Positions 1 to 64,000 of a stretch of DNA of 64,000 nucleotides are shown in pieces. The translations under genes and the position numbers were made by a program. Position 1 is the first letter of the stretch. The number at the start of each line of letters is the position of its first letter. Under the pieces are notes generated by a model. That model was not told the DNA's origin, did no database searches, and worked only from the letters and a program-made list of their open reading frames with translations. Location of the stretch: positions 62,001-126,000 of the forward strand of contig NZ_JABFUC010000006.1 in the NCBI RefSeq assembly GCF_022341425.1, written 5' to 3'. This stretch comes from Billgrantia campisalis (GTDB lineage: Bacteria; Pseudomonadota; Gammaproteobacteria; Pseudomonadales; Halomonadaceae).

Positions 1-229
1 CGCCGTCGAACAGGGCCACCTGGTCGGAGCCGATGATCAGGTGCTCGGGGTGGTCGGCGGCGACGCGGTTGGCCTTGGCCAGCGCCAGGCGGTGTACCAG
101 CGCCTCGGGCGATTCGCCCGGGCGTGGCGTCTCGTCGATGTCGGGGCTCGCCCAGGTATAGGGCAGGCCCAGGCGGTCGAGCAGCTGGCGTCGCCAGCGT
201 GAGCCGGAAGCGAGGACGAGTCGGGGCAT
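1..229 (-). CDS. maf: Maf-like nucleotide pyrophosphatase, N-terminal part only
   Basis: The first 76 codons of a Maf/YceF-type house-cleaning pyrophosphatase are visible; the gene runs off the left edge. The N-terminus reads MPRLVLASGSRWRRQLLDRL, the family's LASxSxxR phosphate-binding opening, and continues through ASPDIDE and into GSDQV, the metal-binding region. Family members hydrolyse modified nucleoside triphosphates such as m7GTP (YceF branch) or dTTP/UTP; which one cannot be told from this fragment. The ATG at 229 is preceded by AAGGAG at good spacing. It is divergent from yceD, the same arrangement as around yceD-rpmF in E. coli, which favours the YceF branch. Confidence 0.85.
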   Translation of the reverse strand, partial: MPRLVLASGSRWRRQLLDRLGLPYTWASPDIDETPRPGESPEALVHRLALAKANRVAADHPEHLIIGSDQVALFDG

Positions 230-333
230 GCGGTGCTCCTTGTGGTGGTCGCTGTGATTAGCCTGTGTTCAGCCTGTGGGTGGGGCCGTCGTGACCCTTG
301 GTGCCGCCATTGTAACCCGCCGTGACGGCGGCT

Positions 334-362
334 TTGACAGGGGCGGGGGGAGTGCCTATCAT
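334..362 (+). promoter_or_regulatory. Sigma-70-type promoter of yceD-rpmF operon
   Basis: A perfect TTGACA lies at 334-339 and TATCAT at 357-362, separated by 17 bases. The expected transcription start (about 369) is only two or three bases before the yceD ATG at 372, so the message would be almost leaderless. A small hairpin (317-322 with 326-331) lies just upstream of the -35 element. Confidence 0.6.
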
Positions 363-371
363 TGCGCGCCT

Positions 372-899
372 ATGTTGACTTCACGACTTCCCCAACGGGT
401 CGAGCCGTACAAGCTCGCCGCCCGCGCCGAGCGCCTCGAAGGCCTGATGGCGCTCGACCAGTTCGAGCGCCTGGCTGAGCATGTCGGCGCTCAGGTCGGC
501 GATTGCCGGGTGTGGCTGACGTTCGCCATCGACGCCCAGGGGCGCCGCGAGATTCGCGGTCGCCTGGAGGCCGAGCTGCAGCTGCCCTGTCGGCGCTGCC
601 TCGAGCCCTTGTTCCAGCGCGTCGAGAGCGACTTCCTGCTGGGAATGGTCACCAGCGATGCGCTGGCGGCCGAGCTGCCGAGCACCCACGAGCCGGTGCT
701 GGTGGAAAACGAACAGCTGAACCTGCTGGTGGTGGTCGAGGATGAGCTCATTCTCAGCCTGCCCCAGGTGGTTTACCACGACGAGGCCCAGTGTCGGGTT
801 TCGCGCGACCAGCTGAGCAGCGGTGAGGAGGCCGAGTCCTCGGAGCCGACTCCCGCAAGTCCCTTCGAGGTGCTGCGCCGCCTCAAGGGCAAAAACTGA
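372..899 (+). CDS. yceD: YceD, DUF177 family large-subunit rRNA accumulation protein
   Basis: A 175-residue protein of the YceD/DUF177 family, which is linked to accumulation of 23S rRNA and is almost always encoded directly before rpmF. The family's two-cysteine motif is visible as LPCRRCLEP near residues 74-82, followed by the acidic stretch VVEDELILSLPQV and the C-terminal PFEVLRRLK. The start at 372 matches the N-terminus of the E. coli protein when compared by eye. No Shine-Dalgarno sequence sits at usable spacing (the G-rich run ends about 19 bases away). It probably shares a transcript with rpmF, 32 bases downstream, and with the plsX-fab genes. Confidence 0.9.
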   Translation: MLTSRLPQRVEPYKLAARAERLEGLMALDQFERLAEHVGAQVGDCRVWLTFAIDAQGRREIRGRLEAELQLPCRRCLEPLFQRVESDFLLGMVTSDALAAELPSTHEPVLVENEQLNLLVVVEDELILSLPQVVYHDEAQCRVSRDQLSSGEEAESSEPTPASPFEVLRRLKGKN

Positions 900-931
900 C
901 CTATCCTCGATTCACTCTGGAGTGACACCTC

Positions 932-1102
932 ATGGCAGTTCAACAGAATCGCAAGACCCGTTCCAAGCGCGGCATGCGTCGTAGCCACGACGCCCTGAGC
1001 GCCCCGACCCTGTCCCAGGACAAGGAAACCGGTACCACTCACCTGCGCCACCACGTCTCTCCCGACGGCTTCTATCGTGGCCGCAAGGTCGTCGACGCCT
1101 AA
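932..1102 (+). CDS. rpmF: 50S ribosomal protein L32
   Basis: A 56-residue basic protein beginning [20 protein letters not shown], the strongly conserved L32 opening, and ending in [11 protein letters not shown]32 is a small protein of the large ribosomal subunit near the peptidyl-transferase region. Like many gammaproteobacterial versions it lacks the paired zinc cysteines found in some bacterial L32 proteins. TCTGGAGTGA upstream gives a ribosome binding site. It sits between yceD and plsX, the classical rpmF-plsX-fab order that ties ribosome and membrane-lipid synthesis together. Confidence 0.97.
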
Positions 1103-1138
1103 GCTCGGCACTTTGCCGAAGCGGCCCGGTGCCTGAGC

Positions 1139-2203
1139 GTGCGGATTGCCGTCGATGCCATGGGTGGCGACGCCGGTCCACGCGCGGCGGTTCAGGGTTC
1201 AGCCGTCGCGGTGCAGGCATGGCCGGGACTGGAAGTCGATCTGTTCGGCCCGCGTTCCCTGCTGGAAATCGAGCTTGAGAGTCTGCCGCGGCACCTTGCC
1301 GCGGCAGGTTCGCATCTGGCCGTCCATCACGCGGCCGATGTGATCCGTCAGGATCAGCGGCCCTCCGATGCGCTGCGTCGCGGCGAGCGGAGCAGCATGG
1401 CGCAGATGCTCGGGCACCTGGCCGGCAAGCATGCCGTGGCCGGGGTCAGCTCGGGCAATACCGGCGCCCTGATGGCGCTGGCCCGCCGCGAGCTGGGCAT
1501 GGTGGCGGATATTCCGCGTCCAGCGATCAGCACCGCCATTCCCGTGCGCGGCGAAGGGCTCTGCTATCTGCTGGACCTGGGGGCCAACGTCGATGTCGGC
1601 GCCGAACGGCTGGTCGACTTCGCCCGCATGGGCGATGTGATGGCGCGGCATGTGGACGGCCTGGAGGCTCCCCGGGTAGCGCTGCTCAACGTGGGCAGCG
1701 AGGGGACCAAGGGCAGTGCCAGCGTCCGCGAGGCCGATGCCTGGCTGCGCGAGCTGCCGGGGCTTCGCTACTGTGGGTTCGTCGAGGGCGATGGTATCTT
1801 CGCCGGTGCCGCGGACGTGGTGGTTTGCGATGGCTTCGTCGGCAACGCGGTGCTGAAGGCCAGCGAGGGGCTGGCACGGATGCTGATCGAGCGCGTACAG
1901 ACCACCTTCGAGGCGCACTGGAGCAGCCGCCTGGTGGGGCTGCTGGCCCGGCCGGCGCTGCGGCGCCTGAAGGGGGAGTTGGACCCGGTGCGCTACAATG
2001 GCGCCAGCCTGCTGGGGCTGGCCGGCATCGTGATCAAGAGCCACGGCGGGGCGGATGCCACCGGCTTTTCCTACGCGGTGCTACGGGCCGCACGCGAGGT
2101 CAGCCAGGATCTCCCGTCACGACTGGCCCAGGAGCTCGGGGCCAGGCCGCGACGGCAGGCAAGACCAGGCAGGACAGCACTCAACAAGAGTAAAGGTGAA
2201 TGA
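1139..2203 (+). CDS. plsX: Phosphate acyltransferase PlsX
   Basis: A 354-residue peripheral membrane enzyme converting acyl-ACP and phosphate to acyl-phosphate, the donor for PlsY in phosphatidic acid synthesis. The opening [14 protein letters not shown] is the family hallmark, and the central [12 protein letters not shown] and [12 protein letters not shown] segments also fit. The start is GTG at 1139, the only choice that keeps the conserved N-terminus; there is no clear Shine-Dalgarno. The final 30 residues are basic and of low complexity. The stop is one base short of the fabD ATG at 2205. Confidence 0.95.
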
Positions 2204-2204
2204 C

Positions 2205-3158
2205 ATGACTCAACCCCTTGCCCTCGTATTTCCCGGGCAGGGCTCCCAGCAGATTGGCATGCTGCGTGAGCTGGCCGAGCGCTACAGCGTGGTGCGTACC
2301 ACCTTCGAGGAGGCTGCCGACGCCCTGGGCTATGACCTCTGGCAGGTCGTCCAGGAGGGGCCCGAGGAGGCGCTCAACGCCACCGCCTGCACCCAGCCGG
2401 CGCTGCTGACCGCCAGCGTGGCGATCTGGCGCGTCTGGCAGGAGCTGGAGGGCCCCCGGCCCGGCGCCATGGCGGGGCATAGCCTGGGCGAGTACAGCGC
2501 CATGGTGTGTGCCGGAGTGCTGGGCTTCGCCGACGGGGTGCGCCTGGTGAAACTGCGCGGCGAGGCCATGCAGCAGGCGGTGCCGAAGGGGCAGGGGGCC
2601 ATGGCGGCGATTCTGGGTCTCGACGATGCAGTGGTGGAAAAGGTCTGCGCCGACACTGCCCAGGATGAAGTGGTCTCTGCCGTCAACTATAATGCGCCGG
2701 GCCAGGTGGTGATCGCCGGCAGCAAGGCAGCCGTGGAGCGTGCCGTGGCGGCCTGTCAGGAGGCCGGCGCCAAGCGGGCCATGCCGCTGCCGGTCTCGGT
2801 GCCCTCGCACTGCGCGCTGATGCGTCCTGCCGCCGAGCGGCTCGAGGCGGCCATGGCCGCGCTCGACATGCGGTCGCCGCGCTACACGGTCTACCAGAAC
2901 GTCGACGCCCAGCCCCATGCCGACGTAGAGACTCTGCGCACCCGCCTGGTGGAGCAGCTCTATCAGCCGGTGCGCTGGACCTCCTGCGTGGAGGCGATGG
3001 CCGCAAACGGCGCCGAGGTGTTCATCGAGTGTGGCCCGGGCAAGGTGCTCACCGGGCTTGGCAAGCGGATTGCCCGCGGCACCAAGGGGTTGGCGGTCAA
3101 TGACCCCGACAGCCTTGAGGCTGCCCTGGAGCTGGCTCGCGAGAAGGCCGGTCAGTGA
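2205..3158 (+). CDS. fabD: Malonyl-CoA:ACP transacylase
   Basis: A 317-residue cytoplasmic enzyme that moves malonyl groups from CoA to acyl carrier protein, supplying the elongation unit of fatty-acid synthesis. The N-terminus contains LVFPGQGSQQ; the nucleophile is Ser93 in GHSLGEYSA; the histidine-bearing VPSHC segment follows near residue 200. The ATG at 2205 is preceded by AAAGGTGA inside the plsX 3' end. Longer in-frame extensions into plsX are rejected because the family begins at this methionine. It is followed by fabG, as in E. coli. Confidence 0.96.
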   Translation: MTQPLALVFPGQGSQQIGMLRELAERYSVVRTTFEEAADALGYDLWQVVQEGPEEALNATACTQPALLTASVAIWRVWQELEGPRPGAMAGHSLGEYSAMVCAGVLGFADGVRLVKLRGEAMQQAVPKGQGAMAAILGLDDAVVEKVCADTAQDEVVSAVNYNAPGQVVIAGSKAAVERAVAACQEAGAKRAMPLPVSVPSHCALMRPAAERLEAAMAALDMRSPRYTVYQNVDAQPHADVETLRTRLVEQLYQPVRWTSCVEAMAANGAEVFIECGPGKVLTGLGKRIARGTKGLAVNDPDSLEAALELAREKAGQ

Positions 3159-3207
3159 GTCGCCGGGGGCGACCCCTCTTCAAACAGCATGCATATCGGG
3201 AACAGCT

Positions 3208-3951
3208 ATGACGAGCGAACGCAGAATCGCCCTGGTGACAGGCGCCAGTCGCGGCATCGGTCGCGCCATCGCCCATGAACTGGGCCGCCAGGGACGGGTG
3301 GTGATCGGTACGGCCACCACCGAAGCCGGCGCCGCAAGGATCGACGAGGACCTGCGTGCCAGCGGCATCGAGGGGGCCGGGCGTGCCCTGGATGTGACGG
3401 ATCAGGCCAGCGTGGACGCGCTGGTCAAGGCGGTCAGCGAGGAGTTCGGCGCCCCGACCATTCTGGTCAACAATGCCGGTATCACCCGCGACAACCTGCT
3501 GATGCGGATGAAGGAAGAGGAGTGGGATTCGGTACTCGACACCAATCTGAAGTCGGTCTATCGCGTCACCAAGACCTGTCTGCGCGGCATGACCCGGGCC
3601 CGCTTCGGGCGCATCGTCAACATCAGCTCGGTGGTGGCCACCATGGGCAACCTGGGGCAGAGCAACTATGCTGCCGCCAAGGCCGGCATGGAGGGCTTCA
3701 CCCGGGCGCTGGCCCGCGAGGTGGCGACACGTGCGATCACCGTCAACTCGGTGGCGCCGGGTTTCATCGCCACCGACATGACCCGGTCGCTGCCCGAGGA
3801 GCAGCACAAGGCGCTGCTGACCCAGATTCCGCTGTCGCGGCTGGGCGAGCCCGAGGAAATCGCGGCCGCCGTCGGCTTTCTGACCGGCGAGAGCGCCGGC
3901 TACATTACCGGCGAGACCCTGCAGGTCAACGGCGGCATGAACATGCGTTGA
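3208..3951 (+). CDS. fabG: 3-oxoacyl-ACP reductase
   Basis: A 247-residue short-chain dehydrogenase/reductase that reduces 3-oxoacyl-ACP with NADPH in each elongation cycle. It shows the Rossmann motif TGASRGIG near the N-terminus, the NNAG structural motif, and the catalytic serine-tyrosine-lysine set with Tyr154 and Lys158 in SNYAAAKAG. The C-terminus ITGETLQVNGGMNMR is typical of FabG. The ATG at 3208 follows a weak GGGAACAG site, and the length matches the family. It lies between fabD and acpP in the standard cluster. Confidence 0.95.
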   Translation: MTSERRIALVTGASRGIGRAIAHELGRQGRVVIGTATTEAGAARIDEDLRASGIEGAGRALDVTDQASVDALVKAVSEEFGAPTILVNNAGITRDNLLMRMKEEEWDSVLDTNLKSVYRVTKTCLRGMTRARFGRIVNISSVVATMGNLGQSNYAAAKAGMEGFTRALAREVATRAITVNSVAPGFIATDMTRSLPEEQHKALLTQIPLSRLGEPEEIAAAVGFLTGESAGYITGETLQVNGGMNMR

Positions 3952-3970
3952 AGCCCTTGTTTGTCGGCGG

Positions 3971-3997
3971 TTGCGCCGACAGGGGGGCGTCTATAAA
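3971..3997 (+). promoter_or_regulatory. Possible acpP promoter in fabG-acpP gap
   Basis: The gap between fabG and acpP holds a 7-bp hairpin (3963-3969 with 3974-3980) and then TATAAA at 3992-3997 with TTGCGC at 3971-3976, a 15-base spacer. acpP is known to have its own promoter in E. coli, which fits its need for very high expression. The -35 match and spacer are poor, so this is tentative. Confidence 0.3.
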
Positions 3998-4074
3998 CTA
4001 CCCCGCAGCTTGAGGTTGCGGACCACCCGGCTGGTCATCAGAACGGCTAACGTGAACGACTGGAGTACGTCATA

Positions 4075-4308
4075 ATGAGCACCATCGAAGAGCGCGTGAA
4101 GAAGGTTGTGGCCGAGCGCCTGAACGTCAAGGAAGAGGACATCCAGAATAGCTCCTCCTTCACCGAGGACCTGGGCGCTGATTCCCTGGACACTGTCGAG
4201 CTGGTCATGGCGCTCGAAGAGGAATTCGATACCGAGATTCCCGATGAAGAAGCCGAGAAGATCACTACCGTTCAGGAAGCCATTGACTACGTCAACGCCC
4301 ATCAGTAA
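4075..4308 (+). CDS. acpP: Acyl carrier protein
   Basis: A 77-residue, very acidic protein that carries growing acyl chains on a 4'-phosphopantetheine arm. The attachment site is Ser37 in the invariant GADSLDTVE motif, and the C-terminal helix [14 protein letters not shown] is typical. The arm would be attached by AcpS, encoded in the same window at 52766-53143. A 123-base upstream gap and a strong terminator downstream suggest it is also made from its own short transcript. Confidence 0.98.
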
Positions 4309-4360
4309 AGGCGTGGCAGTTGCTGCTTGCTGAGCGAGAGGCCCTGCTACAGGGCCGTGG

Positions 4361-4390
4361 AAAGCCGTCCTGACGCCAGGGCGGCTTTTT
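4361..4390 (+). terminator. Rho-independent terminator after acpP
   Basis: A 12-bp stem (4361-4372 with 4377-4388, one G-U pair, loop ACGC) runs directly into a T-rich tract. A second perfect 7-bp hairpin lies just before it (4340-4346 with 4350-4356). Together they should separate most acpP transcription from fabF. Confidence 0.75.
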
Positions 4391-4432
4391 CGCTTTGTGG
4401 GCTGCGACTGCCCCATACGGGGCGATGTTCGT

Positions 4433-4438
4433 TATAAT
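4433..4438 (+). promoter_or_regulatory. -10 element of a fabF promoter
   Basis: A perfect TATAAT at 4433-4438 lies 60 bases before the fabF start and after the acpP terminator, so fabF-pabC-mltG probably start a new transcript here. No convincing -35 hexamer is found at 16-18 bases. A CCCC/GGGG mini-hairpin (4411-4421) occupies that place. Confidence 0.45.
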
Positions 4439-4497
4439 GCGCGCAACGGCGGCCCAGCAAACGGGTCGTGTCACCAAGGTTGTCTGGAGGAGTGCTG

Positions 4498-5733
4498 ATG
4501 GCTCGTAGAGTTGTGGTGACCGGGCTGGGTCTGGTTACGCCGGTGGGCAACACCGTCAAGGAAAGCTGGGCCAATATCCTGGCCGGCAAAAGCGGCATTG
4601 CCCCAATCGAGCATTTCGATGCCAGCGGCTTCAATACCCGCTTCGGGGGGTCGGTCAAGGGCTTCGATATCAGCCCTTACCTCAACCCCAAAGAGGCCCG
4701 CAAGATGGATCTGTTCATTCAGTATGGCGTGGCGGCGGGCGCCCAGGCCATCAGTGATGCCGGCATCGAATGCACCGAGGAAAATGCCGAGCGCATCGGT
4801 GTGGCGATCGGCTCCGGGATCGGCGGGTTGCCGATGATCGAGCATAACCACAATGCGCTGAACAAGGGCGGGGCGCGGCGCGTCTCGCCGTTCTTCGTGC
4901 CCGGCTCGATCATCAACATGATTTCCGGCAACCTGGCGATCCTGCACGGTTTCCGCGGACCCAATATCGCCATCACCACGGCCTGCACCACCGGCACCCA
5001 CAATATCGGCTACAGCGCCCGCACCATCGCCTATGGCGATGCCGACGTGATGCTCTGTGGCGGTGCCGAGATGGCCACCACGCCGCTGGGCCTCGGCGGT
5101 TTCTCCGCCGCCCGGGCGCTGTCGACCCGCAACGAGGCACCGGAGGCGGCCAGCCGTCCCTGGGACCGCGACCGCGACGGCTTCGTGCTCTCCGACGGCG
5201 CCGGCGTGCTGGTGCTGGAGGAGTATGAGCATGCCAAGGCCCGGGGCGCGACCATCTATGCCGAGCTGGCCGGCTTCGGCATGAGCGATGACGCCTTCCA
5301 CATGACCGCGCCGCCGGTCGACGGCAGCGGCGCGGCGCTCTCCATGCGCAATGCCGTTCGCGATGCCGGTATCGAGGCATCGGCCATCGACTACATCAAC
5401 GCTCACGGCACCTCCACACCGGCCGGCGACCTGGCTGAGAGCCGCGCCGTCCAGGCGGTGATGGGCGAGGCGGCCAAGTCGGTGGCGGTCAGCTCCACCA
5501 AGTCGATGATCGGCCACCTGCTGGGCGCCGCCGGCGCCGTGGAAGCGGTGTTCTCGGTGCTCGCCATCCGCGACCAGGTGGCACCGCCGACCATCAACCT
5601 GGACAATCCCCAGGAGGGCTGTGAACTCGACTACGTGCCGCATACCGCCCGTGACATGAAGGTCGAGGTGGCACTTTCCAACTCCTTCGGTTTCGGCGGC
5701 ACCAACGGCACCCTGGTCTTCACCAAGGTGTGA
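4498..5733 (+). CDS. fabF: 3-oxoacyl-ACP synthase II
   Basis: A 411-residue condensing enzyme (KAS II) that extends acyl-ACP by two carbons from malonyl-ACP. The thiolase-fold catalytic triad is clear: Cys163 in TACTTGTHN, His303 in NAHGTSTP and His340 in [11 protein letters not shown]. The C-terminal [15 protein letters not shown] also fits. The ATG at 4498 follows TGGAGGAG; an upstream in-frame GTG at 4468 is rejected because the family starts with [10 protein letters not shown]. The stop overlaps the pabC ATG (TGATG), so the two are translationally coupled. Confidence 0.97.
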
Positions 5734-6560
5734 TGAGCGAGTCGCGGCTGCCGGAAGAGGGCGCGGTACCCCTGGACGACCGCGGCCTGGCCTATGGCGA
5801 CGGCCTGTTCGAGACCGTGCTGGTGCGCGACGGTGAGGCGCTGCTGTGGGAGGCCCACCTGGCCCGCCTCGCCCGGGGCTGCCGAGCGCTGGGGCTGCCG
5901 ATGCCCGCGCGGGATCGGCTGGACAGCCTGCCCGGACAGGCGGGTGAGGGCCTGCGGGTCCTCAAGCTGATCCTGACCCGCGGCAGCGGCGGGCGTGGCT
6001 ACCTGCCGCCGGCGGAGCCGTCACCGCGGCTGCGCTGGCAGGCCGCGCCCTTCAGCCCGCAGCCGCATCGCTGGCGAGCGGGGGTGCGGGTTCGGCTATG
6101 CCGGCTGCGCCTCGGCCTCCAGCCCGCCCTGGCCGGGCTCAAGCACCTCAACCGCCTCGAGAATGTCCTCGCCCGCCAAGAGTGGCAGGACCCCGAGGTG
6201 GCCGAGGGGCTGCTGTGCGACAGCGACGGCTGGCTGGTGGAGGCCACCTGCATGAACCTGTTCTGGCGGCGGGACGGGCGGCTGGAAACCCCGCGTCTCG
6301 ACCGCTGCGGCGTGGCCGGCACGCTGCGCGCCGCCCTGCTCGAGGCGCTGCCCATCGCCGAGGTGGACGCGGGCCCCGAGGTGCTGCTCGACGCCGAGGC
6401 GGCCTGGCTGGGCAATTCGCTGCAGGGGGTCTGGCCGCTGGCCCGGCTCGACGACGCCCGGGGCAGCGAACTCAAGCGCTGGGCACCGGGGGAGGCGCAC
6501 CGCTCCCTGCAGGCCGAAGCGCATAGGCTGCTGGGTTATTCGCCCAGCATGGCAAGTTAA
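5733..6560 (+). CDS. pabC: Aminodeoxychorismate lyase
   Basis: A 275-residue fold-type IV PLP enzyme that turns 4-amino-4-deoxychorismate into p-aminobenzoate and pyruvate for folate synthesis. The N-terminal DDRGLAYGDGLFETVLV is characteristic, and GLKHLNRLENVLARQE contains the PLP lysine region. The ATG at 5733 overlaps the fabF stop; a GTG three bases upstream is the only alternative. The related branched-chain aminotransferases share this fold, but the position between fabF and mltG is the normal pabC locus. Confidence 0.93.
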   Translation: MSESRLPEEGAVPLDDRGLAYGDGLFETVLVRDGEALLWEAHLARLARGCRALGLPMPARDRLDSLPGQAGEGLRVLKLILTRGSGGRGYLPPAEPSPRLRWQAAPFSPQPHRWRAGVRVRLCRLRLGLQPALAGLKHLNRLENVLARQEWQDPEVAEGLLCDSDGWLVEATCMNLFWRRDGRLETPRLDRCGVAGTLRAALLEALPIAEVDAGPEVLLDAEAAWLGNSLQGVWPLARLDDARGSELKRWAPGEAHRSLQAEAHRLLGYSPSMAS

Positions 6561-6572
6561 CGAGGACAACGC

Positions 6573-9251
<2,679 letters not shown>

Positions 9252-9277
9252 CGCCGGAGTGACGGGAGGAGAACGCC

Positions 9278-9613
9278 ATGGCTGCACAGAAAGCGTTGTC
9301 GCTGACCATCCAGGACGAGCAGACCCTGCTCTCCGCCTATATGCCGCTACTGGAGCGGGGCGGTATCTTCGTGCCCACCCGCGAACGCTATGAGCTGGGC
9401 CAGGAGGTGTACCTGCTGCTGACCCTACCCGGCGACCAGGAGCGGGTGCCGGTGACCGGCCAGGTGGTATGGGTTTCGCCGGATGGCGTGGCCGGCCGTC
9501 GGGTGCCGGGAATCGGCATCCACTTCAGCCCCGAGGATCAGGCGGTTCGCGACCGTATCGAAACCCTGCTGGCCGGCCAGCTGAACACCGGGACGCCGAC
9601 CTACACCCTCTGA
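9278..9613 (+). CDS. pilZ: PilZ-domain type IV pilus protein
   Basis: A 111-residue single PilZ domain. It lacks the RxxxR and D/NxSxxG residues needed for cyclic-di-GMP binding, as is known for the PilZ ortholog of the pilus machine, which instead works by contacting PilB and FimX. The segments GGIFVPTRERYELGQEVYLLL and RVPGIGIHF fit the fold. GGGAGGAG lies before the ATG. The position between holB and a TatD-type gene is the same as in Pseudomonas, which supports naming it pilZ rather than a generic PilZ-domain protein. Confidence 0.9.
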   Translation: MAAQKALSLTIQDEQTLLSAYMPLLERGGIFVPTRERYELGQEVYLLLTLPGDQERVPVTGQVVWVSPDGVAGRRVPGIGIHFSPEDQAVRDRIETLLAGQLNTGTPTYTL

Positions 9614-9662
9614 ACGGCACCAGCCGCTTCCCCTGTCATTAACCCTTGAGCCCTGATTCTGC

Positions 9663-10508
9663 ATGTTTGTCGATTCCCACTGCCATCTCGACCGCCTCGA
9701 CCCCAGGACCCACGACGGGGATCTCGCCGCGACCCTCGCCGCCGCCCGTGAGCGCGGCGTGCACCAGTTCCTGGCCATCGCCGTGACCCTGGAGGAGCTC
9801 CCGGGGATCGCCGCCATCGCCCGCGCCCACCAGGACGTGGTGATCTCCGCCGGGGTGCACCCGCTGCATCGCGTGGCCGAGGAGCCGAGCGTCGAGTCGA
9901 TCAAGGAGGCCGCCGAGCGCTTCGGGGTCGTGGCCATCGGCGAGTGCGGCCTCGACTACCATTACCTGGAGAAGTCGCCCCAGACGGTGCCGCCCCGGGA
10001 GGTGCAGCTCGAGCGCTTCCGCCGCCAGTTGATCGCCGCCACCGAGCTGGAACTGCCGGTCATCGTGCATACCCGCGAGGCCCGCGAGGAGACCCTGGCG
10101 CTGATCCGCGAGCACACCGACCCGGCCATCGGCGGTGTGCTGCACTGCTTCACCGAGGACCTGGACATGGCCCGGGAGGCGGTGCGTCACGGTTTCTTCA
10201 TCTCGCTGTCGGGGATCGTCACCTTCCGCAACGCCGAGTCATTGCGCGAGGTGGCCCGGCGCGTGCCGCTGGATCGGCTGCTGATCGAGACCGACAGCCC
10301 CTACCTGGCACCGGTCCCCCACCGCGGCAAGCCCAATGAGCCGGCCTGGGTGGTGGAGGTGGCCGAATGCATCGCCGCCGAGCGGGACATCAGCGTCGAT
10401 GAGGTGGCGATGCAGACCACCGCCAACTTCTATCGCCTGTTTCGTGCCGCCGCGCCGGAGGCCCCCGCCGAGGTGCGCGAGGCGCTGGCCCAGGCGGGCC
10501 TGGTATAG
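9663..10508 (+). CDS. ycfH: TatD-family metal-dependent hydrolase (YcfH type)
   Basis: A 281-residue TIM-barrel metallohydrolase. The metal ligands of the family are all present: DSHCHLD at the N-terminus, IGECGLDYHY, VIVHTRE, GVLHCFTED and IETDSPYLAP. TatD-family proteins have been shown to act as 3'-5' DNA exonucleases or D-aminoacyl-tRNA deacylase-like enzymes; the exact substrate of the YcfH branch is not settled. It follows holB-pilZ, matching the holB-ycfH neighbourhood of enterics. No strong Shine-Dalgarno is seen, but the ATG at 9663 begins the conserved MFVDSHCH. Confidence 0.9.
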   Translation: MFVDSHCHLDRLDPRTHDGDLAATLAAARERGVHQFLAIAVTLEELPGIAAIARAHQDVVISAGVHPLHRVAEEPSVESIKEAAERFGVVAIGECGLDYHYLEKSPQTVPPREVQLERFRRQLIAATELELPVIVHTREAREETLALIREHTDPAIGGVLHCFTEDLDMAREAVRHGFFISLSGIVTFRNAESLREVARRVPLDRLLIETDSPYLAPVPHRGKPNEPAWVVEVAECIAAERDISVDEVAMQTTANFYRLFRAAAPEAPAEVREALAQAGLV

Positions 10509-10543
10509 ACTGATAGCAACGCGCCGTGTCGGAGACCGCCGCC

Positions 10544-11098
10544 ATGAACCTGGACCTGCTGATCGAGCATGTTGACCCGACGGGCGAGATCCCCCCCGTG
10601 GACCGCTGGCACCCCGAGCGGGTGGGTGAGATGGACCTGGTAATCGAAGCCGACGGCCGCTGGGTCCACGAAGGGGGCGTGATCGCCCGGCCACGCCTGG
10701 TGCGGCTGCTGTCCACCATCCTGCGCCGTGACGACGACGGCCATGTCTATCTGGTCACCCCGGCCGAGAAGCAGCGCATTCGCGTCATCGACCACCCCTT
10801 CGTGGTCGTGGATGCCGAACCGGATGCGCATGGCCGCTGGTGGTTGACTACCAATGTCGGTGACCGCCTGAGCCTGGACGGCGAGCATCGCCTGCGGGTT
10901 ACCGAGACCCCCGAGGGTGTGCCGGTGCCCGAGGTGCCGGTGCGCTTCGGGCTCGCCGCGCGGCTGGGGCGCAATGTCTACTATCGGCTGATCGAGGCCG
11001 CCGAGCAGCGCCGGGGCGATGACGGCCGCCTCGCGCTGGGGCTGATCAGCGCCGGGGTCTGGCAGCCGCTCGGCGAGCTGCCCGCCGAGGCATCGTGA
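10544..11098 (+). CDS. DUF1285 family protein
   Basis: A 184-residue protein of the DUF1285 family, for which no biochemical role is established. Recognisable parts are PPVDRWHPERVGEMDLVI, the WVHEGGVIARPRLVRLLSTILR block and HPFVVVDAEP. I chose the ATG at 10544 because GGAG lies nine bases upstream; a GTG at 10526 is the alternative. It overlaps the next gene by four bases, suggesting co-translation with the helicase. The family is common in Pseudomonas and its relatives as a lone cytoplasmic protein. Confidence 0.8.
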   Translation: MNLDLLIEHVDPTGEIPPVDRWHPERVGEMDLVIEADGRWVHEGGVIARPRLVRLLSTILRRDDDGHVYLVTPAEKQRIRVIDHPFVVVDAEPDAHGRWWLTTNVGDRLSLDGEHRLRVTETPEGVPVPEVPVRFGLAARLGRNVYYRLIEAAEQRRGDDGRLALGLISAGVWQPLGELPAEAS

Positions 11099-13311
11099 GG
11101 CTCACCGCCGAGCAGCGGGCCGTGGTCGAGCATGGCGACGGCCATGCCCGGGTCGCCGCGGTGGCCGGCTCCGGCAAGACCACCACCCTGGTGGCGCGGG
11201 TGCTGCAGCTGCTCGAGCGGGGCGTGCCGGCGGCGCGCATCCTGGTGCTGATGTTCAACCGCTCGGCCCGCGAGGACTTCCAGGCCCGGCTGGCCGCGCT
11301 GGCGCCGCCCGGCCAGCGGCTGCCCGACGTGCGCACCTTCCATTCGCTTGGGCATCGCCTGACCGGGAGCCTGACGCGCTGGGGAGCGCTGTCGCCGCGC
11401 CGGCTGCTGTCGGCCGACTGGCAGGTGGAGCGCCTGCTGCGCCAGGCCTCCCTGGAGGTGCTGGGTGATGACCCGGAGCGCCGCGAGAACGCCCTGGAAG
11501 CCGACACCCTCGATGCCCTGGCCCACTTCTGTGGCCTGGTGAAGGCCGAGATGGCGTCGCCGGCGGCACTCTATCAGCGCCTCGATTTCGCCGAGGAGAC
11601 ACGCCACTTCGTGGACGCCTTCCAGCGCCTCGAGGAGCTGCTTGCCGAGCACGGCCTGATGACCTATTCGGACCTGCTCTATCGCCCGCTGCGCGCCCTG
11701 GAGGCCGACCCCGCACTGACCGGCCGCGTGCAGGGCTTTCTCGACCAAGTGATCATCGACGAGTATCAGGACATCAATCAGGCCCAGCTGCGCCTGCTGG
11801 CCACCCTGGCCGGACGCGACGCCGCGGTGATGGCGGTGGGCGATGCCAATCAGTGCATCTACGAGTGGCGCGGCGCCCATCCCGACACCATGCGCGAGCA
11901 CTTCTCCGCCACCTTCGGTCCGGCCACCGACTACCCGCTCTCCACCACCTTTCGCCACGGTCATGCCCTGGCGTTGGCGGCCAACCACGCCATCGCGGCC
12001 AACCGTCGTCGGCCCGACCAGCTGTGTCTGGCGGCCCCCGGTACCCCCTTCACCTCGCTGGCGGTGGACCGCGGCCCCGGGGCGCTGCTCGCCGAGCTGG
12101 CCGCCTGGCAGCGGGCGGGGCGGCATCTCGACGAGGTCTGCCTGCTGGTGCGCAGCTGGGCGCTGTCGGTGGTGTTTCAGCTGCAGCTGCTGCAGGCCGG
12201 CATTCCTTTTCGTCTCTCGCGGGAGGATCGCTTCGTATTCCGACTGCCGCTGGTGCAGGCCCTGGCCGGCTACCTGCGCCTGGCGCTGAGCCCCGGGCTG
12301 CTGCGCGACCCGGCGCTGCTGCAGCGGCTGCTGGAACAGCCGACCCCTTTCGTGGCCCGTGAACGCCTGGCGGCCCTGGCCCGGCGGCTGGCCGATACCC
12401 AGACCTTCCCCGAGCGCCATGACCCCCTGCTGGCGGGCCTCAAGCCGATCCAGCGGCGCAACCTGTCGCGTCGCTGGGCGCTGCTCTGCGAGCTGCCGCG
12501 GCTGGCGGGCTGGTCGCCGGTACGGCTGCTGACCCACGTGGTCGACAGCCTGGACGCCGAGAAGGTGCTCAAGCGGGCCGCCGCCCGTCGCGAGAAGGGG
12601 GAGGAGGACGTGCGCCTGCTCGATGTGCTGGTCGAGCAGGCCGCTGAACTCAGCGATATCGAGGCCTTCATCGAACTGCTGGAGCGCCCGGTGGAGAACC
12701 ATGCCGACGGGGTACTGATCACCACCGTGCACGGCGCCAAGGGGCTGGAGTGGCCGCTGGTGGCCCTGGGGGGCGTCAATGAGGAGGATTTCCCCCACTA
12801 CGGCCGTGACAACCCGCTGACCGCCGACCGGCTCGAGGAGGAGCGAAGGCTGTTCTACGTGGCCATCACTCGTGCCCGCGAGCGCCTGCTGATCCTGCAC
12901 GACGGCGGCGAGCACCGTCCGAGCCGCTTTATCGGCGAGACGGCCTGGCAGGACTGTCTGCGGGTGGCGGCGCGCCTGGACGGGGAGGGCGATCCCCAGG
13001 CGCCGCTGGCGGTGGGTGCGCCAGCCCGGGTCGCCGGCTACCTGCAGGCGCTGGGCCGCGAGCTGCCGCTCAGGCCGCTGGTGGCCGAGGCGGCGCCCGG
13101 GGCCGTCGGGGAGGCGCCACTCGAGGAGTACCGCCCCGGCCAGCGCCTGCGCCATGCGGTATTTGGCGAAGGTGAGGTCGCCGTGGTGGAGGGGGACCCG
13201 GCCGACCCGGTGATCGAGGTGTGCTTCCGGCAGTCCGGTCGCCGGCGCCTGCTGGCGAAGCGCGCCCCCATTGAGCGGCTGAGTGACGCCCCCTCGCCAG
13301 TAAAGCCCTGA
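11095..13311 (+). CDS. UvrD/Rep-like superfamily 1A DNA helicase
   Basis: A 738-residue ATP-dependent helicase. Motif I is AAVAGSGKTTTLV near residue 25; motif II is IIDEYQDINQAQL; motif III GDANQCIYEWRGA; motif V/VI include TTVHGAKGLEW and LFYVAITRARERLL. It resembles UvrD and Rep but its C-terminal region (residues about 620-738) is distinct and ends in a short beta-rich segment (RLRHAVFGEGEVAVVEGDP) like the UvrD/PcrA tail that contacts RNA polymerase. The start is GTG, overlapping the DUF1285 stop. The precise repair or replication role is unknown. Confidence 0.88.
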   Translation: MRLTAEQRAVVEHGDGHARVAAVAGSGKTTTLVARVLQLLERGVPAARILVLMFNRSAREDFQARLAALAPPGQRLPDVRTFHSLGHRLTGSLTRWGALSPRRLLSADWQVERLLRQASLEVLGDDPERRENALEADTLDALAHFCGLVKAEMASPAALYQRLDFAEETRHFVDAFQRLEELLAEHGLMTYSDLLYRPLRALEADPALTGRVQGFLDQVIIDEYQDINQAQLRLLATLAGRDAAVMAVGDANQCIYEWRGAHPDTMREHFSATFGPATDYPLSTTFRHGHALALAANHAIAANRRRPDQLCLAAPGTPFTSLAVDRGPGALLAELAAWQRAGRHLDEVCLLVRSWALSVVFQLQLLQAGIPFRLSREDRFVFRLPLVQALAGYLRLALSPGLLRDPALLQRLLEQPTPFVARERLAALARRLADTQTFPERHDPLLAGLKPIQRRNLSRRWALLCELPRLAGWSPVRLLTHVVDSLDAEKVLKRAAARREKGEEDVRLLDVLVEQAAELSDIEAFIELLERPVENHADGVLITTVHGAKGLEWPLVALGGVNEEDFPHYGRDNPLTADRLEEERRLFYVAITRARERLLILHDGGEHRPSRFIGETAWQDCLRVAARLDGEGDPQAPLAVGAPARVAGYLQALGRELPLRPLVAEAAPGAVGEAPLEEYRPGQRLRHAVFGEGEVAVVEGDPADPVIEVCFRQSGRRRLLAKRAPIERLSDAPSPVKP

Positions 13312-13343
13312 GCCGGGCAATTCTTGTGAAGAGGAGAGTGACG

Positions 13344-14177
13344 ATGTCGCAAGTGCTGATGAGCGCGGCGCAGCTGGCCGAGGCCCTGCGGAGCGCGCGT
13401 CCGCCCCGGGTGCTGGACTGTCGGGCGCGGCTCGGCGAGCCGGATGCCGGACGGCGGCTGTGGCAGGCCGGGCATGTGCCCGGCAGCCTGCACCTGGACC
13501 TGGATCGCGACCTGGCCGGTGCGCCGGGGGAGGGCGGACGCCACCCGCTGCCGACTCGCGAGGCGTTCACTGCCGTGCTACAGCGTCTCGGCATTACTCC
13601 CGAGCTTCCGGTGGTGGTCTATGACGACATGGGCGGCCAGCTGGCCGCAGCCCGAGCCTGGTGGATGCTGGCCTGCTGGGCCGGGCATCCCGATGTGCGG
13701 GTGCTGGACGGTGGCCTGCGTGCCTGGCAGGCGCATGGCGGCGAGCTGCCGCTAGGGAGCAAGAACACTACTGCGCCCAGCGCCTGGCGGCCGCGCTTCG
13801 CCGAGACCGCTTGGGTCGATGCCGATCGGGTCTTTTCCGGGCGCGAGCTGAAAGTCGATGCCCGCAGCCCCGAGCGTTTTCGCGGCGAGGTCGAGCCCAT
13901 CGATCCGGTGGCGGGACATATTCCCGGCGCCCGCTGTCGGCCCAGCGCCGCCAACCTGGATGAGGATGGCCGCTTCAAGTCGCCGGCTACGCTGGATGCC
14001 GAACTGCCGGAGGCGGCGGAGATCATCGCCTACTGCGGCTCCGGGGTCACCGCCTGCCATAACATCCTGGCCTATGCCGTCGCCGGTCGCCCCCTGCCGC
14101 GCCTTTATCCCGGCTCCTGGAGCGAGTGGATTCGCGACCCGGCGCGCCCAGTGGCGCGCGGCGACCAAGCGAAGTAG
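13344..14177 (+). CDS. sseA: Two-domain sulfurtransferase, 3-mercaptopyruvate type
   Basis: A 277-residue protein with two rhodanese domains. The second carries the active-site cysteine Cys231 in CGSGVTAC, the loop typical of 3-mercaptopyruvate sulfurtransferases (thiosulfate enzymes usually have a CRxG-type loop). The first domain is inactive and shows WQAGHVPGSLHLDLDRDL; the second has HIPGARCRPSAANLD. It would move sulfur from mercaptopyruvate to cyanide or thiol acceptors. The ATG at 13344 follows GAGGAGAGTG. A longer start at 13326 would add six basic residues and is less likely. Confidence 0.85.
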   Translation: MSQVLMSAAQLAEALRSARPPRVLDCRARLGEPDAGRRLWQAGHVPGSLHLDLDRDLAGAPGEGGRHPLPTREAFTAVLQRLGITPELPVVVYDDMGGQLAAARAWWMLACWAGHPDVRVLDGGLRAWQAHGGELPLGSKNTTAPSAWRPRFAETAWVDADRVFSGRELKVDARSPERFRGEVEPIDPVAGHIPGARCRPSAANLDEDGRFKSPATLDAELPEAAEIIAYCGSGVTACHNILAYAVAGRPLPRLYPGSWSEWIRDPARPVARGDQAK

Positions 14178-14183
14178 GCTTGA

Positions 14184-15191
<1,008 letters not shown>

Positions 15192-15204
15192 GGAGGCGAG
15201 ACCC

Positions 15205-16326
15205 ATGCAGTTCATCGACCTGGCCGCCCAGCAGGCGCGCATCAAGCCGCAGCTCGATGCGGCCATTGCCCGAGTGCTGGCCCACGGCCGCTACGTCCTG
15301 GGTCCCGAGGTGGAGGCGCTCGAGCAGCGCCTGGCCGACTATGTCGGCGTGGCTCACTGCATCGGCTGTGCCAACGGCACCGATGCATTGCAGATCGCCC
15401 TGATGGCGCTCGATATCGGCCCGGGCGACGAGGTAATCGTGCCCGGCTTCACCTTCGTCGCCTCGGCGGAGAGCGTGGCGCTGGTTGGCGCCAGGCCCGT
15501 CTACGTGGACATCGATCCGCACACCTACCTGCTCGACCCGGCGCTGCTGGAGGCGGCCATTACGCCGCGCACGCGGGCCATCATGCCGGTGTCGATGTTC
15601 GGGCAGTGCGCCGACATGGCGGCCATTGGCGAGGTGGCCAGCCGCCACGGCCTGGCGGTGGTGGAAGACGCCGCCCAGAGTTTCGGCGCCACCCAGCACG
15701 GCTGGCGCTCGGGCAGCCTGAGCCGAGTCGCGACCACCAGCTTTTTTCCCAGCAAGCCCCTGGGAGCCTACGGAGACGGCGGCGCCCTGTTCACCGACGA
15801 CCCCGAGCTGGCCGAGGCAATTCGCCTGGTGGCACGGCACGGCGAGGCGAAGCGCTACCACCACGTGCGCCTGGGCATGAACAGCCGGCTGGACACCCTG
15901 CAGGCCGCCGTGCTGCTGGCCAAGCTGGATCTCTTCGACGAGGAGGTGGCGCTGCGCCAGGCGGCGGCCCAGCGCTACGACCGGCTGCTCGGGCAGGCGG
16001 GGATCGCCGCCGCGCCAGTGCTCGCCCCCGGCAACACCAGCGTCTATGCCCAGTACAGCATTCGCGTGGCGAACCGCGAGGCGGTGCAGCAGCGGCTTGC
16101 CGAGGCCGGCATTCCCACCGCCGTGCACTACCCGGTGCCGCTCAACCGCCAGCCGGCGCTGGCGGAACCGGACAGCCGGCTACCGGTGACCGATGCCGTC
16201 TGCGAGGCGATCCTCAGCCTGCCCATGCACCCCTATCTGGAGGCCGAGCAGCAGGAGCGGGTGGTGGAGGCGCTGGCCGCGGCCCTGGCAGGTGAGGGGG
16301 AAGGTGGGGGGACAGGCGCCGCCTGA
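15205..16326 (+). CDS. DegT/DnrJ/EryC1 aminotransferase, WbpE/WlbC-like
   Basis: A 373-residue PLP-dependent sugar aminotransferase. It starts MQFIDLAAQQARIKPQLDAA, has CANGTDALQIALMAL, the PFTFVAS-like VPGFTFVASAES, VVEDAAQSFGA, and the PLP lysine in FFPSKPLGAYGDGGA. WbpE/WlbC enzymes aminate the 3-keto sugar made by WbpB, using glutamate. GGGAGGCGAG lies before the ATG, 13 bases after the preceding gene, so the two are one operon. It ends in a glycine-rich tail of no obvious function. A hairpin follows at 16334-16355. Confidence 0.8.
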   Translation: MQFIDLAAQQARIKPQLDAAIARVLAHGRYVLGPEVEALEQRLADYVGVAHCIGCANGTDALQIALMALDIGPGDEVIVPGFTFVASAESVALVGARPVYVDIDPHTYLLDPALLEAAITPRTRAIMPVSMFGQCADMAAIGEVASRHGLAVVEDAAQSFGATQHGWRSGSLSRVATTSFFPSKPLGAYGDGGALFTDDPELAEAIRLVARHGEAKRYHHVRLGMNSRLDTLQAAVLLAKLDLFDEEVALRQAAAQRYDRLLGQAGIAAAPVLAPGNTSVYAQYSIRVANREAVQQRLAEAGIPTAVHYPVPLNRQPALAEPDSRLPVTDAVCEAILSLPMHPYLEAEQQERVVEALAAALAGEGEGGGTGAA

Positions 16327-16333
16327 ACAGGAC

Positions 16334-16355
16334 GGGGCCTGCGGTTGCAGGCCCC
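16334..16355. terminator. Hairpin between convergent genes
   Basis: A perfect 9-bp GC-rich stem (16334-16342 with 16347-16355, loop GGTT) lies in the 47-base gap between the aminotransferase and etf-QO, which end facing each other. There is no T-run on either side, so it may be a weak bidirectional terminator or a 3'-end stabiliser. Confidence 0.5.
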
Positions 16356-16373
16356 GAGCTGGCGAGCGGGGTC

Positions 16374-18059
16374 TTACATATTGGGGTAGTTCGGCCCGCC
16401 GCCGCCCTCCGGCGCCACCCAGGTGATGTTCTGTGCCGGGTCCTTGATGTCACAGGTCTTGCAGTGCACGCAGTTCTGGAAGTTGATCTGGAACTGCGGC
16501 TTGCCCTCGTCGTCTTCCACGACCTCATAGACCCCCGCCGGGCAGTAGCGCTGGGCCGGTTCGGCGTATGTCGGCAGGTTGTCGCGGATCGGCAGCTCCG
16601 GGTCGGCCAGCTTCAGGTGGCAGGGCTGGTCCTCCTCGTGGTTGGTATTCGACAGGAACACCGAGGAGAGCTTGTCGAAGGAGAGCTTGCCGTCGGGCTT
16701 GGGATAGTCGATCTTCTCGAACTCGCTGGCCGGCTTGAGCGTTGCGTGGTCCGGGGTGGTGTCGTGGATGTTGGGCAGCTTGCCGCCCAGCAGCTGGTTG
16801 ACGAAGTTGTAGGCCCCGCCGCCCACGGTGCCGTACTTGTGGATCGCCGGGCCGAAGCTGGCGCTCTCCTTGAGTTCGGCGTAGGCCCAGCTGGCCTCCC
16901 ACTTCTCGGTAAAGGCGGTGAGCTCGGCGCCGCCCTCGTCACCGCCCCCCGTTTCGTCACGATCGCTCAGCGCCTCGAAGACCGCCTCGGCCGCCACCAG
17001 GCCGGACTTCATGGCGGTATGCAGGCCCTTGATCTTGGCGAAATTAAGGGTGCCGGCGTCGCAGCCGATCAGCAGGCCGCCGGGGAAGGTCATCTTGGGC
17101 AGGCAGTTGAGCCCGCCCTTGGTGATGGCCCGGGCGCCGTAGGCAACGCGCTTGGCGCCTTCCAGGTGTTGCTTGAGCACCGGATGGTGCTTCATGCGCT
17201 GGAATTCGTCGAAGGGCGAGAGCCACGGATTCTGATAGGAGAGATCCATGATCAGGCCCACTACCACCTGTTGGTTTTCGGCGTGGTAGAGGAACCAGCC
17301 GCCGTGGGTCTTCTTGTCCAGCGGCCAGCCGGAACCGTGCAGCACCAGGCCGGGCTCGTGCTTCTCGGCGGGGATGTCCCACAGCTCCTTCAGGCCGATG
17401 CCGTAGTGCTGCGGGTCCTTGCCCTCGTCGAGCTTGAACTGGTCGATCAGCCGCTTGCCCAGGTGGCCGCGGCAGCCCTCGGCGAAGAGGGTGTACTTGG
17501 CGCGCAGTTCCATGCCCGGCATATGGCCGTCCTTGGGCGTCCCATCGGCGGCCACGCCCATATCCCCGATCAGGATACCCTTGACCACGCCCTCCTCGAC
17601 GATCGTCTCCTGGGCGGCAAAGCCGGGGAAGATCTCGACGCCGAGACTCTCGGCCTGCTCGGCCAGCCAGCGGCACAGGTTGCCGGCGCTGATCACGTAG
17701 CGTGTGAGATCGCCGCCGGTGTTGTGCATGGACTTGGGCACCAGGGCGTTGGGCAGCTTCTGGGCCTTTTCGGCATCCTTGAGCAGGTAGACCTCGTCGC
17801 GGGTCGCCGGCGTGGTCAGCGGGGCGCCACGCTCTTCCCAGTCGGGGAAGAGTTCGGCCAGGGCGCGGGGCTCGAAGACCGCCCCGGAGAGGATGTGGGC
17901 GCCCACTTCGGAGCCCTTCTCCACCACGCACACCGAGAGCTCCTGCTCGGCCTCACCCGCCTGCTGCATAAGGCGGCAGGCCGCCGACAGGCCCGCAGGC
18001 CCGGCACCGACGATGACCACGTCGAATTCCATCGAATCACGCTCTACTTGCTCTGACAT
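16374..18059 (-). CDS. Electron-transfer flavoprotein:ubiquinone oxidoreductase
   Basis: A 561-residue monotopic inner-membrane flavoprotein that passes electrons from reduced ETF to ubiquinone during fatty-acid and amino-acid oxidation. The FAD site is VVIVGAGPAGLSAACRL; the middle contains GCDAGTLNFAKIKGLHTAMKSG; the C-terminal 4Fe-4S ligands appear in RYCPAGVYE and CVHCKTCDIKDP. The start at MSEQVE (18059) follows GGGGGAG; a methionine seven codons upstream lacks this. It is divergent from etfBA, its redox partner, across a shared regulatory region with a PsrA-like operator. Confidence 0.96.
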   Translation of the reverse strand: MSEQVERDSMEFDVVIVGAGPAGLSAACRLMQQAGEAEQELSVCVVEKGSEVGAHILSGAVFEPRALAELFPDWEERGAPLTTPATRDEVYLLKDAEKAQKLPNALVPKSMHNTGGDLTRYVISAGNLCRWLAEQAESLGVEIFPGFAAQETIVEEGVVKGILIGDMGVAADGTPKDGHMPGMELRAKYTLFAEGCRGHLGKRLIDQFKLDEGKDPQHYGIGLKELWDIPAEKHEPGLVLHGSGWPLDKKTHGGWFLYHAENQQVVVGLIMDLSYQNPWLSPFDEFQRMKHHPVLKQHLEGAKRVAYGARAITKGGLNCLPKMTFPGGLLIGCDAGTLNFAKIKGLHTAMKSGLVAAEAVFEALSDRDETGGGDEGGAELTAFTEKWEASWAYAELKESASFGPAIHKYGTVGGGAYNFVNQLLGGKLPNIHDTTPDHATLKPASEFEKIDYPKPDGKLSFDKLSSVFLSNTNHEEDQPCHLKLADPELPIRDNLPTYAEPAQRYCPAGVYEVVEDDEGKPQFQINFQNCVHCKTCDIKDPAQNITWVAPEGGGGPNYPNM

Positions 18060-18123
18060 CCGGTTGCTCCCCCTCGTCATCGACGCTATGGCGACGGTCT
18101 ACCACCAACGTCGAAAGAATTTT

Positions 18124-18135
18124 AAACGGTCGTTT
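18124..18135. promoter_or_regulatory. Candidate PsrA/TetR-type operator between etf-QO and etfBA
   Basis: AAAC-GGTC-GTTT forms an inverted repeat 65 bases upstream of etf-QO. Read on the minus strand it gives CAAAC-N4-GTTTA, close to the C/GAAAC-N2-4-GTTTG/C motif described for PsrA, a fatty-acid-responsive TetR regulator that controls beta-oxidation and etf genes in several gammaproteobacteria. The regulator itself is not in the window. Confidence 0.45.
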
Positions 18136-18291
18136 GCTTCTCGATATTCTCCATGATAGGCATAATAGACGACTCAGGTCACCCCTACGATGGGCAATGT
18201 GCGGTGGGAGCCGCCTGAAGCTCGACCGACCGGGATTGTTGCCGCGGGCCAGCTTGTGGCACATTGGAAGGGTTTTGGGCTGCGGCGCCTA

Positions 18292-18307
18292 TCAAACGCT
18301 TGCATGA
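18292..18307. promoter_or_regulatory. Second, degenerate PsrA-like site
   Basis: TCAAAC at 18292-18297, four bases, then GCATGA give a full left half and four of six matches in the right half. It lies 116 bases before etfB. Taken alone it is weak; it gains interest from the better site at 18124-18135 in the same region. Confidence 0.25.
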
Positions 18308-18327
18308 AACACATAAGGGCCTGTCAG

Positions 18328-18409
18328 CCGGTTCTAAGGAAACGCCGGCAAGCCCGGTGCGAACCGGGCGGATCGGCGCTCCCTAACCAGACGGTTCCTA
18401 GACTGAACC
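18328..18409 (+). promoter_or_regulatory. Structured leader of etfBA with alternative stems
   Basis: The etfB 5' region contains three GGTTC/ACC-type and GAACC-type segments that can pair in competing ways. A perfect 7-bp hairpin with a GNRA loop (18352-18358 with 18363-18369, loop GCGA) is enclosed by a 5-bp stem (18343-18347 with 18374-18378). Alternatively 18328-18334 can pair with 18361-18367, which breaks the first. A third stem (18393-18397 with 18405-18409) lies just before the ribosome binding site. No known riboswitch class was recognised. Confidence 0.4.
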
Positions 18410-18422
18410 AAGCGAGGACACC

Positions 18423-19175
18423 ATGAAAGTACTCGTCGCGGTCAAACGCGTCATCGACTACAACGTCAAGATCCGGGTCAAGCCGGACAACTCCGACGTC
18501 GACCTCACCAACGTCAAGATGGCCATGAACCCCTTCTGCGAGATCGCCGTGGAAGAGGCGGTGCGCCTGAAGGAAAAAGGCGTGGCCACCGAGATTGTCG
18601 CCGTGACCATCGGCCCCAAGGCCGCCCAGGAGCAGCTGCGCACCGCTCTGGCGCTGGGCGCCGACCGTGCCATTCATGTCGAGACCGACGAGCGTGTCGA
18701 GTCGCTGGGCGCCGCCAAGGCGCTGGCCAAGGTGGTCGAGGCCGAGCAGCCGGGTCTGGTGATCCTGGGCAAGCAGGCCATCGACACCGACAACAACCAG
18801 ACCGGCCAGATGCTCGCTGCCCTGACCGGCCTGCCCCAGGGCACCTTTGCCTCCGAGGTGGTGATCGAGAATGACAAGGCTCAGGTGACTCGCGAGATCG
18901 ACGGCGGCCTGCAGACCATCGAACTCACGCTGCCGGCCATCGTCACCACCGACCTGCGCCTCAACGAGCCGCGCTACGCCAAGCTGCCCGACATCATGAA
19001 GGCCAAGAAGAAGCCGATGGACGTCAAGAGCCCGTCCGACCTCGGCGTCGAGGTGGCCTCCAAGGTCAAGCTGCTCAAGGTCGAGCCGCCGGCCGAGCGC
19101 CAGGGTGGCATCAAGGTGGGCTCCGTGGACGAGCTCGTGGACAAACTCAAGAACGAAGCCAAGGTGATTTCATGA
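18423..19175 (+). CDS. etfB: Electron-transfer flavoprotein beta subunit
   Basis: A 250-residue subunit of the FAD- and AMP-containing heterodimer that collects electrons from acyl-CoA and other dehydrogenases. It opens [20 protein letters not shown], has the AMP-binding region [24 protein letters not shown] split here across residues 118-141, and the C-terminal [10 protein letters not shown] segment near the dehydrogenase-recognition loop. It overlaps etfA by four bases (ATGA), so the subunits are co-translated. Electrons go on to the quinone oxidoreductase encoded divergently. Confidence 0.97.
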
Positions 19176-20098
19176 GCATTCTGGTACTCGCCGAACATCA
19201 CGACGGCGCCCTGGCTGGCGCCACCGCTCACGTGGTCGCGGCGGCGCAGGCCATCGGCGGCGACATCGACGTCCTGGTGGCCGGCGAGAACGTCGCCGCC
19301 GTGGCCGAGGCCGCGGCCAAGCTCGACGGCGTGGCCAAGGTGCGCCTGGCCGACCACGCCGCCTACGCTCACCTGCTGGCCGAGCCCACCGCGGCGCTGA
19401 TCGCGGAGTTGGCCGGCGACTACAGCCACGTGCTGGCGGCCGCTTCCACCACCGGCAAGAACGTGCTGCCCCGGGTGGCCGCGCTCAAGGACGTCTCGCA
19501 GATCTCCGAGATCATCGCCGTCGAGTCTCCGGACACTTTCAAGCGCCCGATCTACGCGGGCAACGCCATCGCCACCGTGCAGAGCGAGGACGCCCTCAAG
19601 GTGATCACCGTGCGCCCCACCGGTTTCGATGCGGTAGGCGAGGGCGGCTCCGCCAGCGTGGAAGCCGTCGAGTTCGTCGCCGACAACGCCCAGTCCACCT
19701 TCATCAAGGAGGAGCTGGCCCAGTCCGATCGTCCCGAGCTGGGGGCGGCCAAGGTGGTGATCTCCGGCGGCCGCGGCATGGGCAACGGAGAGAACTTCAA
19801 GCTGCTCGAGGGCATCGCCGACAAGCTGGGCGCGGCCATCGGTGCGTCGCGTGCCGCGGTGGACGCCGGCTTCGTGCCCAACGACATGCAGGTGGGCCAG
19901 ACCGGCAAGATCGTCGCCCCGGAGCTCTACATCGCCGTGGGTATCTCGGGTGCCATCCAGCACCTGGCGGGCATGAAGGACTCCAAGGTGATCGTCGCGA
20001 TCAACAAGGACGAGGAGGCGCCGATTTTCCAGGTCGCGGACTATGGCCTCGTCGCCGACTTGTTCGAGGCGCTGCCGGAACTCGAGCAGAAGCTCTAA
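19172..20098 (+). CDS. etfA: Electron-transfer flavoprotein alpha subunit
   Basis: A 308-residue FAD-binding subunit of ETF. The FAD signature near the C-terminus is clear: [28 protein letters not shown], here spanning roughly residues 245-272, followed by [23 protein letters not shown]. The N-terminal domain begins [19 protein letters not shown]. It directly overlaps etfB and is closed by a very strong terminator 20 bases downstream, so etfBA is a two-gene unit. Confidence 0.97.
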
Positions 20099-20117
20099 CA
20101 ATCGACCCGGCGTCACC

Positions 20118-20163
20118 AACGACAGCGGGCCGGCCCTCACAGGGTCGGCCCGCTGTCGTTTGG
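20118..20163 (+). terminator. Strong terminator after etfBA
   Basis: A 20-bp stem with one G-U pair (20118-20137 with 20141-20160, loop CAC) is followed by T residues. It ends 150 bases before sodA and isolates the etf operon. Confidence 0.85.
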
Positions 20164-20212
20164 CCGTGTGGCATTGGGTAGGGGAGGCATATTGCCGAAG
20201 GCTATATAAGTT

Positions 20213-20231
20213 GATAACGATTTCTATTAGC
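20213..20231. promoter_or_regulatory. Fur-like box upstream of sodA
   Basis: GATAACGATTTCTATTAGC matches the 19-base Fur consensus GATAATGATAATCATTATC at 13 positions. It overlaps a TATAAG sequence (20204-20209) that could be a -10 element, and lies about 80 bases before the sodA start. Iron-repressed Mn-SOD is known in Pseudomonas and E. coli. Confidence 0.5.
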
Positions 20232-20310
20232 GTGACAATCGATGTTCTGCCATCCTTGGGAATGAAGTCGGGGGCAAGCCCCCTTTGCCACCCTTCATGG
20301 AGGAGTCACT

Positions 20311-20922
20311 ATGCCGCATACACTGCCCGACCTTCCCTATGCTTTCGATGCGCTGGAGCCGTATATCGACGCCACGACCATGGAAATTCACCACGGCCGC
20401 CACCATCAGACCTATGTCAACAACCTCAACGGCGCCCTGGAGGGAACCGGCCTCGAGGAGATGCCGGTGGACGAGCTGCTCGCCAACCTCGACCGGGTGC
20501 CCGAGGATAAGCGCCAGGCGGTCATCAACAACGGTGGCGGCCACTCCAATCACTCCAAGTTCTGGCAGATGATGTCGCCGAAAGGCGGCGGCCAGCCCCA
20601 GGGCAAGGTGGCCCAGGCCATCGACAGCGAGCTGGGTGGCTTCGACGCCTTCAAGGATGCCTTCACCAAGGCGGCGTTGGGCCGCTTCGGCAGTGGCTGG
20701 GCCTGGCTCAGCGTCACCCCGGAAAAGACCCTGGTGGTGGAGAACACCCTCAACCAGGACAGCCCGCTGATGCACGGCAATACCCCGGTGCTGGGCCTGG
20801 ATGTCTGGGAACATGCCTACTACCTGAAGTACCAGAACAAGCGCCCGGACTACGTGGCCGCCTTCTTCAATGTGATCAACTGGGATGACGTGGAGCGGCG
20901 CTACCAGGCCGCAGTCTCCTGA
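20311..20922 (+). CDS. sodA: Superoxide dismutase, Mn type
   Basis: A 203-residue cytoplasmic enzyme converting superoxide to hydrogen peroxide and oxygen. Metal ligands are in [23 protein letters not shown] and the C-terminal DVWEHAYYL. The glycine before HSNH and the glutamine in NQDSPLM are the pattern of manganese enzymes; iron enzymes have glutamine in the first place and a TPL-type second motif. Cambialistic activity cannot be excluded. GGAGGAG precedes the ATG. A Fur-like box upstream suggests induction when iron is short, when an iron SOD would be inactive. A 16-bp terminator follows. Confidence 0.93.
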
Positions 20923-20950
20923 TGGCGTAGGCCAATCCCATCTCGGCACT

Positions 20951-20989
20951 CGATATCGCCGCGGCCTAAGGGTCGCGGCGATATCGTTT
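20951..20989 (+). terminator. Terminator after sodA
   Basis: A 16-bp stem with one G-U pair (20951-20966 with 20971-20986, loop TAAG) is followed by TTTG. It insulates the downstream condensin-like operon from sodA transcription. Confidence 0.8.
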
Positions 20990-21125
20990 GCGGGGACGAG
21001 CATTGGTGGGAACGGAGGGGGTGCCCAGCATGTCGCCGTCGCGGCCGGGTCCGACGAGTGAATGCCGCTGCGCCCGCTCTCTGGCAAGATAGGCGCTTCG
21101 AACGTCAACGGATCAAGGACGCGGC

Positions 21126-24100
21126 ATGGCTCACCTGCTACGCATCGTGATGATTCACGGCCATCTCGAGGGGGTGGTCGAGCTCAGTGTGGACGGCCAC
21201 ACCAATATCTGCGGCACCAATGCCTCGGGCAAGACCACTCTGCAGCGCCTGGTGCCGGTGTTTTATGGCGAGCTGCCCAACAAGGTGGTGCCCAAGACAC
21301 GGATGAAGTTCGATGCCTTCTACCTGCCGCATCGCAACAGCTACCTGGTCTACGAGTATCGCCGTGAAGCGGGCAACGTCTGCCAGGCGGTGCTGACCCG
21401 CAAGAGCGAGGGGGGAGTGGAGTATCGCTTCGTCGGCTCGCCCTACCGGCCCGAGGATTACCTGGTAGAGAGCGATGCCGGGGTCGCGGCCCTGGACTAC
21501 GCCCAGTGGGCCAACGGGCTGCGTCGCGAAGGGATCAGCGTGTCGGCCAAGCTGGGCGCCACCTCCGAGTACCGCTCGGTGATCCAGAACGACTTTACCC
21601 AGTTTGGCGCCTCCCAGCCCCGGGGCAACAGCCGTGACGGCCTCAAGCTGCGCCAGATCGCCGCCCAGTTCAGCCTGGTCAAGCCCGAGCGACGCATTCG
21701 CCATATCGAGAAACTGGTCTCGGCGGTGCACGCCAAGGAGGGCAAGATGGACACCCTCAAGACCATGCTGGCGGCGATCTTCGAGGAGGATGGCGTCGAG
21801 CTGCCGGTGACCCGGATCCGCAACACCAAGGCCCGTGAGTGGATCGCGCAGATGCGCCAGTCGATGCGGCTGGAGCCCCTGCAGCAGGCGCTGGGGCGTC
21901 TGGGGGAGGTGGATCGGGAGATCGCCGATCTCGAGACCACGCTGTGGCAGTTGAGACCCCAGCTGGAGGCCGACCGCCATCGCGGCGAGCGCACCCTGGC
22001 CGATCTGGCGTCGCAGCTGAACCGGCACCAGTGCGAGTTCCAGGCGCGCGAGCGCGACTACGAGCAGGCCCGGGACGCCCTCAACGACCGCACGAGCGAG
22101 CTGAGTAGCGAGCTGGATCATACCCAGCGCGACCTGAATGACCTGCAGCGCCAGTACGAGCAGTACGCCGAGGCGGACATGCCGGCCCTGGAGCGTGATC
22201 TCGAGTCCCTGCCCCAGTGGCGTGAACAGCATCAACAGCTGCGCGACCACCTGGAATTCATGCAGCAGGCCGTGCAGGCCAGCCAGGCGAAGCTGGAAGG
22301 GCGGCTGCGTGAGCTGGCCGATACCCTGGCCCGGCAGACCGATGAAGCCCAGGCGCTCATCGACGCCCTGGGCGACGAGAAGGAGGCCCGCCGTGAGCGG
22401 CACTGGGAGGCGCAGCGCACCCTCGAGGCGCGCTATCAGGCCGAGCGGAGTGACCTGGACGCCAGCTACCAGGCGCGTCTGGAGCAGGGCATCGAGCGCC
22501 TGGCCGAGCTCAAGGCGCAGCAGACCCACACCCAGACCCCCGAAGAGGTCCAGGAGGCCGAGCTGGCGCAGGCGCGCCTGGATCAGGCCCAGAGCGACCG
22601 CAGTGCGGCCGCCACCACCCTGGAGGGGCTGCGTCGCGAGCATGAGACCTGGAAGGGCGAGCGTGACGCTGCCGAGCGAGAGCTCGAGCAGGCGCGGCAG
22701 CAGCGCTCACGGGCGGAGCACCGCTGCGCAGCTCTTTATCAGCAGCGCGACCCCGCCCAGGGGAGCCTGCGCCACTTCCTGCGCTACCACCGCCCGGGGT
22801 GGGAGCAGACGCTGGGCAAGGTGATCGCCCCCGAGCTGCTGGAGCGCCGCGACCTGGCGCCCCAGGTCAAGGACACGCCCAGCGACGACCTCTTCGGCGT
22901 GGCCCTCGACCTGGCCGCGATCGCGCTGCCCGACTATGCCCAGGATGAGGCGGGCCTGCTGGCCGCCATCGAGGCGGCCGAGGTGGCCCTGACCCGTGCC
23001 GAAGCGGACGTTCAGGCCGCCGAAAAACGCCTCAGGGCCCACCACGAGCGGGTGCAGGGCGCCGAGACTACCCTGGGGCAGGCGCGCATCGCCCTCAAGC
23101 GCGCCGATACGGAGGTGGAGTACGCCCTGGAGGCACGCCGTCAGCAGCAGGAGCGCCATGCCAGGCAGCAGCAGGCGCGGCGGGCCGACGGTGAGGCGGC
23201 GCTGGCCGAACAGGAGGCGTTGCAGCAGGCGCTGCGCGATGAAAAGCGCGAGGCGCTCGAAGCGCTTGCCGACACGCATCAGGCGCAGCTGCTCGAGCTG
23301 AAGGCCGACGCTCAGAGCCAGCTGGATAGCCTGGATGAGCAGATCCGCCAGCACAAACGCCAGCTTGGCGACCTGAAGGCGGAGCATCGACGCCAGCGGG
23401 AGGAGCTGGAAGCCGCCTTCAACCAGGAGCTGGAGGCGCAAGGGGTCGATCCGGTCACCCTCAAAGAGACCAAGTCACGACTGGCGGCGCTGGAGGAGCG
23501 CATGCGCCTCACCGCGGCCCGCCAGGAGGAGCTGGCGGCCTATCGGCGCTTCATGCGCGTCGAGTGGGGCGAGCGCAAGCCGCGGCTGGTGGAGAAGGAG
23601 GCGACGCTGACCCGCGAGCGTCAGGCGGCCGAGCGCGAGCGCGAGCAGCTGCGTGGCGACTTCCAGGCGGCCAAGTCGGCCCATCAGCAGGCGGTCAGCG
23701 AGCTGAAGGCCAAGCGCCACGCCGAGCAGGAGGTGATGGACGCCCTCGCGCCGCTGCTGACCCAGGTGGAGAGCCTGGCGCTCAGCCCGGCGGCCGAGCC
23801 GCTCAGCGAAGCCCCCGGCGATGTGCACGAGCGCATCGAGCGCGCCCGCCAGGCGTTGATCGGCCGCAGCCGCGAGCTGGAGACCCTGCGCAAGGGCTGC
23901 GAGCAGGTGGAGGGCGAGCTGATCAAGGGAGCCAGTAGCGGCTTCGTCGACGCCCTGGAAGCCGAGCGCGGCAAGTTGACCGGCGACTCACCGCGGCGGC
24001 TGCTGCCGCTGCTGCGCGGCATGCTGCAACTGCTGGAGGACCAGCAGCTGCAGCTGGTGCAGCAGGGGCGCAATCTCAGCGATGATCTGGACAAGTTCTT

Positions 24101-24806
24101 CACCGTCTTTCGCGACCTCAACCGCCGCATCAGCGCCCAGAGCCGCCGCCTCTCCGAGGAGGTCGCCGACGACCTGAAGCTGGAAGGCATCGGCAAGGCC
24201 GAGGTGAAGATCCAGTCCACCATCGACGAGCTGGGCTTCTGGGAGCCGCTCAAGCTGTTCGCCCAGCGCTACCGGGAGTGGCGGGAATCGGGGCAGCCGC
24301 TGCCCAGCGACGACTACCTCGATGCCCTGGCCGACGTGGTGGAGCTGTTGCGCAGCGACCAGCAGTACAGCTTCGAAAGCCTGCTGCGCCTGGAGCTGCA
24401 CCTCAACGAAGGCGGCACCGATCTGGTGATCAAGAACGACCGCCAGCTGCTGGAGTCCTCCAGCCACGGCATGGCCTATCTGATTCTGTGCAAGTTCCTG
24501 CTCGCCTTCACGCGGCTGCTGCGCGGCCAGGCCCAGATCGCCATCCACTGGCCCATCGACGAGATCGGCACCCTGGCCTACCACAACGTCGAGAAGCTCT
24601 TCGATGCCTGCGACAGCAACCGCATCCATATCGTCGGTGCCTTTCCCAACCCGGAGTCGGACGTGCTGCTGCTGTTCCACAATCGCTACTTGATCGACCG
24701 CGACGAGGCCGACCCCAACTGCCGCCGTCTCAAGCGCATCGAGCCGCGCCTGAGCCGCCTGGCCGAGCGGCTGCAGGCGCGTAGCGCCGAGGAGGTGTCC
24801 GCATGA
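21126..24806 (+). CDS. jetC: JetC/MksB-like SMC-family ATPase (DUF3584-like)
   Basis: A 1226-residue SMC-like ATPase, the probable motor of a Wadjet/MksBEFG-type complex that extrudes loops on and destroys plasmid DNA. Walker A is GTNASGKTT with Lys36; the C-terminal head has a signature-like ESSSHGM loop (1110-1116) and Walker B WPIDEIG with Asp1145 and Glu1146. Between them are two long heptad-rich arms (about 240-530 and 640-960) around a hinge-like segment near 545-620 (RYHRPGWEQTLGKV). Length and motifs resemble the DUF3584 family rather than MukB (about 1480) or P. aeruginosa MksB (about 940). AAGGA precedes the ATG. It heads a four-gene operon with four-base overlaps. Confidence 0.82.
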   Translation: MAHLLRIVMIHGHLEGVVELSVDGHTNICGTNASGKTTLQRLVPVFYGELPNKVVPKTRMKFDAFYLPHRNSYLVYEYRREAGNVCQAVLTRKSEGGVEYRFVGSPYRPEDYLVESDAGVAALDYAQWANGLRREGISVSAKLGATSEYRSVIQNDFTQFGASQPRGNSRDGLKLRQIAAQFSLVKPERRIRHIEKLVSAVHAKEGKMDTLKTMLAAIFEEDGVELPVTRIRNTKAREWIAQMRQSMRLEPLQQALGRLGEVDREIADLETTLWQLRPQLEADRHRGERTLADLASQLNRHQCEFQARERDYEQARDALNDRTSELSSELDHTQRDLNDLQRQYEQYAEADMPALERDLESLPQWREQHQQLRDHLEFMQQAVQASQAKLEGRLRELADTLARQTDEAQALIDALGDEKEARRERHWEAQRTLEARYQAERSDLDASYQARLEQGIERLAELKAQQTHTQTPEEVQEAELAQARLDQAQSDRSAAATTLEGLRREHETWKGERDAAERELEQARQQRSRAEHRCAALYQQRDPAQGSLRHFLRYHRPGWEQTLGKVIAPELLERRDLAPQVKDTPSDDLFGVALDLAAIALPDYAQDEAGLLAAIEAAEVALTRAEADVQAAEKRLRAHHERVQGAETTLGQARIALKRADTEVEYALEARRQQQERHARQQQARRADGEAALAEQEALQQALRDEKREALEALADTHQAQLLELKADAQSQLDSLDEQIRQHKRQLGDLKAEHRRQREELEAAFNQELEAQGVDPVTLKETKSRLAALEERMRLTAARQEELAAYRRFMRVEWGERKPRLVEKEATLTRERQAAEREREQLRGDFQAAKSAHQQAVSELKAKRHAEQEVMDALAPLLTQVESLALSPAAEPLSEAPGDVHERIERARQALIGRSRELETLRKGCEQVEGELIKGASSGFVDALEAERGKLTGDSPRRLLPLLRGMLQLLEDQQLQLVQQGRNLSDDLDKFFTVFRDLNRRISAQSRRLSEEVADDLKLEGIGKAEVKIQSTIDELGFWEPLKLFAQRYREWRESGQPLPSDDYLDALADVVELLRSDQQYSFESLLRLELHLNEGGTDLVIKNDRQLLESSSHGMAYLILCKFLLAFTRLLRGQAQIAIHWPIDEIGTLAYHNVEKLFDACDSNRIHIVGAFPNPESDVLLLFHNRYLIDRDEADPNCRRLKRIEPRLSRLAERLQARSAEEVSA

Positions 24807-25459
24807 TCGAACGCTCAATGGTCGAGCACGCCATGGTGGCGTTGGGCCCACTGCTGGAGCGCCTGCTGGCCGGGGAGTTCATCTGCGCGGTGAGCGACGA
24901 GAGCGCCTTTCGTCACCTGGAGGATGAAGCGACCCGCGAGCAGATCGACACCTACCTGCGCCCGCTCAATCGTCGGCTGGCCGCCAACCCCGAAGGCAGC
25001 GTCTATTTCCTGGCCTGGCGCCAGCTGAGCGACGATGCCCGGGAGCAGCTCTCCCGCCAGCTCGGCGACACCGTCAACAGCCTGCTGCCGCTGCTGGAGT
25101 GGCTGCAGCTGGTGCAGGAGGCGCTGGGGCGCGACGCCCTGATCGCCCCCGGCGACGTGCTCAAACCCGCCGAGATCAGCGCCAGGTGCGAGGACAACCA
25201 GAGCCTGCGCGAGCGCCTGGAGCGGCTGGCCACCGACGGCTTCTTCGGTTCCCAGAGCGAGCAGCTCGACGCCCAGATCAAGCAGGTCTTCAAGCGCCTC
25301 AGAGAGCACGGCTACCTGCTCCAGCCCCATGCCGAGCGCCAGGTCTACCTGGTCACCGGCAAGATCGACTACCTGATCGACCTGGTGCGCTTCATCCGCG
25401 ACGAGGAGAACCTGCCCGTCGAGGAGGAGGGGGCCGCCACCCAGGAGGCGCTGCTGTGA
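24803..25459 (+). CDS. jetB: JetB/MksE-like condensin accessory protein
   Basis: A 218-residue acidic protein with no catalytic motif. Predicted to be helical with winged-helix-like portions (for example SLRERLERLATDGFFGSQSEQ and QIKQVFKRLREHGYLLQ), as in MukE/MksE, the small partner that binds the kleisin. Identification rests mainly on size and place between the SMC-like gene and a kleisin-like gene, with ATGA overlap to jetC and a GTGA overlap to the next gene. The C-terminal tail is strongly acidic. A methionine three codons or more downstream could be the real start without changing the call. Confidence 0.72.
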   Translation: MIERSMVEHAMVALGPLLERLLAGEFICAVSDESAFRHLEDEATREQIDTYLRPLNRRLAANPEGSVYFLAWRQLSDDAREQLSRQLGDTVNSLLPLLEWLQLVQEALGRDALIAPGDVLKPAEISARCEDNQSLRERLERLATDGFFGSQSEQLDAQIKQVFKRLREHGYLLQPHAERQVYLVTGKIDYLIDLVRFIRDEENLPVEEEGAATQEALL

Positions 25460-26712
25460 TCGGGGCCGATACGCATGATCCCCATGCCCTGGAGAGCCGC
25501 CTGGTCAGCACCGGCGCCGAGCGACTGGCGCTGCTTGGCAAGCACGCCGAGGCGCTGATGGCCGGCTACACCCGGGACGAGGTGCCGCTGGCGGCGTTGA
25601 GCGAGGCGGCCCTGCGCAAGCTGCTGGCGGCGCGGATCCTGTGGCGGCCGGACGAGCAGGGCGGCGTGAAGCTCGCCCCCAAGGTGCGCGAGCTGATCGC
25701 CGAGATGCTCGCCGACGAGAGCCGCCGTCACGTCAATGCCGACGTGGCGGAGACCCTGGAACTGCTGCGCAGCCTGGTGCAGAGTTACCGCGAGGCCCGC
25801 GACCTGGGCGAGCACTGGCGCCAGGAGCAGCACCTGCTGCGCCTGCGCCAGGAGGTGGACGACCTCAACGGGCGCTTCGCCGATGCCATCGACAGCCTCT
25901 GGCAACGCCTCAACAGCGACTTCGGCTTCGTCAGCCGCCTGAACGACAAGATCCGCGAGAACGACCGTGCCCAGAAGCAGATCGTGCGCCTGCTCGACGG
26001 CCTGGCGCTGATCGACTTCGACGAACTGATCGAGCTGGTGGGCAGCGACGGCGCCCTGCGCAAGCTGCTGATCAGCCAGCTCCAGCAGCAGCTCAGCCAG
26101 CACTACACTGGCCTGCGCGAGGTGCAGCGGCGGCTCATCGAGCTGATGGCACGCTTCCGTCAGCAGCAGTCGCGCAGTCGCTTGGTGGCGGGCATGGCCG
26201 CCTTCCTGCGCGAGCACCCCGGCTTCGTGCCCGGCAACTACGCTCGGCGCAGCGAGGTACCGGCACTGGTCAACCGCGCTACGCCCCTGACCGCCGCCGC
26301 GGCACCGGCGCTGGATCGCCACCTGGACGTCAAGGTCCTCACCGAGCTGCTCCACCGCCTGCCCGCGCCGCCGCACAAGCCGCAGACGGTCACCGCTGCG
26401 GGCCCTGCCGAGGCCCAGGAGGCGAGCCTGGTGGCCGCCCGTCAGCAGGCGCTCAAGCAGGACGTGGAGCGCTTCTACCTGACCGTGATCGACCACGACG
26501 GCGAGGCGCTGAGCGCCCTGGCCTACCTGCGGGCCAGCGACATGGCGTGGACCGACGAGATCTGGCTGTTCCAGGTGATCGCCGAATTTCAGGGGCTGCC
26601 GAGAGGCGAGCAGTGCGCCTTTCGTCTGCACCAGGAGGAGAGCCAGGCGAGCCCTTTCAACCATCTGCGTCTGATCCATGACGTTCATCTGCAGCTGGCG
26701 CTGCCGGCATGA
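25456..26712 (+). CDS. jetA: JetA/MksF-like kleisin
   Basis: A 418-residue, mostly helical protein that fits the MukF/MksF kleisin role: an N-terminal winged-helix-like region (residues about 20-95, ending KVRELIAEMLADES), a long helical middle (SLVQSYREARDLGEHWRQEQ through LIELMARFRQQQ) and a C-terminal domain ending QLALPA. Kleisins bridge the two SMC heads. The start is GTG at 25456, overlapping the jetB stop; reading further upstream in this frame only covers jetB. It overlaps jetD by four bases. No Pfam-level motif is obvious by eye, so the function is inferred from operon context. Confidence 0.7.
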   Translation: MIGADTHDPHALESRLVSTGAERLALLGKHAEALMAGYTRDEVPLAALSEAALRKLLAARILWRPDEQGGVKLAPKVRELIAEMLADESRRHVNADVAETLELLRSLVQSYREARDLGEHWRQEQHLLRLRQEVDDLNGRFADAIDSLWQRLNSDFGFVSRLNDKIRENDRAQKQIVRLLDGLALIDFDELIELVGSDGALRKLLISQLQQQLSQHYTGLREVQRRLIELMARFRQQQSRSRLVAGMAAFLREHPGFVPGNYARRSEVPALVNRATPLTAAAAPALDRHLDVKVLTELLHRLPAPPHKPQTVTAAGPAEAQEASLVAARQQALKQDVERFYLTVIDHDGEALSALAYLRASDMAWTDEIWLFQVIAEFQGLPRGEQCAFRLHQEESQASPFNHLRLIHDVHLQLALPA

Positions 26713-27602
26713 GCCTCTCGCCCGGCGCCTACAAGCTGCTGCGCGGGATTCGGGAGCGGCTGCGCCGCGCGCCCGGGGTGGAAAAGCCGCGCAGCGGCAA
26801 GGTTGTGGCGGAGATCGAGGCCTGGTGCGCCGAGCATGACATTGAGCTTGGTGTCCGCCGCTCCACCAAGGCGCTGCGCTTTGACCGCGAGCTGCTCACC
26901 CAGATCGATGACACCCTGGCCGCGCTGGGTCAGCCGGCGATCGACGTTGACCTCAGCGGCCTGACCAGCGGCGAACAGGCCGGTCGGGGAAGTCTCGAAG
27001 CCAAGAGCGTGCGTGAAAGCCCCCGCGCCAGGCGGGTGCTGGTGAGCCTGGCTGCCGGCGCACCGCGGCCCGGCCTGGTCGCCGAGACTCGCGAGTATCG
27101 CGACCTCGACCGGCGCTCGCTCGACCTGGGGGCCTTTGATGCGCTGATCCAGGTGGAAAACCTCGACGGCTTCTACGCCTTCGACCCCGACAGTGTGGCT
27201 GGCGCCCGCTGGCGGAATCCGCTGGTGGTCTATCGTGGCGACACGCACTACGGCGGGGGGTTCGCCGCCCTGGCCGAGGCCTGGGCGGCAACGGCGAAAC
27301 CGCACTGCTACCTGGGCGATTTCGACGCTTCCGGGGTGGGATTCGCCCTCGCCAGCCGGGCCACCCATCTGCTGCTGCCGCCCCGGGAGTGGCTTGAACA
27401 GCACGCCACCCCCGATCACCTGCCGGCCGCGCAGATGACGGCACAGGCGGGATTGCGCGACCACCGGGATACGCTGCCAGATGGCCACCCCTTACGAGAG
27501 CATCTGGCGCTCATTCTCGATGAGCAGCGGGGACTTCGCCAGCAGTGGTTCGCCGAACGGCTGGTAAGGGTATCGCTGGGACGAGATGTGGTCGGCGCTT
27601 AG
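26709..27602 (+). CDS. jetD: JetD-like Toprim nuclease subunit
   Basis: A 297-residue protein whose C-terminal half is a Toprim-like domain: Glu150 in LIQVENLDGFY, a conserved glycine-rich turn VVYRGDTHYGGGF, and the DxD pair Asp204/Asp206 in YLGDFDASGVGFA. This is the metal-binding arrangement of topoisomerase VI/JetD nucleases, which cut plasmid DNA in Wadjet systems. At 297 residues it is shorter than the roughly 380-400 residue JetD of type I Wadjet, so the N-terminal arm is reduced. It overlaps jetA by four bases and ends nine bases from a convergent small gene. Confidence 0.78.
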   Translation: MSLSPGAYKLLRGIRERLRRAPGVEKPRSGKVVAEIEAWCAEHDIELGVRRSTKALRFDRELLTQIDDTLAALGQPAIDVDLSGLTSGEQAGRGSLEAKSVRESPRARRVLVSLAAGAPRPGLVAETREYRDLDRRSLDLGAFDALIQVENLDGFYAFDPDSVAGARWRNPLVVYRGDTHYGGGFAALAEAWAATAKPHCYLGDFDASGVGFALASRATHLLLPPREWLEQHATPDHLPAAQMTAQAGLRDHRDTLPDGHPLREHLALILDEQRGLRQQWFAERLVRVSLGRDVVGA

Positions 27603-27611
27603 GGGCACCTC

Positions 27612-28016
27612 TTACCACCCCAGCCAGCCACGCAGCCGCTGGCTGGGCGATGATGCACGTCTGGCTGATGCGCGGTTGGCAGTGCCGGAAAGCTGTGAGG
27701 TGGCTTCCTTGAGCGGCGCCATGATGGCTTCGAGGTGGTGCTGGCAGAGTTGGCGGTTGAGGGCGGCGGGGCACTGTGCCATCAACAGGCCGCAGTGGTA
27801 GATCGCAGTATCCAGCGCCTGGCAGACCTCATTGAAAGGCGCCGCCTCCTGGCGGCAACGCTGCAATTCACTGAGCAGCATCCGCAGCGTTTGAGCATCG
27901 AGCCAGCAGGGCGTGTCATCTCTCCTTGGAGAGGTTGCCACCGAGTTCTGGATGGCCTGGAAGGAGACGTGAAGAAAGACACAGGTGTAATAGAGCTGGG
28001 AGCGTTCCGTGTTCAT
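27612..28016 (-). CDS. Small protein of unknown function under a Fur-like box
   Basis: A 134-residue, probably cytoplasmic helical protein, not recognised. It begins MNTERSQLYYTCVFLHVSFQ and contains six cysteines, a leucine-rich core (LDAQTLRMLLSELQRC) and a basic, serine-rich tail (RASARRASSPSQRLRG). The start at 28016 is preferred because a Fur-like site at 28040-28058 lies just upstream; an ATG at 28076 would place that site inside the gene. The Shine-Dalgarno is weak for both. Its neighbours are a TonB receptor and the jet operon. It has the size and regulation expected of small Fur-associated proteins, but I cannot assign a family. Confidence 0.55.
   Translation of the reverse strand: MNTERSQLYYTCVFLHVSFQAIQNSVATSPRRDDTPCWLDAQTLRMLLSELQRCRQEAAPFNEVCQALDTAIYHCGLLMAQCPAALNRQLCQHHLEAIMAPLKEATSQLSGTANRASARRASSPSQRLRGWLGW
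27619..27647 (+). terminator. Hairpin at the end of the jet operon
   Basis: A perfect 10-bp stem (27619-27628 with 27638-27647, nine-base loop) lies 16 bases after the jetD stop. There is no T-run and it also encodes the last residues of the convergent minus-strand gene, so a terminator role is uncertain. Confidence 0.35.
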
Positions 28017-28039
28017 AGGGCACCATAAGTCATCAAGAT

Positions 28040-28058
28040 GAGACTGATTTTCATTCTG
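28040..28058. promoter_or_regulatory. Fur-like box before the small minus-strand gene
   Basis: This site matches the 19-base Fur consensus at 13 positions, with the core TGAAAATCA when read on the minus strand. It lies 24 bases upstream of the chosen start at 28016 and 129 bases past the end of the TonB receptor terminator. Confidence 0.45.
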
Positions 28059-28186
28059 GTGTTCGGTGGCGGTCATGTCAAATGCTAAAGCGTGACTCCC
28101 ACCCACGCTCGTCGGCTTCTCTCCTCGAACAGCGTCTGCGGCGACGCAACCCGCGCTCGTCCAGGGTGCACTGATGGGGGTCCGCG

Positions 28187-28212
28187 AAAAAGAGCCAGCG
28201 CGGGGCTGGCTC
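28187..28212 (-). terminator. Rho-independent terminator of the TonB-receptor gene
   Basis: On the minus strand an 8-bp GC-rich stem (28212-28205 with 28199-28192, loop of five) is followed directly by five T residues (28191-28187). It lies 34 bases after the receptor stop codon. Confidence 0.85.
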
Positions 28213-28245
28213 AAAGCGATCGATACAGTTCCGGTAAAGGTGGCG

Positions 28246-30372
28246 TCAGAAGTCCACGTTGAGTGACACCATCAGAGAGCGAGGCCCATAGAGGTTGTTG
28301 TAGACATTGCTGTAGGCGATGTTGCCGTTGTCTTCGCGCACATAGGGACGATAGTCCTTGAAGTCGCGGTCGAGCAGGTTGTTGACCACGCCGTTGACCG
28401 AGACATGCTCGCTGACCCGGTAGCGACCTCCCAGGTTGACCATCGTAGTGCTCCTGAAGTCGCCCAGCGCATCATAGGCGCCCTGGGATCTGCCACCGTT
28501 CTGCGGCTCGTGGAAGTTGCGCGGGCGGAAGGCGCTGCTGCGATACTCGGCACCCAGGAAGGCGTTGAGCTGCGGGGTGGCCTGCCAGTCGAGGCGCAGG
28601 TTGAGCATATGCTCCGGCACGCTGACCAGGGGGTCGCCGACCAGGCTGGCCGCGGTGGCGCCCTCCTTCAGCTCGCTGTCGGTATAGGTGTAGTTGCCCG
28701 ATAGGGTGACGGTATCGGTGAAGGCATAGGAGGAGGCCAGTTCGATGCCCTGGATGCGCGACTCACCGATATTGTCGTTGGTGCGATCGCTGGCGCCGGT
28801 GGCGCGCTCGATCTTGTCCTTCAGGGTGTTATGGAAGGCAGTGACCTGGGTCATGAAGCCCCGGCGGTTGTCATAGCGGGCCGACACCTCGTAGTTGGTG
28901 CTGCGCTCAGGTTTGAGGTCGGGGTCGCCGAACAGCGGCACGCTGCCGCCGTCGCCGAAGCCCACGATGCCGTCGAAGGTCTGCTCCATCAGCGGGGCGC
29001 GGAAGCCCTGGCCGGCGCCACCCTTGAGGGTCCACTCGTCGGTGGCCTCGAACACCGCGTAGGCGCGGGGGGTGAACTCGCCGCTGATGCCGGCATACTT
29101 GTCATAGCGCAGCCCGCCGGTCAGTGCCAGGCGCTGGGTGGCCTGCCACTCGTTCTCGGCAAAGAGGCTGTACTGGTCGCGGGTGACATCCTCCGGCAGG
29201 AAGCCGTCCTTGAAGGTGGCGTCCAGATACTGACCGCCCAGGGTGACCAGGTGATCGCCGAAGACGTTGGTCAGCCGGGTGTCGAGGATATCGGTGGTCA
29301 GCTTGAGCTGGCGCGCCGTGCCGAAGCGGTCGGCATCGGGTACCGCGCCGGCATTGATGGTGCGTCCCTTGGTTTCGACGATATCCCGGGTCAGGGAGGT
29401 GTCCAACTGACCGAACGCAAAATCGCCGCGATGGCTCAAGCGGAACTGATCGCGCTCAAAGACCAGCTCACGTGAGTAGCCGCGTTCGAAATCCTCCGGC
29501 GCGTTGCCGGTACCGGTAAAGCGGCCCACCTGGCCGAATCGGTTATTCAGGGTTTGTTGCGTGGTATCAAAGCGCAGGCTGATGTCATGGCTATCATGGG
29601 GCGTCAGCACCAGCTCGCCGCCGAAAGTCTCGACGTTGGCCTTGGTAGGATTCTGGCCCATGGTGCGGTTATCGGTCAGGCTGGGCTCGGTGCCGGGAAT
29701 GTCGATGGAGGACGCCGCGCGCTCCAGCAGGCGACCGTAGAGCTGAAGGCCCAGGTGCTCGGAGATCGGGCCGCTGACGTAGCCCTCGGTGATCGTGGTG
29801 CCACCGAAGTCGGCGTCGGAAAAGTGCTCGGTGGCGATGGAGCCCGCGCCACGCCATTCGTTGCCGGGCCGGCGGGTGATGATGTTGATCACCCCGCCGA
29901 TGGCATCGGAGCCGTACAGCGTCGACATGGGGCCGCGGACCACTTCGATACGCTCGATGGCAGCAATCGGCGGGATGAAGGTCGACTGAGAGTCGTTGAA
30001 GGCGTTGGGTGCCACCGTGGCCGAGACGTTCTGGCGCACTCCGTCGATCAGCACCAGGGTGTACTCGCTGGGCAGCCCGCGCAGGCTCACGGTCTGATTG
30101 CCGGTCTTGCCGGAACGGGCGTCCAGCGGGCGGCTGTTGACCCCCTCGATGCCGCGTACAGCCTCGGCCAGGTTGGTGACGTGGCGCTCCTCGAGCTCCT
30201 CTCGCGTGATGATCGAGATGCTCGCCGGGGCCAGTTCGATGGTCTGCTCGAAGCCGCTGGCCGAGATCACCAGGGTGTCCAGCTCCTCGGCTTGGGCGGG
30301 CAGTGCCATAACGGCGGAGAGGGCGGCGACCAGCGGGGTGCGCCGCAGCGCATGGTGCAAGTGAGGCATCAT
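28246..30372 (-). CDS. TonB-dependent outer-membrane receptor, siderophore type
   Basis: A 708-residue ligand-gated outer-membrane barrel. A signal peptide ends at AQA/EELD near residue 28; a TonB-box-like LDTLVISAS follows; the plug holds LAEAVRGIEGVNSRP, VSLRGLPSEYTLVLIDGVRQ and IERIEVVRGPMSTLYGSDAIGGVINIITRRP. The barrel closes with SLMVSLNVDF, a terminal Phe as usual. The plug is most like FepA/CirA/IrgA-type catecholate receptors, but the ligand cannot be fixed by eye. AAGGGA lies before a double ATG. Two Fur-like boxes upstream and the divergent TonB operon point to iron uptake. Confidence 0.92.
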   Translation of the reverse strand: MMPHLHHALRRTPLVAALSAVMALPAQAEELDTLVISASGFEQTIELAPASISIITREELEERHVTNLAEAVRGIEGVNSRPLDARSGKTGNQTVSLRGLPSEYTLVLIDGVRQNVSATVAPNAFNDSQSTFIPPIAAIERIEVVRGPMSTLYGSDAIGGVINIITRRPGNEWRGAGSIATEHFSDADFGGTTITEGYVSGPISEHLGLQLYGRLLERAASSIDIPGTEPSLTDNRTMGQNPTKANVETFGGELVLTPHDSHDISLRFDTTQQTLNNRFGQVGRFTGTGNAPEDFERGYSRELVFERDQFRLSHRGDFAFGQLDTSLTRDIVETKGRTINAGAVPDADRFGTARQLKLTTDILDTRLTNVFGDHLVTLGGQYLDATFKDGFLPEDVTRDQYSLFAENEWQATQRLALTGGLRYDKYAGISGEFTPRAYAVFEATDEWTLKGGAGQGFRAPLMEQTFDGIVGFGDGGSVPLFGDPDLKPERSTNYEVSARYDNRRGFMTQVTAFHNTLKDKIERATGASDRTNDNIGESRIQGIELASSYAFTDTVTLSGNYTYTDSELKEGATAASLVGDPLVSVPEHMLNLRLDWQATPQLNAFLGAEYRSSAFRPRNFHEPQNGGRSQGAYDALGDFRSTTMVNLGGRYRVSEHVSVNGVVNNLLDRDFKDYRPYVREDNGNIAYSNVYNNLYGPRSLMVSLNVDF

Positions 30373-30430
30373 GAAAGTCCCTTGTCTCTGATGTGAAGTC
30401 TCTTGATGTGAAAGAGTTTCTTATGCAAAC

Positions 30431-30449
30431 GATAGAGATTGTCATTTGT
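30431..30449. promoter_or_regulatory. Fur-like box, receptor side
   Basis: Matches the Fur consensus at 12 of 19 positions and lies 59 bases upstream of the TonB-receptor start, within an AT-rich stretch that stands out in this GC-rich region. Confidence 0.5.
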
Positions 30450-30486
30450 TTTTATAGTGGTACCCTATAGCGATCCACCTTGATAT

Positions 30487-30505
30487 GCAATAGATAATCA
30501 TTTGT
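30487..30505. promoter_or_regulatory. Fur-like box, TonB-operon side
   Basis: Contains the exact core GATAATCATT and matches the consensus at 12 of 19 positions. It lies 117 bases before the GTG start of the DUF3450 gene. With the box at 30431-30449 it probably sets iron repression in both directions. Confidence 0.55.
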
Positions 30506-30621
30506 ATTCGATGCCTGTGCCGCGCCCCGCTGGGGCAAGGCCGGTGGCAAGAGTGCGAAACATCGAGGCGACGCGAGTCGTCGACAACACCTGCCGAGGA
30601 GGCGGGTCCTGGAGAAGCCAC

Positions 30622-31404
30622 GTGTGTGACACCCCGACTCAATTCCGACGCCTTGGCTGGCTGCTGCTCAGCGGTGCGCTGGTGGCGCTGCCGGCGCTTG
30701 GCGATAGCACGCTTCAGCAGGAGGCGAGAGAGGCGCAGCGCAGCCAGGCCGAGCTGCAGTCGCGCATCGATGCCGCCGATGATGAGTCGCGCGCCATGCT
30801 CGAGGAGTTGCGCGAGTTGGAGCGCGGCGCGCGTCGTCTGACGCAGGAGAACGCCGGGCTCGCCCCGCGCAACGCGCGCCTGGCCGAGACGCTCGACCGT
30901 CGCGAGGCGGCGCTGGATACCCTGGAGCAAACCCGTGAAGCCCTGCCGCTGCTCCAGCAGCGCCTGGTCGAGCGGCTCGGCCAATGGATCGACAATGACA
31001 TGCCGTTCCTGCGCGAAGCGCGCCAGGCGCGAGTGGCCAGTTTGAATGCCCAGAGTGGGGAGCTTTCCACCGCCGAGCGCTGGGAGCGCATCGTCGGTGC
31101 ATGGCGAGCCGAGCTGGCCTACGGCCGCGAGTTCGACGCCTGGCGCGGCTATCTCGGTGAGGGTGAGGAGCGCCGTGAGGTGGATTTTCTGCGACTGGGG
31201 CGCGTCGGTTTCTATTACCTGACCCCTGACGGCCGCGACGGCGGTGTCTGGCAAGAGGCGTCCCAGGCATGGGCATCGCTTGGCGAGGCCCAGCGCCGGG
31301 AGGTGCGCAGCGGGCTGCGCATCGCGCGTGACCAGCGTGCTCCGGAGCTGCTCACGCTGCCCATCTCGCCGCTGCTCGAGCCGGCCGGGGAGGGCGACAC
31401 ATGA
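30622..31404 (+). CDS. DUF3450 exported coiled-coil protein of the TonB system
   Basis: A 260-residue periplasmic protein with a signal peptide (RRLGWLLLSGALVALPALG) and a long coiled coil (residues about 30-110), then a globular part with VDFLRLGRVGFYYLTPDG. DUF3450 proteins are regularly the first gene of TonB2-type clusters in marine gammaproteobacteria; their exact task is not established. The start is GTG at 30622, eight bases after GGAGAAG; this choice places the signal peptide at the N-terminus. It overlaps the next gene by four bases. Confidence 0.82.
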   Translation: MCDTPTQFRRLGWLLLSGALVALPALGDSTLQQEAREAQRSQAELQSRIDAADDESRAMLEELRELERGARRLTQENAGLAPRNARLAETLDRREAALDTLEQTREALPLLQQRLVERLGQWIDNDMPFLREARQARVASLNAQSGELSTAERWERIVGAWRAELAYGREFDAWRGYLGEGEERREVDFLRLGRVGFYYLTPDGRDGGVWQEASQAWASLGEAQRREVRSGLRIARDQRAPELLTLPISPLLEPAGEGDT

Positions 31405-32774
31405 GATCGCTGAGACTCCTGATTGTGGTGCTGATTGCCGCTTTTCTGGCGGTGCCGGTCTTGGCGCAGGCCCAGTCTGAGCCGCTGAGTTCGCTGCGCG
31501 CCGAGCGCGAGGCCGCCGAGGCTCGCGATCGGGCGCGACTGACCGAACTGCTCGAGGATCGCGATGCGCTGGAAGCCGCCCTCGAGGAGGCTCGCGCCGC
31601 CCATGAGCAGGCGGAAGCCCTGAATGCCGAGCTGCAGGCCGAGGCGCAGGCCTTGAGCGAGCGCCAGGCCGAGCTCGAAGCCCGCCGCCAGGAGCAGGGC
31701 GACGATCTCGAAGCCGTGCTGGCTTCGCTCGTCCGCCACAGCGGTGAGCTGCGCGATACCCTGGGTGACAGCTGGCTCACGCTGGCCGGGGCCGAGCTAC
31801 CGCCGCGGCTGAACGATGCCGAGGTGCTCGAGCTTGGCCAGCTGGAGGCGTTCGTCGACCGCCTGATGGCACTCACCGTCGATACCGGCAGAGCGGTGCG
31901 CTTCGAGGCGCCGGTGGCTGCCGCCGATGGTCAGATTGCATCCCGCGAGGTGATTCGACTGGGTGATTTCGCAGCCTTTACCGACGGTGAGCTGCTGCGT
32001 CGAGGTGCCGACGACCAGACGCTGTCGGTGGTCGAGCGCACGCCGCCCGATGTGGCCGCCAGCCTGGTGGCCTTCCACGGCGGAGAATCGCGCACGCTGG
32101 CCCTCGACCCGACCCGTGGCCAGGTCATTTCGGCGTTGGCCCAGCGACCGAGCCTGATCGAGCGCTTTCATCAGGGCGGTGCCGTGGGCTACGTGGTGGT
32201 CACCCTGGGCGGCATCGGGCTGCTGGTGGCGCTGCTGCAGTACGGTTATCTGCTGCGCGTCAGCCTGACCATGCGCCGCCAGGTGCGCGATCTGAGCCGG
32301 CTGCGGGATGACAATCCGCTCGGGCGAGTCTTGCAGCGCTTTCGCTCGCTCGATGCCAATCCGGTGCCCGAAGCGCTGGAGGCTCGGCTCGACGAGGCGG
32401 TGCTGGCCGAACTGCCAAGACTCGAGCGCGGCCAGCCGTTGGTCAAGCTGCTGGCCGCCGTCGCGCCGCTGCTCGGGCTGCTGGGGACCGTCACCGGCAT
32501 GATCGTTACCTTCCAGGCGATCACCGTGTTCGGCACCGGCGACCCTCAGCTGATGGCCGGCGGCATCAGCCAGGCGCTGGTGACCACCGTGCTGGGGTTG
32601 ATCACCGCGGTACCGCTGCTGTTCGCCCATACCGCCCTGGCCGGTCGCAGTCGCTATCTGGCGGGGCTGATGGAAGGGCAGGCCAGCGCGGCCCTCGCCG
32701 AGCAGCTCGAGCGGCGCAGCTCGCCGGCAAAGGCACCCCTGGGGAGCGAGGCCCGTGATGCCGCTCTGGCTTGA
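31401..32774 (+). CDS. TolQ/ExbB-like proton channel with periplasmic coiled coil (TtpC-like)
   Basis: A 457-residue inner-membrane protein. A signal peptide (MRSLRLLIVVLIAAFLAVPV) is followed by a coiled coil (about 28-105), a periplasmic domain, and a C-terminal MotA/TolQ/ExbB unit with three membrane segments: VGYVVVTLGGIGLLVALLQY, AVAPLLGLLGTVTGMIVTF and VTTVLGLITAVPLLFAHTAL. It corresponds to TtpC, the extra component that TonB2 systems of Vibrio need together with ExbB, ExbD and TonB. It overlaps DUF3450 by four bases and the next exbB by 17. Confidence 0.88.
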   Translation: MRSLRLLIVVLIAAFLAVPVLAQAQSEPLSSLRAEREAAEARDRARLTELLEDRDALEAALEEARAAHEQAEALNAELQAEAQALSERQAELEARRQEQGDDLEAVLASLVRHSGELRDTLGDSWLTLAGAELPPRLNDAEVLELGQLEAFVDRLMALTVDTGRAVRFEAPVAAADGQIASREVIRLGDFAAFTDGELLRRGADDQTLSVVERTPPDVAASLVAFHGGESRTLALDPTRGQVISALAQRPSLIERFHQGGAVGYVVVTLGGIGLLVALLQYGYLLRVSLTMRRQVRDLSRLRDDNPLGRVLQRFRSLDANPVPEALEARLDEAVLAELPRLERGQPLVKLLAAVAPLLGLLGTVTGMIVTFQAITVFGTGDPQLMAGGISQALVTTVLGLITAVPLLFAHTALAGRSRYLAGLMEGQASAALAEQLERRSSPAKAPLGSEARDAALA

Positions 32775-33291
32775 GCCTCTGGAGCGCCTGGTCGAGGCGG
32801 GAGGGGCGATCCTGGTGGTCATCGCCCTGGTGGCCATGCTGCTGTTCAGCCTGGCGCTGGAGCGGGTCTGGTACTTTCGCATCACCTATCGTCGCGCCCG
32901 CCGCCAGCTGATCGATCGCTGGACGGCACGCCCCGATCACCTGAGCTGGAGCGCCTTGACGCTGCGCGAGGCCTGGACGCGGGCGCTGATCGCCCGGCTG
33001 CGCCGTCCGCTGCCCTGGCTCAAGCTGCTGGTGGCGCTGTGTCCGCTGCTGGGCCTGCTGGGCACGGTCACCGGCATGATCGCGGTGTTCGACAGCCTGG
33101 CGCTGAGCGATACCAGCCAGGCCCGCTCCATGGCCGATGGCGTGGCGCGGGCGACCCTGCCGACGCTCACCGGCATGGCCGTGGCGGTGGTGGGGCTACT
33201 CTTTACCAGCCGTCTGGAGCAAATCATTCGACGCGAGGATCAGCGGCTGCACGACCGCCTGGCCCGCGCCGTGGAGGAATCCCATGCGTAG
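32758..33291 (+). CDS. exbB: Biopolymer transporter ExbB
   Basis: A 177-residue inner-membrane protein with three membrane spans (AILVVIALVAMLLFSLALERVW split at residue 16-37, LVALCPLLGLLGTVTGMIAVF and TGMAVAVVGLLFTSRL). ExbB pentamers surround ExbD and use the proton gradient to energise TonB. The ATG at 32758 lies inside the previous gene; a GTG one codon upstream is the alternative. A second ExbB-like channel directly after the TtpC-like one is the normal TonB2 layout. It overlaps exbD by eight bases. Confidence 0.92.
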   Translation: MPLWLEPLERLVEAGGAILVVIALVAMLLFSLALERVWYFRITYRRARRQLIDRWTARPDHLSWSALTLREAWTRALIARLRRPLPWLKLLVALCPLLGLLGTVTGMIAVFDSLALSDTSQARSMADGVARATLPTLTGMAVAVVGLLFTSRLEQIIRREDQRLHDRLARAVEESHA

Positions 33292-33691
33292 ACGCCGCAG
33301 CGGCAGTGACGCCGGCGATGCCGGCGAGGTCAACTTGACGCCGATGCTGGACGTGGTCTTCATCATGCTGATCTTCTTTATCGTGACCACCAGCTTCATC
33401 AAGGAGAGCGGGATCGAGATCCAGCGCCCTGAGTCCAGCGCGGCGAGCCCGCAGCCGGAGGCGCAGGTGATGGTGGCGATCACCCCCGAGGGCGCTGTCT
33501 GGGTGGATGGCCAGCCCATCGACCTGCACCGGGTGGGTGACGAGGTGGCCGGCCTGGTGAGCAATGACGGCTCGGTGGTGATCCAGGCCGATCGCGATTC
33601 CACGACGGGCTTGCTGATCGAGGTGATGGACCGCATTCGCGAGGCCGGCGTGGCGCAGGTCGCGGTGGCGGCCAGCCGGAGTCGGTCGTGA
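33284..33691 (+). CDS. exbD: Biopolymer transporter ExbD
   Basis: A 135-residue protein with a basic N-terminus (MRRRRSGSD), the invariant membrane segment containing the proton-binding aspartate in LTPMLDVVFIMLIFFIVTT, and a periplasmic TolR-like domain. It works as a dimer inside the ExbB pentamer. The gene overlaps both exbB (eight bases) and tonB (four bases), so all are co-translated. Confidence 0.94.
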   Translation: MRRRRSGSDAGDAGEVNLTPMLDVVFIMLIFFIVTTSFIKESGIEIQRPESSAASPQPEAQVMVAITPEGAVWVDGQPIDLHRVGDEVAGLVSNDGSVVIQADRDSTTGLLIEVMDRIREAGVAQVAVAASRSRS

Positions 33692-34425
33692 CGCGTATTC
33701 CCTTTTCCACGCTGGGTGGGGTGGCCCTGGCGCTGCTGCTGTTCTGGCTGCTGGCGCTGCTGGTGACGCCACCGGAGGAGGAGTTCGACGTGCTCGACGT
33801 CAGCATGAGCATGAGCATGGTCGAGGCTCCCGAACCGGTGCAGGAAGAAGTGGCCGAACCCAGCCCCGAACCACCGCCCCAGGTTGAAGCCAGTCCGCCA
33901 CCGCGGCCCGAGCCATTGCCCCCGCTGGAGAGCCCGATCGCCATGCCGGAGCCCGAGCTGCCGCCGGAGGAGATGGAGTCGCCCGAACTCGACAGCCGCC
34001 TGCCGGAGCTCAGCGAGGCGCGGCCTGAGCCGCCCCCCGAGCCCGCTCCGGAACCGCCCCCCGAGCCTGCTGCCGAGCCGAGCCCGTCACCGTCGGCGCC
34101 CAGTGCCGCCCAGGAGGGGCCGACGACCGATCAGGCGGCTCCGGCCGAGTCGGGGCCGGTGGATGTCGGCGAGATCGCCCCGACCAGCCGGGTGCCGCCG
34201 GAGTACCCGGCGCGAGCCCAGCGGCGCGGGTTGGAAGGACATGTCGAGCTGCAGTTCCTGATCCGCCCCGATGGCAGCGTCGATCGCTCATCCATTCGCG
34301 TCGTCGAGTCGCAGCCGCGCAATGTCTTCGATTCGGCCGCTGAGCAGGCCGTGGCCCGCTGGCAGTTCGAGCCCGCCTCGGGAGTGCGCCGGGCCCGGCA
34401 GCGCCTGGAATTCCAACTGAGGTGA
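33688..34425 (+). CDS. tonB: TonB energy-transducing protein
   Basis: A 245-residue TonB. It has a single N-terminal anchor (LGGVALALLLFWLLALLV), a long proline-glutamate-rich spacer (residues about 45-150), and a C-terminal TonB fold with PPEYPARAQRRGLEGHVE and SAAEQAVARWQFEPA. The spacer is more acidic than usual Pro-Lys TonB spacers, in line with a halophile. The start is GTG at 33688, overlapping the exbD stop. It would power the adjacent receptor and others in the genome. Confidence 0.93.
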   Translation: MTRIPFSTLGGVALALLLFWLLALLVTPPEEEFDVLDVSMSMSMVEAPEPVQEEVAEPSPEPPPQVEASPPPRPEPLPPLESPIAMPEPELPPEEMESPELDSRLPELSEARPEPPPEPAPEPPPEPAAEPSPSPSAPSAAQEGPTTDQAAPAESGPVDVGEIAPTSRVPPEYPARAQRRGLEGHVELQFLIRPDGSVDRSSIRVVESQPRNVFDSAAEQAVARWQFEPASGVRRARQRLEFQLR

Positions 34426-34429
34426 CACC

Positions 34430-35563
34430 ATGAACCGCCATCTTGTCGTCACGCTGTTTGCCGCCGCCTGGCTGCTTCTGGCCGGGTCGGTGGCGGCCGC
34501 CCCCCCGGCGCTGCCCGGCGATATCATCGCCGACCTGGAGCGGATGCAGCGTGAGCTGCAGCAGGGTGAACACGACCGGGTCGGTGAGCGCGCTCGCGCC
34601 CAGGCCGGGCGCCTGGAGGGGGGTAATGCCGCCGATCGCTGGGCCAGCGCCCTGTATCGCCAGCTGGCGGCCGGGGCCGAGGCCAGGGCGGGGCGGCGCG
34701 AAGTGGCCGCCGATCACCTGGCCCAGGCCCGCCGCGTTCAAGAGGCCCCGTCGTCTCAGCGCGACCGCTGGCTGAAGGAGGAGGCAGGATTGCGCCTGGC
34801 GGCGGGGCAACGGGAGGCGGCCGTGGCGCTGCTACTGGAGTGGCACGAGCGTCATGCGGGCGGCGCCGATGACCGCTGGCGGCTGGGGCGCGCCCTGGCG
34901 GAGCTGGAGCGCTGGCAGGAAGCCGCGCGCTGGGTCGACCGGGCGCTGGCGGTGGACGACGCCCCGGATGCCGGGCGCCAGGCCCTGGCGGCAGCGGTCT
35001 ACCAGCGAGTCGATCGCGGGGGAGACGCCTTGGCGCGCCTGGAGGCAGGGCTGGATGCGGCGTCCGATCCCCAGGCCTGGCGCCGCGCCGCGGCGCTGGC
35101 CCAGCGGCTGGGCGATCCCGAGCGAGCCACGGCGCTATGGGAAGCCGGCTGGCGCCTGGGGGTGCTGGCCGGCGAGGCGGATCTGCGGCAGCGCATCGAG
35201 CTACACCTCGTGGCGGGAACGCCGGCGCGGGCCGCGGAGTATCTCCAGGCCGCGCTGGAGGAGCAGGCGCTCGACGACAGCCTGGAACATCGCCGGCTGC
35301 TGGCCCGGGCCTGGCAGGCCGCCCGTGACCGCGACCGGGCACTCGCCGCCTGGGAGGCCATGGCGCGGCGCAGCCAGGCCGCCGAGGACTGGCTGCGCCT
35401 CGGCCAGCTTGCCCATGGCTGGGGGCGAGACGAAGTGGCCGAGAGCGCGCTGGAGACCGCGAAGGCGTTAGGCGCCGAGCAGGCCGAACGCTGGCTTGCG
35501 GCGCTGCGCTCGGTTGAGAAAGAACCGAATGTCTGGCACCAAAACCTGACCCCGGTCCCTTGA
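34430..35563 (+). CDS. Exported TPR-like protein of the TonB operon
   Basis: A 377-residue protein with a signal peptide (MNRHLVVTLFAAAWLLLAGSVAAA) and a series of helical repeats rich in Ala, Trp and Arg (for example WRLGRALAELERWQEAARWV and LARAWQAARDRDRALAAWEA), typical of tetratricopeptide folds. TPR proteins commonly close TonB2-type operons, and in Vibrio a periplasmic TPR partner is known, but the function here is inferred from position. It starts five bases after tonB and ends with low-complexity residues before a Fur-like box of the next gene. Confidence 0.82.
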   Translation: MNRHLVVTLFAAAWLLLAGSVAAAPPALPGDIIADLERMQRELQQGEHDRVGERARAQAGRLEGGNAADRWASALYRQLAAGAEARAGRREVAADHLAQARRVQEAPSSQRDRWLKEEAGLRLAAGQREAAVALLLEWHERHAGGADDRWRLGRALAELERWQEAARWVDRALAVDDAPDAGRQALAAAVYQRVDRGGDALARLEAGLDAASDPQAWRRAAALAQRLGDPERATALWEAGWRLGVLAGEADLRQRIELHLVAGTPARAAEYLQAALEEQALDDSLEHRRLLARAWQAARDRDRALAAWEAMARRSQAAEDWLRLGQLAHGWGRDEVAESALETAKALGAEQAERWLAALRSVEKEPNVWHQNLTPVP

Positions 35564-35573
35564 GTTGATTGGG

Positions 35574-35592
35574 TGCAATGATAATCGTTTAC
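35574..35592. promoter_or_regulatory. Fur-like box before the DUF6746-like gene
   Basis: Contains a perfect AATGATAATC core and matches the 19-base consensus at 13 positions. It lies 97 bases before the ATG at 35689, in an AT-rich intergenic region, and gives the small exported gene its own likely iron control. Confidence 0.6.
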
Positions 35593-35688
35593 ATTAACTC
35601 TGTTCATTGGTAGCGTTATATCGCCTTGGCGGCCTTGGGCTGCCGCTTTCCATCGCTTTGATACTCCATGAACAGTAGGGGATGACAC

Positions 35689-36069
35689 ATGCACAAGCCG
35701 CTGATCGCTATTGCCTTTTCGGGCCTGCTCGCCGCCGCGCCTTTCGCCTTGGCCGATGAGCATTCGCGTATCGATCACTTCGAAGCCCTGCCCTCGGAGA
35801 CGCTGGTGCAGGCGGTGGCCAATTTCACCTCCCACAATGCCCACCTGGCCGCGATCCTGGAGCAGGAGACGCTCAGCATGGATGACCTCAATGCCGTCCA
35901 TGAGTTGACCTACACGCTGGAAGTGGCGCTGGAGAAGCTCCACACTGACCTGGCGGCCCTGGCCGATACCCTGGAAGAGGTGCATATTGCGTCCGAAACC
36001 GGTGATGTCGACGGCGTCAGGGCCAATGGTGAGGCCTACCTGAAGACTGCCTGGACCGTGATTCGATAA
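35689..36069 (+). CDS. Small exported helical protein, DUF6746-like
   Basis: A 126-residue protein with a clear signal peptide (IAIAFSGLLAAAPFALA before DEHSR) and an all-helical, acidic mature part with no cysteines or metal motif beyond scattered histidines (ADEHSRIDHFEALP). It resembles DUF6746-type proteins found near TonB genes in halophilic gammaproteobacteria; I recognise the pattern only loosely. AGTAGGGGATG precedes the ATG. A Fur-like box upstream and a bidirectional terminator downstream make it a separate iron-responsive unit. Function unknown. Confidence 0.7.
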   Translation: MHKPLIAIAFSGLLAAAPFALADEHSRIDHFEALPSETLVQAVANFTSHNAHLAAILEQETLSMDDLNAVHELTYTLEVALEKLHTDLAALADTLEEVHIASETGDVDGVRANGEAYLKTAWTVIR

Positions 36070-36097
36070 CGCGAACCCAGAGAAAAGCGCCAGAGTG

Positions 36098-36133
36098 CAG
36101 CGCGGCCGCCCCGGAGGCGGCCGCGCTGGGTTT
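36098..36133. terminator. Bidirectional terminator between DUF6746-like gene and xthA
   Basis: A perfect 13-bp GC-rich stem (36098-36110 with 36116-36128, loop CCGGA) has TTT just after it and an A-rich stretch (36081-36086) before it, so it can end transcription from both convergent genes. Confidence 0.75.
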
Positions 36134-36169
36134 CGTCTGTTGCGTTACGCCGAGTCGAGTGGTGGGGGC

Positions 36170-36997
36170 TCAGATCGCCAGTTCGGTCCACACCGGGGCG
36201 TGGTCGGAGGGCTTCTCCATGCCGCGCAGGTCGTAGTCGATGCCGGCGTCCTGGACCTTGGCCGCCAGCGACTCGCTGACCAGGATGTAGTCGATGCGCA
36301 GGCCGCGCCGGGGCTCGCGGTCGAAGCCTTTGGAGCGATAGTCGAACCAGCTGAAGCGGTCGTCGACCTCGGGGTAGCGCAGCCGGTAGCTGTCGACGAG
36401 CCCCCAGCGCTTGATGCCCTCGAGCCACTCGCGCTCTTCCGGCTGGAAGCTGGTCTTGCCTTCGCGCAGCCAGCGCTTGCGGTTGGCCTCGCCGATGCCG
36501 ATATCGCGGTCCTCGGGGGAGATATTGAAGTCGCCCATTATCGCCAGGCGCTCATCCGGACGGTGCCTCTCCTCCAGCAGCCGCGCCAGCTGCGAGTAGA
36601 ACTGCCGCTTGTGGGGGAACTTGGTGGGGTGGGCCAGGTTCTCGCCCTGGGGAAAGTAGCCGTTCCACACCGTCAGCGGCTGGCCGTCATTGCCGCGCAG
36701 GCGGACGCCGATCATGCGCCGCTGGGCTTCCTCGGTGTCGTCGGGGAAGCCGTAGTGGACCGCCTCGGGCTCGCCGCACTGGGCGGTGTCGACCATCAGC
36801 GCCACCCCGTAGTGGCCCTTCTGGCCATGGAAGACTACCCGATAGCCCAGCGCCTCGACGGCCTCACGGGGGAACTCGCTGTCCTGGACCTTGGTTTCCT
36901 GCAGGCCGATCACCGCCGGCCGGTGGCTCCGGGTCAGGGCCTCGAGCTGATGCGGGCGGGCGCGGATACCGTTGATGTTGAAGGAGACCAGGCGCAT
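36170..36997 (-). CDS. xthA: Exodeoxyribonuclease III family AP endonuclease
   Basis: A 275-residue metal-dependent nuclease of the ExoIII/EEP family acting at abasic sites in base excision repair. Visible motifs: FNINGIRA (metal Asn), GLQETKVQD (metal Glu), [24 protein letters not shown] (catalytic Asp/Asn) and the C-terminal RIDYIL and SDHAPVW. The ATG at 36997 overlaps the stop of the small gene upstream by one base, so they are translated together. It lies convergent to the iron block and divergent from rhlB. Confidence 0.93.
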
Positions 36998-37248
36998 CAC
37001 TCCGTCGACTCCTCGGACTCGGACGGGGCCGGGCCATCGGGATGAATGGCGATCGGCTGGCCCTCTTCCTGGCGGGCCTGCTTGCGGGCGGCCTGCAGCT
37101 TGCGCTGCTGGCGTTTCTTCTGGGTGAAGCGGCGCGACGAGGTCACCTGGTCGGGGTTCTCGTGGCGCCACTGTTTATAGTCCTTGCGCCGGCCGGTGCG
37201 GATGGTCACCTTGTCGGCCAGCGAGCGGGTCTTCTTGCGGCGTGTCAT
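36997..37248 (-). CDS. Small, highly basic protein of unknown function, coupled to xthA
   Basis: An 83-residue protein, not recognised. The first 60 residues are rich in Lys, Arg and Gln ([20 protein letters not shown], then [20 protein letters not shown]), and the last 20 are acidic, giving a bipolar charge pattern. It has no cysteine and no hydrophobic core, so it may be largely disordered and bind nucleic acid. Its stop overlaps the xthA start (TGATG), which argues that it is a real gene with a role near DNA repair or RNA. It is divergent from rhlB. Confidence 0.6.
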
Positions 37249-37338
37249 CGGGCCGAACTCCCTCGGGTATGGAATGGCGGATTGCGCCCTATTCTACCAG
37301 CCCGATGCGGCAGGCGCGCCCTCGTCGCCGGAGGCTGT

Positions 37339-37344
37339 TACAAT
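37339..37344 (+). promoter_or_regulatory. -10 element of a rhlB promoter
   Basis: TACAAT lies 51 bases upstream of the rhlB ATG in the divergent region with the small basic gene. No good -35 hexamer is found at normal spacing. Confidence 0.3.
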
Positions 37345-37395
37345 GGCCGACTGAACGAGGCTTCCCATCCACTGCTACGGACAGACATACAGCCT

Positions 37396-38670
37396 ATGAG
37401 CGAGTCGGAACAGACCACAGCCCCGGCCCAGAACCGCAAGCCCAAGCGTCGTCGTCGCAAGCCGCGGCGCCGCCAGTCGAACTGGGATCTGCGCCAGTTT
37501 CAGGTGCCTGTCGAGGCGGGCAAGTGGCGTTTTCACGACTTTGACCTGCCGCTGCCGCTGATGCGGGCCATTCATGCCCTGGGGTTTGAGTACTGCACCC
37601 CGATCCAGGCGGAGGCGCTGACCCACACCCTGCTGGGCGGCGACGTGGTCGGCAAGGCGCAGACCGGTACCGGCAAGACGGCCGCCTTCTTGATCTCGAT
37701 TCTGGCCTACTTCCTCGAGGAGGAGGCGCCCGACGGCCAGAAGCCCGGGGCCCCGCGGGCGCTGATCGTGGCGCCGACCCGCGAGCTGGCGCTGCAGATC
37801 GAGAAGGACGCCAAGGCGTTGGCGCGCTTCACCGACCTCAACGTGGCCAGCGTGGTCGGCGGCATGGACTATCAAAAGCAGCGCGACAACCTGGGCAAGA
37901 AGCTCGATATCCTGGTAGCGACCCCGGGGCGGCTGCTCGACTTCCACGAGAAGCGCGACGTGGACCTGACCCAGGTCGAGGTGCTGGTGCTCGACGAGGC
38001 GGACCGCATGCTGTCGATGGGGTTCATTCCCGACGTCAAGCGCATCATCCGCCATACGCCCAAGAAGGAGGAGCGCCAGACCTTCCTGTTCTCGGCCACC
38101 TTCTCCCAGGACATCCTCAACCTGGCCAGCCAGTGGACCCATCAGCCGACCCATGTCGAGATCGAAGTCACGGTGGAGAACTCCGCCAATATCGATCAGC
38201 GGGTCTACCTGGTCAGCGACGAGGACAAGCAGCGCCTGCTGGTGAATCTGCTGCAGCAGGAGAGCTTCGACCGGGTGATGGTCTTCGGCAATCGCCGCGA
38301 CCTGGTGCGCAAGCTCGATGAGCTGCTGAAGAAGGCCGGCATCAACGCCGCCATGCTCTCCGGCGACGTCCCCCAGGCCCAGCGCATTAAGACCCTGGAG
38401 AGCTTCCGCGAGGGCGAGATCCAGGTGCTGGTGGCCACCGATGTCGCCGGCCGTGGCATCCATATCGAGGATGTCAGCCATGTGATCAACTACACCCTGC
38501 CGGAAGACCCGGAGGACTACGTCCACCGTATCGGGCGTACCGGCCGTGCCGGGGCCGCCGGGGTGTCGATCAGTTTCGTCGGTGAGGAGGACGCCTTCTC
38601 GCTGCCGGAGATCGAGCGCTACATCAACGACAAGCTGCCCTGCGAGCATCCGCCCGAGGGGCTGCTGTAA
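37396..38670 (+). CDS. rhlB: DEAD-box RNA helicase RhlB
   Basis: A 424-residue ATP-dependent RNA helicase that helps unwind structured RNA for the degradosome. It has a basic N-terminal arm ([15 protein letters not shown]), the Q-motif and F ([13 protein letters not shown]), motif I AQTGTGKT, motif Ia [13 protein letters not shown] as VLDEADRML, motif III SAT, and motif [12 protein letters not shown]. The ATG at 37396 is chosen over longer readings because these cover the divergent gene. The basic arm and lack of a long C-terminal extension resemble Pseudomonas RhlB; other DEAD-box family members remain possible. Confidence 0.87.
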
Positions 38671-38826
38671 CGCCTTGTTCCCCAGCGGCGGCTGACTGGG
38701 GAGCATCTGGGCGTTGCTGGTGGCTTCGGAGCCGTCGACAGGTTTACGAGGAGGCGCTGTGAACCCTTCCCTGGGCGCTACTTTTGCCCTGCTTCGCTCT
38801 CGCATCCTGCTCCGCTTGCAGGACCG

Positions 38827-38850
38827 GGGCTGGCCATCCATGGCCAGCCC
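38827..38850. repeat. Perfect palindrome in rhlB-dinG intergenic region
   Basis: Two 11-base arms (38827-38837 and 38840-38850) separated by CC form a perfect inverted repeat within a 284-base gap. The surrounding sequence (about 38762-38900) looks non-coding and structured and could be one copy of a dispersed repeat, which cannot be tested in one window. A weak 7-bp hairpin after rhlB (38678-38704) could end its transcript. Confidence 0.45.
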
Positions 38851-38954
38851 GTTCGGAGCAGTGCTCCTCACCCATGGCAAAAGACCTCCTCTTCAACCTG
38901 TCCCCGGCTCCCTCAGGTAAGCCATTCCCCTTAAGTTCTCTAGAGAGTGAGGCC

Positions 38955-41090
38955 ATGCTGGACGAGGCCCTCAAGGGCGAGATACAGGCCGCCTACCGCC
39001 GCGTACTGGAGGCCCAGGGGCTGACGCCGCGCTACGGCCAGCGGCTGATGATCGCCGAGATCGCCCGGACGCTCAGCGCCATCGAGGCCGATGACGCCGG
39101 CAAGCGCCTCTCCGACGAGCACGTCTGCGTGCTCGAGGCGGGCACCGGCACCGGCAAGACCCTGGCCTACCTGCTGGCGGCGCTGCCGGTGGCCAAGGCG
39201 CGTGGCAAGCGGCTGGTGATCGCCACCGCCACCGTGGCGCTGCAGGAGCAGGTGCTGCACCAGGACCTCCCATCGCTCAAGGCCCATAGCGGCCTGGACT
39301 TTGCCTACGCCCTGGCCAAGGGGCGCGGGCGCTACCTGTGCGTGGCGCGTCTCGAGCAGGCCCTCGACGGTGTCACCGGTAATCCCACCCTGTCGCTGTT
39401 CGAGCAGAGCCTGGTGCAGGAGGCCGGCGATGGCTTCAAGGCCCTGGTGACCGAGATGGCCGAGGCATACGGCAGCGGCCGCTGGGAAGGGGATCGCGAA
39501 AGCTGGCCCGAGGCCGTCCCGGATACCGATTGGCGGCGCCTGACCATCGACCATCGCCAGTGCACCAATCGTCGCTGCGGCCACTTTGCCGCCTGCGCCT
39601 TTTTTCGTGCCAGGCGAGACCTGGAGAGTGCCGACATCATCGTCGCCAATCACGACCTGGTGCTGGCCGACCTCTCGCTGGGCGGCGGGGTGGTGCTGCC
39701 GCCTCCCGGCGACTGCATCTATATCTTCGACGAAGGGCACCACCTGCCCGACAAGGCGCTCAATCACTTCACCCACCGGGTTGGCGTGGCGGGGGCGCTG
39801 CGTTGGCTGGGCAGCCTGAAGAAGTCGCTGACCGAGCTAAACCAGGCGCTGGCGGTGCAGCCGGCCCTGGCGCGCCTGCTGGCAACCCTGCCCGAGACCG
39901 TCGGGGCACTGGAGCCCCGGCTGGGCGAGGCCTTCGCCCTGGGGCATCAGCTGGCCGGCTGCCCCCAGGGGCTGGGCGAGGACGAGGAGAGCCGCCAGCA
40001 TCGCTTCGCGATGGGGCGGGTGCCCGAGGCGCTGCGCGACCACGCCGCGACCCTGCTGGTGGGGTTCGCCGAGCTGGCGCGGACCCTGGAGAGCATGAGC
40101 GATATCCTGCGCGAGAGCCTCGACCCGGACAAGCACACCGGGCTTGCCCGGGAGCAGGCCGAAGCCTGGCTGCCGCTGGTGGCGCTGCTGCACGGCAGGG
40201 CCCTGGAAGCCCACGCCCTGTGGCAGGCCTACGCCGCCCAGGACGAGGGGGGCGAGGCCCCGCAGGCCCGCTGGCTGATGCTGGAGCGTATCAGCGGTGA
40301 GCCGGAGCTGACCTTTGCCGCCAGCCCGGTCTCGGCGGCGCCGACCCTGGCCAAGACCCTGTGGGGGGGCTGCTACGGGGCGGTGGTCACCTCGGCCACC
40401 CTGACCGCGCTGGGTCGCTTCGAGCGGCTCCAGGAGCGTGCCGGGCTGGCCAATCGCTATCGCTACCAGCGCCTGCCAAGCCCCTTCGACTACTCTCGGG
40501 CGGTGCTCAGCGTGCCCCGCGAGGCCTGCGATCCCGCCGACCGCGATGGGCACGAGCGGGCCATCGTCGACTTCGTCGAATCGCTCGGTGAGGATGAGGC
40601 GGTGCTGGTGCTGTTTTCGTCGCGGGCGCAGCTGCGTGCGGTGGAGAAGGCGCTGTCGCCGGCCTGTCGTCAGCGGGTGCTGGCCCAGGATCGGCTGCCC
40701 AAGCGCGAGCTGATCGAGCGCCACCGGGGGCGGGTGGACGAAGGGGAAGGCAGCATCATCTTCGGCCTGGCCAGCTTCGCCGAGGGCATCGACCTGCCCG
40801 GCGACTACCTGACCCACGTGGTGATTACCCGCCTGCCGTTCGCGGTGCCCGACGACCCGGTGGGGGCGACCCTGGCCGAGTGGATCGAGAGCCAGGGGGG
40901 CAACCCCTTCATGCGGATCAGCGTACCGGACGCCTCGATCAAGCTGGTGCAGGCCTGCGGTCGGCTGATTCGCAAGGAGGCCGACCGGGGGCGGATCACC
41001 CTGCTGGATCGCCGCGTCTTGACGCGCCGCTACGGGCGGGCGCTGCTCGATGCCTTGCCGCCCTTCGTTCGCGAGATCGACGGCGGCTAG
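38955..41090 (+). CDS. dinG: ATP-dependent DNA helicase DinG
   Basis: A 711-residue superfamily 2, XPD-like helicase with a 4Fe-4S cluster. Motif I is EAGTGTGKTLAYLL; four cluster cysteines lie in YLCVARLEQ and CTNRRCGHFAACAFF; DEAH-type motif II is FDEGHHLPD; later SATLTALGRFE, FGLASFAEGIDLPGDYL and QACGRLIRKEADRG. DinG resolves R-loops and G-quadruplexes. The ATG at 38955 follows GAGTGAGG. The region upstream encodes nothing recognisable. It is convergent with the DAHP synthase gene across a strong hairpin. Confidence 0.93.
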   Translation: MLDEALKGEIQAAYRRVLEAQGLTPRYGQRLMIAEIARTLSAIEADDAGKRLSDEHVCVLEAGTGTGKTLAYLLAALPVAKARGKRLVIATATVALQEQVLHQDLPSLKAHSGLDFAYALAKGRGRYLCVARLEQALDGVTGNPTLSLFEQSLVQEAGDGFKALVTEMAEAYGSGRWEGDRESWPEAVPDTDWRRLTIDHRQCTNRRCGHFAACAFFRARRDLESADIIVANHDLVLADLSLGGGVVLPPPGDCIYIFDEGHHLPDKALNHFTHRVGVAGALRWLGSLKKSLTELNQALAVQPALARLLATLPETVGALEPRLGEAFALGHQLAGCPQGLGEDEESRQHRFAMGRVPEALRDHAATLLVGFAELARTLESMSDILRESLDPDKHTGLAREQAEAWLPLVALLHGRALEAHALWQAYAAQDEGGEAPQARWLMLERISGEPELTFAASPVSAAPTLAKTLWGGCYGAVVTSATLTALGRFERLQERAGLANRYRYQRLPSPFDYSRAVLSVPREACDPADRDGHERAIVDFVESLGEDEAVLVLFSSRAQLRAVEKALSPACRQRVLAQDRLPKRELIERHRGRVDEGEGSIIFGLASFAEGIDLPGDYLTHVVITRLPFAVPDDPVGATLAEWIESQGGNPFMRISVPDASIKLVQACGRLIRKEADRGRITLLDRRVLTRRYGRALLDALPPFVREIDGG

Positions 41091-41110
41091 GCAGCTGGAC
41101 GAGGTCCCAA

Positions 41111-41143
41111 TGCATCGGGCCCGCCGTTGGCGGGCCCGATGCA
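41111..41143. terminator. Bidirectional terminator hairpin between dinG and DAHP synthase
   Basis: A perfect 15-bp stem (41111-41125 with 41129-41143, loop GTT) lies between convergent genes. Neither flank has a T-run, but the stem is strong enough to define both 3' ends. Confidence 0.7.
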
Positions 41144-41163
41144 CTACCGACGGGAGCGAGCGG

Positions 41164-42237
41164 TCACGCCTTGCGCTTGGGCAGCACCGGGGCGAGCTTC
41201 TGGGCCATTCGCTTCATGGCCTCCTCGGTGGTATCCCAGTCGATGCAGGCGTCGGTGACGGAGACGCCGTACTGCATCTGGCTGTGGTCGTCGGTGATCT
41301 TCTGGTTGCCCCAGCCGATATTGGACTCCACCATCAGGCCCATGATCGACTGGTTGCCTTCGAGGATCTGGTTGGTGACGTTCTCCATCACCAGCGGCTG
41401 CAGCCCCGGGTCCTTGTTGGAGTTGGCGTGGGAGCAGTCGATCATGATGTTGGCCTGGATGCCGGCCTTGCGCAGCTCCTGCTCGGCCAGCGCCACGCTG
41501 ACGCTGTCGTAGTTGGGCTTGCCGTTGCCGCCGCGCAGCACCACGTGGGCATAGCGGTTGCCGCGGGTGCGGATGATCGCCACCTGGCCGCTCTGGTTGA
41601 TGCCCAGGAAGTTATGCGGATGCGACACCGACTGCAGGGCGTTGATCGCCACGTCGAGGCTGCCGTCGGTGCCGTTCTTGAAGCCCACGGGGCTGGAGAG
41701 GCCCGAGGACATCTCGCGGTGGGTCTGGGATTCGGTGGTGCGAGCGCCGATGGCCGACCAGCTGATGCAGTCCTGCAGGTACTGCGGCGAGATCGGGTCC
41801 AGCGCCTCGGTGGCCAGCGGCAGGCCCAGCTCGGAGAGCTCCACCAGCAGCCGGCGGGCGATGTGCAGGCCTTCCTCGATCTCGAAGGAGCCGTTCAGAT
41901 GGGGGTCGTTGATCAGCCCCTTCCAGCCCACGGTGGTACGGGGTTTCTCGAAGTAGACCCGCATCACCACGAATACACTATCCTTGACCTCATCGGCCAG
42001 GCGCCGAAGGCGGCGCGCATAGTCCAGGGCCGCATCCACGTCATGAATGGAGCAGGGCCCGATCACCACCAGCAGCCGCGGGTCGGAGCCGTCGAGGATG
42101 TTCTGGATCGTCTCGCGCCCTTCGATCACGGTGCGTTCTGCGGCTTCGCTTAGCGGAATTTCCTGCTTGAGCGTCTCGGGGGTGATCAGGACATCCTGGG
42201 AGAGGACATTGAGGTTGCTGACCTGCTGATCGGACAT
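41164..42237 (-). CDS. aroG: Class I DAHP synthase (AroF/G/H type)
   Basis: A 357-residue enzyme joining phosphoenolpyruvate and erythrose 4-phosphate, the first step of aromatic amino-acid synthesis. Motifs include VVIGPCSIHD, RVYFEKPRTTVGWKG (PEP lysine), WSAIGARTTESQTHRE, GFKNGTDG, LRGGNGKPNYD, and MIDCSHANSNKD (metal His). The isozyme class, and so the feedback amino acid, cannot be decided by eye. The start at MSDQQVSNLN (42237) is chosen by homology. It lies divergent from algU. Confidence 0.93.
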   Translation of the reverse strand: MSDQQVSNLNVLSQDVLITPETLKQEIPLSEAAERTVIEGRETIQNILDGSDPRLLVVIGPCSIHDVDAALDYARRLRRLADEVKDSVFVVMRVYFEKPRTTVGWKGLINDPHLNGSFEIEEGLHIARRLLVELSELGLPLATEALDPISPQYLQDCISWSAIGARTTESQTHREMSSGLSSPVGFKNGTDGSLDVAINALQSVSHPHNFLGINQSGQVAIIRTRGNRYAHVVLRGGNGKPNYDSVSVALAEQELRKAGIQANIMIDCSHANSNKDPGLQPLVMENVTNQILEGNQSIMGLMVESNIGWGNQKITDDHSQMQYGVSVTDACIDWDTTEEAMKRMAQKLAPVLPKRKA

Positions 42238-42551
42238 TGTGATACCTGTATCGTGAAGCGTTGAAGGCAAGGACGATATCCTACTATCACCCCGGGGCCA
42301 GGAAAAAATCAATTGCCGCGGGAACCCGCGTGCGGCGCATCCTGTCACAACGCGGGCCCCGGCGCGCTCGGGGTAGCCGGCTTGATGCACGGGCAAGAAA
42401 CAGGAACACTGGCCTGTCTTCGACAGGTACACCATTTTTAGGGATATCAGCTGCCGACTGGCACCAGGTTGACACCATGCATTCAGACACCGTTTCGACG
42501 TTTCACTTACCCGCCATTCAACAGGGGCTCTCCCGGTCGGGGAGGGTGTGA
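42238..42551. other. Divergent intergenic region aroG-algU (314 bases)
   Basis: This gap holds the minus-strand promoter at 42284-42312, a perfect 6-bp hairpin overlapping its upstream side (42317-42322 with 42325-42330), and another 6-bp hairpin (42413-42418 with 42422-42427). A GGGGAGGG ribosome binding site serves algU. I looked for the sigma-E type GAACTT/TCTGA pair expected for AlgU autoregulation and did not find a convincing one; I see no small gene. Confidence 0.5.
42284..42312 (-). promoter_or_regulatory. Likely promoter of the DAHP synthase gene
   Basis: On the minus strand TTGATT (42312-42307) and TGATAG (42289-42284) are 17 bases apart, placing transcription start near 42277 and a leader of about 40 bases before the start codon. 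Confidence 0.4.
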
Positions 42552-43166
42552 ATGGGCAACCGGGAAACCGATCAGCAGCTCGTGGAGCGCGCCCAGCAGG
42601 GGGATAATCGTGCTTTCGACCTGCTGGTCAGGAAGTATCAGCACAAGATCATTGGCCTGATCGGGCGCTATGTGCAGGATCATGCCGAGGTGCAGGATGT
42701 GGCCCAGGAGGCGTTCATCAAGGCCTATCGGGCGCTGGGCAAGTTTCGGGCGGAAAGCGCCTTCTACACCTGGATGTATCGTATTGCCATCAATACCGCC
42801 AAGAATCACCTGGTCTCCCGGGGGCGCCGCCCCCCCGGCAGCGACCTGGATATCGTCGATGCCGAGGTGGTCGACCACAGCGGACGGCTGGCCGATATCG
42901 AGACACCCGAGGCCGCCATGGCGCGCGATCAGCTCGAGGCGGCGGTGTTCGAGGCCATCGAGAATCTGCCCGACGATCTGCGCACGGCGATAACCCTGCG
43001 CGAACTCGACGGGCTCTCCTACGAGGATATTGCCAATATCATGCAGTGTCCGGTGGGGACGGTGCGCTCGCGGATCTTTCGCGCACGAGAGGCGGTCGAT
43101 CAGCATATTCAGCCCCTGGTCACCACCCATAGAACCCGCGAGTCGGTAACTGAAGGCGGGAGCTAA
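42552..43166 (+). CDS. algU: RNA polymerase sigma factor AlgU/RpoE
   Basis: A 204-residue ECF sigma factor for envelope stress. Region 2 is AFDLLVRKYQHKIIGLIGRY and DVAQEAFIKAYRAL with FYTWMYRIAINTAKNHL; region 4 is LPDDLRTAITLRELDGLSYE and CPVGTVRSRIFRAR. It closely follows AlgU/RpoE in length and sequence. The anti-sigma factor RseA, RseB and a DegP-type protease follow, but rseC is absent. In Pseudomonas the same regulon drives alginate. It is held at the membrane by RseA until outer-membrane stress triggers proteolysis. Confidence 0.96.
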   Translation: MGNRETDQQLVERAQQGDNRAFDLLVRKYQHKIIGLIGRYVQDHAEVQDVAQEAFIKAYRALGKFRAESAFYTWMYRIAINTAKNHLVSRGRRPPGSDLDIVDAEVVDHSGRLADIETPEAAMARDQLEAAVFEAIENLPDDLRTAITLRELDGLSYEDIANIMQCPVGTVRSRIFRAREAVDQHIQPLVTTHRTRESVTEGGS

Positions 43167-43243
43167 GCAGGGTTTTCGCCACGGTGCTGAACTGTCGGGC
43201 GCCGTTGGCGTCAGAAGCTGTGACCGATGTACGAGGAGTGTGT

Positions 43244-43314
43244 CGGCATTCCCACCAGGACCCAGCCGCAGCGGGGAATGCCGGGATTACATTGAATGCA
43301 AGGCGGGCGCCTTG
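43244..43314 (+). promoter_or_regulatory. Two perfect hairpins between algU and rseA
   Basis: A 10-bp stem with a 20-base loop (43244-43253 with 43274-43283) and a 7-bp stem with a two-base loop (43299-43305 with 43308-43314) fill the 168-base gap between sigma and anti-sigma genes. The second ends 21 bases before the rseA ATG. They could set the ratio of the two products by partial termination, processing or translation control. Confidence 0.45.
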
Positions 43315-43334
43315 AGAGTAGAGGGTGTGAAAAA

Positions 43335-44057
43335 ATGAGTCAGAACGCACGGGAATCGCTTTCTGCCCTGATGGACAACGAAGGTGATGATCTCGAGCTG
43401 CGTCGGGTGCTGAAGTCTCTGGAAGACGAGCCCGATGCGGCCGACGCCTGGCGGCGCTACCACCTGATGCGCAGCCTGATGCGACGGGATCATGACATCG
43501 ATGTCAGCACGGATCTCTCTGCCGGTATCATGGCGCGCCTCGAAGAGGAGCCGGCGCCGGTGGCAGAGACCGGGGTGCGTCGGGCGACCCGTGCGCCATC
43601 GTTTGCCCGCAGTGCGGGCATTGCGGCCGCGGTGTCGCTGATGGTGATCACCGGCGTGCAGTTCTACAACGGCAGCGGCTATTTTGGGGATGGACAGTTC
43701 GCGGGTAGTCCGTCCGAGGTGGCCGGCGGCGGTGACGCATCGTCAGCGCCGGCGGCGGATCAGCGCATGCCGGAGTCTTCCGCCTTTGGCGGCGGCGGGC
43801 AGCTGGCCGCGTCCAGCTCGCCGCTGTTTGCCCCCAGCGGCGGCAGGCCCTCCGGTATCATGCCGGTCGGTGCCGGCTTCGACGGTCCGCTGTTCATGGC
43901 ACCCAACCCGCGCCAGTCGCTGCGTGCCGACCAGGAACAGGCGCGGCTGTTGCAGTCCTACCTTGACCGCCACGCCGAGGGAGCCGCCTATCCCAGCGGC
44001 GATGCCTGGATGCCGCTGCTGCGCGCATCCGGTAGCGAGACACTGGGGCAGCGCTAA
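43335..44057 (+). CDS. rseA: Anti-sigma factor RseA (MucA-like)
   Basis: A 240-residue single-pass inner-membrane protein. The cytoplasmic N-terminal domain (ARESLSALMDNEGDDLELRR, then DAWRRYHLMRSLMR) binds AlgU; the membrane span is about AGIAAAVSLMVITGVQF (residues 95-111); the periplasmic part is Ser/Gly/Ala-rich and ends near YLDRHAEGAAYPSGDAWMPL. RseA is cut by DegS and RseP on stress. The ATG at 43335 has only a weak GGTGTG site before it. Its stop overlaps the rseB start (TAATG). Confidence 0.88.
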   Translation: MSQNARESLSALMDNEGDDLELRRVLKSLEDEPDAADAWRRYHLMRSLMRRDHDIDVSTDLSAGIMARLEEEPAPVAETGVRRATRAPSFARSAGIAAAVSLMVITGVQFYNGSGYFGDGQFAGSPSEVAGGGDASSAPAADQRMPESSAFGGGGQLAASSSPLFAPSGGRPSGIMPVGAGFDGPLFMAPNPRQSLRADQEQARLLQSYLDRHAEGAAYPSGDAWMPLLRASGSETLGQR

Positions 44058-45034
44058 TGGCCGCCCGGCGCACAGGGTGGCGTCTGGTGCTGCTGGCCCT
44101 GGTAGGTCTGCCCCTCATGGCCGCCGCCGGGGCGGTGGCCACCGAGGAGGATGAGCATTTCGACTGTCAACAGCTGGCCGACTGGCCGGCGCCGAAGACG
44201 GCCCAGGCGTGGTTCGAACGCAGTCTCTGGGCCAACCACTGCTATGTGTTTCAGGCCCGCGCCGTGCGGATCGGCATCGACGGTGTCCGTACCCTGGCGC
44301 TGTCTCACGATATTCAGGACGGCGTCGAGCGCGAAGTGGCGCGCTTCCTCGATGGGCCGGCAGTGGTCTTCGAGCGCCGTGGACGGATCGGCCGGCTGAG
44401 CTGGTCCGACGGTGAAGGCGAGGTGCCTGCCTCGCCGGAAGGGATCGCCCGGCATCTCGATCAGCACTATCGCCTCACGCTGGGCGGTGAGGAGCGCATC
44501 GCGAGCCGGCGGGTGGTGCGGCTGGACATCGAGCCCCTGGACAACCTGCGCTTCGGTCATCGGCTCTGGCTCGATCAGCAGACCGCCCTGCCGATGAAGC
44601 AGGAGCTGATCGACGAGCAGGGGCGGGTGGTGGAAACCTTCCAGCTGACCGAACTCGAGCAGCCGCGCCTCTATGAGGGCAGCGTGGTGCTCGATGCCCG
44701 CCGGGAACCGCCTGTGCTGCCGTGGCAGCCGGGCTGGCTGCCCGAGGGCTTCATCGCCCAGCCCGTCGATACCCGCAGCCGCTGGCACAGTGACCGGGTT
44801 GGGCATCGCATCTACAGCGATGGCCTCTCCACCCTGAGCCTGTTTGTCGAGCCGCTCGAGGAGGGGCGCGAACGGCTGATACCCGGCCTGCATCGGCTGG
44901 GGATCTCACTGGCCGTGGTGCGTCACCTGACGCTGGAAGACCAGCTGATGCAGCTGGTGGTCATGGGCGAGCTGCCGCCGCGGGTGCTGGTGCAGGTTGC
45001 CGAGAACCTGATATGGGAGGACGTCGCCCAATAG
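44057..45034 (+). CDS. rseB: Sigma-E regulator RseB (MucB-like)
   Basis: A 325-residue periplasmic protein with a signal peptide (WRLVLLALVGLPLMAAAGAVA) and the two-domain RseB fold: an N-terminal LolA/LolB-like part (CYVFQARAVRIGIDGVRTLA, RRVVRLDIEPLDNLRFGHRLWLD split at residue 150-172) and a C-terminal domain with WLPEGFIAQ and HRIYSDGLSTLSLFVEPL. RseB shields RseA from DegS and senses lipopolysaccharide. It is coupled to rseA and followed by degP after 115 bases. Confidence 0.92.
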   Translation: MAARRTGWRLVLLALVGLPLMAAAGAVATEEDEHFDCQQLADWPAPKTAQAWFERSLWANHCYVFQARAVRIGIDGVRTLALSHDIQDGVEREVARFLDGPAVVFERRGRIGRLSWSDGEGEVPASPEGIARHLDQHYRLTLGGEERIASRRVVRLDIEPLDNLRFGHRLWLDQQTALPMKQELIDEQGRVVETFQLTELEQPRLYEGSVVLDARREPPVLPWQPGWLPEGFIAQPVDTRSRWHSDRVGHRIYSDGLSTLSLFVEPLEEGRERLIPGLHRLGISLAVVRHLTLEDQLMQLVVMGELPPRVLVQVAENLIWEDVAQ

Positions 45035-45149
45035 TCGATACGAGAGGAGGGGGTGCGCCGCTACGGTGGCGCTGCCGATCAGTGCGAGTGAGCCGTTCAT
45101 GCCAGATCACCACATGTCGAGAACAAGCAAGCGGACGCAGGAGCATTTC

Positions 45150-46559
45150 ATGAAGCCAATGATGCGACACCTTTCCCTCTGGGCGGTCATGGCCGCGCTG
45201 ATGATGGCCTGGCAGTCGGCCATGGCCCGCGACCTGCCGGACTTCACCGAACTGGTCGAGCAGGCCGCCCCGGGGGTGGTCAACATCGCGTCGACCCGGG
45301 TGGTGGAGCGGCGCGATCCCTTCCAGGGGTTCGGGGGGCAGGAGATTCCCGATATCTTCCGCCACTTCTTCGGCGATCGGTTTCCGCAGCCGCCGGGCGG
45401 CGGTGGCCGCAGCGAGGAGCGCCAGTCGCTGGGCTCAGGCTTCATCATCAGCGCCGATGGCTACATCCTGACCAACGCCCATGTGGTCGAAGGCGCCGAC
45501 GAGATTATCGTGCGCCTTGCCGACCGGCGCGAGCTGGAGGCCGAGCTGATTGGCGCCGACAGCCAGACCGACGTGGCCCTGCTCAAGGTGGAGGCGGATG
45601 ATCTGCCGACCCTGGCGATCGGCGACTCCGACGAGCTGAAGGTCGGCGAATGGGTTGCCGCCATCGGTTCTCCCTTCGGCTTCGAGCACTCGGTGACCGC
45701 CGGGATCATCAGCGCCATCAACCGCACGCTGCCGCGTGACGCCTATGTGCCCTTCATCCAGACCGACGTGGCCATCAACCCGGGCAACTCGGGCGGGCCG
45801 CTGTTCAATCTCGACGGGGAAGTGGTCGGTATCAATGCCCAGATCTTCACCCGCAGCGGCGGCTTCATGGGGCTCTCCTTTGCCATTCCCATCAACGTGG
45901 CCATGGGGGTGGCCGACCAGATCCGCGACGACGGACGGGTGCGCCGCGGCTGGCTGGGGGTGATGATCCAGCCGGTCTCCCGTGATCTGGCCGAGTCGTT
46001 CGGCATGGACAGCCCCAGTGGGGCGCTGATCGCCGACCTCGACCCGGAAGGGCCGGCCGCTCGCGATGGCCTGCGGGCCGGCGATATCATTCTCGAGGTT
46101 GACGGTGAAGAGGTCGAACGCTCCAGCACCCTGCCGCGCCTGATCGGTCGCGTGGTGCCCGGCAATGCCGTCGAGCTGACCCTGATGCGTGACGGAGAGC
46201 GGACCACCGAGACGGTGACCATTGCCGACTGGCCCGAAACGGGGGAGCGCGCCGAGCGCCCCACTGAGCCTAGCGGCTACGAGCGCCTGGGCATGGTAGT
46301 GGCCGAACTCGAGGCCGCCGAGCGCGAGCGGCTGGGCATCGAGTCGGGCGTGCAGGTGCGCCAGGTCGAGAGCCAGGGGGCGGCAGCCGAGGCCGGGATC
46401 CGCCCGGGCGACATCATCGTCAGTATCGATCACCAGCGGGTGGAGAGCCCGGCACAGCTGGCCGAGCTGGCCAAGACGCTGTCGGCTGAGCGCGCGCTGC
46501 CGGTGCGTCTCTACCGCGATGGCCGCTCGCTGTTCGTGGCGCTGAGACTGGGGGAATAG
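45150..46559 (+). CDS. mucD: Periplasmic serine protease DegP/MucD-like
   Basis: A 469-residue HtrA-type protease and chaperone. A signal peptide (HLSLWAVMAALMMAWQSAMA) starts it; the catalytic triad is His in ILTNAHVVEG, Asp in DSQTDVALLKVE and Ser in NPGNSGGPLFNLDGE. Two PDZ domains follow (about residues 260-350 and 365-460: GALIADLDPEGPA and GVQVRQVESQGAAAEAGIRPG). It degrades misfolded envelope proteins and limits AlgU activation. The ATG at 45150 has GGAG eight bases upstream; an earlier in-frame start lacks the signal peptide position. The algU-rseA-rseB-degP order omits rseC. Confidence 0.93.
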   Translation: MKPMMRHLSLWAVMAALMMAWQSAMARDLPDFTELVEQAAPGVVNIASTRVVERRDPFQGFGGQEIPDIFRHFFGDRFPQPPGGGGRSEERQSLGSGFIISADGYILTNAHVVEGADEIIVRLADRRELEAELIGADSQTDVALLKVEADDLPTLAIGDSDELKVGEWVAAIGSPFGFEHSVTAGIISAINRTLPRDAYVPFIQTDVAINPGNSGGPLFNLDGEVVGINAQIFTRSGGFMGLSFAIPINVAMGVADQIRDDGRVRRGWLGVMIQPVSRDLAESFGMDSPSGALIADLDPEGPAARDGLRAGDIILEVDGEEVERSSTLPRLIGRVVPGNAVELTLMRDGERTTETVTIADWPETGERAERPTEPSGYERLGMVVAELEAAERERLGIESGVQVRQVESQGAAAEAGIRPGDIIVSIDHQRVESPAQLAELAKTLSAERALPVRLYRDGRSLFVALRLGE

Positions 46560-46635
46560 CGCGGCTCCCCGAGGGCCTTGCCCCCATTCGCTGACCTGCC
46601 CCGGCGCCTCTCACTCCCCGCGTGGGGCGCCTATG

Positions 46636-46660
46636 GCGCGGCCGCTTCTGGCGGCCGCGC
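46636..46660 (+). terminator. Hairpin after degP
   Basis: A perfect 10-bp GC stem (46636-46645 with 46651-46660, loop TTCTG) lies about 75 bases past the degP stop, without a T-run. It probably marks the 3' end of the algU operon. Confidence 0.55.
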
Positions 46661-46683
46661 TGTCCAACCCCCCGCCATGCCGG

Positions 46684-46689
46684 TACAAT
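46684..46689 (+). promoter_or_regulatory. -10 element of a lepA promoter
   Basis: TACAAT lies 83 bases before the lepA start and just after the degP hairpin. The -35 at 17-base spacing (TGTCCA) is poor. Confidence 0.35.
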
Positions 46690-46771
46690 ACCCGCCATTG
46701 AATTCATACGACGTGGCCGGGCGCGGACGATGTCGCCGCTTCCGCCCGCGACGAACACCGGACCGGGCTAG

Positions 46772-48589
<1,818 letters not shown>

Positions 48590-48603
48590 GGGTCGACGAC
48601 AAC

Positions 48604-49407
48604 ATGGATTTCTCTCTTCTGCTGGTGGTGGCCGTGGTGGTGTCCGGCCTCATCTGGCTCATGGATCTGGTCTGGTGGCGGCCGGCACGTCGCCGCCGTC
48701 TGGCCGCCGCCGAGGCGGCTACTACCGAGGGACTCGGCCCGGAGGCAAAGGCCAAGGTGCTCAAGGAGCCGTGGCCGGTCGACTATGCGCGCTCCTTCTT
48801 CCCGGTGCTGCTGGTGGTGCTGCTGCTGAGAAGCTTTCTGGTCGAGCCTTTCCAGATTCCCTCGGGCTCCATGCGCCCGACCCTGGAAGTGGGCGACTTC
48901 ATCCTGGTCAACAAGTATGCCTACGGCCTGCGCCTGCCGGTGACCCATACCCGTTTCGTCGAGCTGGGTGAGCCCCAGCGCGGCGATGTGATGGTGTTCC
49001 GCTTTCCCAACGAGCCCTCGGTGAACTTCATCAAGCGCGTGGTGGGTCTGCCGGGCGACACCCTGCGCTACGAAGACAAGCAGCTCTACGTCAACGGCGA
49101 ACCGGTGCCCAAGCGGCTGCTGGAGGAGTCCCCCGACGGTGCGCGGGGCGAGCTGCTGCTGGAGGAGCTGCTGGGCGAGCGGAGCCACCGGATCTACAAT
49201 AATCCCCGTGACCCCGGCCCGCGGGTGCGGGAACTGGTGGTGCCGGAAGGGCACTACTTCACCCTGGGCGACAATCGAGACCACTCCAACGACAGCCGCT
49301 ACTGGGGCTTCGTGCCGGAGGAGAATATCGTCGGTCGCGCCTTCGCCGTATGGATGCAGTGGGACGGCGGCCTGCCGAGCTTTTCCGAAGTCCGTCGTAT
49401 CCACTGA
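48604..49407 (+). CDS. lepB: Signal peptidase I
   Basis: A 267-residue inner-membrane protease that removes signal peptides from exported proteins. Two N-terminal membrane spans (FSLLLVVAVVVSGLIWLMDL and FFPVLLVVLLLRSFLV) flank a basic cytoplasmic loop; the catalytic Ser is in PSGSMRPTLEVGDF and the Lys in NFIKRVVGLPGD. The box E GDNRDHSNDSRYWGFVPE follows. The length is close to E. coli LepB minus its longer loop. It is co-transcribed with lepA; a possible attenuator lies between it and rnc. Confidence 0.96.
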   Translation: MDFSLLLVVAVVVSGLIWLMDLVWWRPARRRRLAAAEAATTEGLGPEAKAKVLKEPWPVDYARSFFPVLLVVLLLRSFLVEPFQIPSGSMRPTLEVGDFILVNKYAYGLRLPVTHTRFVELGEPQRGDVMVFRFPNEPSVNFIKRVVGLPGDTLRYEDKQLYVNGEPVPKRLLEESPDGARGELLLEELLGERSHRIYNNPRDPGPRVRELVVPEGHYFTLGDNRDHSNDSRYWGFVPEENIVGRAFAVWMQWDGGLPSFSEVRRIH

Positions 49408-49432
49408 CGCCGGGCCGCCTCGAGGCACCGGC

Positions 49433-49478
49433 GTGCGGCGGGTGACGACTGTCCCCGCCGCACGGGTCGTCCGTTTTT
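49433..49478 (+). promoter_or_regulatory. Candidate attenuator in the lepB-rnc gap
   Basis: A 10-bp stem (49433-49442 with 49454-49463) competes with a second stem (49444-49449 with 49466-49471, plus inner pairs 49455-49457 with 49463-49465) that is followed by CG and five T residues (49474-49478), the layout of a terminator. Only one of the two can form at a time. RNase III of E. coli also controls its own leader by cleavage. Confidence 0.4.
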
Positions 49479-49530
49479 CCGGGCCGCCGCCAACCCAATT
49501 GATCGTCGCTAGTCAACAAGCAGGAGCTTC

Positions 49531-50238
49531 GTGAGCAACTCTTCCAACGCCCGCATCCTTGATGCCTTCAGTCGGCGCATCGGCCACACGTTCGGCGATA
49601 TCGTGCTGCTGGAGCTGGCCATGACCCATCGCAGCTATGGCGGGCAAAACAATGAACGGCTCGAGTTTCTCGGTGACTCGATCGTCAACTTCGTGATCGC
49701 CGAGGCACTCTACCAGCGCTTCCCCGAGGCGCGTGAGGGCCACCTATCGCGGCTGCGCGCGCGGCTGGTGCGCGGCCAGACCCTGGCCGAACTGGCTCGC
49801 GAGATGGCCTTCGGCGAGTGCCTGCGCCTGGGCTCCGGCGAGATGAAGAGCGGCGGGCATCGCCGCGAATCGATCCTGGCCGATGCCGTCGAGGCGGTGA
49901 TCGGCGCCATCTACCTGGATGCCGGTATGCAGACCGCGCGGGCCCGGGTGTTGGCCTGGTACGCCGAGCGGCTGGAGGCGATCGACCTGCAGGACACCCA
50001 GAAGGATCCCAAGACGCGGCTGCAGGAGTTCCTGCAGTCGCGACAGGTGCCGCTGCCGCGCTACGAGGTGGTCACGGTGGAAGGCGAAGCCCACGACCAG
50101 ACCTTCACCGTGGAGTGTCACGTCGAGCTGCTCGAGACCCACACCCTGGGCACCGGCTCCAGCCGTCGCCATGCCGAACAGCAGGCCGCCCAGACGGCGC
50201 TGGCCCAGCTCGAACCCCGGGAGGGGCGTAGCTCATGA
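49531..50238 (+). CDS. rnc: Ribonuclease III
   Basis: A 235-residue double-strand-specific endoribonuclease that processes rRNA and structured mRNA. The signature [20 protein letters not shown] holds catalytic Glu and Asp; a second acidic site is in [16 protein letters not shown]; the C-terminal dsRNA-binding domain runs from [12 protein letters not shown] to [16 protein letters not shown]. The start is GTG at 49531 after AGCAGGAGC. It overlaps era by four bases. Its leader has structured stems that could be its own substrate. Confidence 0.97.
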
Positions 50239-51134
50239 CCCAGACCTGCGGCTTTGTGGCCATTGTCGGCCGTCCCAACGTGGGCAAGTCGACCCTGATG
50301 AATCGCATCCTCGGCCAGAAGATCTCGATCACCTCGCGGCGCCCCCAGACCACCCGCCACCAGGTGATGGGCATCAAGACCGAGGGGGAGGCGCAGTTCA
50401 TCTACGTCGACACCCCCGGTATCCACATCATGTCCAAGGATCGCAGCAAGGCGATCAACCGCTTCATGAATCAGGCGGCGACCCAGGCCCTGCGCGACGT
50501 GGACTGCGTGGTCTTCATCATCGACCGCACCCGCTGGAGCGATGAGGACCAGGTCGTGCTGCAGCGCCTCGAACACGTGAAGGCGCCGGTGATCCTGGCG
50601 GTCAACAAAGTCGACCGCCTGCAGGACAAGGCCAGCCTGCTGCCCTGGCTGGCCGACGTGGGTGCCCGGCGCGACTTTGCCGCCATCATTCCGATTTCTG
50701 CCAAGCACGGCAGCAACGTGCCGGAGCTCGAGACCGAGGTGGCCAAGCACCTGCCAGAGGGCGTTCACCACTTCCCGGAAGATCAGGTCACCAACAAGAG
50801 CCAGCGCTTCCTGGCCGCCGAACTGGTGCGCGAGAAGATCATGCGCCAGCTCGGTGACGAGCTCCCCTATCAGGTGACGGTGGAAATCGAGGAGTTTCGC
50901 GACGAGGGCAGGGTGGTGCATATCAGCGCCCGCATCCTGGTGGAGCGCCAGGGCCAGAAGAAGATCCTGATCGGCGAGAAGGGCGAGCGGATCAAGAACA
51001 TCGGTCGCGAGGCGCGCCTGGAGATGGAGCGCGCCCTGGAGGCCAAGGTCATGCTCAATCTGTGGGTCAAGGTCAAGCGCGGCTGGTCCGACGATGAGCG
51101 GGCCCTGAAAAGCCTTGGCTATGATCACGATTAA
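50235..51134 (+). CDS. era: GTPase Era
   Basis: A 299-residue GTPase that binds the 3' end of 16S rRNA in 30S assembly. G1 is [17 protein letters not shown]2 includes [12 protein letters not shown]3 DTPGIH, G4 NKVDRL, and the C-terminal KH domain has [20 protein letters not shown]. It overlaps the rnc stop by four bases (ATGA), the conserved rnc-era coupling, and recO follows after 17 bases. Confidence 0.97.
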
Positions 51135-51151
51135 GGGACGAAGGCCCCTGC

Positions 51152-51853
51152 ATGACCCCCGAACCCGCCTTCCTGCTGCATAAGCGGCCCTACCGCGAAA
51201 CCAGCGCCCTGGTGGAGCTGTTGACCCTGAGCCACGGCCGCGTGCGGGCGGTGGCCCAGGGGGTGCAGCGCCCGGGTTCACGTTCCCGGGGGCGACTGCA
51301 GCCCTTCGCCCCCCTGCACCTGACATGGACGGGGGAGGGCGAGCTAAAGCGGCTGCGTATGATGGAGAGCCGCGGCGCGGCGGCGCTGCTGGCGGGTGAA
51401 GGCCTGCTGTGCGGGCTCTATGCCAACGAACTGCTGACGCGCACCCTGGAGGTGGAGCTGCCGGTGCCCGAGGTATTCGCCTTCTACTCGGCGCTGCTGG
51501 AGGCGCTGCCGCGGCCCCGGGAGCGGGCCGGTGCGCTGCGGCGGCTGGAAGGGGCGCTGCTCGAGGCGCTGGATGCCGAGCCGCGTTTCAGCGAGCCCGA
51601 CGGCGCCGAGCTCGACCCCCAGTGTCGCTACCGCTTCGATGCCGCTACGCGTACCTTCGTCCCTGGCGAGCCGGGCATCGACGGCCGCACCCTGCGGCTG
51701 CTGGCCGGCGGCGACTGGGGCCTGCCGGGCCTCGCCGGACCCGCCAAGGCCGTGACCCGCGCCGCCCTGGCGCCGCTACTGGGGGCGCGGCCGCTGCGCT
51801 CCCGGGAGCTGATGCGCCAGCTTGCCGAACGCCGTCGAGCCGGTACACACTGA
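51152..51853 (+). CDS. recO: DNA repair protein RecO
   Basis: A 233-residue recombination mediator that helps RecR load RecA on SSB-coated DNA. The N-terminal OB fold is [20 protein letters not shown] and [19 protein letters not shown]; the helical C-terminal domain contains [17 protein letters not shown]. It has no zinc-cysteine cluster, as in other gammaproteobacterial forms. It follows era in the conserved rnc-era-recO-pdxJ-acpS operon. The 118 bases to pdxJ are non-coding, with a possible internal start of transcription not resolved here. Confidence 0.93.
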
Positions 51854-51971
51854 TAGCTTTCTCGCACCTCTCGCGATGACCGTGAGGGGCGCCGGTCTGC
51901 CGCCGGACAGCCCCGAGAGCACGGCTCACGCGTGTTGCCTACTCCTGATTTATCGTCCCCATGGAGACCCC

Positions 51972-52760
51972 ATGCACCCTCCCCGTATCCTGCTCGGCGT
52001 CAATATCGACCATATCGCCACCCTGCGACAGGCCCGTGGCACCCGCTATCCCGATCCCGTCCAGGCGGCGCTGCTGGCCGAGGAGGCCGGCGCCGACGGT
52101 ATCACGGTTCATCTGCGCGAGGATCGCCGCCATATCCAGGAGCGCGACGTACGCCTGCTCGCCGAGGTGCTCAACACCCGCATGAATCTGGAGATGGCGG
52201 TCACCGAGGAGATGCTGGCACTGGCCGAGCAGATCCGCCCCGCCCATGTCTGCCTGGTGCCGGAGAAGCGCGAGGAGCTGACCACCGAGGGCGGGCTGGA
52301 CGTGGTCGGCGGCTTCGATGCCATCGCGGCGGCGTGCGCTCGGCTGGCGGCAGCCGGCTGCGAGGTGTCGCTGTTCATCGACCCGGAGCCGGCCCAGATC
52401 GAGGCCGCGGCGAAGGCCGGCGCCCCGGTGATCGAGCTGCATACCGGGACCTATGCCGAGCACGGCGGCGGCGCCGCCCGGCGCGAGCATGCCCGGCTCA
52501 GCGCGGCGGCGGAAATGGCGCTGGAGCTGGGGCTCACGGTCAACGCCGGCCACGGCCTGCACTACCATAACGTCGAGGCGATCGCCGCCATTCCCGGTGT
52601 CAACGAGCTCAATATCGGCCATGCCATCATCGCTCGGGCGCTGTTCGTGGGGCTCAAGGAGGCGGTGGCCGAGATGAAGCGGCTGATCATCGCCGGCCAT
52701 GAGGCTGGATTTCTGGCCACGCTCGAGGAGCACGACCACCACCACGAAGACGACGACTGA
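51972..52760 (+). CDS. pdxJ: Pyridoxine 5'-phosphate synthase
   Basis: A 262-residue TIM-barrel enzyme that joins 1-deoxyxylulose 5-phosphate with 3-amino-2-oxopropyl phosphate in vitamin B6 synthesis. Motifs: [22 protein letters not shown] near residue 6-27 in two halves, [42 protein letters not shown] split at 97-114, and [10 protein letters not shown]. The histidine- and aspartate-rich tail ([11 protein letters not shown]) is unusual and could bind metal. The ATG at 51972 begins the conserved core; GGAGACCC is a weak site. Confidence 0.95.
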
Positions 52761-52765
52761 CGCCC

Positions 52766-53143
52766 ATGATCATCGGCATCGGCACCGACATCGCCCAGGT
52801 GGCACGCTTCGATGCCGCCGTCGCCCGCCACGGCGAACGCTTCGCCGAGCGACTGCTCGGCGAAGTGGAGCGTGAGCGGCTGGTCGAGCATGCGCAGCCC
52901 GCTGCCTATCTGGCCAAGCGCTTTGCCGCCAAGGAGGCCTTCGTCAAGGCGCTTGGTATGGGCCTAAGGCGCGGCATGCGCTGGACCGAGATCCAGGTGG
53001 TCAACGATGCCCTGGGCCGCCCCTCGCTGGTGCTGGGCGGCAAGGCGCGTGAGCTGGCCAATGCCGCCGGGGTCAAGGCCATTCATCTGTCGCTGTCCGA
53101 CGAGGCCGAGCTGGCACTGGCCATGGTGGTGCTCGAGGGCTGA
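52766..53143 (+). CDS. acpS: Holo-ACP synthase
   Basis: A 125-residue phosphopantetheinyl transferase that charges acyl carrier protein (acpP in this window) with coenzyme A's arm. It has IIGIGTDIAQVARFD and KRFAAKEAFVKALG, the metal- and CoA-binding signatures. It follows pdxJ by five bases. Its last 61 bases overlap the 3' end of gacS on the other strand, so the two genes share sequence in opposite directions. Confidence 0.95.
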   Translation: MIIGIGTDIAQVARFDAAVARHGERFAERLLGEVERERLVEHAQPAAYLAKRFAAKEAFVKALGMGLRRGMRWTEIQVVNDALGRPSLVLGGKARELANAAGVKAIHLSLSDEAELALAMVVLEG

Positions 53144-55806
53144 GCGGCGTGCCAGGCCTTCAGGCGCTCCATGGCCAGGAACAGCTCATCGACCAGCGCG
53201 GCAATATCCGCCATTCCGCGTGAGCGAAGCCGTGTCTCCAGGGTCTCGGCCACCAGGGCCAGCGCTGGGGCCCCGCAGTAGCGACAGGCCCCGTTGAGGG
53301 CATGCACCGCATCCAGCAGCCCCTCCTCGTCGTTCGCCACCAGGGCGGCACGCAGCTCCGCCTCGCTCGTCGGCAGCGAGCGAGCCAGCTCATCGAGCAG
53401 CTCGCGCGCCAGGCTTTCGCTGCCGTTGGCCAGTCGCGTACCCAGGGTCAGGTCCACGGTGGCCAGGTCGCCACTGGCCGCGGGGTCCGGTTTCGCCGGC
53501 GAGTCGGCCACGGCGTGGGGCTGGGTGGCGGCCAGCCCCAGATAGCGGTGCAGCACCCCCTCGAGTTCGTTGGCGTCCACCGGCTTGATCAGGATGCCCT
53601 GGAGCCCGGCCTCGAGCAGCTGGCGGCGGTCCTCTTCCAGGGCGTGGGCGGTCACCGCGATGACCGGGCACTTCGCCCAGCCGGCGCCGAGCCGGCGCAG
53701 GGCGCGGGTGGTTTCCACGCCGTCGATGCCCGGCATGCGAATATCCATCAGCACCAGGTCGAACCGGGCGCTTTCGGCCAGGGCGAGGGCCTCCTCGCCG
53801 CTGGCGGCCTGCTCGATGGTCAGCCCCGGCCGCTTGAGCAGTTCGCTGAGCAGGCGGCGGTTGCTGGCGTTGTCGTCCACCACCATCAGGCGCGGCTGGC
53901 CCGGCGCCGCGCCGGCCGAGGCCTGTGCCTCGTTTTGCCGACGCAGGGCATCGGCGAGGGTGTGGCGTGGCAGCGGCTTGCAGAGGATTTCGCCGCCGCC
54001 CGGGAGGTTCAACTCGGGGAGCTCCAGGGGGCTCGTATTGGCCAGCAGCAGTACCGGACAGGGCGCGGCGGACAGCCGCTCCTGCCACTCCTCGAGCTGC
54101 TGGCTGGTCAGTCTTCCGGGTAGCGCGGCGATCATCAGGGTCGCTTCCGGTACCGCCCTCCGGGGAGTGTCGATCTCCACCACCCGGGCGCCCCAGCGGC
54201 CGAGCAGGTGGCGAAGCGCGTGCCGGCTGGGGGCGTGTGGCTCATGCAGGGCGACGCAGGCGCCGTCGAGGATGGGCTCCGGGGGAGGCGCCGGCTGGTC
54301 GCTGCTGTCCAGCGGCAGGGTGAAGGCGAAGGTCGAGCCGCGACCGGGTTCGCTCTCGACGCTGATCTGCCCGCCCATCTGCTCCACCAGCTGGCGGCTG
54401 ATGGCCAGTCCCAGCCCGGAGCCGCCGTAGTGGCGGGGGTGGCTCGGGGTCGCCTGACGGAAGGCCTGGAACAGCTCGTGCTGTTCCTGCAGCGACAGGC
54501 CGATACCGGTGTCGCTGATGCTGATCCGCAATACGACCTGGCCCGGCCCGGTCGACTCCTCGACCATGACGCGCACGATCACCTCGCCCTGGTCGGTGAA
54601 CTTCAGCGCATTGTGCACCAGGTTGGTCAACACTTGGCGGATGCGCAGGGGGTCGCCGCGCAGCGCGGCCGGCACATCGTCGTAGACCAGCCCCAGCAGC
54701 TGCAGGTCCTTTTGATGCGCCAGCGGTGCCTGCAGGCTGAGCGCCTCGTCCACCAGGTTCACCATGTCGAGCTCGGCGCGATCCAGCTCCAGCCGGCCGG
54801 CCTCGATGCGTGAGAAATCCAACACGTCGTTGACCAGCGCCAGGAGGTTGTCACAGGCCACCTGGACCTGGTCGAGCCATTCACGCTGGCGTGGCTCCAG
54901 ACGCGAACGGCCCAGCAGACGACAGAAGCCGACGATGCCGTTGAGGGGGGTGCGAATCTCGTGGCTCATGCTGGCCAGGAATTCCGACTTGATGCGGCTG
55001 GCCTCGAGCGCCCGGCGGTGGGCCAGGTCCAGCTCGATGTTCTTGATCTCGATGGTCTCCATCGACTCCTGCAGGTCGGCGGTGGTCTGCTCGATCTGGC
55101 GCTGCATGTTGTCGCGGGATTGCTGAAGCTCGTCGCCCAGGGCGTTGACCTGCGCGGCCAACTGACCGAGCTCGGCGGGTCCCTCCTCGCTGAGCCGAGC
55201 ATGGGAGTCGCCATGTCGCAGGCGCTGCAGGGCACTGCTGGCGTCCCTCAGGCTGGCATCCAGCCGGCGCCCCAGGCTCGAACCCAGCAGGAAGAGGCCG
55301 AGCCCCAGCACCAGCAGGACCAGGCCGGTGCTGGCCAGGCGCCGATAATGATCCAGGGTCAGGGTGCGGGTATCGATATCGATTTCCAGCCAGGCCTGCG
55401 GCGGGTTGCCCGCGCGGCGTTCGACGCCGTGCAGCGGTACCAGCAGCCGCCACAGGTCGCTGTGGTCATCCAGGCGTGTCGTCTCGGGGGGCGTCGTCGC
55501 CGCTGCCGCTGGCGTATCGCCGCGCCCCAGTTCGAGGATGGCCTCACCGCTGGAAGCGTAGACCCCGATGCCGCGCGCCTCCTCGATGGCCAACAGGCGC
55601 CGGGCCAGGCCGTCCAGGCGCTGGCTGTCCTGCTCGGCGAGCGCCGCGGCCAGGCTGGATGCCTGGAGTTCGGCGGCCAGGGTGAGGCGTTCCTTCATGG
55701 CCGACTTGCGCCACTCGGTGTCCTGGTGCAGCACCACCACGGCCACTGCCATCAGCGCCAGCGGCAGGCAGAGTATCCATAGCGTCAAACGGTTTCCGAG
55801 CGACAT
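53083..55806 (-). CDS. gacS: Hybrid sensor histidine kinase GacS/BarA
   Basis: A 907-residue tripartite sensor kinase. Order: two membrane spans around a periplasmic domain (about 8-165), HAMP, HisKA with His282 in SHEIRTPLNG, HATPase (GSGLGLAISRQL), a pseudo-receiver without the acceptor Asp, a receiver with Asp688 in LMDIRMPGIDG, and an Hpt with His835 in HALNGACRYCGA. It would phosphorylate GacA/UvrY and so control small Csr/Rsm RNAs. The start at MSLGNR follows AAAGGA. The gacS-cysM-rlmD-relA-mazG order is that of Pseudomonas. The last 20 codons are antisense to acpS. Confidence 0.93.
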   Translation of the reverse strand: MSLGNRLTLWILCLPLALMAVAVVVLHQDTEWRKSAMKERLTLAAELQASSLAAALAEQDSQRLDGLARRLLAIEEARGIGVYASSGEAILELGRGDTPAAAATTPPETTRLDDHSDLWRLLVPLHGVERRAGNPPQAWLEIDIDTRTLTLDHYRRLASTGLVLLVLGLGLFLLGSSLGRRLDASLRDASSALQRLRHGDSHARLSEEGPAELGQLAAQVNALGDELQQSRDNMQRQIEQTTADLQESMETIEIKNIELDLAHRRALEASRIKSEFLASMSHEIRTPLNGIVGFCRLLGRSRLEPRQREWLDQVQVACDNLLALVNDVLDFSRIEAGRLELDRAELDMVNLVDEALSLQAPLAHQKDLQLLGLVYDDVPAALRGDPLRIRQVLTNLVHNALKFTDQGEVIVRVMVEESTGPGQVVLRISISDTGIGLSLQEQHELFQAFRQATPSHPRHYGGSGLGLAISRQLVEQMGGQISVESEPGRGSTFAFTLPLDSSDQPAPPPEPILDGACVALHEPHAPSRHALRHLLGRWGARVVEIDTPRRAVPEATLMIAALPGRLTSQQLEEWQERLSAAPCPVLLLANTSPLELPELNLPGGGEILCKPLPRHTLADALRRQNEAQASAGAAPGQPRLMVVDDNASNRRLLSELLKRPGLTIEQAASGEEALALAESARFDLVLMDIRMPGIDGVETTRALRRLGAGWAKCPVIAVTAHALEEDRRQLLEAGLQGILIKPVDANELEGVLHRYLGLAATQPHAVADSPAKPDPAASGDLATVDLTLGTRLANGSESLARELLDELARSLPTSEAELRAALVANDEEGLLDAVHALNGACRYCGAPALALVAETLETRLRSRGMADIAALVDELFLAMERLKAWHAAQPSSTTMASASSASSDSDR

Positions 55807-55924
55807 CGGGGCATCCTTTGCACGGTGATTCGCGCTCCAGTATGCCACAGCCGGGCGGGATGCCTGTCCAGTGGGTGGCGGCCCGGATATAATGATGAAA
55901 AGGCGTTTCCATAAGGACGGTTAC

Positions 55925-56821
55925 ATGCACTTTCCCACCCTCGAGGAGGTCGTCGGCAACACGCCGCTGGTGCGCCTCAAGCGTATTGCGGCGGGCCGCA
56001 ACAATACCCTGCTGGCCAAGCTGGAGGGCAACAATCCGGCCGGGTCGGTGAAGGATCGCCCGGCGCTCTCCATGCTCGAGCAGGCCGAGCGCCGGGGCGA
56101 TATCGTCCCGGGTGATACCCTGGTCGAGGCGACCTCGGGCAATACCGGAATCGCCCTGGCCATGGCCGCCGCCATCAAGGGCTACCGCATGGTGCTGATC
56201 ATGCCCGAAAGCGCCTCCAGCGAGCGCAAGCAGGCCATGGCCGCCTTCGGCGCCGAGCTGATCAGCGTGAGCAAGGCGGGCGGCATGGAAGAGGCCCGCG
56301 ACCTGGCCGAGGCGATGATCGCCCGGGGCGACGGCAAGCCGCTCAACCAGTTCGCCAATCCCGACAACCCCCTGGCTCACTATCAAGGGACCGGGCCCGA
56401 GCTGTGGCAGCAGACCGGCGGGACCATCACCCATTTCGTCAGCTCCATGGGCACCACCGGCACCATCATGGGCGTATCGCGCTATCTCAAGGAGCAGAAT
56501 CCTGAGGTGCAGATCGTCGGCCTGCAGCCCGAGGATGGCGCCAGCATCGCCGGGATTCGCCGCTGGCCCCCGGAGTACCTGCCGAGCATCTTCGATGCCT
56601 CGCGGGTCGATAGCGTGCTCGATATCGGTCAGTACGAGGCTGAGGCGCATATGCGCCGCCTGGCCCGGGAGGAGGGCATCCTGGCCGGGGTCTCCTCCGG
56701 CGGAGCCCTGGCCGGTGCGCTGCGCGTGGCCGAGACGGTGGAGAACGCGGTGATCGTGTTCATCGTCTGCGACCGCGGCGACCGCTACCTCTCCACCGGC
56801 CTGTTCGCCCCGGAGGTCTGA
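55925..56821 (+). CDS. cysM: Cysteine synthase B
   Basis: A 298-residue PLP enzyme that makes cysteine or S-sulfocysteine from O-acetylserine and sulfide or thiosulfate. The PLP lysine is in GNNPAGSVKDRPAL, the substrate loop EATSGNTGIALAM and the phosphate loop SMGTTGTIMG are conserved. The short N-terminus and CysM-like GIRRWPPEYLP favour CysM over CysK. The ATG at 55925 follows AAGGACGG. It starts one operon with rlmD (two bases downstream) and relA-mazG-ppc. Confidence 0.94.
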   Translation: MHFPTLEEVVGNTPLVRLKRIAAGRNNTLLAKLEGNNPAGSVKDRPALSMLEQAERRGDIVPGDTLVEATSGNTGIALAMAAAIKGYRMVLIMPESASSERKQAMAAFGAELISVSKAGGMEEARDLAEAMIARGDGKPLNQFANPDNPLAHYQGTGPELWQQTGGTITHFVSSMGTTGTIMGVSRYLKEQNPEVQIVGLQPEDGASIAGIRRWPPEYLPSIFDASRVDSVLDIGQYEAEAHMRRLAREEGILAGVSSGGALAGALRVAETVENAVIVFIVCDRGDRYLSTGLFAPEV

Positions 56822-56822
56822 G

Positions 56823-58211
56823 GTGGCGATGCTTGGCAAGCGCCGGCCGCCTCGTCAGCGTTCCGGGGTATCCGGTCTGCAGGGGCGGCGAGAGGCGCCC
56901 CGTCCCCACGGCGGCCCGGGGCAGGCGGTGACCATCGAGCGCCTGGCCCACGACGGCCGCGGCGTGGCCCGTGCGGCAAGCGGCAAGGCGCTGTTCGTCG
57001 AGGGGGCGCTGCCCGGCGAGCGCGTTGAGGTGGCGGTGCATCGCACCCGTCAGCGCTTTGACGAGGCCCATGTGCGCACCCTGCTCGAGGCCTCGCCGCA
57101 GCGCGTCGAGCCGCCCTGTCCCCACTACGCTCAGTGTGGCGGCTGCGACCTTCAGCACATGACGCTCGACGCCCAGCGTACCCACAAGCAGGCGGTGCTC
57201 GGCGAGCTGCTGGCCCGGGAAGGCCTCGCACTGCCGGCCGCGCCGGCCCTGCTGGCCGAGCCGGGGACCGCTTATCGTCGCCGCGCCCGGCTGGGGGTGA
57301 AGGTGGATGCCGAAGGCGGCGTGCACCTGGGCTTTCGCGCGCGCCACGCCAGCCGGCTGGTTGACCTGGACACCTGCACGGTGCTGGTGCCGGCCCTGGC
57401 GACCCTGCTGGCGCCGCTGCGTACGCTGCTGGCGGAGCTTGAGGCCCCCCGCCTGGTGGGACACCTCGAACTGGTGGCTGGCGATGACACGGCGGCGGTG
57501 GTGGTGCGCCAGCTGCGCGAGAATGTCGCCGACCGTCGGCGCTGGCAGGAGTTCGCCGCGGCCCAGGGGGTGGCCGTTGGACGCTGGCTGGGGCGTGAGA
57601 GCCCAGCCTTTGCCTGGCTGACCGCGGCGCCGAGCCTCGCCTATCGCCTGCCGGGTGCCGGCGGCGGGCTGCGCCTGGGCTTCGCCCCAGGGGATTTTCT
57701 GCAGGTCAACGAGGCGGTCAACCGGCGCTTGGTCGCCACGCTGTGCCACTGGCTGGCGCCGCTCCCGGGATCCATGGTGCTGGATCTCTATGCCGGGGTC
57801 GGCAATTTCAGCCTGCCGCTGGCGGCCGATGGCGCCGAGGTGAGCGCGGTGGAGGGGAGCCCGGCGATGGTCGAGCGGCTGGCCGAGAACGCCCGGGCCA
57901 ATGGCCTGGTGATCGCGGCCAGCCAGGCCGACCTGACTGACCAGGCCGCCGTGGCGGCACGGCTCGAGGCGCTGCGCCCCCAAGCGGTGGTGCTCGACCC
58001 GCCCCGGGATGGTGCAGACGCCGCCTGTCGCGCCCTGGTGGCGCATCCGGTTCCCCGGATCGCCTATGTAGCCTGCGATCCCGCTACCCTGGCACGGGAT
58101 GCGGCACGCCTTGTGCATGGCGGTTACCGCATCAGCCGCGCGGCGGTGGCCGACCTCTTCGTGCACACCTCGCATCTGGAATCCATGCTGCTGTTCGAGC
58201 ACTGCGAATAG
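56823..58211 (+). CDS. rlmD: 23S rRNA (uracil1939-C5)-methyltransferase
   Basis: A 462-residue RNA methyltransferase. An N-terminal TRAM domain (IERLAHDGRGVARAASGKAL) precedes the iron-sulfur cysteines (PCPHYAQCGGCDLQHM); the SAM fold has DLYAGVGNFSLPLA, VLDPPRDGAD and the catalytic Cys in AYVACDPATLARD. It methylates U1939 of 23S rRNA. The start is GTG at 56823, six bases after GGAGG; an ATG at 56829 is possible but too close to a site. relA follows after 28 bases. Confidence 0.93.
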   Translation: MAMLGKRRPPRQRSGVSGLQGRREAPRPHGGPGQAVTIERLAHDGRGVARAASGKALFVEGALPGERVEVAVHRTRQRFDEAHVRTLLEASPQRVEPPCPHYAQCGGCDLQHMTLDAQRTHKQAVLGELLAREGLALPAAPALLAEPGTAYRRRARLGVKVDAEGGVHLGFRARHASRLVDLDTCTVLVPALATLLAPLRTLLAELEAPRLVGHLELVAGDDTAAVVVRQLRENVADRRRWQEFAAAQGVAVGRWLGRESPAFAWLTAAPSLAYRLPGAGGGLRLGFAPGDFLQVNEAVNRRLVATLCHWLAPLPGSMVLDLYAGVGNFSLPLAADGAEVSAVEGSPAMVERLAENARANGLVIAASQADLTDQAAVAARLEALRPQAVVLDPPRDGADAACRALVAHPVPRIAYVACDPATLARDAARLVHGGYRISRAAVADLFVHTSHLESMLLFEHCE

Positions 58212-58239
58212 CGGCCACCATCGCAAGGAGTGTAGCGAG

Positions 58240-60516
58240 ATGGTGAAAGTGCGTGACGATCAGCCGTTGACCCGCGACGGCGAAGTCGATATCGAACACT
58301 GGCTCGCGCGGCTGCAGGAGGACGTCAAGCTGCGCGACCCCGGCGCGATGCGTCACACCTGCGAGCTGGCTCAACGCCTGTCCGAGGAGACATCGAGTCC
58401 CCACAAGGCGTGGCTGCCGGAGGGCTCCAGTTTCCGCATGGGACTGGAGATGGCCGATATCCTCGGCGAACTCAAGCTGGATCAGTCGGCGCTGGAGGCG
58501 GCAGTGCTCTATCGTGCGGTGCGCGAGGGGCTGATATCGTTGGAAGCCATCGGCAAGCAGGTCGGTGCCGAGGTGGCCGGGCTGATCGGCGGGGTGCTAC
58601 AGATGGCCGCCATCAGCAATCTCCAGACGCCCAGCCAGGGCATGGTGCAGCACGACCAGCAGGACAACCTGCGCAAGATGCTGGTCAACATGATCGACGA
58701 TGTGCGGGTGGCGCTGATCAAGATCGCCGAGCGTACCTGCGCGCTGCGCCAGGTGCGGGATGCCCCCCGCGAGAAGCGCCTGCAGGTGGCCCGGGAGGTG
58801 TTCGATATCTATGCCCCGCTGGCCCACCGACTGGGGATCGGCCAGCTCAAGTGGGAGCTCGAGGACCTCTCCTTCCGCTACCTCCACGAGGAGGACTACA
58901 AGGCCATCGCCCGCCAGCTGGCCGAGAAGCGCCTGGATCGCGACCGCTATATCCACGACGTGGTCGAGACCCTCAAGGGGCTGCTGGAATCCCAGGGCAT
59001 CAGCCCCTATGACGTCAACGGCCGCGCCAAGCATATCTACTCCATCTGGCGCAAGATGAAGCGCAAGCGCATCGACTTCTCCCAGGTCAACGACGTGCGC
59101 GCGGTGCGCATCCTGGTGCCCGAGGTGGCGGACTGCTACACCGTGCTGGGGCTGGTGCACTCCCGCTGGCACCATGTGCCCAACGAGTTCGACGACTATA
59201 TCGCCAACCCCAAGAAGAACGGCTACCAGTCGCTGCACACCGCCGTGCTGGGTCCCGAGAACAAGGTACTGGAGATCCAGATCCGCACCTTCGCCATGCA
59301 CGACGAGGCGGAGCTGGGGGTCTGCGCCCACTGGCGCTACAAGGGGCACGACACCAAGGCCAAGAGCACCAGCTACGAGGACAAGATCGCCTGGCTGCGC
59401 CAGGTGCTGGAGTGGCAGGAAGAGGTCGGCGACTTCGGCAACCTGCGCGATGGGCTGTCCAGCGACGTGGCACCCGACCGCATCTACGTGTTCACCCCCG
59501 ACGGTCATGTCATCGACATGCCGCGCATCGCTACGCCCATCGACTTCGCCTACCGGGTGCACACCGAGGTGGGGCATCGCTGCCGCGGGGCCAAGGTCGA
59601 CGGCCGTATCGTGCCGCTCACCTACAAGCTCAAGACCGGCCAGCAGGTGGAGATCCTCACCGCCAGCAAGGGCGGGCCGAGCCGCGACTGGCTCAACCCC
59701 AGCCTCGGCTATGTGCGCACCTCCCGGGCTCGGGCCAAGATCCAGGCCTGGTTCAAGCATCAGGCCCGCAGCCAGAACCTGGAGGAGGGGCGTGCGCTGT
59801 TCGAGCGCGAAATGAAGCGCTTGGACATCGAGGGCATGGACCTGGAGACCCTGGCCCACAAGGTCAACTACGTCAGCCCCGACGACATGTACGCCGCCCT
59901 GGGGGCCGGCGACCTGCGTATCGGCCAGGTGCTCCACCAGGCCCAGCAGCTGTTCGGCGAGACCGATGACCAGGAGCAGCTCGACCGGCTACTGGCCAAG
60001 CCGCGCCGCGACGCCGGCAAGGGCGGCGGCTCCGACATCACCGTGCTCGGGGTGGGCAATCTCAAGACCAGCATGGCCAACTGCTGCCACCCGGTGCCCG
60101 GCGAGCCGATCGTCGGCTTCATCACCCAGGGGCGCGGGGTCACGGTGCACCGCCAAGACTGCCCCAATATCCTGCAGCTGCGCGTCGACGAGCCGCAGCG
60201 CGTCATCGAGGTGGAGTGGGGCGAGCGCGCCCGCACCCAATACCCCGTGGATATCGAGATCCAGGCCTGGGACCGTTCCGGGCTGCTGCGCGACGTGACC
60301 AACGTGCTCAGCCATGACAAGGTCAACGTGCTGTCGGTCAACACCCTGACCGACACCCGCGACGGCATCGCCCGCATGCGCATTACCGTGGAAGTCGATG
60401 GCCTGGAAACCCTGGGCCGGCTGTTCTCGCGCATCCAGCAGCTGTCCAACGTGATCGATGTCAAGCGCCTGCGCAGCGGCGCTAAGGGTGCCAAGCGCAA
60501 GGGGAAGCCGTCATGA
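58240..60516 (+). CDS. relA: (p)ppGpp synthetase RelA
   Basis: A 758-residue ribosome-bound stringent-response enzyme. The N-terminal pseudo-hydrolase domain lacks the HD metal dyad (in its place FRMGLEMADILGELKL), so it should only synthesise (p)ppGpp. The synthetase region has KHIYSIWRKMKRKRIDFSQV and NPKKNGYQSLHTAV; then TGS (IYVFTPDGHVIDMPRIATPI), a zinc-finger-like segment with NCCHPVPGEPI, and a C-terminal ACT domain. AAGGAG precedes the ATG. It overlaps mazG by four bases, as in E. coli where MazG lowers ppGpp effects. Confidence 0.96.
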   Translation: MVKVRDDQPLTRDGEVDIEHWLARLQEDVKLRDPGAMRHTCELAQRLSEETSSPHKAWLPEGSSFRMGLEMADILGELKLDQSALEAAVLYRAVREGLISLEAIGKQVGAEVAGLIGGVLQMAAISNLQTPSQGMVQHDQQDNLRKMLVNMIDDVRVALIKIAERTCALRQVRDAPREKRLQVAREVFDIYAPLAHRLGIGQLKWELEDLSFRYLHEEDYKAIARQLAEKRLDRDRYIHDVVETLKGLLESQGISPYDVNGRAKHIYSIWRKMKRKRIDFSQVNDVRAVRILVPEVADCYTVLGLVHSRWHHVPNEFDDYIANPKKNGYQSLHTAVLGPENKVLEIQIRTFAMHDEAELGVCAHWRYKGHDTKAKSTSYEDKIAWLRQVLEWQEEVGDFGNLRDGLSSDVAPDRIYVFTPDGHVIDMPRIATPIDFAYRVHTEVGHRCRGAKVDGRIVPLTYKLKTGQQVEILTASKGGPSRDWLNPSLGYVRTSRARAKIQAWFKHQARSQNLEEGRALFEREMKRLDIEGMDLETLAHKVNYVSPDDMYAALGAGDLRIGQVLHQAQQLFGETDDQEQLDRLLAKPRRDAGKGGGSDITVLGVGNLKTSMANCCHPVPGEPIVGFITQGRGVTVHRQDCPNILQLRVDEPQRVIEVEWGERARTQYPVDIEIQAWDRSGLLRDVTNVLSHDKVNVLSVNTLTDTRDGIARMRITVEVDGLETLGRLFSRIQQLSNVIDVKRLRSGAKGAKRKGKPS

Positions 60517-61388
60517 ACGAGACACGCCACGGTATCGATGACCTGCTGACCCTGATGGCGGTGCTGCGCGACCCCCGGGACGGCTGCCCCTGGGACATCA
60601 AGCAGGATTGGGACTCCATCGTCCCGCATACCCTGGAAGAGGCCTATGAAGTGGCCGACGCCATCGAGCGGCGCGCCTTCGACGAACTGCCGGGTGAGCT
60701 TGGCGACCTGCTGTTCCAGGTGATCTACTACAGTCAGTTTGGCGCGGAAGAGCGGCGCTTCGACTTTCATGACGTGGTCCATGCGCTGACCGCCAAGATG
60801 CTGCGTCGCCATCCCCATGTGTTTCCCGATGGCACCCTGGCGTCGCGCCGCCCTCCCGGCGTCACGGCCGAGGAGGTCGAGACGCAGCAGGTCCATTCGC
60901 GATGGGAAGCGCTCAAGGCCGCGGAGCGGGCCGAGCGGGCCGCCGGCGACTCGCCGCACTCTGCCCTCGACGATGTGCCGCGCACGCTGCCGGCGCTGTC
61001 CCGCGCCGCCAAGCTCTCCAAACGCGCCGCCCGGGTCGGCTTCGACTGGCCCGACGCCCACGGCGTCATCGACAAGATCCGCGAGGAGCTCGACGAGGTG
61101 GAGCAGGCGCTGGGCGCGGGCGACCATGCCCACGCCGTCGAGGAGGTGGGCGACCTGCTGTTTGCCGTGACCAACCTGGCGCGCCGCCTCAAGGCCGACC
61201 CCGAACAGTGCCTGCGCGGCACCAATGCCAAGTTCGAACGCCGTTTCCGGTTTGTCGAGCGCGCCTTGCACGAGCAGGGGATACGGCCTCAGGATGCGGG
61301 ACTCGCCGCCATGGAGCGCTACTGGCAGCAGGCCAAACATGATGAACCATCCAACCCGGAATCGCCCCAAGGAGAACGCCGGCCATGA
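60513..61388 (+). CDS. mazG: Nucleoside triphosphate pyrophosphohydrolase MazG
   Basis: A 291-residue all-alpha NTP pyrophosphatase with two MazG repeats: HTLEEAYEVADAIERRAF with GELGDLLFQVIY in the first, and IREELDEVEQAL with EEVGDLLFAVTNLARR in the second, carrying the acidic EExxE...ExxD metal residues. It clears non-canonical nucleotides and can reduce (p)ppGpp. It overlaps relA upstream and ppc downstream by four bases each. A C-terminal extension of basic and polar residues follows the second repeat. Confidence 0.95.
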   Translation: MNETRHGIDDLLTLMAVLRDPRDGCPWDIKQDWDSIVPHTLEEAYEVADAIERRAFDELPGELGDLLFQVIYYSQFGAEERRFDFHDVVHALTAKMLRRHPHVFPDGTLASRRPPGVTAEEVETQQVHSRWEALKAAERAERAAGDSPHSALDDVPRTLPALSRAAKLSKRAARVGFDWPDAHGVIDKIREELDEVEQALGAGDHAHAVEEVGDLLFAVTNLARRLKADPEQCLRGTNAKFERRFRFVERALHEQGIRPQDAGLAAMERYWQQAKHDEPSNPESPQGERRP

Positions 61389-64000
61389 GCTACGATCTGC
61401 ATGAATCCCTGCGTGACAACGTTCGCATTCTGGGCGATAGCCTGGGCCGTACCATCGCCGACGATCTCGGCCAGGGGTTCGTCGACCGGATCGAGACCAT
61501 CCGCGGGCTGGCCAAGCAGGGTCGTCAGGGGGATGTGCAGAGCAGTCGGGAGCTGATCGACTTCCTGCGCAAGCTGCCCGACCGGGAACTGCTGCCGGTG
61601 ACCCGCGCCTTCAATCAGTTCCTCAACCTGGCCAACATCGCCGAGCAGCACTACCGGGCGCGTTTTCGCCGGGTGGAGGACTACCGCCCGGGCAGCCAGC
61701 CGATGCTGGGTGAGCTGCTGACACGAGCCCGCGACCGGGGTCATGCGCCGCGCAAGCTGGTCGAGAGCCTGGCCAACATGCGCGTCGAACTGGTGCTCAC
61801 CGCGCATCCCACCGAGGTCATTCGCCGCACCCTGATCCAGAAGTACGATGCCATCGATGACTGCCTGTCGACCATCGAGTCCTCCGCCGACTACCCCGAG
61901 CGGGCCAGCCGCGCGCGCGGTCGCCTGGAGGAGCTGATCAGTCAGGCCTGGCACACCGACGAGATTCGCCACGAGCGGCCCACCCCGGTGGATGAGGCCA
62001 AGTGGGGCTTCGCGGTGATCGAGAACTCGCTGTGGCAGGCGGTGCCCGATTTCCATCGTGACCTGGACAGCCTGTTGCTGGAGACCGCCGGCGAGCGGCT
62101 GCCACTGGACGCCGCCCCGCTGGTGTTCGCCTCCTGGATGGGCGGCGACCGCGATGGCAATCCCAACGTCACCGCGCGGGTGACCCGGGAGGTGCTGCTG
62201 CTGGGGCGCTGGATGGCGGCGGACCTCTACTCCCGCGACCTGGACCAGCTCAAGGCCGAGCTCTCCATGTGGAAGGCCAACAGCGCCCTGCGTGCCGAAG
62301 TGGGCGAAGTCGCCGAGCCTTATCGCGAGCTGCTCCGGCGCCTTGCCGCCCGGGTCGAGGCGACCCGTGACTGGGCCAAGGCGGAGCTCGATGGCAAGGG
62401 CTACGAGGGTGGCCCGATCATCGAGACCCGCGACCAGCTCTATGCGCCGCTGCTGGCCTGCTATCGCTCGCTGTGCGATGTGGGCCTGGACACCATTGCC
62501 AACGGTGCCCTGCTGGATACCCTGCGCCGGGTCGCAGTGTTTGGCGTGACCCTGACCAAGCTCGATATTCGCCAGGAGGCGAGCCGCCATGCGCTGGTCA
62601 TGGAAGAGCTGACCGCGACCCTGGCGCTTGGCCAGTATCGTGACTGGAGCGAAGCGCAGCGCCAGGCCTTCCTGCTCGCCGAACTGGAGTCGCGTCGCCC
62701 GCTGATCCCGCGCCGCTGGGAGTGTTCCGCCGAGACCCGCGAGGTGCTCGATACCTTCCGGGTGATCGCCAGCGAGCAGCCCGAGGCGCTGGGCACCTAC
62801 GTCATCTCCATGGCCGCCCAGCCCTCCGACGTGTTGACCGTGGCGCTGCTGATGAAGGAGGTTGGCGGGGCGGTGACCCTGCCCATCGCGCCGCTGTTCG
62901 AGACCCTGGACGACCTCAACCGCTCCGCCAGCGTCATCGATCGCCTGCTGGCGCTGCCCGGCTATCGCGTCCTGGCCGGCGACAGTCAGGAGGTCATGAT
63001 CGGCTACTCCGACTCGGCCAAGGATGCCGGCCAGCTGGCGGCCGCCTGGGCGCAGTACCGTGCCCAGGAGCAATTGGTCGAGGTGTGCCGCCAGCATGGC
63101 GTGGATCTGACCCTGTTCCACGGCCGCGGCGGGGCCGTTGGCCGCGGCGGCGGGCCGGCCCATGCGGCCATTCTCTCCCAGCCCCCGGGGTCGGTGAACG
63201 GCAGCCTGCGGGTGACCGAGCAGGGCGAGATGATTCGCTTCAAGTTCGGCCAGCCCGACATCGCCCTGCGCTCCATGGAGATCTATGCCTGTGCGGTGCT
63301 CGAGGCCACGCTGCTGCCGCCGCCGTCGCCGCAGCCGCACTGGCGGGAGGAGATGGACCGCCTGGCGGAGATCGCCCATCGCGGCTATGTCAGCGTGGTA
63401 CGGGAGAACCCCGACTTCGTGCCTTACTTCCGCGCGGTGACCCCGGAAGGGGCCTTGGGGCGGCTGCCGCTGGGCTCGCGGCCCACCAAGCGACGCCAGG
63501 ACGGCGGTGTGGAAACCCTCAGGGCGATTCCCTGGATCTTCGCCTGGACCCAGATCCGTCTGATGCTGCCGGCCTGGCTCGGCAGCGGCGAGGCCTTCGC
63601 CACGCGCATCGACGAGGAAGGCGGTCTAGAGGTGCTGCAGGAGATGCGCGACCAGTGGCCCTTCTTCGGCACCTATCTGGACATGCTCGAGATGCTGCTG
63701 GCCAAGGCCGATGTGGGCATCGCGACCTACTATGAGCGACGGCTGGTGGATGAGCCCGCCCTGAAGGCCCTGGGTGAGGAGCTGCGCGACCGCTGCGGCC
63801 GCCTGCAGTCGATGCTGCTGGCTATTCTCGACCAGCAGCAGTTGCTGGAGCAGATGCCGCTGATCCGCCAGGCCATCGAAGTGCGCAACCCCTATATCGA
63901 CCCGCTGCACGGCCTGCAGGCGGAGCTGCTGCAGCGCAACCGGGACGCCGATGGCGCCATCAGCGGCGAACTCACTCGTGCGCTGATGGTGACCATGGCG
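61385..64000 (+). CDS. ppc: Phosphoenolpyruvate carboxylase, 3' end outside window
   Basis: The open reading frame covers 872 codons up to the last base of the window; E. coli PPC has 883, so only the C-terminal end is missing. PPC adds bicarbonate to phosphoenolpyruvate to replenish oxaloacetate. Motifs: catalytic His141 in LTAHPTEVIRRT, FASWMGGDRDGNPNVT, GYSDSAKDAGQLAA with the FHGRGGAVGRGGGPAHAAI loop, and FKFGQPDIALRSME. The ATG at 61385 overlaps the mazG stop (ATGA), an unusual ppc neighbourhood linking it to the relA operon. Confidence 0.96.
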   Translation, partial: MSYDLHESLRDNVRILGDSLGRTIADDLGQGFVDRIETIRGLAKQGRQGDVQSSRELIDFLRKLPDRELLPVTRAFNQFLNLANIAEQHYRARFRRVEDYRPGSQPMLGELLTRARDRGHAPRKLVESLANMRVELVLTAHPTEVIRRTLIQKYDAIDDCLSTIESSADYPERASRARGRLEELISQAWHTDEIRHERPTPVDEAKWGFAVIENSLWQAVPDFHRDLDSLLLETAGERLPLDAAPLVFASWMGGDRDGNPNVTARVTREVLLLGRWMAADLYSRDLDQLKAELSMWKANSALRAEVGEVAEPYRELLRRLAARVEATRDWAKAELDGKGYEGGPIIETRDQLYAPLLACYRSLCDVGLDTIANGALLDTLRRVAVFGVTLTKLDIRQEASRHALVMEELTATLALGQYRDWSEAQRQAFLLAELESRRPLIPRRWECSAETREVLDTFRVIASEQPEALGTYVISMAAQPSDVLTVALLMKEVGGAVTLPIAPLFETLDDLNRSASVIDRLLALPGYRVLAGDSQEVMIGYSDSAKDAGQLAAAWAQYRAQEQLVEVCRQHGVDLTLFHGRGGAVGRGGGPAHAAILSQPPGSVNGSLRVTEQGEMIRFKFGQPDIALRSMEIYACAVLEATLLPPPSPQPHWREEMDRLAEIAHRGYVSVVRENPDFVPYFRAVTPEGALGRLPLGSRPTKRRQDGGVETLRAIPWIFAWTQIRLMLPAWLGSGEAFATRIDEEGGLEVLQEMRDQWPFFGTYLDMLEMLLAKADVGIATYYERRLVDEPALKALGEELRDRCGRLQSMLLAILDQQQLLEQMPLIRQAIEVRNPYIDPLHGLQAELLQRNRDADGAISGELTRALMVTMA

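Follow-up and report, generated by a model that had tools for sequence, protein, structure and literature searches.

The window, a stretch of 64,000 nucleotides of Billgrantia campisalis DNA (G000:C44:62001-126000 in the genome-wide search, from a genome of 4.27 Mb with Halomonas as the source of its best matches among named proteins), carries four open reading frames on the plus strand at 21126-27602, each overlapping the next by four bases. They encode an SMC-type ATPase, a KITE subunit, a predicted kleisin and a predicted Toprim nuclease (Table 1). A sequence-only reading of this DNA had described the same four overlapping genes as an SMC, MukE-like, MukF-like and Toprim set of the Wadjet/MksBEFG kind, and both the layout and a set of SMC, KITE, kleisin and JetD-like Toprim are supported, the latter by profiles and predicted folds. 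For the kleisin, the frame in the mechanical ORF list begins upstream at 25099 and we took the gene from the GTG at 25456. The order SMC-KITE-kleisin was found in all 86 loci with the first three genes; the Toprim gene is present in 51 of these and is the last gene in 51 out of 51. The four-gene set is real and chance is ruled out.

Table 1. Genes and sequence features of the operon, with positions in the window.
Feature	Position	Strand	Evidence
SMC-type ATPase, DUF3584 family, 1226 aa, JetC/MksB position in the complex	21126..24806	+	PF12128 over residues 8-1191, 752 bits
Walker A NICGTNASGKTTL, residues 30-38, K36	21213..21239	+	Alignment and residue check
Likely hinge region, residues 543-611	22752..22958	+	Conserved residues and composition
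ABC signature ESSSHG, residues 1110-1116 (S1112, S1113, G1115)	24453..24473	+	Alignment and residue check
Walker B WPIDE, D1145 and E1146	24558..24563	+	Alignment and residue check
KITE subunit (MksE/MukE/JetB-like), 218 aa	24803..25459	+	PF21980 (MksE), 37.4 bits, cut-off 27
Predicted kleisin (MukF/MksF/JetA-like), 418 aa, GTG start	25456..26712	+	AlphaFold2 model and Foldseek
Predicted Toprim nuclease (JetD/MksG/Top6A-like), DUF7281 family, 297 aa, optional part	26709..27602	+	PF23947 and predicted fold
Small N-terminal domain of the Toprim protein, residues 1-72, its most variable part	26709..26924	+	Pairwise identity
Toprim acidic residue E150	27156..27158	+	Invariant in 38/38; aligns with canonical JetD E269
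Toprim D204-x-D206	27318..27326	+	Invariant in 38/38; aligns with canonical JetD D312/D314

The first protein matches DUF3584 (Pfam: PF12128) far over its cut-off of 31 bits. The ATPase motifs are located where the sequence-only reading had put them, and in an alignment of 42 SMC sequences, one of them a fragment, 40 or 41 keep each of Walker A, signature and Walker B. Residues of the hinge region are kept in this alignment together with those of the head. The conserved residues P543, W559, G564, G591, P602 and E608 lie in a Gly/Pro-richer island amid likely coiled coil, and residues 543-611 are thus likely to be the hinge. That the ATPase is of the DUF3584 kind rather than a JetC had also been proposed and agrees with our searches, as the PADLOC JetC models reach at best 19.1 bits, and in a profile comparison with canonical JetC only the surroundings of Walker A aligned, at a probability of 48%. 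Nor does the protein fall with Smc, MukB or RecN, the placements named as evidence against the sequence-only reading: it scores 24 bits against the Smc model TIGR02168 (cut-off 567), and no MukB or RecN match was listed in the family profile searches. The MukB domain (Pfam: PF04310) had no match in the window protein or elsewhere in the genome, while the E. coli control was positive. A sequence search of the PDB with the SMC gave no relative.

The KITE subunit is over the cut-off of MksE (Pfam: PF21980) in the window, and the KITE of locus L091 scores 29 bits; the match to DUF4194 is below the cut-off (20.7 bits against 32.7). No PADLOC JetB model was matched at E up to 1, the only PADLOC match being a weak one to BrxC with 9.8 bits. 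The kleisin has no convincing family match by sequence in PADLOC, Pfam and further family profiles, and no match to the JetA models or DUF3375 at E up to 1. A search of the PDB with its profile returned only chains that look unrelated, and in a profile comparison with canonical JetA nothing aligned. Its AlphaFold2 model has a pLDDT of 81 and a pTM of 0.43, and the best seven Foldseek matches of this model are MukBEF, MukE-MukF and E. coli JetABC chains (E 2e-3 to 3e-2, TM-scores below 0.2). From this weak likeness of the model, the third gene product is predicted to be a MukF/JetA-like kleisin.

The last protein belongs to the DUF7281 family (Pfam: PF23947; 37.8 bits, cut-off 27). Glu150, Asp204 and Asp206, which had been picked out beforehand as the Toprim residues, are invariant in all 38 aligned sequences. 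The predicted model resembles JetD, MksG and topoisomerase VI A, so that the gene product is predicted to fold as a JetD-like Toprim nuclease; a last gene lacking the Toprim fold, which would have spoken against the sequence-only reading, is not what the model gives. No PADLOC JetD model, JetD_C or DUF3322 was matched. In the PDB, the sequence search found only an unrelated chimera (E 0.07), which we rejected, and the profile search found only MksG (8b7f), weakly, at E 0.52. Among 20 Halomonadaceae sequences the median pairwise identity is 40% over residues 1-72 and 56% over residues 105-290.

Two of the compared genomes, G004 and G343, carry canonical Wadjet I operons (loci L178 and L180), which served as controls. 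PADLOC recognised all four proteins of both, with best scores of 283 to 1603 bits (JetC 1603 and 1505, JetA 705 and 841, JetD 481 and 527), so a canonical system in the window would have been detected. A comparison with the JetA-D models of types I to III had been suggested for the operon; the PADLOC Wadjet models gave the SMC at most 19.1 bits and did not recognise the KITE, the kleisin or the Toprim protein. By the definition of these models, the operon therefore falls outside Wadjet types I, II and III. In G004 and G343 the DUF3584 set and canonical Wadjet I coexist, the DUF3584 set of G343 being without Toprim.

With Wadjet type I and MksBEFG the operon has in common an SMC, a KITE, a kleisin and a Toprim protein encoded together. 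The predicted Toprim fold and its acidic residues align with canonical JetD, and the KITE matches Pfam MksE, as canonical JetB does. The differences from Wadjet type I are several. The window SMC is of PF12128, a family that the canonical JetC of L178 and L180 does not match, its hits being AAA_29 and SbcC_Walker_B. The kleisin shows no DUF3375 match, and the Toprim protein shows none to the JetD_C and DUF3322 domains that are matched by the canonical JetD of L178, is about 110-130 residues shorter and is optional. The gene order had been noted as unusual, and indeed both canonical operons run JetA-JetB-JetC-JetD, whereas here the order is reversed, SMC-KITE-kleisin(-Toprim). The MksG architecture is given as DUF3322 plus DUF2220 in a passage of PMC10123090, and no match of this kind was listed for the Toprim protein in Pfam.

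The three-gene MksBEF of Pseudomonas aeruginosa, which has no MksG, likewise combines SMC, KITE and kleisin in a core that has no nuclease and occurs next to an ordinary Smc. Here, in contrast, one and the same family shows the nuclease missing many times over, and the SMC is set apart by its family assignment, DUF3584. Likeness to MukBEF lies in the kleisin, the best Foldseek matches of which are mostly MukBEF/MukEF chains, and in the KITE, which is of the MksE type; the window SMC, however, has no MukB domain match, and MukB is over the cut-off in only one of 59 genomes (G305). The plan of SMC head and coiled coil is common to Smc-ScpAB, but ordinary Smc is encoded separately in the same genome (G000:C46). 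Chromosomal Smc was found alongside in 56 of the 59 genomes (E 1e-60), so the DUF3584 complex is an extra one. Going by the available models, the operon belongs to neither Wadjet nor MksBEF; its SMC forms a separate branch, DUF3584, whose partner is a small JetD-like protein of a likewise separate family, DUF7281.

An SMC over the DUF3584 cut-off is present in 20 of 37 genomes of the window's genus (the window's included) and in 22 of 58 relatives overall. In the large samples (phylum, class and the families f27 and f44) the best two to six candidates per genome were scored, and the counts are lower bounds: at least 22 of 398 genomes in the phylum sample, at least 11 of 377 in the class sample, at least 74 of 147 in f27 and at least 95 of 96 in f44. 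We infer that f44, the family holding Shewanella, is Shewanellaceae and that f1 is Halomonadaceae. The Toprim profile matches in 29 of 59 genomes of a first set, in 53 of 96 of f44 and in 19 of 147 of the f27 set, one of the last being a weak hit in G867. Merging the sets of 59, 96 and 147, with 12 genomes counted once, gives 290 different genomes; the SMC is found in at least 199 of them and the Toprim in 97, all of which are among the 199 SMC carriers, but since the groups were chosen for SMC carriage, include some draft assemblies and contain relatives that do not count as independent, these counts are not population frequencies.

By profile search, the Toprim is absent from 102 of the 199 SMC-bearing genomes, and an intact Toprim was found in none of the 91 SMC-negative genomes, the sole exception being the weak match in G867 (E 9.8e-5), which has an internal stop. 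Core and Toprim are thus separable, and in the genomes searched the dependence is one-way, as the Toprim occurs only with the SMC and the SMC often without the Toprim. On a tree of 46 SMC sequences of f44 and Gallaecimonas the presence of Toprim changes at least nine times, and on a wider tree of 41 sequences, which includes the uninformative contig-edge loci L068 and L021, at most nine times.

Closely related loci that differ in the Toprim gene point to how it disappears. L071 matches L077 and L061 on both flanks and the Toprim is missing from it. L062 and L064 have about 95% DNA identity throughout the core and, with gaps, along 7.7 kb upstream; beyond the kleisin, L062 continues with the Toprim and L064 with about 2.5 kb of other genes, arranged as in L071. 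L200 is 96% identical to its near-twin L215 through the core; their alignment ends with the kleisin gene and picks up again close to the end of the L215 Toprim gene. In L200 a remnant of the Toprim tail, 28 residues long, is retained (E 6e-8, and 0.045 with a weaker profile); of the 33 Toprim-less loci, the remaining 32 gave no similarly strong remnant, the next best having E 0.11. Judging from these comparisons, Toprim-less loci appear to arise by loss rather than gain. Replacement by another nuclease gene at this site was not supported: in 20 of 20 Toprim-less f44 loci examined, the space from the kleisin to the following long ORF of the operon strand (in L191, to the CmoM-like gene) has room for no ORF of at least 100 aa. 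L196 has a 120-aa ORF that begins after the kleisin and overlaps the next ORF.

The core genes are conserved at about the pace of household genes. Over 190 pairs from 20 Halomonadaceae genomes the median identities are 77.6% for Smc, 69.2% for the DUF3584 SMC, 79.2% for the KITE and 78.2% for the kleisin. For the Toprim the median is 50.5% (153 Halomonadaceae pairs with the gene in both), lower than for Smc in 151 of the 153. Over 21 f44 loci it is 43% against 78% for the kleisin, and the Toprim is the lower in all 210 pairs. In three pairs with one Toprim-less member the core has dN/dS of 0.06-0.10 and open frames; in four pairs with Toprim in both, the core has 0.00-0.11 (L080/L081 being nearly saturated) and the Toprim 0.14-0.25. 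For three pairs with Toprim in neither, synonymous sites are saturated and give no ratio. The household pace, seen in identities and dN/dS, extends to two Halomonadaceae lineages without Toprim, and with dN/dS of about 0.1 in the pairs compared the core is under strong purifying selection where the Toprim is missing. Distances of the Toprim correlate with those of the kleisin (Mantel r 0.69 over 18 Halomonadaceae genomes, against 0.44 with Smc; r 0.95 over 21 f44 loci, the divergent L225 omitted), as expected if the Toprim is inherited with the core.

Among f44 genomes of at most three contigs, more than one contig is found in 5 of 19 with Toprim and in 2 of 18 without. Two of the five have only small chromosome-like fragments as extra contigs and were dropped from the comparison: contigs of 8,978 and 13,375 bases were rejected as plasmids, since their ORFs suggest a peptide-synthetase fragment and a gmhB-bearing chromosomal fragment. 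The other three Toprim-bearing genomes have five extra contigs, candidate plasmids, of 150-279 kb. The extra contigs of the two Toprim-less genomes, G1000 and G1027, measure 50 and 63 kb and are both plasmids in PLSDB; they agree in length, and without a difference over 8 kb of sequence, with plasmids of Shewanella sp. SNU WT4 and S. khirikhana. In addition, Halomonas sp. Y3 (G007), with Toprim, has a plasmid of 24,166 bp, G004, with the full operon and canonical Wadjet I, has a 5,783-bp contig resembling small mobilisable plasmids, and G896 of f27, with Toprim, has a second contig, likewise a candidate plasmid, of 90,768 bases. The contig sizes in f44 fit a size-limited restriction on far too few genomes for a test, the small plasmids of G007 and G004 speak against it, and the overall picture is mixed.

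The sequence-only reading had concluded that the operon is a less-studied Wadjet branch that protects against plasmids. As stated, this claim is not supported, in view of the missing recognition by the PADLOC Wadjet models, the many SMC-bearing genomes without Toprim, the near-universal SMC in f44 and the mixed plasmid co-occurrence. We consider it somewhat probable that the operon encodes a loop-extruding complex similar to Wadjet and MukBEF whose nuclease is detachable and which, with the nuclease in place, likely acts against plasmids, and that its core has a further function independent of the nuclease. The four products likely assemble into a motor that would reel in DNA by loop extrusion, and the Toprim subunit, where present, would cut the reeled-in DNA. 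By analogy with Wadjet, the motor would exhaust the DNA on a small circle, the stalled complex would let a Toprim dimer cut, and cutting of circles would restrict small plasmids. The SMC-KITE-kleisin core would have a second job without the nuclease, probably on the chromosome beside ordinary Smc, because it stays intact and under strong purifying selection without the nuclease and is near-universal in f44. The frequent core without the cutter gene in relatives suggests the same, that the motor also has a likely job of its own. The operon would most likely act like Wadjet when complete and like an MksBEF-type condensin when bare.

An explanation by plasmid defence only, with the operon a further Wadjet branch and the Toprim-less genomes holding its decaying remains, would account for the JetD-like predicted fold, the four-part set, the fast-evolving effector and the patchy occurrence in the window's genus and the class sample, and the larger extra contigs of Toprim-bearing f44 genomes would agree with it, on far too few genomes. 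We regard it as unlikely, because the pairs compared show no decay of cores that lack the Toprim, 11 of 19 SMC-bearing genomes outside the window's family (59-genome set) have no Toprim, f44 retains the SMC almost throughout, and small plasmids occur alongside the full operon in G004 and G007. Carriage by at least 95 of 96 f44 genomes looks more like a household complex than a patchy defence system. It is also rather improbable that the complex serves mainly to organise the chromosome, as a condensin of the MukBEF/MksBEF kind whose Toprim protein is a chromosome-directed helper in topology or repair and no weapon, as the Toprim is often absent and evolves fast, unlike a household topoisomerase. 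That the Toprim gene is an unrelated passenger sitting after the core could be argued from its dispensability, as it is missing from about half of the SMC-bearing genomes searched, and from L031, where kleisin and Toprim are separated by two other long ORFs. We give this very little credence, given that no intact Toprim was seen in the 91 genomes without the SMC, that the gene invariably closes the operon on its strand, in most cases overlapping the kleisin gene or lying almost against it, and that its distances track those of the kleisin.

Returning to the loop-extruding complex with a detachable nuclease, a more tentative extension, on which we stop just short of even confidence, is that the DUF3584 complex is an SMC machine with two uses, a still-living intermediate between condensin and Wadjet. 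It would be a household loop motor, present in nearly all of the Shewanella family, whose fast-evolving JetD-like blade is carried by some lineages and dropped by others, close relatives differing in whether they are armed. A passage of the review PMC10586767 calls the relation of chromosome-organising SMC complexes to the plasmid-cutting Wadjet unresolved, and the passage on DUF3584 in PMC3695513 concerns coiled-coil overlaps. Among the literature matches listed (titles and abstract openings, with subscription papers and preprints outside the scope) there was no paper on this operon, no match for DUF7281 and none for Shewanella with MksB. New here is the separation of core and Toprim. Close strains whose motor genes are all intact but whose nuclease gene is either there or almost entirely gone offer a natural experiment on a motor without its blade, and on how a nuclease is kept and lost. 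The analysis also offers a likely function for two Pfam families of unknown function, DUF3584 and DUF7281, and a correction for the misnamed kleisin.

SodB lies near the operon in the window; elsewhere it does so in 3 of 41 loci, a set that includes short ones, and at this count a general synteny with SodB was rejected.

The operon of the window was compared with its counterparts in the genomes G106 and G448, for which the DUF3584 SMC is 74-76% and the kleisin 81-82% identical to the window proteins, while the chromosomal Smc shows only 64% identity. As both operon proteins exceed the chromosomal Smc in identity, these sequence comparisons suggest that the operon was moved between genera.

Searching plasmid records with the window SMC gave 44 records with a region resembling DUF3584 SMC, among others from Vibrio, Acinetobacter, Pseudomonas and Aromatoleum. 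Identity was below 60% in all 44 regions and in none did the query coverage reach 80%. The window Toprim protein had no matches in the search of plasmid records.

The genes flanking the operon are listed in the table below. The 200-aa ORF of the window is without a Pfam match at E <=1e-4. A Fe/Mn superoxide dismutase gene, located upstream in the window, is found downstream of the operon and on the opposite strand in three other loci (L031, L060 and L078). In L031, which belongs to Halomonas sp. Kmv22, the kleisin and Toprim genes are separated by ~3.1 kb (L031:4793-7932), an interval containing two other long ORFs.

Features adjoining the operon in the window and in two g72 loci
Feature	Position	Strand	Placement
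Fe/Mn superoxide dismutase gene	window 20311-20922	same as operon	upstream of operon
200-aa ORF	window 27612-28214	-, opposite to operon	directly 3' of operon
CmoM-like tRNA methyltransferase	L191:3237-4019	opposite to operon	next after kleisin; L191 lacks Toprim
CmoM-like tRNA methyltransferase	L085:4856-5641	opposite to operon	next after Toprim

In two genomes of g72, a genus of the Shewanella-containing family f44, a CmoM-like tRNA methyltransferase gene adjoins the 3' end of the operon, with a match of 272 bits, below the cut-off of 366. In E. coli, cmoM (smtA) likewise adjoins mukFEB.

Many Shewanella records (P0244 onward) and some others (P0142) give the kleisin-like protein the name 'phosphoenolpyruvate carboxylase', apparently a misannotation that has been propagated.
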